DNA of 38,289 bases from a virus. The position numbers and the translations under genes were made by a program. How positions within the stretch are numbered: position 1 is the first letter of the stretch; each line of letters opens with the position of its first letter. The stretch spans positions 1 to 38,289 of IMG/VR virus record IMGVR_UViG_3300017760_000023; one strand, 5' to 3'. The notes below the pieces were generated by a model. It saw only the letters and a program-made list of their open reading frames with translations. It was not told where the DNA came from and searched no databases. Below, piece after piece: positions 1 through 38,289 of the stretch.

Positions 1-1948
1 CACCATCTGATATACTACCAAATCGATGTTTAGTAGCTGTTGCACTTGAGGCTTGTTCAGCACCCTCTAACAATGAATCGTAACCTCTGAATGTACCAGA
101 CCTTCCAATAAGTGCAAATGATATGGCCACTACTGAAGTAAACGATGGTGAGAAAGCAGAAATACTACTACCGTCTTGAGAAGCTCCTGTGAACAATGTT
201 ACTTTTATCACATAAGTGTCTGCATCTGGTGCATTAAATGTACTTGCTAAACTTGTGAAAGCAATATCACCAGAAGCATTTTGTGATTGGTCTCCTCCAG
301 CATCAGGTGAACTTCTATCAACATCATCACCAATTTGTGTGCTCGTATCCTCATCATCAAATAATTCATATCTAGCGGAAGCGGCTGCGAACCCTTGCCA
401 ATTAAATGCAACCGTAAGTGAATTACTATTTGTATTGTTACCAGCTATGTCTGGTGTTCCAACACTAAAAATTCGTGGCATATAATCAACTGCTACAGCA
501 CAATCTGTAGCTGTTTGTTGACTTGAGTTACCATCAACCGTGTATCTGACGGTGGCATCACCGACGGCACTTCCTGCTGAGACCGTTGGTTGTGTTGTTG
601 TTTGAGAACTAGGTGTTAAATCACCTGATAAAGCTATGGCACCAGCTGAGTCAGCTTGTTCCGTGTATGTCCCTTGTGTTACGTTGTCTGTTCTGGTCGT
701 TGGTGCACTAAAAGTAAAACTTGTTGGGTAATTACCAGTATCATTATTATTCGTTGTAGAATAAATCGTTCTTGATGTGGGATTGATTATGTTTTTACTT
801 GTTGTGAGTAGAGGAAATATATCAAACGCATTTGATGTTGCAGTATCACTACCATCGAAAGCTTTTACCTTGACGGATAACGTAGTTGAGGCCTGGTCAG
901 GTGCAGTAAATGTTTGATTTTGATTAGTTACTTTTGTAATCGTTGAATTAGTTCCATGGTCATTACTTAACAAAACAGAATTATCTGAGGCTTGTATCAA
1001 ATCAACATCAACACCACTACTGAATCCTTGGTGTGTAACAGAGGTGTTTATTGTGGCTTGAGAGTTTACATCACTAGGGTTACCTATACTAACTGCTTTA
1101 GTATAATGTATTTCATGCAAGACTTGTGTTGCTGTTGCTGAATTTCTAGCTTGAGTAGGGTTACCATCTACTCTGAGATTTATTGAAAATTGACCAGGAC
1201 CCTTATAAGTAATTGCAGGTGAAGCATCACTAACTGCGGTCAAGGTTACTGTATCAGCATCGGAACCTTCACCGCTGTTTAAACCATCACTATCACCGTC
1301 TTCTTTAGCAAATGTCCAATTATAATGGTCTATAGCATTTGAATTACCAATAGATGATATCGTGTGTTCGATTACAGTTGATGTACTGCTGGCCGCTACG
1401 GTAGGTGTTGATGAGGCATCAGGGTCTGTTACGGCGACTGAGACAATAGCATCGTGATAATTAATATTCGTTCCGTCTTGAGTTAAGAAACCTAATCTTA
1501 ATCTTGGTGTGTAGGTGTCATCGGTAAGAGCTAAACTCGAAAAAGTAACAGATACAGTACCTGAACTAGGACTACCAGTTTCAGTATCATCAACATTACC
1601 ACCACTATCAATAAGTTGAACCGTGTGAGTACCTGCTTGTGTTGTATCAAAAGCTACTGTTAAGTTTTCACCATCAACAATATTGAAATCTGAGGTTCCT
1701 GCTGGTGTTGTAATGACAATACTACTGAACTCATCCGATGAAAAATCAGCATCGTAAAATTCTGAAATAGCGTACGGTGAGGCTATAAGATTTGACCTTG
1801 CGGTTGTTTGAGCACCACTACCATCAACGACCGAACCTGAAGCGAATGTTTCTGATTGGACTTTTAATGAAAGATTATCTCTACTAGCCGATGATTGATT
1901 ATCGGCTATCGCTCCCATTGATAACTGACCTGAACTTGGTAAAGCCAT
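1..1948 (-). CDS. Ig-like repeat tail fibre/adhesin protein (partial, 3' end outside window)
   Basis: The minus-strand frame is open from an ATG at 1948 to the left edge, about 649 codons with no stop, so the C-terminus is missing. The N-terminus (MALPSSGQLSMGAIADNQ) resembles the short Pro-Ser-Ser-Gly opening I recall from many marine phage fibre and minor tail proteins. The rest is rich in Ser, Thr, Asp, Gly and Val with repeated beta-sandwich-like stretches (for example SVAVTDPDASSTPTV), which suggests tandem Ig/cadherin-like domains; no catalytic motif is visible. Its ATG overlaps the stop of the S74 fibre gene (TAATG), so the two are probably translationally coupled and form one receptor-binding unit. 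Family-level function is likely; the exact role is inferred. Confidence 0.8.
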   Translation of the reverse strand, partial: MALPSSGQLSMGAIADNQSSASRDNLSLKVQSETFASGSVVDGSGAQTTARSNLIASPYAISEFYDADFSSDEFSSIVITTPAGTSDFNIVDGENLTVAFDTTQAGTHTVQLIDSGGNVDDTETGSPSSGTVSVTFSSLALTDDTYTPRLRLGFLTQDGTNINYHDAIVSVAVTDPDASSTPTVAASSTSTVIEHTISSIGNSNAIDHYNWTFAKEDGDSDGLNSGEGSDADTVTLTAVSDASPAITYKGPGQFSINLRVDGNPTQARNSATATQVLHEIHYTKAVSIGNPSDVNSQATINTSVTHQGFSSGVDVDLIQASDNSVLLSNDHGTNSTITKVTNQNQTFTAPDQASTTLSVKVKAFDGSDTATSNAFDIFPLLTTSKNIINPTSRTIYSTTNNNDTGNYPTSFTFSAPTTRTDNVTQGTYTEQADSAGAIALSGDLTPSSQTTTQPTVSAGSAVGDATVRYTVDGNSSQQTATDCAVAVDYMPRIFSVGTPDIAGNNTNSNSLTVAFNWQGFAAASARYELFDDEDTSTQIGDDVDRSSPDAGGDQSQNASGDIAFTSLASTFNAPDADTYVIKVTLFTGASQDGSSISAFSPSFTSVVAISFALIGRSGTFRGYDSLLEGAEQASSATATKHRFGSISDG

Positions 1949-4900
1949 TATAACTCCTCAAGTTTTTTCTTTAAATCATCAATCTGTTTTTGTTGTTCTT
2001 TGATTGCCTCTACCAAAACAGGTATAAGTTTTGAATATGAAACATTTAATGATTTATCTCCTAGTCGTAAGTTTTCTCTTTCCTTCACAATTGGTTCTAG
2101 TCCACTCACTTCACGAACTTCTTGAGCTATAAAACCTATATCATGTCCTTCGCCATCATACTCTTTATACCAATCAAACTCAACACCTTTTAGTTTTTTG
2201 ATTTTATCAATACTATTTGTAATTGGTATGATGTTTGTTTTAAATCTTTTATCAGAGGTAATTGATGTTGCAAAAGCAGTTATATCACCTCGTGTTGATA
2301 ATGCTCCTGCATCACTTAGTGTCATATCTAGTGTCGATTGATTACCAGCAAAAAACTTTAAAAGACTAGAAGCATGATGGATTTCAGCAACCGTTCCAAA
2401 TTCTATCCCACTTCCCGCAGCTACTTCGACTTCACCCGAAGAAACTAATTTATTACCAGTGATAGTTTGTGTTGAAGTTAATGTACCCCCTGCTATCGTA
2501 GTTTTTGGTGCACTACCTCTTGTTTTAACAACGAGTGAACCTGTAATTGTGGCTTCACCTAGAATATCGACTTGATTAGGAACACTACCATCAACTTTAA
2601 AATAAGAATTAGGTGAAGTTTCTAAAGTTCCGTCACTTAAAAATACAGCTTGAAAACCACCAGGAGCCATTTCTGTTAAATTGTTTTGTGGTGTGTGTAT
2701 CGATTGTTTGAAAAATACGTCAAAAGTATTGTTTAAACTATTTGTGTTGGTTTTTGAGCCTACTACATATTCTTCTGTAATATTATTGTTTGTAACGGTT
2801 AGGGCATTTAATTTCCAATAATATTTGTGATTCGAACTAGGTGTATGTATTGTGCTTACGGTTATATTAGCTGTCTTAACGGTTAAAAAATCGTGAGGTA
2901 ATGTTGTATCTATCGTGTGTGTCTCGATAACTGCATCACTATCATCATTGTTGATTAACTGAATGTTTCCTGTAACCGTAACATTACCAGCAACTTCACC
3001 TCCATTACCCAAAGTCACTAATGATTTAAGACCAAGAACAGCAGTGCTTTTATATTTTATACCACTCGATAGAGTATTACCATTATTAGGGTCAGAACTT
3101 CCAACCAGAAATGTTGTTGCTCCATTATTATATCCGAAACTAGCAGAAGTTTGTGCACTACTATTATGACCTACTACAATTTCTTGTCCATAAGTGCTAC
3201 CTTCAGTACCTCCCGTGAAGTTAAACGTATTACTACCTCCTCCCCCCAAAACTTGAGATGAAGGAGTAAATTCTGGTACGATTTGTGCTTGTTTACTACC
3301 TGAAGTTAAAAAGAATCCTTCTGTTCCTTCTCCTGCATTCATTTCTACCGTAAAGTTACTTTCGGCACTATTGATTATTTTATCACCATCAATTAGCCAT
3401 CTGAAACTACCTGAACCTATCTCTCCACTTTCTGCTGTTATTGTACCTGCTATACTAGCTCCCTGAGCTTGAATGTTACCTCCTGTATCAACACTAAATG
3501 AAGGATAATTCATTTCTAAACCAGCTGATGTACCTCGTATAAAACTCGAACCATTTTGTAAATTAAAATCACCACTACCTGTTAAGAATATACCATCTGA
3601 ACTTAAATCACCTGGAGCTGTTGAACCTAAAGCTATAGTACCACCTCTTGATGATGATACTCTTAGTGATGTAGTATTTAAATCAAATGAATTTGCATTA
3701 ACTGTTAAGTTACCACTTGAATTTGTAAATACAAATTTATCTTTGAGACTAAAATCACCATCACTATTAAGAAAAAAACCTGTAGTAGAACCACCGTGAA
3801 CACCAGGATTAGTAAATAATTTATTTGATTCCATAATGATACCACCAATAGAACCACTTGTTGCTTGTATTAGACCAGATAAAAATACATTTTCACTAGC
3901 CAAACCAAATCCAGGATTATTTGGTAATGAAACACTCTTACCTATCGCAGAACCAACAAACCCACTCAAATCACCAATCACCAATTTACGTTTCATATCA
4001 TAGATGCCACTACCTGTTCTCTCAATCATCTCTATAAAAGGTGTAGCGCCAGTGGTCGGATTAGCGTTTATTTCTATAAATCCACTACCTGTGGTGTTAT
4101 TTCCTGTTCCACCTAAGAAACGACCAGTAGAAACTAAAACTTGACCCTCGGTATAATCTTCTGCAGGTGATACCAAGCCAAATAAAAATGCACTATCCTT
4201 GTCTAATACATTTATCTGTGCATTATTGGAGTGGGATGCTTTCGCTGTTCCATCCACTCCTCTGTGAACCTCTATTATTGTTGAACTTGGTGAACCACTT
4301 ACCATCATTAATTCATCGTCAATTTTTATTAATTGTTTGTCAAGTGTTCTAGCATCAGCTTGGTCTACAGTCAAAGATGTTTGTGTTGCATTTATGGCAC
4401 CATTTAAATCTAAGCCTGAATTAGTAGGTGCATCTATAAAATCCGATTGACCAAATGACCTTGTCACATGAAGAATACCAGTAAAGTCTGTATCGTTTGA
4501 TGGGTCTGCTCTACTAATAGATGTGATTTGCATAAACTCTTTACTGAAACCAGTACCAGTTATTTTCTTTGCGAAAATAATCTCGTCGACCTCAAATCCA
4601 CTCGCATTATCTACCGCTATGGCTGTTTGTGATGAGGAGATGGAAGAACTCATTACAGTAGAGTTAGCCACGTATAATCTACCACCAACTGCGTTTACAG
4701 TTTCTTTTTCAAATGTGGTGGTTTTCAGAGTTCCTCTTATTCTTATATTTTCAAACTCAGCGCTACCATTACCCAACGCACTTATCCTAAAACCTTTTAG
4801 TCGAGTTGCAAAATCTGAAGTCTGAATATTACCAGACGAGTCTAATAAAAGATTACTAGAACTAATAGCATTTGATGTTAAAGTAAATCCACCTATTGTT

Positions 4901-7713
4901 CCGCCTGTTGCGGTTATATTAGCTGCGGTGACTGCTCCGGCATTGGTTACTTTAAATACCGAACTTGCACCTAATGCAATTCCGTCTGTTCCAACGTGGA
5001 CACCTGTATTGCTATCCGTTAAACTTGCTTTTGCACCAATTCTTAATTTTTTGTTCGATGAGTCAAGTGCTACAAAGTTTGCACCTGTACCAACTGATAA
5101 TGCTGAACTACCAATGTCAAATCCACCAATCGTTCCACCAGCTTCTGCGGTAATCGTACCTTGCATAACAACATCACCATCAGGTTGTAGATGAAAGTTT
5201 GAAGAGCTTATTTCTACATTACCAAGCGCACCACTTACGAATTGTGATGTGCCACCCAAGAAAAATCTTGATGTTTTTAAATCAAACGAACTGCTATTAT
5301 CATTATCAGCATCGTCGGTTCTGAATTTAAAAAAGGACTCATTGGCTCCTGTGTTTCCATCATGTATTTCTAAACCTGCTCCATTATATGTATCTTGTGT
5401 TTCACCACCAGGTGCAACAGAACCACTCCATATAAAGAAACCACCGCCCGTTCCAGCCCTAGCATCTTTAAAACCCGTATACCCAATTGCTCGAATGAAT
5501 GCTGAGTTACCTCCAACTATCTCTACACCTTGACCTTGAACATTACCTACTGTAATTGTTCCGTTGACTAAATTGTCCTCACCTTGGATAAGTAATGCTT
5601 GTCCTTCTACGTCAACATCATCAACTAATGTAACCTCTTCAGCTTCATTATTGTTTACATCATAGTATTGTAATATAAATTGAAACTTGTCCGGCCTTTG
5701 TGTGTTCGTAGGTATTGGAACTCTTACCTTTACGTTATCAGGTGAAAAACCTGTATCTAATGCTGGTCGTAGTGATATATCAGAAATAAACCACTCACCT
5801 GATTCTACTCTAAATTGTAATGTGGTATCTGAATTTGTTATTTGGCTCTCTTTAAATGGAACTCTAAAAGTATGAGAGACCTTACCATAATCCACTTTAT
5901 CTGGCGATTCTTCAGTTAGTTCAAGACCGACAACATTTCCAAATTCATCTTTTATTGTTTTTCCAAATGAGGTTGGGTCAGAATACTTTGGATTTGTATC
6001 TGGTGGTATTTGTGAACCTGATATATGAAACTTGATAGAAGCAGTGTTTTTTACCGAATTATCTTGTTGTACTTTTCTACCTTTTTTTCCAACAATTCTC
6101 ATAGATAAAGTATAAACTACGTCTTTAGTAACTTCAAAGTTAGTGTCTGTTTTGAGTGAAAATCTACCTACATCATCTTTTTGACTAAGACTACCTGATA
6201 AATTGACCGCATCTACAATTTCACTTGAATCAAAGGTAGTTTCTAAATTAGAATTACTCTCCCAATATTTTGTTATATGAGCTTGGCTTTGTATATAACC
6301 AGTCCTTAAAACTCCAGACGGCGAGTCAGTATCAATCATTAGTTGAGGTGATTCTAGTACGGTATCTAATAAAACAGGAAAATCACTAACTTGAGTTTTG
6401 CTACCACCTGATACCCTCAGCCTATAAACATCACCACTAAAAGTACGTAAATTATTAAGTGTCATATCTATAAAAGAGTCAAACGCAAAAGAGGATGTTT
6501 CAGACGTACTAAGTTCTTGAAATGACATGGTGAAATCAGCTCGTGGTGAGCCGGGCGTCTCTAATGATGCATATGGATGATTACCAAAATCTGCTAGGTA
6601 ATATAGTACTTCAGCACCATCTCCGTGTTGAAGATAAAATGGCTCTTTTACGTGTATCTCTTTGTCATTGACAACACGTTCTATAGAACCAGTGTAATCT
6701 GATATAAATATCTTTGCTCCCTCTAACTCAGGTCCCGCTGCTAAGTCTAATTGTGATGGAAATGAGTTAAGGCCTGTTCCGATTCCTACATTACCACTAC
6801 CACCAACATATTGTTTTGGATTGTAAACAATAATAGATGAGGATGGGATTCTAATCTCTCCTCCGGCCATATCTGATGTGAATAGTGAGCCAGTAGAAAA
6901 TATTTTCATTTGTGGTGGTTCTTCTGATGCGAATAGATTTGTAGAACTGACTTTTGCTAAAATGCTTGGTCTTTTTACCTCACCTGTCTTGAAAGCTTTA
7001 AGATTCGAAAGTTCTGTGAAATCACCACCTGGTGCATTTTTTATTGTTGATGTTTCTTCTTGAGTGTTTGTGGTGTCTGTTCCAGCTGGTGCTCCACCAG
7101 CCGTGCTTGTTGGGTCTGGAAAATATCTATCTCCAGCATTAAGTGAGAAACCTGATATACCACTACCTGATATTGTTGTTGTGGTTATTGAATTACTACC
7201 AATTGGTATTAATCTTTTCTTAAGAGTCTCATTAGTTGTGACGGATGGTTTTTTGTAAAATAAAATTGGTGAAGTATTAGTGGTTTTTGAGACATCAAGA
7301 TTAATTGTTTTACGATACCTTACATTATATCTACCAACAAACTCAGATGGGACATTAATTTTTTCATTATCTAATTCACCTAAAATAATTAATTCGGCTT
7401 TACCACCTACGTTGACTGGTGGTGAATATACCTCCACAGTAAAATAGGTAAAAGGTAAAGTAGGAAGTGAATTATTATACCTATATCTTACAGGTGTGAT
7501 GAATACTGGTGTTCCATTAGCATCTAAAATTTCAGCTTTAAGCTTTACACCTTGTTTTAATAAATCTGAGCCGAATACCTTAAATGATGCACGACCTTGT
7601 CCGAAAGTATCAGGTATGTCTTGCACCACGATAAATTCATTATTATCGTCTTGTAAGAAAACCTCTACTTCGTTAAGATTTTGTTTTATTAAACGGCGGG
7701 GGAGAACACCCAT
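1948..7713 (-). CDS. Long tail fibre protein with C-terminal S74 intramolecular chaperone
   Basis: This 1921-aa protein begins with a phage-type N-terminal region (MGVLPRRLIKQNLNEVEVFL), probably the virion-attachment part. Gly-Ser-rich beta repeats follow. Variants of G-x-I-G-G-F recur near residues 858, 938, 1284 and 1430, a pattern seen in trimeric fibres. The C-terminus is a peptidase S74 domain: SDKRFKTN at 1820-1827, then GFIAQEV and a final Lys/Glu coiled coil. In this family the Ser (here S1820) and Lys (here K1825) form the self-cleavage dyad, and the chaperone is released after the fibre trimerises. A clear AGGAG lies 7 nt before the ATG. The gene is first after the DNA-metabolism block and has its own upstream non-coding region. 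Strong call as a fibre; the receptor is unknown. Confidence 0.92.
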   Translation of the reverse strand: MGVLPRRLIKQNLNEVEVFLQDDNNEFIVVQDIPDTFGQGRASFKVFGSDLLKQGVKLKAEILDANGTPVFITPVRYRYNNSLPTLPFTYFTVEVYSPPVNVGGKAELIILGELDNEKINVPSEFVGRYNVRYRKTINLDVSKTTNTSPILFYKKPSVTTNETLKKRLIPIGSNSITTTTISGSGISGFSLNAGDRYFPDPTSTAGGAPAGTDTTNTQEETSTIKNAPGGDFTELSNLKAFKTGEVKRPSILAKVSSTNLFASEEPPQMKIFSTGSLFTSDMAGGEIRIPSSSIIVYNPKQYVGGSGNVGIGTGLNSFPSQLDLAAGPELEGAKIFISDYTGSIERVVNDKEIHVKEPFYLQHGDGAEVLYYLADFGNHPYASLETPGSPRADFTMSFQELSTSETSSFAFDSFIDMTLNNLRTFSGDVYRLRVSGGSKTQVSDFPVLLDTVLESPQLMIDTDSPSGVLRTGYIQSQAHITKYWESNSNLETTFDSSEIVDAVNLSGSLSQKDDVGRFSLKTDTNFEVTKDVVYTLSMRIVGKKGRKVQQDNSVKNTASIKFHISGSQIPPDTNPKYSDPTSFGKTIKDEFGNVVGLELTEESPDKVDYGKVSHTFRVPFKESQITNSDTTLQFRVESGEWFISDISLRPALDTGFSPDNVKVRVPIPTNTQRPDKFQFILQYYDVNNNEAEEVTLVDDVDVEGQALLIQGEDNLVNGTITVGNVQGQGVEIVGGNSAFIRAIGYTGFKDARAGTGGGFFIWSGSVAPGGETQDTYNGAGLEIHDGNTGANESFFKFRTDDADNDNSSSFDLKTSRFFLGGTSQFVSGALGNVEISSSNFHLQPDGDVVMQGTITAEAGGTIGGFDIGSSALSVGTGANFVALDSSNKKLRIGAKASLTDSNTGVHVGTDGIALGASSVFKVTNAGAVTAANITATGGTIGGFTLTSNAISSSNLLLDSSGNIQTSDFATRLKGFRISALGNGSAEFENIRIRGTLKTTTFEKETVNAVGGRLYVANSTVMSSSISSSQTAIAVDNASGFEVDEIIFAKKITGTGFSKEFMQITSISRADPSNDTDFTGILHVTRSFGQSDFIDAPTNSGLDLNGAINATQTSLTVDQADARTLDKQLIKIDDELMMVSGSPSSTIIEVHRGVDGTAKASHSNNAQINVLDKDSAFLFGLVSPAEDYTEGQVLVSTGRFLGGTGNNTTGSGFIEINANPTTGATPFIEMIERTGSGIYDMKRKLVIGDLSGFVGSAIGKSVSLPNNPGFGLASENVFLSGLIQATSGSIGGIIMESNKLFTNPGVHGGSTTGFFLNSDGDFSLKDKFVFTNSSGNLTVNANSFDLNTTSLRVSSSRGGTIALGSTAPGDLSSDGIFLTGSGDFNLQNGSSFIRGTSAGLEMNYPSFSVDTGGNIQAQGASIAGTITAESGEIGSGSFRWLIDGDKIINSAESNFTVEMNAGEGTEGFFLTSGSKQAQIVPEFTPSSQVLGGGGSNTFNFTGGTEGSTYGQEIVVGHNSSAQTSASFGYNNGATTFLVGSSDPNNGNTLSSGIKYKSTAVLGLKSLVTLGNGGEVAGNVTVTGNIQLINNDDSDAVIETHTIDTTLPHDFLTVKTANITVSTIHTPSSNHKYYWKLNALTVTNNNITEEYVVGSKTNTNSLNNTFDVFFKQSIHTPQNNLTEMAPGGFQAVFLSDGTLETSPNSYFKVDGSVPNQVDILGEATITGSLVVKTRGSAPKTTIAGGTLTSTQTITGNKLVSSGEVEVAAGSGIEFGTVAEIHHASSLLKFFAGNQSTLDMTLSDAGALSTRGDITAFATSITSDKRFKTNIIPITNSIDKIKKLKGVEFDWYKEYDGEGHDIGFIAQEVREVSGLEPIVKERENLRLGDKSLNVSYSKLIPVLVEAIKEQQKQIDDLKKKLEEL

Positions 7714-7732
7714 TAAAAACTCCTATTTTAAA

Positions 7733-7739
7733 TAAATAT
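7733..7739 (-). promoter_or_regulatory. ATATTTA motif in the leader of the fibre gene
   Basis: The minus strand reads GGATATTTATTTAAAATAGG just before the ribosome binding site. The same ATATTTA core occurs in the other main intergenic gaps (12380, 24386, 27254). Its closeness to the start codon argues against it being the -10 element for this gene. Role unknown. Confidence 0.25.
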
Positions 7740-7791
7740 CCACTAAAAATATTATTGAAAAAATATAGTAAAAAAGTAGTTAAAATATAGT

Positions 7792-7799
7792 TATTTATA
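7792..7799 (-). promoter_or_regulatory. Candidate T4-type late promoter (TATAAATA) for the fibre gene
   Basis: The minus strand carries a perfect TATAAATA octamer about 80 nt upstream of the fibre ATG, in a non-coding stretch. T4-like phages use this -10 element with the gp55 sigma factor and no -35 box. It abuts the ATG of the opposing ribbon-helix-helix gene (7799). The same octamer also occurs inside coding sequence (for example 20642-20649 and 37651-37658), so position rather than presence supports the call. Confidence 0.45.
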
Positions 7800-7951
7800 T
7801 GGAAGACTTTGTAACAATTAAAATAAGAAAAGAATTCAGAGACCTGCTTAAGGAACATTGTAAAAAGCATGGCATCAAGATGTATGCCCTCTTAGAGCAA
7901 TTGATAAAAGAAAAATGCACTAGAACAATATTATATTCTAATCAAAAATAA
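7799..7951 (+). CDS. Small ribbon-helix-helix-like DNA-binding protein, plus strand
   Basis: This is a 50-aa frame (starts MEDFVTIKIRKEFRDLLKEH) on the strand opposite to every other gene here. The pattern is a short strand (VTIKIRKEF) then two helices (RDLLKEHCKKHG and MYALLEQLIKEKC), as in Arc/MetJ-type ribbon-helix-helix repressors and similar small proteins of T4-like phages. Such proteins dimerise and bind operators through the N-terminal strand. The ATG touches the TATAAATA octamer facing the fibre gene, and the 3' end overlaps the gp46 stop by 14 nt. I infer an early regulator that could repress itself or the divergent late promoter. No strong Shine-Dalgarno is visible. It is too short for most ORF filters, but the residue pattern is convincing. 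Confidence 0.7.
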   Translation: MEDFVTIKIRKEFRDLLKEHCKKHGIKMYALLEQLIKEKCTRTILYSNQK

Positions 7952-8870
7952 TATTACTGAAGTCTTTTTCTTTTTTAACCTCTAAGAGTGTGTCTACCGC
8001 ATCTCTCATAGAATCTATATGTGATACAATCAATGTGAATTGAAATTGTGATTTTAGATACTGAAATAGATTGTATACTGAATTTAGGTTATCTGAATCC
8101 ATTGTTCCCCAACCCTCATCGATAGCTAAGAAATTACTACGTGGTAGGTTAGATACATTTATTAGACCAACCCTAATTGCTAGAGAAGATATAAATCTTT
8201 CCATTCCACTTGAAAGTTCTAAAGGCCATATATTATCATTATCATAGACTATGTAATTATTGATATTTTTTCCATCCATTTCAAACACCATTTGGAAATC
8301 AACCAATTGAGATAATATGTTATTAACCTCACCCTCGATTGTTGGTAATGCTTTTGTTATGAGTTCGTATGGAACACCATCACGTTTCACTGCATCAAGA
8401 TAGTATTCGTAAGCCTCATATTTTTTCTCAAGGTCAGCCACCTTATCTATGTTATCTAATATATTTTTTCTCTTTGTATCTAAAACTTTTATTTCGGCAA
8501 AAACAGAATTTATCTCTTTGTTGACTTTGTCTAATTTATAGTTTGTATCACTTAAATTATCCTCTGTCGTTTGTATCTCTTTTTCAATATTAGAGTTGTA
8601 TACTATGTCTTGTTCTTGCTCATAATACTTTTGTATTTTTTCTTCGTTGAATTTTAATTGATTGATGTAATTTTTTTCTTTTTCATCCAACAATTGTGTA
8701 GATTGCTTTGACTCATTAATTAACGATGATATCTTATCAAAAGCTAGTTTTGTTTCTTGATAATCTATGTGTGCGTTTTCTATCTTTTTCCAATTGTTAT
8801 GAAACCAATCATTATATACATCAATTTTTAGTAATAAATCCTTAACTTTATTTTTGTCTTTATCAATTAT
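7938..8870 (-). CDS. gp46: C-terminal half of the gp46/SbcC (Rad50-like) ATPase, in the -1 frame of the gp47-gp46N gene
   Basis: This frame encodes the returning coiled coil and the C-terminal ATPase lobe. It carries the ABC signature ELSSGME, Walker B FLAIDEGWGTMD and the H-loop LIVSHIDS. The first start-like codon is a TTG at 8693 that lies inside the coiled coil. The frame is open without ATG or GTG further up to 8888, past the end of the preceding gene. The codons from 8868 downward continue the coiled coil just after the CxxC zinc hook. The half is therefore almost certainly made as a continuation of the upstream gene by a -1 shift at the A7 run, giving a protein of about 1049 aa, or the A7 run is a sequencing error. 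As a standalone product it would lack Walker A. Confidence 0.85.
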   Translation of the reverse strand: MIDKDKNKVKDLLLKIDVYNDWFHNNWKKIENAHIDYQETKLAFDKISSLINESKQSTQLLDEKEKNYINQLKFNEEKIQKYYEQEQDIVYNSNIEKEIQTTEDNLSDTNYKLDKVNKEINSVFAEIKVLDTKRKNILDNIDKVADLEKKYEAYEYYLDAVKRDGVPYELITKALPTIEGEVNNILSQLVDFQMVFEMDGKNINNYIVYDNDNIWPLELSSGMERFISSLAIRVGLINVSNLPRSNFLAIDEGWGTMDSDNLNSVYNLFQYLKSQFQFTLIVSHIDSMRDAVDTLLEVKKEKDFSNIIFD

Positions 8871-8876
8871 TTTTTT
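8867..8876 (-). other. Candidate -1 frameshift site (A AAA AAA then TAA) joining the two gp46 halves
   Basis: On the minus strand the zero frame reads ACA AAA AAA TAA. The heptamer A_AAA_AAA (8876-8870) is a textbook -1 slippery sequence, and the next zero-frame codon is the stop. Slipping back one base gives ATA ATT GAT and joins the open frame of the C-terminal ATPase half. The competing explanation is a missing A in a homopolymer. No stimulatory hairpin was evident by eye. Confidence 0.6.
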
Positions 8877-11086
8877 GTTTCTATCGCATCAAGTGTAAAC
8901 GGATTCTTCATACAATAGTCACAATCCTCATCGTACTCTAAATCACCTAGCTTTTTTACTTTTTCTAATTTGACACTTACATTTTGTTTGACCCTATCCA
9001 AATCAGACGTAAGTTTTGCACCATAATCCATTTTATCAACTGCCTCTTCATACTTACTATTAGTGTCATTATTTTCATGACCTGATATCTTGTCATTTAA
9101 TTTTTCTTTATCATCTATTCTTTTTTCATACTTTTCATTAGCCTGTTCATATTGACTTTTTACAAAACTAATTGATTCGTTAAGAGTATCTCTTTCATCT
9201 TCAAGCTCATCTATATTTGATATTGATTTGTCTATAGATTTTAACTTTCGAGTGAGGTCTCTAACCGTGTCTTCTTCTAAGTTTTTTGTTTCTTCTATTA
9301 CACCTTGAGCTTCTAATAACTTTTCATGTTTTTTCTCAAAGTCCTCTTTTTCTTTTTTGATATCTGATAGCTCACGTTCCCAATCGTTTCTTTTAAAGTT
9401 TTTTAGTATTGCAGCTACTTCTCTTATTTCTTCATTAGCAGATGACCATAATTTATCAAATATCTCTAATCCCATAAATTGAGCTAATAAAGTTTTTTTC
9501 TCTTTTTGTGTTTTTTCTATAAAAACAGAGTTGTTGGTTTGGGAAGAAAGTGCCGTCAATATAAAGTCATCATATGTACCAATTACTTTTCTTATATTTA
9601 CTTGTGTTGTTCTACGTTGGTCACCATTCATGGATACACGTTCACCATCATCACCTATTGTATAAAAATCTATATCTACCTTAACGTTACCCTTTCTTTG
9701 TTTTTTAGCTGTTTTTTCTATAAAGTAATCTTGACCATCGACCTCAAAATTTAACTTACAATAAAAATCTTTCTTCTTGTTGTTTAGAACGTTCTCTGCT
9801 CTAAATGCTCGTGTACAGGTATCAAACAAACAAAATGAAAGGGCATCTAAGAGAGATGATTTACCAGATGCGTTCGGAGCAAATATCCCCACAACACCAT
9901 TTAGTTTACTAAAGTCTACTTTATTGTCTTCACCATAGCTAAACATATTCTCAAATTCAAAAGTCTTAATTTTCCAATTTACATTTCTATAAACCTCTTC
10001 TTCAGGTATAGACTGATTTAAAGATTCATTAATGTTTTTAATTTTTAATAAAACCTCGTCAGTCACGTGATGATTATTATTTAGATACTCTTGAATCAAA
10101 TTAAATTGTACATCAGATTCGCTGATATCACCAACTGTAATTGTATCATTTCTAACTCTATCATTACTATACAAAGCGTCAGTTCGTGTAACAACCATCT
10201 CTTTTATACCATACTTTTTATGTAATATGGCTAAACATTTTTTAAGTTCTGATGGTTGGGTATTAGATGCTCTGATTCTTACTCTAGCCTTTTTAGGCAT
10301 TTTATCTATGACAGGCAATTCACCATTATCTATATCAAGTGTTATGTAACCATAATCATTTGGTACTTCAATGTATTTTGATTTACGTGTAGGAACATCC
10401 CATAATAGATAACCATGTGATAATCCCTCACCATGATTCTGTTGAACGAGTGAGCCACAATAAGCTATTGTCTCCTCATCATTCAGAAATTGTCTTTTAT
10501 GTATATCACCAAGTAAGGCTAAATCATAACCCTTAAATTTGTCAATATGCACATCAGATGGGAGATGAAAACCTAAATCAGTTTGTGCTCTATCTACAGT
10601 TCCATGAAATAGTACGACTTTTGTATCACCCTCAACATCATCCGCTAGAATAAAGTCTTTTTCTTTTGTCCAACAATCCCATACCACAAATGAAACATCT
10701 CCACACTTATAAACGCCACTATCTTTTAGATAATGTAGATTAGGGTGATTTAAATTATCGACTATCGGAGTTAAGACATCTAATCGAGATAGATTGTTTA
10801 GATTACAATCATGATTACCAGCAATTATTATGGTTGGACATATGTCGGATAGATTCTTAAACAACCTTGATAATTGGTCAACCAATTCTGGTGACATATC
10901 TGTTTTAGAGTGAGCTATATCACCACCGATATAGACCACTGCATTATCTTTGTTTTTTTCTATTTCTTTATAGGTTCTTTCAAAGACCTCTTCGTATTCT
11001 TTGTGTCTTTTGAGATTACGAATCTGTATATCTGAAATGTGGTGTATGTATTTTAATTTATTAAAGGGGACGTTAAGTTTTTGCAA
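8867..11086 (-). CDS. gp47/gp46: gp47 (SbcD/Mre11-like) nuclease fused to the N-terminal half of gp46 (SbcC/Rad50-like) ATPase
   Basis: Residues 1 to about 340 are a metallophosphoesterase: DIQ (19-21), GGD (54-56), GNHD (90-93), LFHG (159-162) and GDIH (193-196). Residues from about 371 are the Rad50-type N-terminal lobe with Walker A GIFAPNASGKSS (400-411), then a long coiled coil and a zinc hook CDYC (722-725). T4 makes gp47 and gp46 as two proteins that resect DNA ends in recombination-dependent replication; here they are one chain. The start is TTG at 11086 with AAAAGG upstream; no ATG exists near the conserved N-terminus. Motif I has Gln where Mre11 enzymes have His, and motif V has Asp for the first His. 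The frame stops at TAA right after A AAA AAA, and the rest continues in the -1 frame. Confidence 0.92.
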   Translation of the reverse strand: MQKLNVPFNKLKYIHHISDIQIRNLKRHKEYEEVFERTYKEIEKNKDNAVVYIGGDIAHSKTDMSPELVDQLSRLFKNLSDICPTIIIAGNHDCNLNNLSRLDVLTPIVDNLNHPNLHYLKDSGVYKCGDVSFVVWDCWTKEKDFILADDVEGDTKVVLFHGTVDRAQTDLGFHLPSDVHIDKFKGYDLALLGDIHKRQFLNDEETIAYCGSLVQQNHGEGLSHGYLLWDVPTRKSKYIEVPNDYGYITLDIDNGELPVIDKMPKKARVRIRASNTQPSELKKCLAILHKKYGIKEMVVTRTDALYSNDRVRNDTITVGDISESDVQFNLIQEYLNNNHHVTDEVLLKIKNINESLNQSIPEEEVYRNVNWKIKTFEFENMFSYGEDNKVDFSKLNGVVGIFAPNASGKSSLLDALSFCLFDTCTRAFRAENVLNNKKKDFYCKLNFEVDGQDYFIEKTAKKQRKGNVKVDIDFYTIGDDGERVSMNGDQRRTTQVNIRKVIGTYDDFILTALSSQTNNSVFIEKTQKEKKTLLAQFMGLEIFDKLWSSANEEIREVAAILKNFKRNDWERELSDIKKEKEDFEKKHEKLLEAQGVIEETKNLEEDTVRDLTRKLKSIDKSISNIDELEDERDTLNESISFVKSQYEQANEKYEKRIDDKEKLNDKISGHENNDTNSKYEEAVDKMDYGAKLTSDLDRVKQNVSVKLEKVKKLGDLEYDEDCDYCMKNPFTLDAIETKK

Positions 11087-11087
11087 A

Positions 11088-12008
11088 TTAAAAACCTTTT
11101 AGTTTGTATTTCATTAAATCAGAAAATTTAGTTGTTGGCGTCATTTGTATATTTTTTATTAATTTTTTAAAACCAATATCGCTAGGGTCTTTATCTTTTA
11201 AAACCATTATCCTAACATCTATACCTTCACCTAAAAACATATCTGTTATTTTTATAGTATCTGACATTGCATCATCATCTAAAGCTAAATATAAAGTTTT
11301 TACTCCAAATTCAATTATTTTTTTCTGTAGGGTTTTGGATACTGTTTTACCAAATAGTGGAATAGCATTTCTTTTAAATGCCATAGCGTCAAACACACCC
11401 TCACATAATATAATTGGTTCATCCCAATTTATGAATAAGTCAAACCCAATAACGTCTTTTGAAGTAAATGAATTTAGATATTTTAACTTACTATTATAGA
11501 AATCTCTACCCACGAAAAAATTCAGCTGACCGTTAGAATCATAAGATGGGATTATTATTCTGTTTGAATATTTACCCTCATCACAATAACCTATATTATG
11601 TTTCATTATATCATTATCGTTTATACCTCTTTTATAAAGATAGGTTAAGGCGTGTCTTTTTACTATGCCATCACCACCATTCCAAAGAGGTTTGAATTCT
11701 TTAGGTAATTTTACTAACTCTGTCTTTTTATCTTGATTATTCTTTTTATAAAACTTAGGTTCACCAACTAACTCTACAAGCTCAGAAAATTGTTCTCTTG
11801 AGGCACCAACTTTTTTAAATAGCTGAAATAAATTTCTACCACCTACATTAGAAACCCAACAATGCCACTTCTGAGTGTGTATGTTTACCTGTAGTTTTCT
11901 TTTATGATGAGATATGAAAGGAGACCAATACATAAACTCATCCGTCTTTTTGAGCTTAATACCATTGTTTCCTAATACTCTATTTATTAGATTAACAACT
12001 TTATTCAT
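11088..12008 (-). CDS. DNA primase with Toprim domain (DnaG/T4 gp61-like)
   Basis: A 306-aa protein. The N-terminal region (YWSPFISHHKRKLQVNIHTQ at 27-46, then KWHCW) follows the layout of the CHC2 zinc domain but keeps only one obvious Cys, so zinc binding may be lost. The Toprim core is clear: EGVFDAMA (203-210) supplies the catalytic Glu and LALDDDA (241-247) the metal-binding Asp residues, followed by KDPSDIG. It would make RNA primers for lagging-strand synthesis with a phage helicase not present in this window. It overlaps the upstream nuclease gene by 8 nt and leads directly into gp47/gp46, so this is a replication-recombination operon. The family call is strong; the assignment to gp61 rather than generic DnaG is inferred. 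Confidence 0.88.
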   Translation of the reverse strand: MNKVVNLINRVLGNNGIKLKKTDEFMYWSPFISHHKRKLQVNIHTQKWHCWVSNVGGRNLFQLFKKVGASREQFSELVELVGEPKFYKKNNQDKKTELVKLPKEFKPLWNGGDGIVKRHALTYLYKRGINDNDIMKHNIGYCDEGKYSNRIIIPSYDSNGQLNFFVGRDFYNSKLKYLNSFTSKDVIGFDLFINWDEPIILCEGVFDAMAFKRNAIPLFGKTVSKTLQKKIIEFGVKTLYLALDDDAMSDTIKITDMFLGEGIDVRIMVLKDKDPSDIGFKKLIKNIQMTPTTKFSDLMKYKLKGF

Positions 12009-12336
12009 CTAATAGTTCTAGTAACCTTTCCAATTCTAAAACAGCATATGTTTTAGTTCTGTTTCTTTTAAATATCAACAAAGGAGCGTGAGAACCACTA
12101 TTATTTTCCGCTTGTTCTAAAGAAGACCATATATTTAGTTTTTCTTGATTTTTACACTCTACGCTAAAAGGAAATAACTTTCTAGCGGCGGGAGATAAAA
12201 GTATATCTTCACCACTGTCACCCATTGTAGTTGAGCGAACATCATCTTCTTCTAGTTGTTGGAATTTTTCGAGGATAAGGTCTCTGACCTGATTCTGTAA
12301 CCTTTTACCCTTGTTCTTAGCTGAACGTGATTTCAT
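12001..12336 (-). CDS. Putative PDDEXK-type (Holliday-junction-resolvase-like) nuclease
   Basis: A 111-aa basic protein. The N-terminal KNKGKRLQNQVRDLI resembles the first helix of archaeal-type resolvases and VSR/PDDEXK nucleases. G-E-D-I at 42-45 and VECKN at 59-63 give the D...ExK signature of the PD-(D/E)xK fold, with Asp44, Glu60 and Lys62 as likely catalytic residues. Such phage enzymes cut recombination or replication intermediates. The gene ends inside the start of the primase gene, which fits a joint role in DNA metabolism. The ribosome binding site is weak. The fold call is based on motif spacing only; the substrate is unknown. Confidence 0.7.
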   Translation of the reverse strand: MKSRSAKNKGKRLQNQVRDLILEKFQQLEEDDVRSTTMGDSGEDILLSPAARKLFPFSVECKNQEKLNIWSSLEQAENNSGSHAPLLIFKRNRTKTYAVLELERLLELLDE

Positions 12337-12379
12337 CGGGATATTATTTTCTTTCTTTGGTTTTTAAAGTAACCTTATT

Positions 12380-12386
12380 TAAATAT
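12380..12386 (-). promoter_or_regulatory. ATATTTA motif in the gap before the replication operon
   Basis: The 67-nt gap between the NUDIX-zincin stop and the nuclease start holds GATATTTAAATAAGG on the minus strand, the same core seen in the other main intergenic gaps. It sits about 45 nt before the ATG, a plausible promoter distance. No terminator hairpin is visible. Function is inferred from recurrence only. Confidence 0.3.
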
Positions 12387-12403
12387 CAAATAAAAAGCTC
12401 AAA

Positions 12404-13276
12404 TTACAATTTATTTTTCAACTTAGCATACTCACGTCTACCCCACTTTTCGGCAATCTCCTCAAACTTGTTATCATCGTGAAAATCACCACCTTTTTGG
12501 ACGGCAATCTCACCTGCCATGGAGTATGCTTTTTCGTATTTTTTTGCACCCATCTTTTTTCTATCAAGAGCATGTTTGATTTCATGTAATACTGTAATTA
12601 AAAATTGTTTGACTGTAGGATATGATGGTCTTAAATTTATCGTATCGGTAACCCAATTATAATCCGCCATGTCTTTACCACGTGCAAATTTTATTTTAGA
12701 TTTGAGTCCATATTTTTTAACTAATCTTTCTGCTGTATCCAAGTAGTCTATTCTTTCTAATAGTAAATAACCTGTAGTGTCTGTGATTGATTTTTTAAGC
12801 GATTTTAGTTTAGATGGCCACTCTTCTGGTTTGATAAAACCTGTTGCACCCTTTAGTCCTTTTATATTTGCAGTTGTAGAGGCTTCATATAAATTATCTA
12901 ATATTCCTAATACTCTATCGTCAAATGGTTGTGGAAGATTCATTGTGTTATAATAACCCCAAGCCATATGTTCATGATTTATATGTGCATTTATTTTTTT
13001 ATCACCCTTGCATATAAAAACGTGAAAGTCTCCACCATTGTTCTTCTTAGCAACATGGGATAATTCAATATCACGATTTAGTATAATTTGGGTTTCTTCA
13101 GTAAACTCTCTATGAGCTCCTTCTTCAGGTGTTTCATCAATATGTCGATGACCCTTTGGGATACCCCATCTACCACTCGTACTTTGAACACACAATAACT
13201 CGTCATTCACAACGTAGGCAATACCTGCTGCGTGTTTGGAATCTTTTTGTTCGTTTATTTGTGCTAATTTAATCAT
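12404..13276 (-). CDS. NUDIX hydrolase fused to a HExxH zinc-metallopeptidase-like domain
   Basis: A 290-aa protein from ATG 13276; a GTG at 13288 would add four residues, but the ATG lies in the usual short overlap with the upstream stop. Residues 15 to about 135 form a NUDIX domain with a complete box GHRHIDETPEEGAHREFTEE (42-61), which matches Gx5Ex7REUxEExGU; such enzymes cleave nucleoside diphosphates linked to another group. Residues about 160-290 are separate: ITVLHEIKHALD (227-238) contains HExxH, and downstream acidic residues (E256, E272) could be the third zinc ligand, as in zincin-like peptidases. The combination in one chain is unusual. Substrates of both halves are unknown; possibilities include nucleotide-pool or RNA-cap chemistry plus a regulatory or structural zincin. 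Confidence 0.82.
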   Translation of the reverse strand: MIKLAQINEQKDSKHAAGIAYVVNDELLCVQSTSGRWGIPKGHRHIDETPEEGAHREFTEETQIILNRDIELSHVAKKNNGGDFHVFICKGDKKINAHINHEHMAWGYYNTMNLPQPFDDRVLGILDNLYEASTTANIKGLKGATGFIKPEEWPSKLKSLKKSITDTTGYLLLERIDYLDTAERLVKKYGLKSKIKFARGKDMADYNWVTDTINLRPSYPTVKQFLITVLHEIKHALDRKKMGAKKYEKAYSMAGEIAVQKGGDFHDDNKFEEIAEKWGRREYAKLKNKL

Positions 13277-13490
13277 TACAATGCTCACAAGTACAGGTAC
13301 TTAAATCACTAGGTAACTCTGTCCTTGTGATGTCTTCTCCGTTACTATATTTGAAAGTCATATTACTTGAGTTAGCCCATTTAGGTTTAACAATAATATC
13401 TTCTATTGTTAAATCTTCAATGTGACATTTACAAGTGTTACAAACTTTTGATATTTGTTGACCACTGCTAGTGAATCTAACTTTTATCAT
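13269..13490 (-). CDS. Small Cys-rich protein, possible zinc ribbon
   Basis: A 73-aa frame from ATG 13490; a longer frame with extra upstream residues exists but would overlap the preceding gene. Two Cys groups, CNTCKC near residues 17-22 and CTCEHC near 66-71, could bind one zinc ion. The start lies 1 nt after the upstream stop, and the end overlaps the NUDIX-zincin gene by 8 nt, so it is part of a tight operon. No family recognised. The zinc ribbon is an inference from Cys spacing; a nucleic-acid or protein-binding adapter is plausible. Confidence 0.65.
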   Translation of the reverse strand: MIKVRFTSSGQQISKVCNTCKCHIEDLTIEDIIVKPKWANSSNMTFKYSNGEDITRTELPSDLSTCTCEHCND

Positions 13491-13491
13491 T

Positions 13492-13917
13492 TTACCAAGT
13501 TCTACAAGCCCAATATCTCGCCTTATACTTTGGGCCTGGATTATCACAATTGTGTCTTGCTCTGAACGATTTACGAGCTTTTGGATTTGATTTACGTATT
13601 CTCATCGTACCACCCTTGGCATCACCACCTTGTCCAAAGTTTACTTTCACGACATTACCTTTATCGTTTTTAACGTAAACTTTAAATTTCTTAGCATCAC
13701 CTTGCATTATTTTATTGAGCTTAACTTTACGACCTTGGTATTCAGCCTCTTCCATTGGTTGTTTTTCAAACTCGAAAGTGTATCCACAACTTTCATTTTG
13801 ATTTTCCCAATAGATATCGTAAACTTCTTTAACACAATTAGGCACCATCTTACCATTCTTTTCTTTCATGCCTATCTGTTGATATCCAACCCAACAAGTT
13901 CCTCGTTTTTCGTTCAT
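13492..13917 (-). CDS. Conserved phage protein with C-terminal RHNCDNPGPK/KARYWAC motif
   Basis: A 141-aa protein from ATG 13917, preceded by AAAAAAGG; an upstream TTG would add six residues but overlaps the neighbour. The N-terminus contains RGTCWVGYQQIGMKEKNGKM and NC. The C-terminus is basic and ends SFRARHNCDNPGPKYKARYW plus ACRTW, a Cys-containing signature I recall from many T4-like marine phage proteins of unknown function. Four to five Cys residues could form a metal site. It sits in a run of small basic proteins (13269-15009) with overlapping or near-overlapping ends, suggesting co-translation. No enzymatic motif is seen; a nucleic-acid-binding or virion-internal role is possible. 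Confidence 0.75.
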   Translation of the reverse strand: MNEKRGTCWVGYQQIGMKEKNGKMVPNCVKEVYDIYWENQNESCGYTFEFEKQPMEEAEYQGRKVKLNKIMQGDAKKFKVYVKNDKGNVVKVNFGQGGDAKGGTMRIRKSNPKARKSFRARHNCDNPGPKYKARYWACRTW

Positions 13918-13919
13918 GC

Positions 13920-14135
13920 TTAACCTTTTTTCCAACCACCACCAGCGGCTTTGTATTGTTTAGCTGCCCAAGCGTTTGCGTAAGCTGATGGATATACATC
14001 AAACTTCTTTTTAGCTTGAGATTTATAGTAAGACCATTTTGATGGATTTGTTGGAACATTCTTTTCAAAGAACATCTCAAACTTTTCCTCTATAAAAGCC
14101 TCTTTTACTATTTGTTTTAGTTCATCAACTTTCAT
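13920..14135 (-). CDS. Small conserved phage protein (SAYANAWAAKQYK motif)
   Basis: A 71-aa frame from ATG 14135. An acidic N-terminal helix (MKVDELKQIVKEAF) is followed by a conserved core, KWSYYKSQAKKKFDVYPSAY then ANAWAAKQYKAAGGGWKKG. This core is a common small domain in phage genomes, of unknown function. The same reading frame stays open upstream to a TGA at 14337-14339, so the ATG may be internal to a longer fused protein (see the broken gene upstream). The stop lies 2 nt before the next ATG. Family recognised by pattern only. Confidence 0.7.
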   Translation of the reverse strand: MKVDELKQIVKEAFIEEKFEMFFEKNVPTNPSKWSYYKSQAKKKFDVYPSAYANAWAAKQYKAAGGGWKKG

Positions 14136-14372
14136 TTTTTTTCTCTTTTTTCTTGGATGTGAGTGTGACGACTCATCAGTTGGATTAAGTCTACTTATAC
14201 TTACATTTTTGTAAAGTTTATTACCGAATTGTATATCTACAATTTCAACTTTACCATCTTCACTTAATGAGTGCCAAGTTACTTTACCGACACCCTCATT
14301 TTTTCGCTTAGGAGACCCCCAAGTCGCGTGGTGGAATCATTGATGTTGAACTGATTTATTATAAGTATCCAT
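14136..14372 (-). pseudogene. Conserved small phage domain interrupted by an in-frame TGA
   Basis: From ATG 14372 the frame reads MDTYNKSVQHQ, then TGA (14337-14339), then continues in the same frame with FHHATWGSPKRKNEGVGKV, VEIVDIQFGNKLYKNVSISR and LNPTDESSHSHPRKKRKK, running directly into the MKVDEL start of the next gene. The post-TGA stretch has clear protein character (balanced composition, basic tail) and no internal Met, so it looks like a real domain cut near its N-terminus. TGA is a genuine stop elsewhere in this window. Options are a mutation, an assembly error, or readthrough. An A8 run just before MKVDEL is another possible error point that would otherwise separate the two genes with an ATGA overlap. 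Confidence 0.55.
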
Positions 14373-14380
14373 ATTATTAC

Positions 14381-14545
14381 CTATTTTCGTTTTTTTCTTC
14401 CTGCACAATGTGCTTTTTGACTAAAACCTTTTGGGTTGTTACAATCAATACTTTTCTTATATTTTTGACTCCACTTTTTTTCTTTAACAACTTCATATAA
14501 GTGAAGACAGCCACAATCAAATTTTTCTACGAGATATCTATGCAC
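14381..14545 (-). CDS. 54-aa basic Cys-containing phage protein
   Basis: The frame runs from a GTG at 14545, inside the end of the upstream gene (8-nt overlap), to TAG at 14381. It starts MHRYLVEKFDCGCLHLYEVV and ends SIDCNNPKGFSQKAHCAGRK plus KRK. Cys at 11, 13, 35 and 47 could bind a metal. The NPKGFSQ-AHC ending looks like a recurring small phage motif, which supports a real gene despite the non-ATG start. A basic tail suggests nucleic-acid contact. Function unknown. Confidence 0.65.
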   Translation of the reverse strand: MHRYLVEKFDCGCLHLYEVVKEKKWSQKYKKSIDCNNPKGFSQKAHCAGRKKRK

Positions 14546-14900
14546 CTGTTTTTACCTTGATGGTCTTTTGCCCTTTACTTCTTTCACCACCTTTTTTGGG
14601 CTCACCACCTTTTTTCTGTGCTTTTCTTTTTCTATTGACAAATGCTGCGATTCCCTTTTTACCAAGTTTTCTAGCCTTTGACTTTGATAGACAGGCTGCA
14701 TACGCTCCACCCTCTTCACCATCACCACATTTTCCTAGTTTTTTACCAGTAGAGGAATACCTATCCCAACCTCCACCGCCAGAACCACCTGCACCACCTT
14801 TACCAAACCACTTTCGTAGGTCTTCATTTGTGTAAGTTCCACAGAAGATACACTTATTATCTTCTATAAGTTCCAATACCTGTTTTGTTTTTTGATTCAT
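14538..14900 (-). CDS. Conserved basic phage protein (GGGWDRY...AACLSKSKARKLGKKG), DUF6321-like
   Basis: A 120-aa protein from ATG 14900. It has an N-terminal CIFC pair, a Gly-rich segment with GGGWDRYSSTGKKLGKCGDG, then AYAACLSKSKARKLGKKGIA and a Lys/Gly-rich tail. The middle matches, from memory, the pattern of DUF6321, a small family of phages and environmental sequences; I cannot verify this here. The strong positive charge points to DNA or RNA binding, for example capsid-packaged or chromatin-like roles, but this is inference. It overlaps the 50-aa gene upstream by 44 nt and the 54-aa gene downstream by 8 nt. Confidence 0.75.
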   Translation of the reverse strand: MNQKTKQVLELIEDNKCIFCGTYTNEDLRKWFGKGGAGGSGGGGWDRYSSTGKKLGKCGDGEEGGAYAACLSKSKARKLGKKGIAAFVNRKRKAQKKGGEPKKGGERSKGQKTIKVKTGA

Positions 14901-15009
14901 TTTTTTCTAACCATTTTTTATATTGTTTAGCTGTTCTACCTTCTCTAGCCAATTTTTTGTTAGTCAAAATTCTTTTTCTTTTTCTATCTTTCGCATTTCT
15001 GTTCGGCAT
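14857..15009 (-). CDS. 50-aa very basic phage protein
   Basis: Frame from ATG 15009 to TAA 14857. It begins MPNRNAKDRKRKRILTNKKL and continues AREGRTAKQYKKWLEKN, about 40 percent Lys/Arg. The MPNR-AKDRK opening recurs in small marine phage proteins, by my recollection. The last 44 nt overlap the start of the next gene in another frame. Likely nucleic-acid binding; otherwise unassigned. Confidence 0.6.
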   Translation of the reverse strand: MPNRNAKDRKRKRILTNKKLAREGRTAKQYKKWLEKNESKNKTGIGTYRR

Positions 15010-15027
15010 ATTCTCTACCTATAATTA

Positions 15028-15270
15028 TCAACTTTTACCATTTTCTTTATTTCCACCCATTACTTTTTCAACACCAGCGATACCAAAACACCCTAAAGTA
15101 ATATATAGAAAACTATTATAAACAAAGTCATTAATAGGTAAATCTAAACCCATATAACCTGTTATTAAATCCACTGCACTATACATTCCCATGATAGTGA
15201 ATGATAAAAATCCAATGATTGTTTTTTCATTAAACTCATTTTCATCTTTAAATATATCTTTAAAAGCCAT
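15028..15270 (-). CDS. Small two-TM membrane protein, holin candidate
   Basis: An 80-aa protein from ATG 15270 with GGAAA upstream. A charged N-terminus (MAFKDIFKDENEFNEKT) precedes two hydrophobic segments, about residues 17-38 (TIIGFLSFTIMGMYSAVDLI) and 50-68 (VYNSFLYITLGCFGIAGVEK), joined by a short loop, with a charged tail. Size and topology fit a class II-type holin or a phage inner-membrane regulator. It is followed by tandem stops TGA TAA and lies 1 nt after the TM/coiled-coil gene, which strengthens a lysis interpretation. No recognised endolysin is in the window, so this stays tentative. Confidence 0.6.
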   Translation of the reverse strand: MAFKDIFKDENEFNEKTIIGFLSFTIMGMYSAVDLITGYMGLDLPINDFVYNSFLYITLGCFGIAGVEKVMGGNKENGKS

Positions 15271-15271
15271 T

Positions 15272-15991
15272 TTATTTCCAATCCCAAAGTTTTACTAAGT
15301 TGTAAGTTATTCCAAAACCCCATATAGGTTCTGTCAATCCTGTAACCGCGTTATAAGTAACTCCAACCATTGGCCCAAAAGATATTTGGTTTCTTGGTGG
15401 TTTTAGACTTATAGGTTTACTTTCTCCACCCGTAAGTCTCAATCCATCAAAGGATTTACTTGGTAGTACAGCCTTGAACTCATGTTTACCTATCTGTTCT
15501 ATTTCAGGTGCTCCTATATTTATTTCACCATCAAAAGATAAATCAGTTTCAGAGTCTAAGATTTTATTATCTTTTATCTTCACGCCTGTACGACCGAAGA
15601 TTCTTAAATAATTATCTTGTACACCAAATTCTTTTTCAAATGGTATTAAACCACTCTCACCTAAAGATATCTCAAATTTTACTGAATCAAGAGATTCTCT
15701 TAGGTTATCAATTCTTTGTTCGTATTCTTTTTCCCAACGAACTCTTTCGTAATGTTTTGTTTTTATATCTTGTATTTCATTTACAAGTTTTGCTCCGTGG
15801 TTGTTTAATTTCACCACTTCAGTTTTAAGAGTATCTATAGTGTATTCATTTTCTTGGATAAGTTGTTCTTGTCTAACTGAATCTTCTTTTAAAAAATCCA
15901 TTTCTTGTTTAGCATAATAATAACGGACACCAACAACTGCAAGAACAGTTGCTATGTTTAACAATACACCTATAACAAATTCTTTTTTCAT
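15272..15991 (-). CDS. Membrane-anchored coiled-coil protein with C-terminal beta domain, spanin candidate
   Basis: A 239-aa protein. One N-terminal hydrophobic anchor (FVIGVLLNIATVLAVVGVRY, residues 5-24) is followed by a charged coiled coil to about residue 110. A beta-rich C-terminal part ends SFGPMVGVTYNAVTGLTEPI then WGFGITYNLVKLW, a hairpin-like pattern typical of outer-membrane-facing proteins in Bacteroidota phages. The arrangement (inner-membrane anchor, periplasm-spanning coil, distal beta element) would suit a one-piece spanin that joins the two membranes at lysis. It starts in an ATGA overlap with the 46-aa gene upstream and is followed by the two-TM protein. Function is inferred from topology. 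Confidence 0.6.
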   Translation of the reverse strand: MKKEFVIGVLLNIATVLAVVGVRYYYAKQEMDFLKEDSVRQEQLIQENEYTIDTLKTEVVKLNNHGAKLVNEIQDIKTKHYERVRWEKEYEQRIDNLRESLDSVKFEISLGESGLIPFEKEFGVQDNYLRIFGRTGVKIKDNKILDSETDLSFDGEINIGAPEIEQIGKHEFKAVLPSKSFDGLRLTGGESKPISLKPPRNQISFGPMVGVTYNAVTGLTEPIWGFGITYNLVKLWDWK

Positions 15992-16128
15992 TTAGATAAC
16001 TCCTTACTTGCATAATCAGATAAAACATCTGGTAACCAAGCGTGTATGAATAAAGCTCCACTCATCTTCATGGCTCTCCACCAATGTTTCCAATATCCTA
16101 TATTATTTTCTTTTAAATGTTTCATCAT
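15988..16128 (-). CDS. 46-aa small protein, DUF6356-like
   Basis: Frame from ATG 16128 (an ATGATG doublet, AAGGG upstream) to TGA 15988. It reads MMKHLKENNIGYWKHWWRAM then KMSGALFIHAWLPDVLSDYA. The pattern of HL, GY..H, a hydrophobic stretch, then IHA..P resembles DUF6356, a family of short bacterial and phage proteins with no known function; I make this link from memory. The C-terminal hydrophobic helix may insert into or lie on the membrane. Its stop overlaps the ATG of the spanin-like gene (ATGA), so it is co-translated with the candidate lysis genes. Confidence 0.6.
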   Translation of the reverse strand: MMKHLKENNIGYWKHWWRAMKMSGALFIHAWLPDVLSDYASKELSK

Positions 16129-16130
16129 TA

Positions 16131-17069
16131 TTAACCCTTGTGAATTTTACCTTTTCGTTCTTTGAACCATTTTCTAAACTGAGCAGGTGAACCGATAGTA
16201 ATTGGTTTGTTACCACTTGCTGTTGATAATAATTTTTCTATTTCAACTTTAGCCAATACACTATTATCCAATACTCTTTGCATTACAAATATATCTATTA
16301 TCTTTGTATCATAAACAAGAAGTTCATTCCACCAAGCAGTTCTTTTATTATGTTTAGAATTAATCAAACTCTTCTTGAATAGTTTTTTATTTTTAAGTAA
16401 AGTTTTGTTTGCTACATCAATATAATCTTTTACATATTTGTTAATGACTGGCCCTTGTGCTTTTTTAACTTGCTCTTTATAGTCATCATAACTAATCCTA
16501 TTAGGGTCATCACTTGGTAACATCCATCTGTCGTGATATTCTCTCTCTATATCGGTCATTTTATCACTAATACTATCATAATCAAGTTTAGAAGATTTTA
16601 AAGCATTTGTCCATATCATACTATCCTTATCAAACACATGCCAAGCCTTTACCCATCTACGACCTTGTTTATCAGGTGTTGTATCAAAATCCATAGACCT
16701 TTTTGCTAATAAATGTCCCTCTACATAACAAATAATACCACCCATACCTGTTTGAACACCACGACCTTTAGCTAATGATTCATCTTCGTGAGTTGCTGTA
16801 AATGTAGATATAGTTTTTTTTCTATTGAGAACATATTTAAGTTGTCGTATTCCATCTGGTCCTGTAATGTGAAATGATTTTACAGGTATTTTTTTACCAA
16901 GAGCTTTCTCCACAACCGATGGTGTTAGAGGAATCACATCTCTTTGACGAACCCAATTCAATACGGATTTTGTGTGAGCGGGATACCACTTATTATCTAT
17001 CCAACTAGGCCCAGCTTGTTTAGATGGTGCATAAGTGGATTCCATTAATAAATCTTTAAGTTTAATCAT
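16131..17069 (-). CDS. Unassigned 312-aa phage protein (KKTISTFTAT motif)
   Basis: The N-terminus MIKLKDLLMES is a common opening of marine phage proteins. VKSFHITGPDGIRQLKYVLN then RKKTISTFTAT, and later GIICYVEGHLL, form an alpha/beta core reminiscent of some phage ADP-ribosyltransferase-like proteins (a basic residue followed later by S-T-F-T), but the catalytic Glu motif cannot be assigned confidently. The C-terminal half is helical and Lys-rich (residues about 200-312). No signal peptide or TM segment. It starts in an ATGA overlap with the CsgG-like gene upstream. Function unknown. Confidence 0.6.
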   Translation of the reverse strand: MIKLKDLLMESTYAPSKQAGPSWIDNKWYPAHTKSVLNWVRQRDVIPLTPSVVEKALGKKIPVKSFHITGPDGIRQLKYVLNRKKTISTFTATHEDESLAKGRGVQTGMGGIICYVEGHLLAKRSMDFDTTPDKQGRRWVKAWHVFDKDSMIWTNALKSSKLDYDSISDKMTDIEREYHDRWMLPSDDPNRISYDDYKEQVKKAQGPVINKYVKDYIDVANKTLLKNKKLFKKSLINSKHNKRTAWWNELLVYDTKIIDIFVMQRVLDNSVLAKVEIEKLLSTASGNKPITIGSPAQFRKWFKERKGKIHKG

Positions 17070-17671
17070 TTGTATTGCTTCATCGCCTCGTCTATAGCTT
17101 TTCTAATAGCTCCACCAAACTCACTTTGGTTAAAAGGTAGGTCTTCTTCAATCTGTAATCCTGTAGCAGATATATCTGTTTGGATTGTTCCAACACCTCT
17201 ACTTGATACCACCTTATCCGTAGCTACCTCTCTAACCAAAATATTCATACGAACTTCAGTCTCAGACTTTCTACGACTGAACAAACCGATGATACTGAAT
17301 GCTTCGTCTGGTCTTCCAACCCAAACAATCTCAGCTGACGCTATAAAATCTGCGTTGTCATCAGCTACTAACTGATACTTACTATCAGAGAAAGCCTCCT
17401 CCAATAACTGACGAACACCCATAGTAGTCCTATTATCTGTGATACCTGTATTTTCAGATACCTTAACAAACTCACTAATCTTTAACTTTGGTATTCTTAA
17501 ATCCTCACCTAAAATAGCAGGTTGTGGTAATGCAGATTCTTTTTGTTCTTTTCTTTGTTTATCACGTTCATTTTCACGTTCTAATCTTGAACGCATAATC
17601 TCACCTTGACCTGATGCTATTTCCATCATAGCGAACCCAAGTAGTAAGAAAATTAAAAATCTACGTTTCAT
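17066..17671 (-). CDS. Exported CsgG/LpoB-like protein
   Basis: A 201-aa protein with a signal peptide (RRFLIFLLLGFAMMEIASGQ, cleavage near residue 20). A charged linker (21-50) leads to a CsgG-type alpha/beta domain (about 56-200). It contains LRIPKLKISEFV, a helix, FIASAEIVWVG, the strand-turn-strand TEVRMNILVREVATDKVVSS, then GVGTIQTDI and the family-like ending EEDLPFNQSEFGGAIRKAID. There is no lipobox Cys, so it is probably periplasmic. CsgG proteins form the outer-membrane secretion pore for curli; related folds (LpoB, FlgT) regulate cell-wall or envelope machines. It is separated by 9 nt from the barrel gene and pairs with the CsgG-like lipoprotein at 18667. CsgG genes have been described in pelagic myoviruses; the role here is inferred. 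Confidence 0.7.
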   Translation of the reverse strand: MKRRFLIFLLLGFAMMEIASGQGEIMRSRLERENERDKQRKEQKESALPQPAILGEDLRIPKLKISEFVKVSENTGITDNRTTMGVRQLLEEAFSDSKYQLVADDNADFIASAEIVWVGRPDEAFSIIGLFSRRKSETEVRMNILVREVATDKVVSSRGVGTIQTDISATGLQIEEDLPFNQSEFGGAIRKAIDEAMKQYK

Positions 17672-17680
17672 TTTTGTCTC

Positions 17681-18661
17681 CTAAAAATAAGTTCCAAGTA
17701 ATACTGAAAAGGTTTGATTTCTTTTACCATAATCATTTACCACGGTATTATATCCCATTGATACACCCACATTGAATGTAAATGCCGTTCCAATCTTCCA
17801 ATCAAACGAGATGGTTGGAAAAAAGATAATGGGACTTCTCAATAATAAATATCTACCACCATCAATATTCCCCTCATAATACCTCAATAGTGTATAAGCT
17901 ATGTAGTTTGAGAACGTCACATCACCAAACGTGAATTTTGCAGGATACCTCATAGCGTACAAAGCTGTTATATTACCAAATCCAACTCCACTCACACTTC
18001 CATAACTACCAGTTAATACTGCAGCTTGTGAATTTTTCTTTTGTAATGATTTAGCTGCAGATGTCGATAATAACCAATCCCACCCCTCAAAAGTCTGATA
18101 GGTCAATCCACTAGCAGATAATTGTACATTTTGTTTTTTTGCTTTAAATCTAAAACCTCTACCATATGTAAGAGATGTTTTTTTAAAATCATCAGTAAAA
18201 TTAAAGTTACCATCGTGTCTACTATTACCATCGAATGATGTAGCCGTGTACACACTATTAAATTGTGTTATCCACCTTTCTTCACCTCTTGTAGAACGAA
18301 TCGCATAGTTGACCTGTGTTGGGTCATTACTAATATCACTTTTAGTAAATTGTTCAGAAACGTTATCCGCTATAACAGATGATAGCACCTCCTCAGCCAC
18401 TCTGACTGCACAAGGAAATAATTTCTCAAAATCTCTATATACATCTTGAGTCCATTGTTCTAACTCACCACTTATGACTTGTTCTAATGTGAAAAATTTT
18501 GTACGATTGTAGTACGTGACTTGAAACCCCTCTGTGCCGTTTTGTAAACTTGTGGATGTCCTAACTGTTGTTTGTTCACAAGGGTCTATATAACTATAAA
18601 AGAATGATTGGGCAGAGATACTACTCAATAAAAATAAAAAACTAAATAACCTCTGCCCCAT
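17681..18661 (-). CDS. Outer-membrane beta-barrel protein between two CsgG-like genes
   Basis: A 326-aa protein with a clear signal peptide (MGQRLFSFLFLLSSISA then Q). Residues about 18-115 form a helical periplasmic or plug-like region with two Cys. From about 140 on, alternating strands such as FRFKAKKQNVQLSASGLTYQ, ITALYAMRYPAKFTFGDVTF and FTFNVGVSMGYNTVV end in SVLLGTYF. A terminal Phe is the usual outer-membrane barrel signature. No family recognised. Position between two CsgG-like genes suggests that it joins them in an envelope assembly. The ATG lies 6 nt after the lipoprotein stop. Confidence 0.7.
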   Translation of the reverse strand: MGQRLFSFLFLLSSISAQSFFYSYIDPCEQTTVRTSTSLQNGTEGFQVTYYNRTKFFTLEQVISGELEQWTQDVYRDFEKLFPCAVRVAEEVLSSVIADNVSEQFTKSDISNDPTQVNYAIRSTRGEERWITQFNSVYTATSFDGNSRHDGNFNFTDDFKKTSLTYGRGFRFKAKKQNVQLSASGLTYQTFEGWDWLLSTSAAKSLQKKNSQAAVLTGSYGSVSGVGFGNITALYAMRYPAKFTFGDVTFSNYIAYTLLRYYEGNIDGGRYLLLRSPIIFFPTISFDWKIGTAFTFNVGVSMGYNTVVNDYGKRNQTFSVLLGTYF

Positions 18662-18666
18662 TCATA

Positions 18667-19302
18667 TTACCAACCTCGTCTGTCAATAGCTTTTATAACA
18701 TTGACTACGGCTGTCTCCATAGCTTTATTTGATGCGGAACTGAGAGAACTTTGGTTCCAATCCATATTTGGATTCATAAGAAACCCCTTACCTATAGTCG
18801 ATGCGGTTCCTCTACCACTACCGACAACATATTGTGTGTTCTCGTTATTAATCAACTTTACTTGAATACCGACAAAAGTCTCGTTGATTGTTTCAACCTT
18901 ACCAGCTTTTATCTCTTCTTTTAAGTTAACACCGAAATCATAAATACTAACACTAGCTGAATATTTAGCTTTTGTAATCTTGGCTTTGTTAGCTTTCAAA
19001 TCATTCATAATTAAAAGTTGCATATCTCTTTCGGCTTCTATCAGATTAAATCTACCGATATAAGATATCACGTTTTGAAGTTCTTGAACCAAACCCATAG
19101 AAACTCTCTTCTCAGCGAGTTCAGGATATCTTTCTTCTAACTCCTTATTAAACTTTAAATCATATAGTTTTAAACCATCAACTTTTGTGACTTCAACTTC
19201 ATCTAATGATTTTTGTTTTTCATACTCACCGACATATTGCTCGGTTGATACAGAAGCCGCACAACCAAAGAATACTAATACTAATGGTAATATTTTTATC
19301 AT
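18667..19302 (-). CDS. CsgG-like lipoprotein
   Basis: A 211-aa protein; the ATG at 19302 is chosen because it overlaps the upstream stop (ATGA) and places a lipoprotein signal (MIKILPLVLVFFGC, Cys14) at the start; a longer frame begins at 19314. The mature part has a helix VSMGLVQELQNVISYIGRF (the region where CsgG has SAxxMLVTALKDS), ASVSIYDFGVN, GIQVKLINNENTQYVVGSGR, and ends ETAVVNVIKAIDRRGW, closely similar to the ETGV...IDRGLW ending of CsgG. In curli systems CsgG is a lipid-anchored nine-subunit outer-membrane channel. No curlin (CsgA/B), CsgE or CsgF was recognised nearby, so the cargo is unknown. Confidence 0.75.
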   Translation of the reverse strand: MIKILPLVLVFFGCAASVSTEQYVGEYEKQKSLDEVEVTKVDGLKLYDLKFNKELEERYPELAEKRVSMGLVQELQNVISYIGRFNLIEAERDMQLLIMNDLKANKAKITKAKYSASVSIYDFGVNLKEEIKAGKVETINETFVGIQVKLINNENTQYVVGSGRGTASTIGKGFLMNPNMDWNQSSLSSASNKAMETAVVNVIKAIDRRGW

Positions 19303-19670
19303 TTGTCTCTCCATATAATTGGTTTTTTACCACCATCTTTTTTCTTATCCATCCAAGAATCTTCACCGACTTTATATCCGATGTAATATGAAACACCCGC
19401 AACAACTAATGTCTGAATCATACGACGTGTTCTCATCTTCTTACGAGCTTGTCTCACCACCATTTGTTTCTTTTGAGCACCTTGTTTCTGATTCATTTTC
19501 ATATGTGCTCTTTTATGAGCGGATTCATATTTTTTGAAATCCCAATCTTGAATTGTTTTTACTACTTTTTCACCTGCAGTTTCTTCGACTTCTTGTCCAA
19601 CTAATTGTGTACCTACAGATAATGCTATTATTATAGCAAATAATATCCAAAACTTTTTATTATCTTTCAT
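19299..19670 (-). CDS. Small membrane/exported basic protein in the surface island
   Basis: A 123-aa protein. The N-terminal hydrophobic stretch FWILFAIIIALSVGTQLVGQ (7-26) could be a signal peptide or anchor. The centre is Lys/Arg/Gln-rich (HKRAHMKMNQKQGAQKKQMV and RKKMRTRRM). A second hydrophobic segment, IQTLVVAGVSYYIGYKVGE, precedes a charged end. Start and stop are both coupled: TAATG with the upstream gene and ATGA with the CsgG-like lipoprotein. Unassigned; co-translation suggests a helper for the CsgG-like proteins. Confidence 0.65.
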   Translation of the reverse strand: MKDNKKFWILFAIIIALSVGTQLVGQEVEETAGEKVVKTIQDWDFKKYESAHKRAHMKMNQKQGAQKKQMVVRQARKKMRTRRMIQTLVVAGVSYYIGYKVGEDSWMDKKKDGGKKPIIWRDK

Positions 19671-20050
19671 TATTCTCTCCTTGTGGTTCTTCTACCACCA
19701 TTACTTTTTCCACCGCCACCTCGGTTACCACCTTTACTTCCACCACCTCGGTATCCACCTTTACTTCCACCATTGTTAGTACGTCTTCTGTATTCACCAC
19801 TTCTTTTTTTCTTTGGTTTGATGTAAACATATTTAGGTGTGTCTACATAATAATTTACACCATAGTAATAATCCCTATAGTTTTTGTTCCAATAGAGGTC
19901 TGAATATGAGTTTCTAAAATGTACATCATAATATACGTTGTAATACGCTTGAGAAACTTTTGTACTATCGCTTGGTAAGACAGGTTCTCTGTCGAAACTA
20001 CCAATCGAAATGCCGATAATTAAACCAGCTATGAGTTCTAATATTCCCAT
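19670..20050 (-). CDS. Tyr-rich/Gly-Arg-rich low-complexity protein with N-terminal hydrophobic segment
   Basis: A 126-aa protein in three parts. First, a hydrophobic N-terminus MGILELIAGLIIGISIGSF that could be an anchor. Second, a very Tyr/Asn-rich middle (AYYNVYYDVHFRNSYSDLYW, NYRDYYYGVNYYV). Third, a Lys/Arg/Gly tail (GGYRGGGSKGGNRGGGGK) coded by 27-bp tandem repeats. The composition is unlike the enzymes around it and reminiscent of sticky surface or amyloid-like proteins, but no curlin repeat is present. Coupled TAATG to the next gene. Function unknown. Confidence 0.65.
   Translation of the reverse strand: MGILELIAGLIIGISIGSFDREPVLPSDSTKVSQAYYNVYYDVHFRNSYSDLYWNKNYRDYYYGVNYYVDTPKYVYIKPKKKRSGEYRRRTNNGGSKGGYRGGGSKGGNRGGGGKSNGGRRTTRRE
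19717..19770. repeat. Two tandem 27-bp repeats coding Gly-rich tail
   Basis: Two nearly identical 27-bp units (19717-19743 and 19744-19770) encode GGSKGG-aromatic/Asn-RG steps within the Gly-Arg-rich protein. Copy-number change by slippage would lengthen or shorten the tail in frame. Confidence 0.8.
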
Positions 20051-20057
20051 ATATCTC

Positions 20058-20447
20058 CTATCTAAAATCTGATAAAGGGTCTTTAAGTAGTTTTTCTAAC
20101 TTCTTGATTTCTCTTTTTAGATTTTTGATTTCATTGTTTAAGTTAGCTACATCTTTATCATAAGACTTAACTTTAGGTGTTTTCATACCATCAACTTTTT
20201 CACGAAGATATTTGAAATCCTCATCATACTTATCAAGTTTAGTTGTCACTAATTCTATATCACTCGCTTCAGCAAAGCCTTCAACGATTTCTTCTAATCC
20301 ATCGATACGACCAGTAAATGAATACCAACCTGCGATACCTGTGGATAAAACCGTTACAAGCGCTATGATATTTTGGATTGATAATCCAAACTTTTTATTT
20401 TTTATTTCTTCGACTGCAGCTTCTGCATCTACTACGTTTTTAGGCAT
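20058..20447 (-). CDS. Membrane-anchored coiled-coil protein
   Basis: A 129-aa protein. A short charged N-terminus is followed by one hydrophobic segment (about residues 24-45, IQNIIALVTVLSTGIAGWYS) and a long heptad-rich part, with two helices separated by MKTPKVKSYD. The last helix reads VANLNNEIKNLKREIKKLEK. Topology suggests an inner-membrane anchor with a periplasmic or cytoplasmic coil. It lies 1 nt after the PorV-like barrel gene. It might act as a membrane-spanning tether, or as an alternative i-spanin; no family recognised. Confidence 0.65.
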   Translation of the reverse strand: MPKNVVDAEAAVEEIKNKKFGLSIQNIIALVTVLSTGIAGWYSFTGRIDGLEEIVEGFAEASDIELVTTKLDKYDEDFKYLREKVDGMKTPKVKSYDKDVANLNNEIKNLKREIKKLEKLLKDPLSDFR

Positions 20448-20448
20448 T

Positions 20449-21297
20449 TTACAACTCCAAGTTTATTGTTAATCTAAATGTGTTACTTACTGGTAACGTC
20501 TGGTCTCCATAAATATAACTCATACCTATAAAGTATTTGTCATACTTTAAATCCACACCAAATGTAGGATATGATAACTCATGCGACTTATCTGAATAAT
20601 ATCCAGCTTTAGCTAAAATTGTTGCCTGGTTTTTTACCTCGTATTTATATGAAGCACCCATACCAGATGTTACGTGTCCATTATAAATATTATGTTGTTC
20701 ATAGAACATCCATTGTTTGTATGGATATGTCATGGCTACATTCAAGCTGGTTGGTAATTTTGTTTTATACGTACCGAATGTTGGAGCAAATCCAAAGTTT
20801 TTTATAGCCACATCTACATCTAAATCTTTATAAACTTTTGGTAGGTATGTTGCTACATCAAATGCGGTTCCGTGTGTTTTTTGTGTATATAAATCATGTG
20901 ATAAAACTTTACCAGTTACACCGACGTTATATCCTTTTATCACAGTTCCCCAGCTGACACCCCATACTGAACTCATAGGTGAAAACCTACCTGTAACCAC
21001 ACCACTTATGTCTGTTTCTAATTGTTGTCCGTAGTTGAATATTAATGCATATACATCGAATGAACCTCTAGCCAAATTAAAGTGCATATAGTTCATATCA
21101 TCGACAATATTACCCAACCAATTGACCCTCGTAAAAGTAAATTTATCATTATCAATATGATTTCTAGCAGGACTCATCATTGGTAACGTTACGTTTCCAA
21201 TCGAACTCGTGTGCGCAGACGGAGATATCGTAAGTAAATTATTTGCTTGTGCAAATAGATTACTAAAAAGAAGTAATGTTAAGAATATTTTTTTCAT
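20449..21297 (-). CDS. Outer-membrane barrel resembling T9SS PorV/PorQ
   Basis: A 282-aa protein with signal peptide MKKIFLTLLLFSNLFAQ. The mature start LLTISPSAHTSSIGN then MMSPARNHIDND follows the opening of PorV/PorQ-type barrels (Ser-x-x-Ala...Gly...NPA). Repeated amphipathic strands follow (GSFDVYALIFNYGQQLETD, YKYEVKNQATILAKAGYYS, FGVDLKYDKYFIGMSYIYG) and it ends SNTFRLTINLEL. In the type IX system PorV collects cargo with the C-terminal sorting domain and passes it to the PorU sortase; PorQ is a related barrel of the attachment complex. It lies directly after a T9SS-type cargo gene, coupled through a 35-aa ORF. The assignment rests on pattern and context, so PorV versus PorQ is open. 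Confidence 0.6.
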   Translation of the reverse strand: MKKIFLTLLLFSNLFAQANNLLTISPSAHTSSIGNVTLPMMSPARNHIDNDKFTFTRVNWLGNIVDDMNYMHFNLARGSFDVYALIFNYGQQLETDISGVVTGRFSPMSSVWGVSWGTVIKGYNVGVTGKVLSHDLYTQKTHGTAFDVATYLPKVYKDLDVDVAIKNFGFAPTFGTYKTKLPTSLNVAMTYPYKQWMFYEQHNIYNGHVTSGMGASYKYEVKNQATILAKAGYYSDKSHELSYPTFGVDLKYDKYFIGMSYIYGDQTLPVSNTFRLTINLEL

Positions 21298-21401
21298 TTT
21301 TTTCTCTCTACCTTTTCAGCAAACCACACGATGAACTTCAATGTCCAATATAATGCTGGTAACATTATAGCTAATGCTAAAAAGAATTGCCATTCATCCA
21401 T
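21294..21401 (-). CDS. 35-aa single-TM peptide coupling cargo and barrel genes
   Basis: The frame starts at ATG 21401 within the stop of the cargo gene (TAATG) and ends with TGA overlapping the ATG of the barrel gene (ATGA). It encodes MDEWQFFLALAIMLPALYWT then LKFIVWFAEKVERKK, one long hydrophobic helix with a basic end. The exact double overlap argues that it is translated. It could be a membrane helper, a small holin-like peptide, or mainly a device for translational coupling. Confidence 0.6.
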   Translation of the reverse strand: MDEWQFFLALAIMLPALYWTLKFIVWFAEKVERKK

Positions 21402-24313
21402 TATTTTACCACCGTAAATTTATTAGCTTTCAATCTCTTTTCCGTTTGTAATACAAAAATATAAACACCAGGTTCTAACTTTTGATGTTTTTCATAAATA
21501 CTCATCTCAGGTATCCAAATGCTTGGTTCATTTGTAAAGTCAAAGGTATGTAATCCTTCAAATACATACTCGTTTAATAACGTTCCGATTCTCTGACCCA
21601 TTGAGTTTAAAATGTACAACTTTACGTTCTGTGATTCACTTAAGTAAAATTGAAATACTGTATTTTCTTTAAATGGATTCGGATAATTGTATGTTATACT
21701 TTCACTATCTGGCTTTGAACCTCCAAATGCCCAATACTTATTCCATACCTCGACATACCCATCACTCTTGTGTACAATCAAGTCCTCACCATTTGGTGTC
21801 GACGCCGCACTCTTACCAACAAACTTAATAGGTGCTGTGTATAATTCTTCTGCTTCAGGAAACTCTGCCTCAAATAATAATTTAAGACCTATCATTTCTG
21901 CTGTTATATGATACGTCTCTGGTGCATTGTTAGGTGAGTAATCGATACCACCAAATGAAACCTTTTGCCATCCAGCTATTGGGTCATGTACGTTTACATA
22001 GGTCATCCAAGGGCCAGGTAATACGTCGGTTTTCATATCAATAAACTTCAACGCTCTAGTATCAAACTCTACCTCAAACTCAAAACCAGCAACAATAACA
22101 TTATCATTTGGTATGATTGTTAATGGTACTTCGATTTGATTACCAGATTGTACCCTAACAGTAGAGTCTGCAGGTAACGATAGATAAACATCAGGTTGAA
22201 CACTTGAGTCTATTTTTGTTTTGTTCAAAGAACCAGCGGTAGGATTAAACTTATTCACATGATGACCTGGTGCACTAACACCTTTCCATCTATGATACAT
22301 TATATTAGAAGCTATATCATTTTGATATCCGTCACCACCACTCTCTGTAACTTTTGTACCTGTAGTATTTACATCACCAGTAAAGTAATATCCAATATCA
22401 GGCATCAGATAGTCAGGATTACCCTTCTGATTATTTCGTTCATATAATCTATCCTTGTGCCATTCAGAATATCCAGCACCCAATACTAAATGTAATGTAT
22501 CTAAACCAGTTTGTGCATCATTCATTAGAGGGTTTAATATTTCTATTTGACCAACAAAGTTACCGGATACATCTAATGCTTTTTGAGCATCTACAAGAGC
22601 CTTTGTTACAGTCATTGGAGCTTTCAAACTATCCACCCAACCAGCACTATTGTTTACAAAGTAAGCTGGATTCTCATTTGTTCTGTCAAGTCTCGACTTT
22701 TCTGCTATCGTGGTCTCATCCCAATAAACCGTGAACTCATATTTCTGTGGTCTTGACTGACCATTAACAGTTTGATAGTATGTGTAACTTGTATTGTTAC
22801 CATTAAAGTTATCTATTGTAGACCAATCCTCATAAGAGTTTCCGTTGTGGTGCGTATAGTTACTCATAATACCTGAAACGTATGACCACAATATGTATGT
22901 GTCATTTAAGAAAAACTTATCATCACCATCGACATCACCTATCAAGTATTCTATAGCAGTCAAGGTATCTATACGTGTGCCACCTGCATTATAATTTTTA
23001 TGTTTACTTGATTGAAAGTTAAACGATTTTATAGCATCAGCTACAGTTGTAATGTCATCCCTATCCAACTCAAGAATCGTATGACCAGGTATTCCGTCAG
23101 ACCCATCTGGTGGCCAGAATGACATACGATATCTATTGTTTCTTGGTAACTGAATATTATAATATCCCTTATCATCGGTGTAAGTAGAATCATAATATGA
23201 TATACCTAAGAATCCCTCACCAGGTAAAGTAGCATCACCAGTTGATGCGGTGTTTCCATTGAGAGCTTTTTTGTTAAATCTAAATGTGGAGGCGTGGTCA
23301 CCGATAACATCGTCACTTCCATCCTCGTCAGCTGTATTAGCATCATTAGCAATATCTTCTAAGTTATACCAATTTGTTATTCTTGGGTTAAAGTTAGCTT
23401 CATTTCTATCTAACTCAAACTTAATCTTCCAATACGGATATGTATTTTCCGCTTGTGTGTTCCACGATTCACCAGCCGCTCTGCCATGACCACCAGCATA
23501 TCTAAAGTACCCTTCAACATCCAATAATTTTGGGTGTAGTGTTATATCACCTCTAGCCCCATCAAGGTTAGTTGATTCAGTTCCATAGTTACCATCAATA
23601 TAAACCTTATACGCTGATGCGTAATTACCATTAGTAACGTAAGTATAATACCCAGTATTATTCTCATACTCGGTAGCTACCCTAAAACTTCTAGCATTAA
23701 AATTATCAGCTACGTCATTCACTTTAAAATGTAATTTTAATAATTCTGTTTGATTACCATCACCATTACCGAAAGTATGTGTACTTCCGTTGTGTGATAC
23801 CATAGTTATTCTCAACCAATCATATCTACTATCACTAGCTGATTTCTCACTACCAGCACTAGCTATACCATCTGTATAACCAACGTTGTTATACCAAGTT
23901 ACCTCATATGAATAATGATGACCATTCTCTCCATTATCACCCTCAGTCCAACCAGCGATATAAGCTCCCTTTTCAACCCGCGTCGAGTCGTGTCCTGTAG
24001 TTGTTGTATTGTCCCAAGTAAATAAATCATTATCGAACACTAAATCTAAACGAAAGGCCGTGACACTAGCACCATTGTCATCAAGTGTGACGGCTACTGT
24101 CATTACAGAATCTCTCCAAGCGTCAAAGTTATTATTCTTATAGGCAGGGGTTGAGGTATCGTCAGCCAAGTATGTTCTCAAGTCTTGAGTCACTTGGTCT
24201 CTCCACCAAAACTTTGGTGTCTTATATGTTCTCGATTGCATGAGTCTGATAATTGGTGTCTGAGAGTATGCAAAACCCATAACCATTAACAGAGTCAATA
24301 AAAATTTACGCAA
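21401..24313 (-). CDS. Exported protein with cohesin-like and dockerin-like parts and a C-terminal T9SS type A sorting domain
   Basis: A 970-aa protein from a TTG start (24313), with AGGAG 7 nt upstream; no ATG fits the signal peptide (FLLTLLMVMGFAYSQ). Residues about 68-205 and 708-855 look like cohesin-type beta sandwiches (VTAFRLDLVFDNDLFTW; VAGFEFEVEFDTRALKFIDM). Residues 458-480 (IGDVDGDDKFFLNDTYILWS) match the calcium-binding dockerin pattern. The C-terminus from about 873 (YNYPNPFKENTVFQFYLSES, VKLYILNSMGQRI, PGVYIFVLQTEKR...K) is a canonical type A sorting domain, used in Bacteroidota/FCB bacteria for export by T9SS and attachment to lipopolysaccharide. It is coupled to the 35-aa ORF and the PorV-like barrel. 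Its location in a phage late-gene array is unusual; function may be surface remodelling, adhesion or exclusion. Confidence 0.85.
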   Translation of the reverse strand: MRKFLLTLLMVMGFAYSQTPIIRLMQSRTYKTPKFWWRDQVTQDLRTYLADDTSTPAYKNNNFDAWRDSVMTVAVTLDDNGASVTAFRLDLVFDNDLFTWDNTTTTGHDSTRVEKGAYIAGWTEGDNGENGHHYSYEVTWYNNVGYTDGIASAGSEKSASDSRYDWLRITMVSHNGSTHTFGNGDGNQTELLKLHFKVNDVADNFNARSFRVATEYENNTGYYTYVTNGNYASAYKVYIDGNYGTESTNLDGARGDITLHPKLLDVEGYFRYAGGHGRAAGESWNTQAENTYPYWKIKFELDRNEANFNPRITNWYNLEDIANDANTADEDGSDDVIGDHASTFRFNKKALNGNTASTGDATLPGEGFLGISYYDSTYTDDKGYYNIQLPRNNRYRMSFWPPDGSDGIPGHTILELDRDDITTVADAIKSFNFQSSKHKNYNAGGTRIDTLTAIEYLIGDVDGDDKFFLNDTYILWSYVSGIMSNYTHHNGNSYEDWSTIDNFNGNNTSYTYYQTVNGQSRPQKYEFTVYWDETTIAEKSRLDRTNENPAYFVNNSAGWVDSLKAPMTVTKALVDAQKALDVSGNFVGQIEILNPLMNDAQTGLDTLHLVLGAGYSEWHKDRLYERNNQKGNPDYLMPDIGYYFTGDVNTTGTKVTESGGDGYQNDIASNIMYHRWKGVSAPGHHVNKFNPTAGSLNKTKIDSSVQPDVYLSLPADSTVRVQSGNQIEVPLTIIPNDNVIVAGFEFEVEFDTRALKFIDMKTDVLPGPWMTYVNVHDPIAGWQKVSFGGIDYSPNNAPETYHITAEMIGLKLLFEAEFPEAEELYTAPIKFVGKSAASTPNGEDLIVHKSDGYVEVWNKYWAFGGSKPDSESITYNYPNPFKENTVFQFYLSESQNVKLYILNSMGQRIGTLLNEYVFEGLHTFDFTNEPSIWIPEMSIYEKHQKLEPGVYIFVLQTEKRLKANKFTVVK

Positions 24314-24383
24314 TGTAAATCTCCTAATATTTCAAAAAAATTAGTAACCTTTTAGACTAAAAAGTATAGACTTTATTTCACTA

Positions 24384-24392
24384 TATAAATAT
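24384..24392. promoter_or_regulatory. TATAAATA (plus) / ATATTTA (minus) motif in the gap before the T9SS cargo gene
   Basis: The 112-nt gap between the tail genes and the T9SS cargo gene contains TATAAATA on the plus strand and AATATTTATATAG on the minus strand. It could mark a promoter for the surface island about 75 nt before the TTG start. The gap has no clear terminator. Orientation is ambiguous, so the call is tentative. Confidence 0.3.
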
Positions 24393-24425
24393 TATATATA
24401 TCTTGAAAAAATATGGCTTGGGGGA

Positions 24426-25535
24426 TTAATTTGTGTCAAATCTCACAACAAATGTGAGTGATAAATCCTTTTCATTCTTTATCGGACTGGCAGGTTTACC
24501 GATTGCCACTAACTCGTCTTCATCGTTGTATAGACCGATTGTTGTGACATAAGGAGAAAATTCACTGTGTGTGGTTTCACCAATAAATTCTTTTCCAATA
24601 TTGTATCCATCTTTATCGTAGGAGCTTGTGGAATATCCTAATGTTGCATAGTCTACACGAGGATATTCTGTTGAGATGGATGAGGTTGATGCAGTATATG
24701 CTATTGAAGTGTTCAGGCCAGCTAATGTGTCATAAGCTATCTCGATACTACCACTACGACCTACTCTAGCACTTTTATTGTTTGTAAACTGAAATTCATT
24801 TTCATCTATCGAACATAGATATTCTCTTTCATAAATAGTTTTTGTAGATTTAAATTCTACTGAAAAACCATCACTCCCCTCAAGTGTTCCAATTGTGTTA
24901 TATGGTTCACTTGTTTCAGTTATAACAACAAAGCCATCGGTATAAAATACGTTACCTACTAAACTACCACTGCCCGCTGCGATAGGTGACCTACTAGCAT
25001 AACTCGCAGAGAAAGCTACATCATATAGATTACCTCTGCCATCGTCTCTTAATAATAAGGTAGAGTCTGTGCTATTATCCGTCACTAATACAGAGAAAGG
25101 TTTTATACCTTCTCCGTAAAATTTTTGTGGTAAAGATATTACAGTAGCTGTTGTTCCGAGTTGTCGTGTGTGAGGTCTACGTAGAACTTTTTTTGTGTTG
25201 TCCAAAACACTTTCTGAATCATATTCAACTAAAGCTTGTGATGATGTAGGTACTCCACGAATTAAATCTATATAACCGCCCATGTTCCTTATATCTTTAT
25301 AATATAAGTTATTAATCATCCCGTAGTTAGGTGTCTTATAAAACACACTATCAGAAACAGTCTTTGAATCTGCAGTATCGGTTGAAAAATTATATAGATT
25401 AGAATCAGTCCCTTGAACTATAGGGATTGCGAATACACCACTGCCGCTATCGGCTTCAGTAAACTTAAACTTCTTATGAACCTGAAAGGATGATTTGGAC
25501 TTATCTGATTCTTCAAGACTTTTCTTGAACGACAT
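24426..25535 (-). CDS. Virion structural (tail/baseplate) protein, paralogue of the next gene
   Basis: A 369-aa protein rich in Ser, Thr, Asp and Tyr with no signal peptide. It is mainly beta (for example GNVFYTDGFVVITETSEPYN and ARVGRSGSIEIAYD). The C-terminal segment PYVTTIGLYNDEDELVAIGK then PASPIKNEKDLSLTFVVRFD is clearly related to the C-terminus of the 347-aa protein at 25546-26589, so the two are paralogues or share a terminal domain. I recall this GLYND-x-DEL ending in structural proteins of other marine myoviruses. It is the last gene of the tail block and ends just before a 112-nt gap. Exact position in the virion is unknown. Confidence 0.75.
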   Translation of the reverse strand: MSFKKSLEESDKSKSSFQVHKKFKFTEADSGSGVFAIPIVQGTDSNLYNFSTDTADSKTVSDSVFYKTPNYGMINNLYYKDIRNMGGYIDLIRGVPTSSQALVEYDSESVLDNTKKVLRRPHTRQLGTTATVISLPQKFYGEGIKPFSVLVTDNSTDSTLLLRDDGRGNLYDVAFSASYASRSPIAAGSGSLVGNVFYTDGFVVITETSEPYNTIGTLEGSDGFSVEFKSTKTIYEREYLCSIDENEFQFTNNKSARVGRSGSIEIAYDTLAGLNTSIAYTASTSSISTEYPRVDYATLGYSTSSYDKDGYNIGKEFIGETTHSEFSPYVTTIGLYNDEDELVAIGKPASPIKNEKDLSLTFVVRFDTN

Positions 25536-25545
25536 GACCTAACCC

Positions 25546-26589
25546 TTAAAAATCAAGTTTTACTTTAATCAATGCTTCCCTTGAACGAGATTTAATAATT
25601 GGTTTACTTAATTTAGCAACCGCCAATAACTCATCAGCGTCGTTATATAAACCCACAGTCGTTATAAAAGTTTTAGGGTCGTTTTGTAAGCCAGGTATAA
25701 TTCTCTTAACACCGGCTATTGATTCGGTATAGTAAGACTCATTTGTTGTTGCGTTGAAACGATTTGAGGTAGCTCTAATGAAGAAGTGTCGTGATGAGAT
25801 TGTTTCTTCTCGTTTAGCTTGGAAGTACGCACCACCTTTAATTGTCTCATAGAAAGCGTCATTATTCCCACCATCAGAATTAGAACCACTTCCGATTAAT
25901 GATGTTTTAGTACCAACTTTTACTATTTGTGATTCAATACGATTTGAATTTAAAATCAATGTACCAATTTCAGGATAAAATAAACCATAAGTACCATATG
26001 TGCTATCATCAGAAGCTTCATCTCTTATCGTTGTTCCGCCAGTTAAACTACCACTAACGATGTTATACTCTGGTGAGAAATTTCTTCTACTTGTATTACC
26101 ACCTTTGTTTGTTGAAGAATCATCAATTAGTTTTATCACTCCAGGCACACCACTACCACTTAAGTGTAATTCCCAACCACCTCTTTGCAAGGTTTCTCTA
26201 ATTCTTGCACGATTGAAAGTTAACACTAATATGTCGTCTGCCTCATGTGTACCAAAAGTAAACTTTTGTGTTTGTGGAGGATTAATTAATTGATTAAATT
26301 GTCCATATACAGCTGCTGATGGTCTTTCACCAGCGACCCCAACACCTCCGACTGAACCACTACCTTGAAAGTGTCCGTATGCTACACCAAACTGAATTGA
26401 TGCTGATGCGTTGGATTGTGGATTGAACTTATAAACATCTAAACTATAGTCACCTGTGCTACCACTTTGTACACTTGATGTAGAAAAAGTAGTTATACTT
26501 GAAACACCATCTTGGAAAACACCTGATGTTACAATCGAGCTATTGTTTACGATATCTTCTTGATTATCTAAAATTTTAAAAGTTGCCAT
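25546..26589 (-). CDS. Virion structural (tail/baseplate) protein
   Basis: A 347-aa protein, Ser/Gly/Thr-rich with many short beta stretches (SIQFGVAYGHFQGSGSVGG; EADDILVLTFNRARIRETLQ). The C-terminus TFITTVGLYNDADELLAVAK then LSKPIIKSRSREALIKVKLD matches the ending of the neighbouring 369-aa protein, indicating duplication. No signal peptide or enzyme motif. It is 10 nt from the next gene and 3 nt from the previous one, so it is part of the tail operon. Likely a wedge, neck or short-fibre component. Confidence 0.75.
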   Translation of the reverse strand: MATFKILDNQEDIVNNSSIVTSGVFQDGVSSITTFSTSSVQSGSTGDYSLDVYKFNPQSNASASIQFGVAYGHFQGSGSVGGVGVAGERPSAAVYGQFNQLINPPQTQKFTFGTHEADDILVLTFNRARIRETLQRGGWELHLSGSGVPGVIKLIDDSSTNKGGNTSRRNFSPEYNIVSGSLTGGTTIRDEASDDSTYGTYGLFYPEIGTLILNSNRIESQIVKVGTKTSLIGSGSNSDGGNNDAFYETIKGGAYFQAKREETISSRHFFIRATSNRFNATTNESYYTESIAGVKRIIPGLQNDPKTFITTVGLYNDADELLAVAKLSKPIIKSRSREALIKVKLDF

Positions 26590-26592
26590 TTA

Positions 26593-27213
26593 TTAACCTC
26601 CATATCCAGTACCAACGCCGGTAGCGGGGTCAAGGTTATCTTTTTCTGGTGAGTCTGGATTTATCGACGCACCCTCAGTCTTATTGACTTGTACACTTAC
26701 AATTGAAGTTAAGCCTGTATTGACACCTAATATAGAAACTGTTGCTGTTGCACTCTCTGTTATTTTTTGTGCTAATAGCGTAACATTTGGCCTACGTACA
26801 CTTCTAGATAAAGCATCACCTTGGAAACGAACTACATTAGTATTCGATATAGTGAATACAAATTGTTCATCACCATCTGATGTAGGTGACAATGGTACTA
26901 CCGCACCACCTGCTACGTTAGAGTTTGTTAAATTAGAAACAACTATACCGGCACCCGTTAATGGGACATCCACTAAGAAACTATTGAAAGTTCTACGATT
27001 TGGTATAGCCTCTAATAAATTCATGTTTTCGATTACTGAGCCGTAAGAATCTGTACCATTAGGGTGGGTAACGTCAAAAAGTGTGTAATCCACCTCTTCA
27101 TCGCTAAGAGCGAATTTTGTAATATTTAATCCCTCACCAGATGATAATAACTCTCTACCTCTCGTAGTGAGTATTGCGTCTACGGTCGTTGTTGAGTTGT
27201 CTAAAAATCCCAT
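26593..27213 (-). CDS. Conserved phage structural protein (MGFLDNSTTTVDAILTTRGR N-terminus)
   Basis: A 206-aa protein; ATG 27213 follows GGAGATAAAA, so the longer TTG-initiated frame (27225) is rejected. The N-terminus MGFLDNSTTTVDAILTTRGR, then FALSDEEVDYTLFDVTHPNG, is a conserved phage pattern that I recall from tail gene clusters. The remainder is beta-rich with a Gly-ending tail (DPATGVGTGYGG). It is the first gene after a 74-nt non-coding gap with an ATATTTA/TATAAATA motif, so it may head its own transcript with the two paralogous proteins downstream. Confidence 0.75.
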   Translation of the reverse strand: MGFLDNSTTTVDAILTTRGRELLSSGEGLNITKFALSDEEVDYTLFDVTHPNGTDSYGSVIENMNLLEAIPNRRTFNSFLVDVPLTGAGIVVSNLTNSNVAGGAVVPLSPTSDGDEQFVFTISNTNVVRFQGDALSRSVRRPNVTLLAQKITESATATVSILGVNTGLTSIVSVQVNKTEGASINPDSPEKDNLDPATGVGTGYGG

Positions 27214-27251
27214 TTTTATCTCCAAGATTTAATGTATTATAACTATTCAAT

Positions 27252-27260
27252 TATAAATAT
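27252..27260. promoter_or_regulatory. TATAAATA (plus) / ATATTTA (minus) motif before the 206-aa structural gene
   Basis: The 74-nt gap holds GAGATATTTATAATTGAA on the minus strand, about 40 nt before the ATG, and its complement contains the TATAAATA octamer. Position fits a promoter for 27213-24426. No hairpin terminator is visible after the 1423-aa gene. Recurrence in four gaps is the only support. Confidence 0.3.
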
Positions 27261-27287
27261 CTCTAATTAATTTTTTTTGTTTTAATT

Positions 27288-30200
27288 CTACTTATCGTCT
27301 AAAACCTGTAAGTCAGATGTTACACCATCAACTGGTATTGCTACAGTTGGTGCGGTTCTTCTAACTATCACAGGTGAATCCCCATCAATTGTTGTGTCTC
27401 GTGTATTTTTAACACCAGCGTAGAATAAATTATTAAAAGCAGTGTTATCTCTGTAATTGGTGTCTAAGTCAGTTTCAACCAATGACCTTGACGAATATAA
27501 ATTTTCTAAATTATCAGATGAGTAAATGTTACTATTATCAAAATCAGCCGCACTTGTATAGAAATATCTAAACTCACGATTGATTAATGATTTTCTATTG
27601 TCAAGTATTATTGAACCAGAAATCTCTTGAAAGACACTATCCGAACCACCATAGCTTGTTGAACCATTCACATAAAGTGTAGGGTCTTCAAGATTAAAGT
27701 TAGTTGCAAATTTATACAATGCTGGTTTAGCAACATAATCATTACCTGCTGTTATTGTACTTTCAAAATTAGGAAACTCCGATTCTATTGAAACAATTGA
27801 TGCACTTGTCTCACTTTCTTGCTCTAAGACTGATACGTTAATTGTATCTCGTAAATCTAATTGTTCTACTGTTGGATTACTTTGTTGTACAGGTGACTTT
27901 GGTCTTTCAAAAATATTACTTTCAATTAATGTTCCAAGATTTGCTTTAGCTCTCGCAGGTATAACCTTTCTAAGTTGTTTGAAAATATTTTGGTCGTATT
28001 TTTTAATAAGACTCATGTACTCAAAAAAGTTATTGTTACCTGTGTATTTCTTAAAGTATTTATCCGATTCTCTGCTTAACTCACTATACTCCTCAGAGAA
28101 TACATCTCTTGGGTCACCAATTAATTCGTTAAAATCTAAATTAGCAAATGAAGATACAATGTCATCATTAATAACATCGGTTGGTGAAAAGTATATTCCT
28201 AGCTTATTACTATCCAACGGAGATGTATCATTAGAACTATAATCATATCTTTGGGAGACGGATAGATTAGCACCACTACCACTCAGATAATTATCTTCTA
28301 TACGTATCTTATCAGACATCCTTCTATTTGGCCCATGATTCGGAACTAATGTTTTAGTTTTATCGATTACCGTTTCAAATGTATTCACTCCACCAAAACC
28401 TTGAGCACTACCTGATTGTGTATTTGTCTGGTCAGGTTTTACATCTCTAATAAAACCACCAGCTGCTAATGTTGTATTGTCATCAAAAGAGAATCTTCTA
28501 GCAATATTTTCATATGATGAAGATGGGGTATTTCCTATATATGATTTAGGTGTAGCAACGTGAACATCAAATCTTTCTTCTTCTAACGTCTCACTCCATA
28601 GTCTAAACTCCATCAATGAACCTGATAATTTATTAGCACTAAATGGTGTAGTTGTATTACCACCTATAAACAAATCACCACTACCAGTCCAAGCCGCGTT
28701 ATATGATTCTGATACCGAAGATGATATAATCATATTAGATTTAGATGCCAATCTTATTCTATCTAATCCACTATCATATTTTTTGACAAATAAGTCATAA
28801 TTAAAGGTATCATCTATACTATCACTATTCGCAGTTACTCTACGAACTGATACATCATCCCAATAGATTGAAGAAGATGGTTTATTGTTTTCAAATCTTA
28901 TACCTAATTTTGTAGTATTTGGAAACTTGATTGTTTTTCTAACTTGTATTTGTTTCCATTCATTTTCATTTACACCAACTCGTTGTGAACCTTTGATACC
29001 ACCATCAAAGTTCGTGTTTTCAAATTCTTGAGTCCAACTCACAACCTCTTCATTACTGTCTAATTCAAATAATGTTAATGAGGCAACTGAGTCAACTAAA
29101 CTAGCCGATGCTTTACAATAGGCAGAGAATAGATATGTCTGACCCTCACTTACATTTGTTATACTCGCTGAGTTACCAGGAAAGCGGTTCGCATCTGGAT
29201 TTCTATAAAAGAATGTATAAGATGTATTTGTATCGGAAGTGTTTTCGTGTAATAAACTTTTTGTGCCTGTTCTTGCAAAATTAGAACTACTGACTATTTC
29301 TATTCTACCAAACTCTGCACTATTACTACCAGTTATAAATGGTGGGTTAAAAAGTCCCTCATTTGTACCTACTTCGAAAGATGGATGAGGAAATAACTCA
29401 GCCTCAATTCTTGATTTTCTCAACATAACAGAATGATACTCACCATCAAATACTGGCAACAATGAAGAGCTTATTTCCTTGTAACCATCAGAGCCAGATA
29501 ACATAAATGATACTGTACCATTGTTATCAGCTGAACCATTATCTTTTAATTTTATAGCAAATTGGTCATCTTTTTGTACAAGTATTTGGTCGGAGCCAGA
29601 TACAGACCTAAATCTAAATTCAATAGTCTCAGGCTTAATTCCTTTGCTAGTATCATCCCAAGATGTCTCTACATATTGTGCACCCCTAAAACCTAATGCT
29701 CGTGTAAACCTCCTACCAATATCAAAGGTTGCTTTTTGATTATCTAATTGTAATCCACCATACTCTCTAACTCTAAGAATAGAACTTGGTATACCATAAC
29801 AATTCATGATTGCTCGAAGTGAACCCAAAGTACCTTTTGATTTTAGAATATAAGGCATACTTGATATCAATCTCTTAGTAATCTCTTTGGATATGTCACC
29901 TTCAGCTGGAGAGTCTAATGAACCTGATGTATATAATTCATATGAATCACCAGTTAATTTTTGTCCAAATCCAAATCTACTTAGCTCTAATAAATCTTTT
30001 CCATCTTGTGTATCCCAACCTAATGATTTAGCGACAGCAAAAATTAGGTCTGTGGATATACCATCTGATATATCATATTGTCTATCAGTTATATCTGTTA
30101 CGGATTTTATGTACAACCATAATTCGTCAAAGTGTTGACCAACCATGTCCATAAAATCTAAAAATTGTTTATTATCAAAATCAGCTGATATGTGTTCAGG

Positions 30201-31559
30201 TAATAAGTTTACTAAACGATTTGGGTTTTCCTTATCATATAGAGATGCAGAATATATTTGACCTGTCCGTGAAGCGCTAGAACCATACCAATTTGTAAAT
30301 AGCGATGAGGTCGTGTTTACTGGTAGATAAGGGTCAGCAAACGTTCCTGCACCAGTCTTTGGTACGGAGGTATCTAATCTACTTTCTGCAGAGCTGGTTA
30401 CAAATGATGAACTTATATTATAAAGATAACTTTCATAACCATCAAAGTTTCTTTTAATTTCTCTAATATTATTTTCATAAGTAATCGCATCAGATTGTCC
30501 ACCCGATAAAGATACACTAGATGCACTAAGAGCGGTATTGGATTGTATTTGTTCTAACTTGTATTTAAAATTACCAAGTCTTTTTTCAATTGAACTAAAA
30601 TTAACAAACTCTTCATAGTTTGAATAATCAACATTCATACTAACTGGCTTATCACTACCCGATAAAAACTTATCTAATATTTCTTGTTGTAATTTTTTAT
30701 CAGCACCAATCAAGTCTTCTTTGTTTTTAGAAATTATTTGTCTTTTTGATATTGGTGATTGTACATTTACTTGGTCAGGTGTAAATAAAACATTTACATT
30801 TTCGTCTTCTTGCTCGTAAGGTACTAATTCAACGGTTTCTGTAAGTTGAGGTAAGACTTCCGTTACTACAAATAAACTATCTTTTTCTTCTATTTCATCT
30901 GGAAGAGGCTTATAAAGTTTTAAGACTATAGAGTATGGAGAATCAGGAAATAATTCCTTATCAGCTTTTAGATTAGTGATTAGTGTTTTATTGTCATCTC
31001 CAAAATTAACATAGGTATTAAGGTCTCTGACTTCATTAGCCTTAAAAGATATTTTAGCATTTCTAAAAATATTCGCAGGTGCTGTACCAACTGCAGGTTC
31101 AAGCGCTACATCTTCTTGGAAATCATTCCAACTACTTTCTAATTGTATTTCACCCTTTTGTAAATTTATCTTATTTATTTTACTGACAAAGGGGGCTAGT
31201 ATGTAAGTGTTTGGGTCATCTACTGGTGTAATAATACCAACCACTTTAATAATTACACTACCTAAAGTATCACCACCTTGTTCATCTTTGCTTTGCTCCT
31301 CGTACGATAACTCTAACTCATAAGGTTGATTACTTACAGCTAATCCTAATTCTTGAGGGGTAAAACTATATGTTTCTGCGGGCAGTACATCTTCCATCGG
31401 CCAATCTGTGCGAACACCATTAATTTCAAAAATTACCTCTGTATTGGTAGTAAAAAATCCATATACACTTGGGCTTATCTCAATTGTGATATTAGTGGTA
31501 GGTGTGACCTGATTGTCAATACCCTCTAAACCTTTTACTTTAAATTGTTTATTAGCCAT
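27288..31559 (-). CDS. Large tail/baseplate protein with tail-protein-I-like region and LamG/CBM-like domains
   Basis: A 1423-aa protein. The N-terminal 250 residues are beta-rich (Ig-like). Around residues 445-525 the helical segment FDELWLYIKSVTDITDRQYD with FAVAKSLGWD resembles the P2 gpI tail-protein family. About 640-720 (IEFRFRSVSGSDQILVQKDD, FDGEYHSVMLRKSR) and 940-1010 (GDLFIGGNTTT, GSLMEFRLWSETLEEE) look like the two halves of one LamG/concanavalin-like jelly roll. The stretch between them, about 735-905 (EGQTYLFSAYCKASASL...IYWDDVSVRR), resembles a CBM4/9-type module, apparently inserted. The C-terminus (residues about 1080-1423) is unassigned. It would sit at the baseplate periphery and may bind host glycans. 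Size and domain mixture are notable. Confidence 0.8.
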   Translation of the reverse strand: MANKQFKVKGLEGIDNQVTPTTNITIEISPSVYGFFTTNTEVIFEINGVRTDWPMEDVLPAETYSFTPQELGLAVSNQPYELELSYEEQSKDEQGGDTLGSVIIKVVGIITPVDDPNTYILAPFVSKINKINLQKGEIQLESSWNDFQEDVALEPAVGTAPANIFRNAKISFKANEVRDLNTYVNFGDDNKTLITNLKADKELFPDSPYSIVLKLYKPLPDEIEEKDSLFVVTEVLPQLTETVELVPYEQEDENVNVLFTPDQVNVQSPISKRQIISKNKEDLIGADKKLQQEILDKFLSGSDKPVSMNVDYSNYEEFVNFSSIEKRLGNFKYKLEQIQSNTALSASSVSLSGGQSDAITYENNIREIKRNFDGYESYLYNISSSFVTSSAESRLDTSVPKTGAGTFADPYLPVNTTSSLFTNWYGSSASRTGQIYSASLYDKENPNRLVNLLPEHISADFDNKQFLDFMDMVGQHFDELWLYIKSVTDITDRQYDISDGISTDLIFAVAKSLGWDTQDGKDLLELSRFGFGQKLTGDSYELYTSGSLDSPAEGDISKEITKRLISSMPYILKSKGTLGSLRAIMNCYGIPSSILRVREYGGLQLDNQKATFDIGRRFTRALGFRGAQYVETSWDDTSKGIKPETIEFRFRSVSGSDQILVQKDDQFAIKLKDNGSADNNGTVSFMLSGSDGYKEISSSLLPVFDGEYHSVMLRKSRIEAELFPHPSFEVGTNEGLFNPPFITGSNSAEFGRIEIVSSSNFARTGTKSLLHENTSDTNTSYTFFYRNPDANRFPGNSASITNVSEGQTYLFSAYCKASASLVDSVASLTLFELDSNEEVVSWTQEFENTNFDGGIKGSQRVGVNENEWKQIQVRKTIKFPNTTKLGIRFENNKPSSSIYWDDVSVRRVTANSDSIDDTFNYDLFVKKYDSGLDRIRLASKSNMIISSSVSESYNAAWTGSGDLFIGGNTTTPFSANKLSGSLMEFRLWSETLEEERFDVHVATPKSYIGNTPSSSYENIARRFSFDDNTTLAAGGFIRDVKPDQTNTQSGSAQGFGGVNTFETVIDKTKTLVPNHGPNRRMSDKIRIEDNYLSGSGANLSVSQRYDYSSNDTSPLDSNKLGIYFSPTDVINDDIVSSFANLDFNELIGDPRDVFSEEYSELSRESDKYFKKYTGNNNFFEYMSLIKKYDQNIFKQLRKVIPARAKANLGTLIESNIFERPKSPVQQSNPTVEQLDLRDTINVSVLEQESETSASIVSIESEFPNFESTITAGNDYVAKPALYKFATNFNLEDPTLYVNGSTSYGGSDSVFQEISGSIILDNRKSLINREFRYFYTSAADFDNSNIYSSDNLENLYSSRSLVETDLDTNYRDNTAFNNLFYAGVKNTRDTTIDGDSPVIVRRTAPTVAIPVDGVTSDLQVLDDK

Positions 31560-31563
31560 CTAA

Positions 31564-32949
31564 CTACTCCACAAATATAGCATGAGGTATAGCCACACTA
31601 CTCTCTAAATCTGCAGCTGGTCTACTGATTCTCAACGCTACACCCAATCTTACATCACCACCATAAATCTCTATGGTAATCTGCTTTTTATCAGTACCTA
31701 TCGCTGTTAACGAACCTGGTGTCTCACCTTGTATAATCACAGTACCTACACCACCATTTCTACCTGATATTGGGTCATATCTATGTTGTTCATCTTTACC
31801 CTTACCATATCTATTTCTATCATACCCAAATATAGTCCACTCATATTCGAAAGCTACATTTTGTGGTTTATTTGAAATACTACCCAATGTTAGTATAATA
31901 GGCTGACCTTCTATTGGTCTTCTAAACTTAGTAATCTTATCAAAAATATTATCACCATCTGTTTTTGCACCAATAACATTTTTAATTATTTTGTCATTTT
32001 GAAAATTAAAATTATCTTCAACTGGTAAAATATCATCTACAGTCACATTTTTATTTGTACCATTGTTAGTAATTTGTTTGTAGATAAAATCTAAAGATTT
32101 ATCCCCACTTGCATAAAATGTAGTTGTCTCTTCTAATACCACGAAGCGTGATGTTACGACGATTGGGTCTGTACCAGCTGTATCAGACTCTTCAAACAAG
32201 TTACCCTCACCAGTTGGAGGTGTTGGTGGGATTACTTGTTCTATGAAAGAATTGTTTATAAAAAAAGTACCACCCTCCATATATGTTCTTAGAGCTTCTT
32301 TATCTGAAATATATACTTTTTTTGAATCGCCAGCTATTGATGATTGAGGGGGTTCATGTAAACTTACACTCTCCTTGAAAGTATATTGGTTATTTCTTTG
32401 TTGTAAATTAACAAATGAGTTTATGTATTTAGTATCTTTTATTTTTTGTGGTACTATTCTTATCTCATTTCGACTTGGTGATATTTCTTGTATAAAATAT
32501 TTTAATTCTTTAACTTGTAAAACCTTACCAGTTGTTTCTTCATGTGATGCGCCATCCATAATAATTCCATCAGGCATGACATGAAAGTCACCAACATATC
32601 TTTCACTATTTTCATCGACTAATATGTTTTCATATGAACCAGCCTTTTTTCTTAGAAAATTATACTTAACAACATATCTACCTCTATCATAACCTAACTT
32701 ACGTAGTATTGTGCCTGTATTTAATTTTACATCTGGCTTTCCTAAAACTTCATTGTAAGTATAATCATTTTTATCAACTATCACACTCTGTATAAAATTT
32801 TGTTCTGAATCATGGATAAGAGCTTCCACATAATCATCCTCGCTATCTATAGCAAAGCTTGAAATATATTTATAATCAATATCATCCGTGTCAACAGTTT
32901 TACCCGAATATAATATATCAAAATCTTTTTCTTCTAAACGCTGTTCCAT
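31564..32949 (-). CDS. Unassigned baseplate-region protein
   Basis: A 461-aa acidic protein (starts MEQRLEEKDFDILYSGKTVD). The first 120 residues contain repeated short strands and GYDRGRYVVKYNFLRKKAGS, a pattern I recall from large marine phage baseplate proteins. The C-terminal 140 residues have an Ig-like look (AFEYEWTIFGYDRNRYG, ITIEIYGGDVRLGVALRISR). No enzyme motif or signal peptide. Its ATG overlaps the stop of the preceding gene (TAATG), so it is co-translated in the wedge operon. Likely a structural linker between gp6/wedge proteins and the large tail protein. Confidence 0.7.
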   Translation of the reverse strand: MEQRLEEKDFDILYSGKTVDTDDIDYKYISSFAIDSEDDYVEALIHDSEQNFIQSVIVDKNDYTYNEVLGKPDVKLNTGTILRKLGYDRGRYVVKYNFLRKKAGSYENILVDENSERYVGDFHVMPDGIIMDGASHEETTGKVLQVKELKYFIQEISPSRNEIRIVPQKIKDTKYINSFVNLQQRNNQYTFKESVSLHEPPQSSIAGDSKKVYISDKEALRTYMEGGTFFINNSFIEQVIPPTPPTGEGNLFEESDTAGTDPIVVTSRFVVLEETTTFYASGDKSLDFIYKQITNNGTNKNVTVDDILPVEDNFNFQNDKIIKNVIGAKTDGDNIFDKITKFRRPIEGQPIILTLGSISNKPQNVAFEYEWTIFGYDRNRYGKGKDEQHRYDPISGRNGGVGTVIIQGETPGSLTAIGTDKKQITIEIYGGDVRLGVALRISRPAADLESSVAIPHAIFVE

Positions 32950-33509
32950 TATAAGTCCTCACCATCTACTATAGAATTTAACTCTGGTTTTGTAATTGTT
33001 TTTAAATCTGATAATTTAAATCCTCTACCATAAAACTCACCTAAATTTCTAAATTTTCTTTTTAGTCCATCCTCTATTAAAAATCTTGTTTTATCAAATG
33101 GGTCATCATTAGTAACGACATCGCTTTCCTCTATACCATCTGGCAAGTCTGTCGATACAACAAAAGTTAGTAGTTCGCTTATGTCCCTATTAATTATATT
33201 GTTTAATAAGTTACCTCGAAAATAAATAGGTAAATTATTATCTTGTTTTGATTTGCTTAATTCTAATTGCTCAGATTGTAAAAAGTTTTCATATATTGAT
33301 ACAGCTTGTTCTTCATCAAAATTTATTGTTTCAATACCCTCTAATGGTTCACCAATTCTTTCATATGATAACAAGACATTTTCTGTAGTACGAAAATCAT
33401 TTTCTGCAGAGCCAGATAATCTATTCAAATATTCTGCTCTAATCTTTTCTCTAAAGTTATTATAGAATAAACTTTTACCTTTTTCAAGTTGGTCTTTTGT
33501 GTATGGCAT
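32949..33509 (-). CDS. Unassigned 186-aa baseplate-operon protein
   Basis: A mostly helical, charged protein (MPYTKDQLEKGKSLFYNNFR; YENFLQSEQLELSKSKQDNN). It is flanked on both sides by TAATG overlaps. T4 gp53 is a wedge protein of about this size, but I see no residues that prove the link. Function in wedge assembly is inferred only from location. Confidence 0.65.
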   Translation of the reverse strand: MPYTKDQLEKGKSLFYNNFREKIRAEYLNRLSGSAENDFRTTENVLLSYERIGEPLEGIETINFDEEQAVSIYENFLQSEQLELSKSKQDNNLPIYFRGNLLNNIINRDISELLTFVVSTDLPDGIEESDVVTNDDPFDKTRFLIEDGLKRKFRNLGEFYGRGFKLSDLKTITKPELNSIVDGEDL

Positions 33510-34627
33510 TAGATTGATACCTTAAATGAAAATCCCTCATCAAGTATTAATTTTTGTTCGTCATTAGTTCCACTACCACTCACGACCTGAAATAACAGAT
33601 TATAAAATCTTTCTGGTTGATAACCATCTAAATCAAGATTAAAAAAGTTACCAGTTGAGTCACAACTAATTCTTGAACCACTACCGAAGGGAACAATTAC
33701 ATCTTCTGTCTCAGCATCTGTGATTGAATAAAATGCTCCATCTCCACTAGCACTACCACTTGGTAAATACTTTACGGATAAATTACTTGGTGTTGAATCA
33801 AATGTTTTTGTAGGAAATCTTTCTCTACCTATCACTCTAAACTTAGCTCTTGTTTTCTCCTTGTACTCAGGTCTTAAACCTCTCATATAAACTACTAAGT
33901 CCTCAATCTCTGTGCTACTCAATGGTGACAATGAGCCTGTATTCCAAACCGAATCATCATATTCTATTTCAAGTGTTGGTGGATATTTTGTATGAGTATC
34001 AGATGAGAAGAATGATAAATTACCCAATCTATCTGTGCTACCCTCATCATCCGTAGATTGTATCGTACCTAAACTTCCACTTCGTTTTACAATAAAACCA
34101 TTGTTTGGTATAACGTTATCTATCCAATTATTAACGATATCAGTTACATCCATTCTGATATCTTCTGTTTTATGGGTGAGTGATTGAGAAGCTTCAAAGC
34201 CACTACCTTCGAACCAAGCTCCACCAGAACCACTAACGTTTGTAATCCAATTAGTTCCGACTGTCGCACCATCTCTAAAATTAAAACTACAACCCTCAGT
34301 AGTCGTTGGATTGTCGTTGAGTTTTCCTTGTCCCATATCCCAAGAACCACTTATTGGATGAGCGTACAAACTCTGTGATACAGATAACGCTGATGGTCTC
34401 GCATCAAATAAATTTAAATAATAACGAAAAACTTTAGTTGGGTTTTGTGCTGCCAGACGGGCAGGCTTTGTCATGTCAAATTCTACTAAAGCACGAGATA
34501 CATCTATTGTTGTGCCAGCTATACTGACATCTTTTCTTATCTCTAAAATTTCATCAAGACCTGTGTTCTGACTTCCACTATCTTGATATAATGTTGCGTC
34601 TTTTGTTGGAAAAATAAAAAAGTGCAT
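33509..34627 (-). CDS. DNRLRE-like structural protein in the baseplate operon
   Basis: A 372-aa protein. The opening FFIFPTKDATLYQDS, then EILEIRKDV and SRALVEFDM, and the later DVTDIVNNWIDNVIPNNGFI and YPPTLEIEYDDS, fit the DNRLRE domain layout of secreted carbohydrate-associated proteins; the middle Trp-containing loops (SGSWDMGQGKLNDNP) also fit. The last 130 residues (VYMRGLRPEYKEKTRAKFRV; PERFYNLLFQVVSG) are separate. It is 4 nt from gp6 and TAATG-coupled to the next gene, so it probably belongs to the virion and may bind glycans at the host surface. DNRLRE assignment is by pattern only. Confidence 0.7.
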   Translation of the reverse strand: MHFFIFPTKDATLYQDSGSQNTGLDEILEIRKDVSIAGTTIDVSRALVEFDMTKPARLAAQNPTKVFRYYLNLFDARPSALSVSQSLYAHPISGSWDMGQGKLNDNPTTTEGCSFNFRDGATVGTNWITNVSGSGGAWFEGSGFEASQSLTHKTEDIRMDVTDIVNNWIDNVIPNNGFIVKRSGSLGTIQSTDDEGSTDRLGNLSFFSSDTHTKYPPTLEIEYDDSVWNTGSLSPLSSTEIEDLVVYMRGLRPEYKEKTRAKFRVIGRERFPTKTFDSTPSNLSVKYLPSGSASGDGAFYSITDAETEDVIVPFGSGSRISCDSTGNFFNLDLDGYQPERFYNLLFQVVSGSGTNDEQKLILDEGFSFKVSI

Positions 34628-34631
34628 TATG

Positions 34632-36620
34632 TTACTCCGTAATACCTAATGTGTCTCCAACTACAGTTCCTTTTATGTCTGTGTCGGGAAAACGAACTTG
34701 AAAAATACTTGGGTCTAACGCTGTGTAAATTACACCATTTATAGTCGCTGACTCAACATCAAAAGCATTGCCAGAATAACCATCGGATGGTTTGAATTTA
34801 TTTGTTATTACTATTTGTTGTTTACCTCGTTGACCATCAACCAATGGATTAACAACACTAGAAACTCCATCAACCAAAGATAATTCATAAACTATATCTG
34901 AAAGTATTATAGGTTGACCTATCTGCCATTTCGTGACATCAAAGTAATCTTTTACTCTATCGATACATCTTAAGAGAATATCATTTTTATTGAATCCGAC
35001 TTTTGTCAATATTGCAAAATCTATAGCCACATCAATTATGTAAGCGTCTTTTATATTGATTGCATCGGTAACTAACCTATATTGTGACAAGTAAGTTTTT
35101 AAATTTTCTTTAACTGTAGTGGATAGTGGTACTAAATTATTATTAGAATTATATCCAAGAGTATACATATTCATAGCTAATGGGTTAGGAACTCTTGCAG
35201 TCAATTGTTTAATTGTCAACCCATTATTAACATCGTCAGTAGTTACCTTTCTATCCAGCTCATCTGTTGGTTTGTTTAATTGGTCATCTTGTACTAAGTG
35301 AACTTTAGCTATGTTACCAAATTTGGCTGGTAAAGAATATGCTCTAACAATATAGTCCTCTTTTGTAACCGCTCTTTGTTGTGCTTGATAATATGCTAAT
35401 GCGTTTTCTCTAACGTCACGAACAGTTTCACCACCACCTCCACCTGTAGCTGGTTTTGGATTAGTAAATGCAAGAGAGTCTTTAGATGCCTGAACTAAAG
35501 TTGACGATAAATTTTGGTTATCTATTTCAAAAGTTTGACCACCTTTAAATGTAATGTCTCCACTATTAACGTTATCATCAACTCCACCACCGAAAGCGTA
35601 TTCAATAGTTAGCGTTGTGTTCGCTGGTGCTAAACCAAAAGTCTTTGTCTTTAAGAAATTACTTGGGTCAAACGCTTGTGTTAAGAAACTTGGACTACCA
35701 GGTAAATTAGAACCAACACTATCAGGATTAGGTATAATCTCTTCATCAGGATTATCAGACACCCCTGCACCAAATCTTAAAATTGTTTCATCATTTTCAT
35801 TAATAAAAGTTGTAAATCTACGAGATGTCTTTTTTAATTTTAAAATATGTGGTGACGTATCTCTATTAAGAACCGATGTTGGGTCATTAGTAGAATTATT
35901 TTCAATATCTTCAAATATAGTATCACGAGCTAATGAATCAACCTCATACCATTTATTACCATCACTATCTGTGCATGATAATATTTGTATCACATCAGGA
36001 TTTTCTAATTTAATTTGTGTGTATTTTTGTGCAGAACCGAATGAAAAGAATTCTTTAGAAATCTCACCACTCTCTGCTTTAACTCTTTTCTTTAATAAAA
36101 ACTTAGTAGGTGTATCACCATCATTTTCAAATATTGTTGTTATCCTTTGGTCTGATAAGGTATCAAATTTAAAATTAACATCATCTAAGGTTCTAAACGT
36201 TGTTCCATTAGTTGATGAATTTACCCTAGCTCCCGCTTTGATTGTTAGGGCATATCTGTAATCAGGTTTACCATTTAAGGCGGGTACGGTTTGAAATACA
36301 TCAAGAACCACGTTAGATGGTGAAGTTATACGAGGTTTATATCCTAACGATTGTGCTATATTGTAAACATTTCTTTTCTCTTCAGCAAAGGGTAATAGTG
36401 ATTCTCTAAATTGACTATCTAAATAGTAAGATAAAACATCACCGACATATGATGCCATCTCAATAAACATCATACCAGGAGAAGCTTCGTTAAAATCATT
36501 ATAGGTGTTTGGAAAGTATGTTTTAGCGTATTCCACTAAACTATTTCTGAAATCATCAAAATCTTTGTTTAGATAATTTATACTTCTAACTTTATTTTTT
36601 TTAGTTGTTGTTCTTGCCAT
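34632..36620 (-). CDS. gp6: Baseplate wedge protein gp6 (baseplate J family)
   Basis: A 662-aa protein, the same size as T4 gp6. The N-terminus SINYLNKDFDDFRNSLVEYA then TYFPNTYNDFNEASPGMMFI, followed by MASYVGDVLSYYLDSQFRES, is the characteristic start of gp6/J-type wedge proteins. The central region has the signature ENALAYYQAQQRAVTKEDYI then VRAYSLPAKFGNIAKVHLVQ, and near the C-terminus IGQPIILSDIVYELSLVDGV matches the family pattern of a late helix-strand unit. It dimerises between wedges to form the baseplate ring. It follows gp25 by 11 nt as in T4-like genomes. Strong call. Confidence 0.93.
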   Translation of the reverse strand: MARTTTKKNKVRSINYLNKDFDDFRNSLVEYAKTYFPNTYNDFNEASPGMMFIEMASYVGDVLSYYLDSQFRESLLPFAEEKRNVYNIAQSLGYKPRITSPSNVVLDVFQTVPALNGKPDYRYALTIKAGARVNSSTNGTTFRTLDDVNFKFDTLSDQRITTIFENDGDTPTKFLLKKRVKAESGEISKEFFSFGSAQKYTQIKLENPDVIQILSCTDSDGNKWYEVDSLARDTIFEDIENNSTNDPTSVLNRDTSPHILKLKKTSRRFTTFINENDETILRFGAGVSDNPDEEIIPNPDSVGSNLPGSPSFLTQAFDPSNFLKTKTFGLAPANTTLTIEYAFGGGVDDNVNSGDITFKGGQTFEIDNQNLSSTLVQASKDSLAFTNPKPATGGGGGETVRDVRENALAYYQAQQRAVTKEDYIVRAYSLPAKFGNIAKVHLVQDDQLNKPTDELDRKVTTDDVNNGLTIKQLTARVPNPLAMNMYTLGYNSNNNLVPLSTTVKENLKTYLSQYRLVTDAINIKDAYIIDVAIDFAILTKVGFNKNDILLRCIDRVKDYFDVTKWQIGQPIILSDIVYELSLVDGVSSVVNPLVDGQRGKQQIVITNKFKPSDGYSGNAFDVESATINGVIYTALDPSIFQVRFPDTDIKGTVVGDTLGITE

Positions 36621-36631
36621 TCTATTATCCG

Positions 36632-37030
36632 TTAAACGTTTAGTAAAAGTTCTCGTTCCTCTGAACTAAGAGCAGGTACGAATTTTATTTTTACAAATAC
36701 TTTACTCCTATCACCATCTTCTGTTAAAGTTTCAACGCTGTTAATTGTTATATAAGACAACCATTGTGCTACTGCTCTTTTAATTTCAGTTTCAATTTTT
36801 ATAGGTAACTCATCATCAATCTGTTCAAAACAAATTTCTCTTACTCGACTACCAAATTCAGGCTGTGATACTCTTTCACCAACTTGCGTCAACAATAAAT
36901 TTCTTAAATTATGAACTGATTGTTCAATAGAAGTTTTTGTTAAAGCAAAGTCATTGAATGAATCACCTTTAAGTGGAAATGATAATCCCACAAATGTATT
37001 TGCGTTAAGGTCATTTTGTCTTGCAGACAT
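36632..37030 (-). CDS. gp25: Baseplate wedge protein gp25 (GPW/gp25 family)
   Basis: A 132-aa protein, the same length as T4 gp25. Conserved features are FVGLSFPLKGDSFNDFALTK, the helix SIEQSVHNLRNLLLTQVGER, and the family hallmark ER-x-x-x-P-E-F-G-S-R-V (here ERVSQPEFGSRVREICFEQI), followed by IKRAVAQWLSYITINSVE. gp25 initiates sheath assembly and triggers contraction with gp6 and gp53. It is TAATG-coupled to the 143-aa gene upstream and 11 nt before gp6. Very strong call. Confidence 0.96.
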   Translation of the reverse strand: MSARQNDLNANTFVGLSFPLKGDSFNDFALTKTSIEQSVHNLRNLLLTQVGERVSQPEFGSRVREICFEQIDDELPIKIETEIKRAVAQWLSYITINSVETLTEDGDRSKVFVKIKFVPALSSEERELLLNV

Positions 37031-37461
37031 TACTTACCTTTCTTATTGATAGCTTTCATTAAATCACTATAGTCACGAGTTAATGCTTGAGTCACTGCTT
37101 CTGGTACGTCATTAACAGACTTACCTGCTTTTTTCAAAGTATCTATCGCAACCATATCTCTTTTGACTTCGTCTGATTTTCCATAACCCATTAACTCAGC
37201 CATTTTTGATGAATCAAATGTTCCACCACCCAATGTTGGATATTCTTCAGTTTGTTTTTCTGATGTTCTCAATCCAACAGTTTCGTTTAACACGTCATTT
37301 AGTGCTTTGTTATCTGTGAATTTTTTTTGTGAAGTTTTAATTTGTTTTGGTTGTTCGATAGTTTTAGTCTTTGTTTCATTCATAAATATCTTTTGAACTT
37401 CTTTTTTGACTTCTTTACGAACTGCTTCTCTGATTATTTTTATCAGGTCTTTTTTTGTCAT
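37030..37461 (-). CDS. Unassigned small charged protein upstream of gp25
   Basis: A 143-aa protein. The N-terminal helix MTKKDLIKIIREAVRKEVKK is of the type found at the start of many phage virion and scaffold proteins. The middle is Lys/Thr/Gln-rich and probably disordered; the C-terminal third contains KMAELMGYGKSDEVKRDMVA and ALTRDYSDLMKAI, likely two helices. TAATG-coupled to gp25, so it is made in step with a wedge protein. No family recognised. Confidence 0.65.
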   Translation of the reverse strand: MTKKDLIKIIREAVRKEVKKEVQKIFMNETKTKTIEQPKQIKTSQKKFTDNKALNDVLNETVGLRTSEKQTEEYPTLGGGTFDSSKMAELMGYGKSDEVKRDMVAIDTLKKAGKSVNDVPEAVTQALTRDYSDLMKAINKKGK

Positions 37462-37483
37462 TTTAAAACGCCCTCTTTCTTAT

Positions 37484-37978
37484 TTAGACTTCTTTAATAG
37501 ATTCTTCTTGTTTTTGTTTTTCTTCGGTAATCTCTTTTTTAAAATCTTTTTTCTTACCACCATGATAATCGTAAGCGTGTCCCTCTTCGATAAGAATATC
37601 GTTAACGCTAACCCAACCATCTACTGATAAGTCTATAGAACTTTCAACACTATTTATACATTCAGTAATGTGCTCACCTACGTAGTCTGGTGATACAAAT
37701 ATTTCACCCAAAACTCTACCAAACTTACCTGTACCAAATGATTTTAATTTGAAAATACCAGCTTCTAATAATTCTTTATTTCTTGCTTTTGCAGCTAAAC
37801 CTTTTTCTTTTTCTTTTAAATCTCTTGTACGAGATTCCCAAGTATCGATACCCATGTAACGAACTCTTTTTTTAATTTTAATATCAAAACCTAAATCTAT
37901 ATAACAATCAATGGTATCACCATCAACAACTTTAATTAATTCTGCTTCATACTCACGAGTATCTAATTTTTTTGCCAT
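37484..37978 (-). CDS. SNase-family (staphylococcal nuclease-like) nuclease, cytoplasmic
   Basis: A 164-aa protein with no signal peptide. The core VVDGDTIDCYIDLG then RVRYMGIDTWESRT and FGRVLGEIF, and later VNDILIEEGHAYDYHGGKK, is the SNase fold. Residues equivalent to the S. aureus enzyme's Asp21, Arg35, Asp40, Thr41, Glu43 and Arg87 are all present (D21, R40, D45, T46, E48, R88), so it should be an active calcium-dependent nuclease. An insertion of about 20 residues (SPDYVGEHITECINSVESSI) lies between the catalytic part and the end. The placement among baseplate genes is unusual; roles could be host DNA degradation or a virion-delivered nuclease. Confidence 0.85.
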   Translation of the reverse strand: MAKKLDTREYEAELIKVVDGDTIDCYIDLGFDIKIKKRVRYMGIDTWESRTRDLKEKEKGLAAKARNKELLEAGIFKLKSFGTGKFGRVLGEIFVSPDYVGEHITECINSVESSIDLSVDGWVSVNDILIEEGHAYDYHGGKKKDFKKEITEEKQKQEESIKEV

Positions 37979-37987
37979 GATTTTCTC

Positions 37988-38289
37988 CTATGTAATGTCT
38001 TCCAAGTCTTCTTTTGATATCCCTAAATCTACATCTGGTAAATCTAAATCTGGTAAATCTAAATTTGGTACTTTTATATTTGGTACATCTGGTAAATCTA
38101 AATCTGGTATTTCTAATTTAGGTAATTTAAAATCTGGATTAGCCGTCATCACTTGTTTATTAAGAAAAGTTTGTTTCGTAATTACCTCAGTCAGTCTTAC
38201 TATTTTATCAACTAGTGCTTTAGCTTTCGCTACAAACACCGCTGGATTTGCAATTAATAAGACTAATACTTGTTGAATGTCAGAAAATA
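37988..38289 (-). CDS. Partial protein with acidic LPDLDLPD repeat tail (5' end outside window)
   Basis: The frame is open from the right edge to TAG at 37988; a GTG at 38239 exists, but sequence upstream of it (IQQVLVLLIANPA) is still open, so the true start probably lies beyond the window. The visible part has a helical segment (AKAKALVDKIVRLTEVITKQ) and then tandem Leu-Pro-Asp steps (LPDLDLPDVDLGISKEDLED). The 15-bp-type repeats in the DNA produce this tail. It is the most upstream gene of the operon seen here, 9 nt before the nuclease gene. Function unknown. Confidence 0.7.
   Translation of the reverse strand, partial: FSDIQQVLVLLIANPAVFVAKAKALVDKIVRLTEVITKQTFLNKQVMTANPDFKLPKLEIPDLDLPDVPNIKVPNLDLPDLDLPDVDLGISKEDLEDIT
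38023..38138. repeat. Degenerate tandem repeat (about 15 bp) coding an LPDLD-type tail
   Basis: Units of the form CTAAATCTGGTAAAT recur with small changes through this stretch and encode alternating Leu/Ile/Val-Pro-Asp/Asn steps on the minus strand. Slippage here would change tail length in frame. Confidence 0.75.

Follow-up and report, generated by a model that had tools for sequence, protein, structure and literature searches.

A predicted T9SS cargo and a PorV-like outer-membrane barrel encoded as neighbours in a putative T4-like phage lineage

Described T9SS pairs and the layout of the phage locus

In T9SS, PorV serves type A cargo, while cargo of type B is paired with a shuttle encoded downstream (PMC12618676; PMC9143113). 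Phage genes with T9SS sorting domains, like the one analyzed here, have been reported as well, namely from the Cryophage, for which hijacking of the host T9SS was proposed (Bellas 2020; PMC7468147), and from a crAss-like phage, in which a BACON ORF carries a T9SS domain (PMC6949934). The accessible text on the Cryophage describes variable cargo genes and mentions no shuttle, in contrast to the one conserved cargo plus barrel of the marine phages studied here. Marine myophages such as pelagimyophages and Melnitz carry the curli pore genes csgG/csgF, which are likewise outer-membrane secretion parts in marine phages but belong to a different secretion system; a role in lysis has been proposed for these pores (PMC9004378). 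We found no literature report of a phage-encoded PorV-like partner. The view of the preliminary description that no system of this kind had been described needs correction for T9SS cargo of phages, which is already in print (PMC7468147).

The stretch of viral DNA under study, termed the window, comprises 38,289 nucleotides and encodes a 970-aa cargo protein (21401..24313), a 35-aa single-TM ORF termed TM35 (21294..21401) and a 282-aa barrel (20449..21297), all on the minus strand, together with the baseplate and fibre genes. A profile match identifies a gp6-like baseplate wedge gene in the window, and a Gp23 capsid protein (258 bits) was detected on the 65.6-kb contig of one relative, the only match in the 15 records searched, which are mostly fragments; the record of the window itself gave none. 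Wedge and capsid protein support a T4-like ancestry of the lineage, as stated in the preliminary description. With regard to the host, gp6 and primase point to Microcystis phage Mel-JY01 and Flavobacterium phage immuto as the closest isolated phages. A Shine-Dalgarno-like AGGAG read from the sequence (24321..24325, minus strand) precedes the TTG with which the cargo ORF begins and lies inside a 112-nt gap. A T4 late promoter for the cargo was considered and dismissed, since TATAAATA is absent from the coding strand within 120 nt upstream and the nearby copy is located on the opposite strand.

Two gene orders known from cells resemble that of the pair: porV behind porU, and an SprF-type shuttle gene behind the type B adhesin that it serves. 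As in the former, the phage barrel follows a sorting-domain gene; at the loci L131, L138 and L222 a C25 peptidase with a sorting-domain-like C-terminus, the C-terminal Pfam matches of which are under cut-off, is encoded directly upstream of PorV. The latter is a cognate pair with the shuttle gene directly downstream, as in the phage, but the phage cargo is predicted to be type A, the barrel matches PorV/PorQ and not PorP/SprF models, and the pair is viral.

Related phage contigs were surveyed for this order; one retrieval of relatives kept 80 of 128. The cargo is found on 112 other viral contigs from 93 metagenome identifiers, and a profile of the phage C-terminal domain detects the sorting domain in each of the 67 contigs with a complete cargo 3′ end. 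Where another viral contig extends 150 nt or more beyond the cargo, the barrel is encoded within 600 nt of it in 63 of 63 cases, although many of these contigs are closely related and do not represent 63 independent events. The adjacency of cargo and barrel is more than chance, and a chimeric assembly is ruled out by the 112 other contigs and by the same gene order on contigs of many other assemblies. The third member is less constant. While the start of TM35 overlaps the cargo stop by 1 nt and its stop overlaps the barrel start by 4 nt, as had been described for the window, it was detected in 23 of the 63 contigs and not detected in the remaining 40, hence a coupling of cargo and barrel through TM35 is not general. 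All three genes are under purifying selection, with dN/dS values of 0.04–0.19 for the cargo (against five relatives), 0.12–0.24 for TM35 and 0.11–0.25 for the barrel. A comparison of the cargo with its neighbours p369 and p347, made in four relatives, gives the cargo the lower dN in each.

The cargo and its sorting domain

The cargo aligns end to end with 15 relatives. Its N-terminus, MRKFLLTLLMVMGFAYSQ (24260..24313, minus strand), is signal-peptide-like in a crude hydropathy test, which suggests that the protein is exported, as the preliminary description had it. The same test, which is not a dedicated predictor and also passes the presumed virion protein p369 at 1.64 (threshold 1.6), classed each of the 80 distinct cargo N-termini as export-type. 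The predicted T9SS type A sorting domain covers residues 877–967 (21413..21685, minus strand) and scores 25.8 bits with TIGR04183, above the NCBI cut-off of 23 bits; a second scan returned 28.8 bits at 21410–21685. This model is matched in all 16 aligned cargos, the window's included, and 14 of 15 phage records encode one protein each that exceeds its cut-off, the contig of the fifteenth (L040) stopping within the cargo gene. Among the 14 control genomes, TIGR04183 matches two at E≤0.001 and exceeds the cut-off in one; Deinobacterium chartae, which has no known T9SS, is matched. A second sorting-domain model, PF18962, matches 11 of the 16 aligned cargos at E≤0.01, and its scores of 18.2 and 17.7 bits for the window cargo in two scans are under the Pfam cut-off of 27. 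The assignment of a type A sorting domain to the 970-aa protein, made before any search, is thus borne out by TIGR04183.

The other domains proposed for the cargo fared differently. One of two supposed cohesin-like regions is recovered as a single stretch at residues 718–763 (22025..22162, minus strand), where positions 7–52 of the 139-position model PF00963 match with 25.0 bits (cut-off 24.1), and each of the 16 aligned cargos has a match to this model at E≤0.01. The second has no Pfam match at E≤1 in the cargo, and a comparison of the N-terminal region profile with the C-terminal cohesin profile was insignificant (hhalign probability 0.8%). A dockerin-like calcium loop had been proposed as well; Pfam gives no dockerin match at E≤1 in the cargo, and this assignment is not confirmed. 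By eye, a DVDGDD loop is visible in the sequence.

One may ask if the cargo is rather a virion adhesin or tail protein, with the sorting domain a mere beta-sandwich cap and the barrel unrelated. The gene indeed adjoins baseplate-proximal genes, and in immuto the first genes of the same slot encode tail fibre and tail spike. Still, we regard this as highly improbable, given the export-type N-termini not just of all 80 distinct cargos but also of all 46 distinct barrel sequences (same crude test), the presence of the barrel in every one of the 63 contigs that reach it, and the low cargo dN relative to p369 and p347, which is the reverse of what a variable adhesin would exhibit.

Relationship of the barrel to PorV

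The barrel (20449..21297) has a signal-peptide-like N-terminus and had been noted to resemble the T9SS cargo receptor PorV/PorQ. The only curated model matched by the window barrel is the PorQ model NF033711 (E=2.5e-10, 39.9 bits). Across 15 phage barrels, neither the cut-off of 220 bits of this equivalog (best bits shown 62.4; best E 1.2e-18) nor that of 250 bits of the PorV equivalog NF033710 (best L030, 80.9 bits) was reached. The family model PorV_fam (NF033709) matches 14 of the 15 at E≤0.01 (best 3.5e-36), the window barrel being the sole copy without a match at E≤1, and five of nine relatives scanned singly pass its cut-off of 90 bits with 103.7–125.4 bits. At E≤0.01 the 15 barrels hit four NCBIfam families, and PorP/SprF, also considered as identity, is not one of them.

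A PDB profile search with the barrel yielded PorV (6h3i) at 1.4e-11, and in full-length profile matches Neomarinimicrobiota PorV (2.5e-25) exceeds Flavobacteriales PorQ (7.7e-14). The fold of the barrel was predicted from 15 sequences with a pLDDT of 74.3 and a pTM of 0.73, after an earlier prediction from six sequences had been poor (pLDDT 50.9). With this model, PorV is the top match in Foldseek (TM 0.62 relative to the query) and ranks first in VIA (Z 21.9), there tied with FadL-type channels; a Foldseek search against viral structures gave a single nameless match at E≤0.001. The prediction of the barrel alone, which had been suggested as a check, thus returned a FadL/PorV fold. In a tree of 106 proteins, built by a quick method with midpoint rooting and cellular labels that we assigned ourselves, 28 phage barrels form one clade (SH-aLRT 98) that groups with cellular PorV (96), while the 19 PorQ rows are placed elsewhere. 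On sequence grounds we assign the barrel to the PorV/PorQ superfamily and, from tree and profiles, consider PorV its closer relative than PorQ; the first curated match to PorQ is not upheld as identity by these comparisons.

Phage barrel and PorV share the predicted FadL-type fold, family-level similarity and the full-length profile match. They differ in that the phage barrels form their own clade outside cellular PorV and in that the viral barrel is linked to one cargo whereas cellular PorV serves all. The PorV chain of 6h3i, which like 8gl6 stems from F. johnsoniae, comprises 402 aa in contrast to the 282 aa of the phage barrel, from which a segment that is long in cellular PorV is missing near window residue 200; hence its cargo-binding surface may differ from that of PorV. 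FadL-type channels carry no protein cargo. A PorQ-like or FadL-like channel could have been captured for uptake or as a decoy receptor, with the cargo using host PorV alone, for which the sole curated match to PorQ and the tie with FadL-type channels in VIA would speak. Since tree and profile comparisons favor PorV over PorQ and the barrel is strictly linked to a sorting-domain gene, we deem this very unlikely.

The exported-protein block, a proposed mechanism and the host

The pair stands first in a 7-kb run of genes on the minus strand whose products are predicted to be exported or membrane proteins. Hydrophobic export or membrane signals, scored by the crude hydropathy test and for TM35 by eye, occur throughout the block from the cargo to p201 and are absent in 12 of 13 other window genes tested. 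Directly after the barrel lies cc129 (20058..20447), a TM and coiled-coil protein with homologues behind the barrel in relatives, followed by the short proteins p126 (19670..20050), the hydrophobic N-terminus of which has no preceding K/R, and p123 (19299..19670), with a signal-like N-terminus. The predicted exported proteins p215 (18667..19314; lipobox-like FFGC by eye), p326 (17681..18661) and p201 (17066..17671), of which p215 and p201 are paralogues, are homologous to gp017, gp018 and gp019 of Flavobacterium phage vB_FspM_immuto (NC_055915.1) in conserved order. A kinship of p215 and p201 to CsgG, suspected on reading, was unsupported in Pfam and PDB profile searches. Immuto gp015 combines a cohesin with a T9SS sorting domain like the cargo, but has 243 aa; the matching block sits elsewhere in the immuto genome, and no PorV-like barrel was matched among gp013–gp019, nor in the searched region that surrounds the slot.

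A block of this composition could also be a lysis or release module, in which the barrel, the lipoprotein-like p215, TM35 and cc129 destabilize the envelope late and the cargo merely coats or weakens the surface then. Matches to Rz-like spanins were obtained for cc129 (E 0.0024, next to XhlA at 0.078), for p239 (15272–15991; E 0.0005) and for two of 18 members of the p215/p201 family (best E 0.0014), and a lysis role has been proposed for the curli pores of marine myophages (PMC9004378). However, weak matches of the spanin type are common in coiled coils, cc129 alone having 34 Pfam matches at E≤1 to mostly unrelated coiled coils, lysis does not need a conserved sorting-domain protein of 900–1000 aa, and TM35 was not detected in the majority of contigs (40 of 63). 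We thus consider a lysis module unlikely.

Phages alter host surfaces mostly via small membrane proteins or surface-modifying enzymes. As the probable reading, we favor a T9SS cargo displayed on the host surface by a PorV-like partner, which would be a dedicated shuttle or anchor. Judging from the N-termini, both proteins would be exported by Sec. The host SprA translocon would then engage the type A sorting domain and draw the cargo across the outer membrane, where the compact PorV-like barrel may receive it from SprA in the manner of PorV with type A cargo, and then probably retains the cargo at the infected cell's surface. Together with the exported genes behind them, cargo and barrel would constitute an envelope-remodelling block, the likeliest use of which may be an altered infected-cell surface that blocks adsorption of further phages or stops progeny from sticking. 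Superinfection exclusion as its purpose is possible, though less likely than not. Against a shuttle counts that a second one seems unneeded, since type A cargo should find its service in host PorV; the missing PorV_fam match of the window barrel, the tie in fold with FadL-type channels and the low PF18962 score of the window cargo also speak against this reading.

We give an even chance to a broader proposal, in which a marine T4-like lineage brings its own type A shuttle, split off before the sampled cellular PorV diverged (provided that the tree is rooted on the PorQ side), and commandeers SprA for a single core protein; the pair would open an envelope-remodelling block that is partly common to a Flavobacterium phage, with a cargo slower-changing than two adjacent virion genes. 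A conserved viral pair that would use a whole dedicated secretion system would represent control of another order. The T9SS field would moreover gain a naturally minimal PorV-like protein with a single cargo, and with it a means to examine if a barrel of this sort acts as shuttle and anchor of type A cargo at once. Since related genes including a T9SS-tagged cohesin protein occur in an isolated Flavobacterium phage, part of the idea is testable in culture.

SprA exceeds its cut-off in all 12 candidate-host genomes looked at, compared to none of 14 controls. As to the host phylum, the lines of evidence conflict. A 9.2-kb MAG contig that carries the C-terminal cargo half and the barrel was assigned by binning to Flavobacteriales NAT55; it surfaced only with the sorting-domain profile, a full-length cargo scan of genome contigs giving no match. 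At E≤1e-30, the cargo profile matched one of 395 Flavobacteriales and none of 245 Neomarinimicrobiota genomes, with few candidates scored per genome and a zero that is uninformative without a positive control. Tetranucleotide usage does not separate the two groups (sample G139 has a GC of 0.15 and may be masked). Among the loci fetched, the closest cellular barrels are Neomarinimicrobiota PorV with 104.8–134.6 bits, compared to 98.4 bits for the Bacteroidetes MAG L144, 72–83 bits for eleven Flavobacteriales PorV and 38.7 bits for Algibacter PorV.

The cargo gene and its neighbours

By ORF reading, the cargo gene (21401–24313, minus strand) of this 38,289-base IMG/VR virus record encodes 970 aa from a TTG start, ahead of which an AGGAG motif lies inside a 112-nt gap. 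Its stop overlaps by 1 base the start of a 35-aa ORF with a single TM segment (21294–21401, minus strand), whose stop in turn overlaps by 4 bases the start of the 282-aa barrel gene (20449–21297, minus strand), which bears out the doubly overlapping TM ORF described earlier. The assignment of the cargo as a type A T9SS substrate holds with TIGR04183 (25.8 bits, cut-off 23) but not with the Pfam sorting-domain model, which stays under its cut-off (18.2 bits of 27). The preliminary description also listed two cohesin-like regions and a dockerin-like calcium loop, of which one cohesin was recovered (Pfam, residues 718–763, 25.0 bits, cut-off 24.1), whereas neither Pfam nor profile comparison returned a second, and a dockerin was absent from the Pfam matches.

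A tblastn search of cargo and barrel against 50,697 phage records gave no match at E ≤ 0.01 or E ≤ 0.1, and a search of genome contigs with the cargo profile was likewise negative. The sorting-domain profile retrieved from the genome contigs a single MAG contig, which holds a barrel and the C-terminal half of a cargo (72% sorting-domain identity); this 9.2-kb contig (L112 / G001:C68) is binned in the Flavobacteriales MAG NAT55. IMG/VR scans, the last of which contributed the best 80 of 128 relatives, yielded, in addition to the window record, at least 112 distinct cargo-bearing contigs belonging to 93 metagenome identifiers. They do not represent 112 independent events, since L002 and L003 are almost the same as the window and many of the rest nearly duplicate one another. 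All 67 contigs with a complete cargo 3′ end carry the sorting domain, and in all 63 that reach at least 150 nt past the stop a barrel lies within 600 nt of the cargo; the remaining four run on for under 150 nt, with the barrel start still visible in one. Because the contigs were mostly found via cargo or sorting domain, the counts of these two are partly given by construction; it is the barrel frequency that carries the information. Spacing was −3 to 12 nt in 33 of the 63, 103 to 107 nt in 15 and 53 to 496 nt in the others, and the TM ORF was detected in 23. Against five relatives, dN/dS was 0.04–0.19 for the cargo, 0.12–0.24 for the TM ORF and 0.11–0.25 for the barrel, ratios that are rough since dS often exceeds 1.

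Identity of the barrel and cellular precedents

Scanned alone, the window barrel matched solely the PorQ model (2.5e-10), far under that model's cut-off. At E ≤ 0.01, PorQ matched 15 of 15 phage barrels including that of the window, PorV_fam 14, the exception being the window copy, and PorV 13. Five of nine relatives' barrels scanned singly exceeded the PorV_fam cut-off, and no phage barrel, among the 15 or the nine scanned singly, scored near the PorV or PorQ equivalog cut-offs. A profile of the 15 barrels matched PorV in the PDB (6h3i, 1.4e-11), and barrel profile comparisons gave 2.5e-25 over 274 columns for one Neomarinimicrobiota PorV and 7.7e-14 over 253 columns for one Flavobacteriales PorQ. 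The structure model of the barrel alone, built from 15 sequences (pLDDT 74.3, pTM 0.73), retrieved PorV of the substrate-bound T9SS complex (8gl6) as top match both by Foldseek (E 2.0e-7, TM 0.62 on query) and by VIA (Z 21.9, rmsd 4.1, 255 aligned), in the latter tied with FadL (Z 21.0). In a midpoint-rooted tree of 106 proteins (quick method), with cellular rows labelled PorV or PorQ from N-termini and gene neighbours, 28 phage barrels formed a single clade (SH-aLRT 98) adjoining cellular PorV (98), both joined at 96, and 19 PorQ rows were placed elsewhere. Models, fold and tree favour the proposed resemblance to the T9SS cargo receptor, but the window copy itself lacks a PorV_fam match and FadL is tied. 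By profile comparison, a long stretch inside cellular PorV has no counterpart in the phage barrel; a compact PorV of 311–314 aa occurs in seven small genomes (0.8–1.0 Mb) of the Neomarinimicrobiota phylum.

According to PMC12618676, PorV is used by type A sorting domains in F. johnsoniae, and type B cargos there often have their own PorP/SprF-like shuttle gene next downstream, the need for which was demonstrated for two of them; PMC9143113 adds that such a barrel may also retain its cargo on the cell. In three cellular loci (L131, L138, L222), a C25 peptidase with weak, under-cut-off sorting-domain or FlgD-like matches at its C-terminus lies directly upstream of PorV, presumably a porU-porV arrangement. 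In two Neomarinimicrobiota loci (L159, L163), the gene just before a PorV-family paralogue encodes a protein with similarly weak CHU_C or Por_Secre_tail matches, which suggests that more cargo-barrel pairs exist in cells; the proteins upstream of two further paralogues (L150, L166) had no Pfam match.

The preliminary description knew of no such system. Phage-encoded T9SS cargo is already in print (PMC7468147, PMC6949934); no report of a phage PorV-like partner was found among the matches listed from open-licence PMC text.

Proposed route, purpose and host

Cargo and barrel would both be exported by Sec, the cargo would pass through the translocon SprA, and the phage barrel would capture it, serving as its dedicated shuttle and probably also as its anchor. 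A second shuttle beside host PorV might be needed for dose, specificity or anchoring. The likeliest purpose is alteration of the host surface, for which superinfection exclusion is our first guess, with lysis as the main rival.

On the cargo-shuttle reading the host must possess a T9SS. Evidence for Flavobacteriales comes from the 9.2-kb MAG contig and from one of the two closest phage isolates, and barrel similarity points to Neomarinimicrobiota; nucleotide composition does not separate the two. SprA is present in the small 0.8–1.0 Mb genomes of the Neomarinimicrobiota phylum (G015, G037, G045, G073, G096, G108, G112, G125), including those with compact PorV, and these encode 2–4 sorting-domain proteins each, versus 42–91 in four larger genomes.

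Genomic setting and the block in phage immuto

The virion genes upstream of the cargo include a gp6-like baseplate wedge, and the T4 capsid protein Gp23 was found on one 65.6-kb relative (258 bits; 1 of 15 records), consistent with a T4-like phage. Antisense to the wedge gene runs a 235-aa ATG frame (35554–36261, plus strand), possibly a by-product of codon use. Microcystis phage Mel-JY01 and Flavobacterium phage immuto both retain the order of the virion genes p372, p1423, p210, p347 and p369. A slot separates the p369 homologue from the primase; its first genes encode a tail fibre and two tail spikes in immuto, whereas in the marine group it opens with the cargo-barrel block. Several additional p347- or p369-like proteins occupy the Mel-JY01 slot (L306, 12490–21436), where a virion gene family has expanded.

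The genes that follow the barrel (cc129, p126, p123, p215, p326 and p201) each encode an N-terminal hydrophobic stretch (in p126 without a preceding K/R), so the proteins encoded one after another in 17066–24313 are all predicted to be exported or membrane-bound; 12 of 13 other window genes tested fall under the hydrophobicity threshold, and p369 barely passes it through an internal stretch. The paralogues p215 and p201, which flank p326 (17066–19314), belong to one exported-looking family whose immuto counterparts are gp017 and gp019.

Immuto gp015 (243 aa) combines a predicted export signal, a cohesin (36.7 bits, cut-off 24.1) and a sorting domain (PF18962 34.6, cut-off 27; TIGR04183 46.5, cut-off 23). 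A TM protein follows, then gp017, gp018 and gp019, homologues of p215, p326 and p201 in equal order. No match to a PorV-like barrel was obtained among the immuto proteins searched, the remaining genome being scanned by tblastn alone. With only 7 proteins searched, the phage cargo profile reached 28 bits on the cohesin region of gp015. Annotated merely as cohesin domain-containing, gp015 lies within a run of exported-looking proteins (NC_055915.1, 10527–16409; L308), and the C-type lectin protein gp013 is encoded two genes ahead of it.
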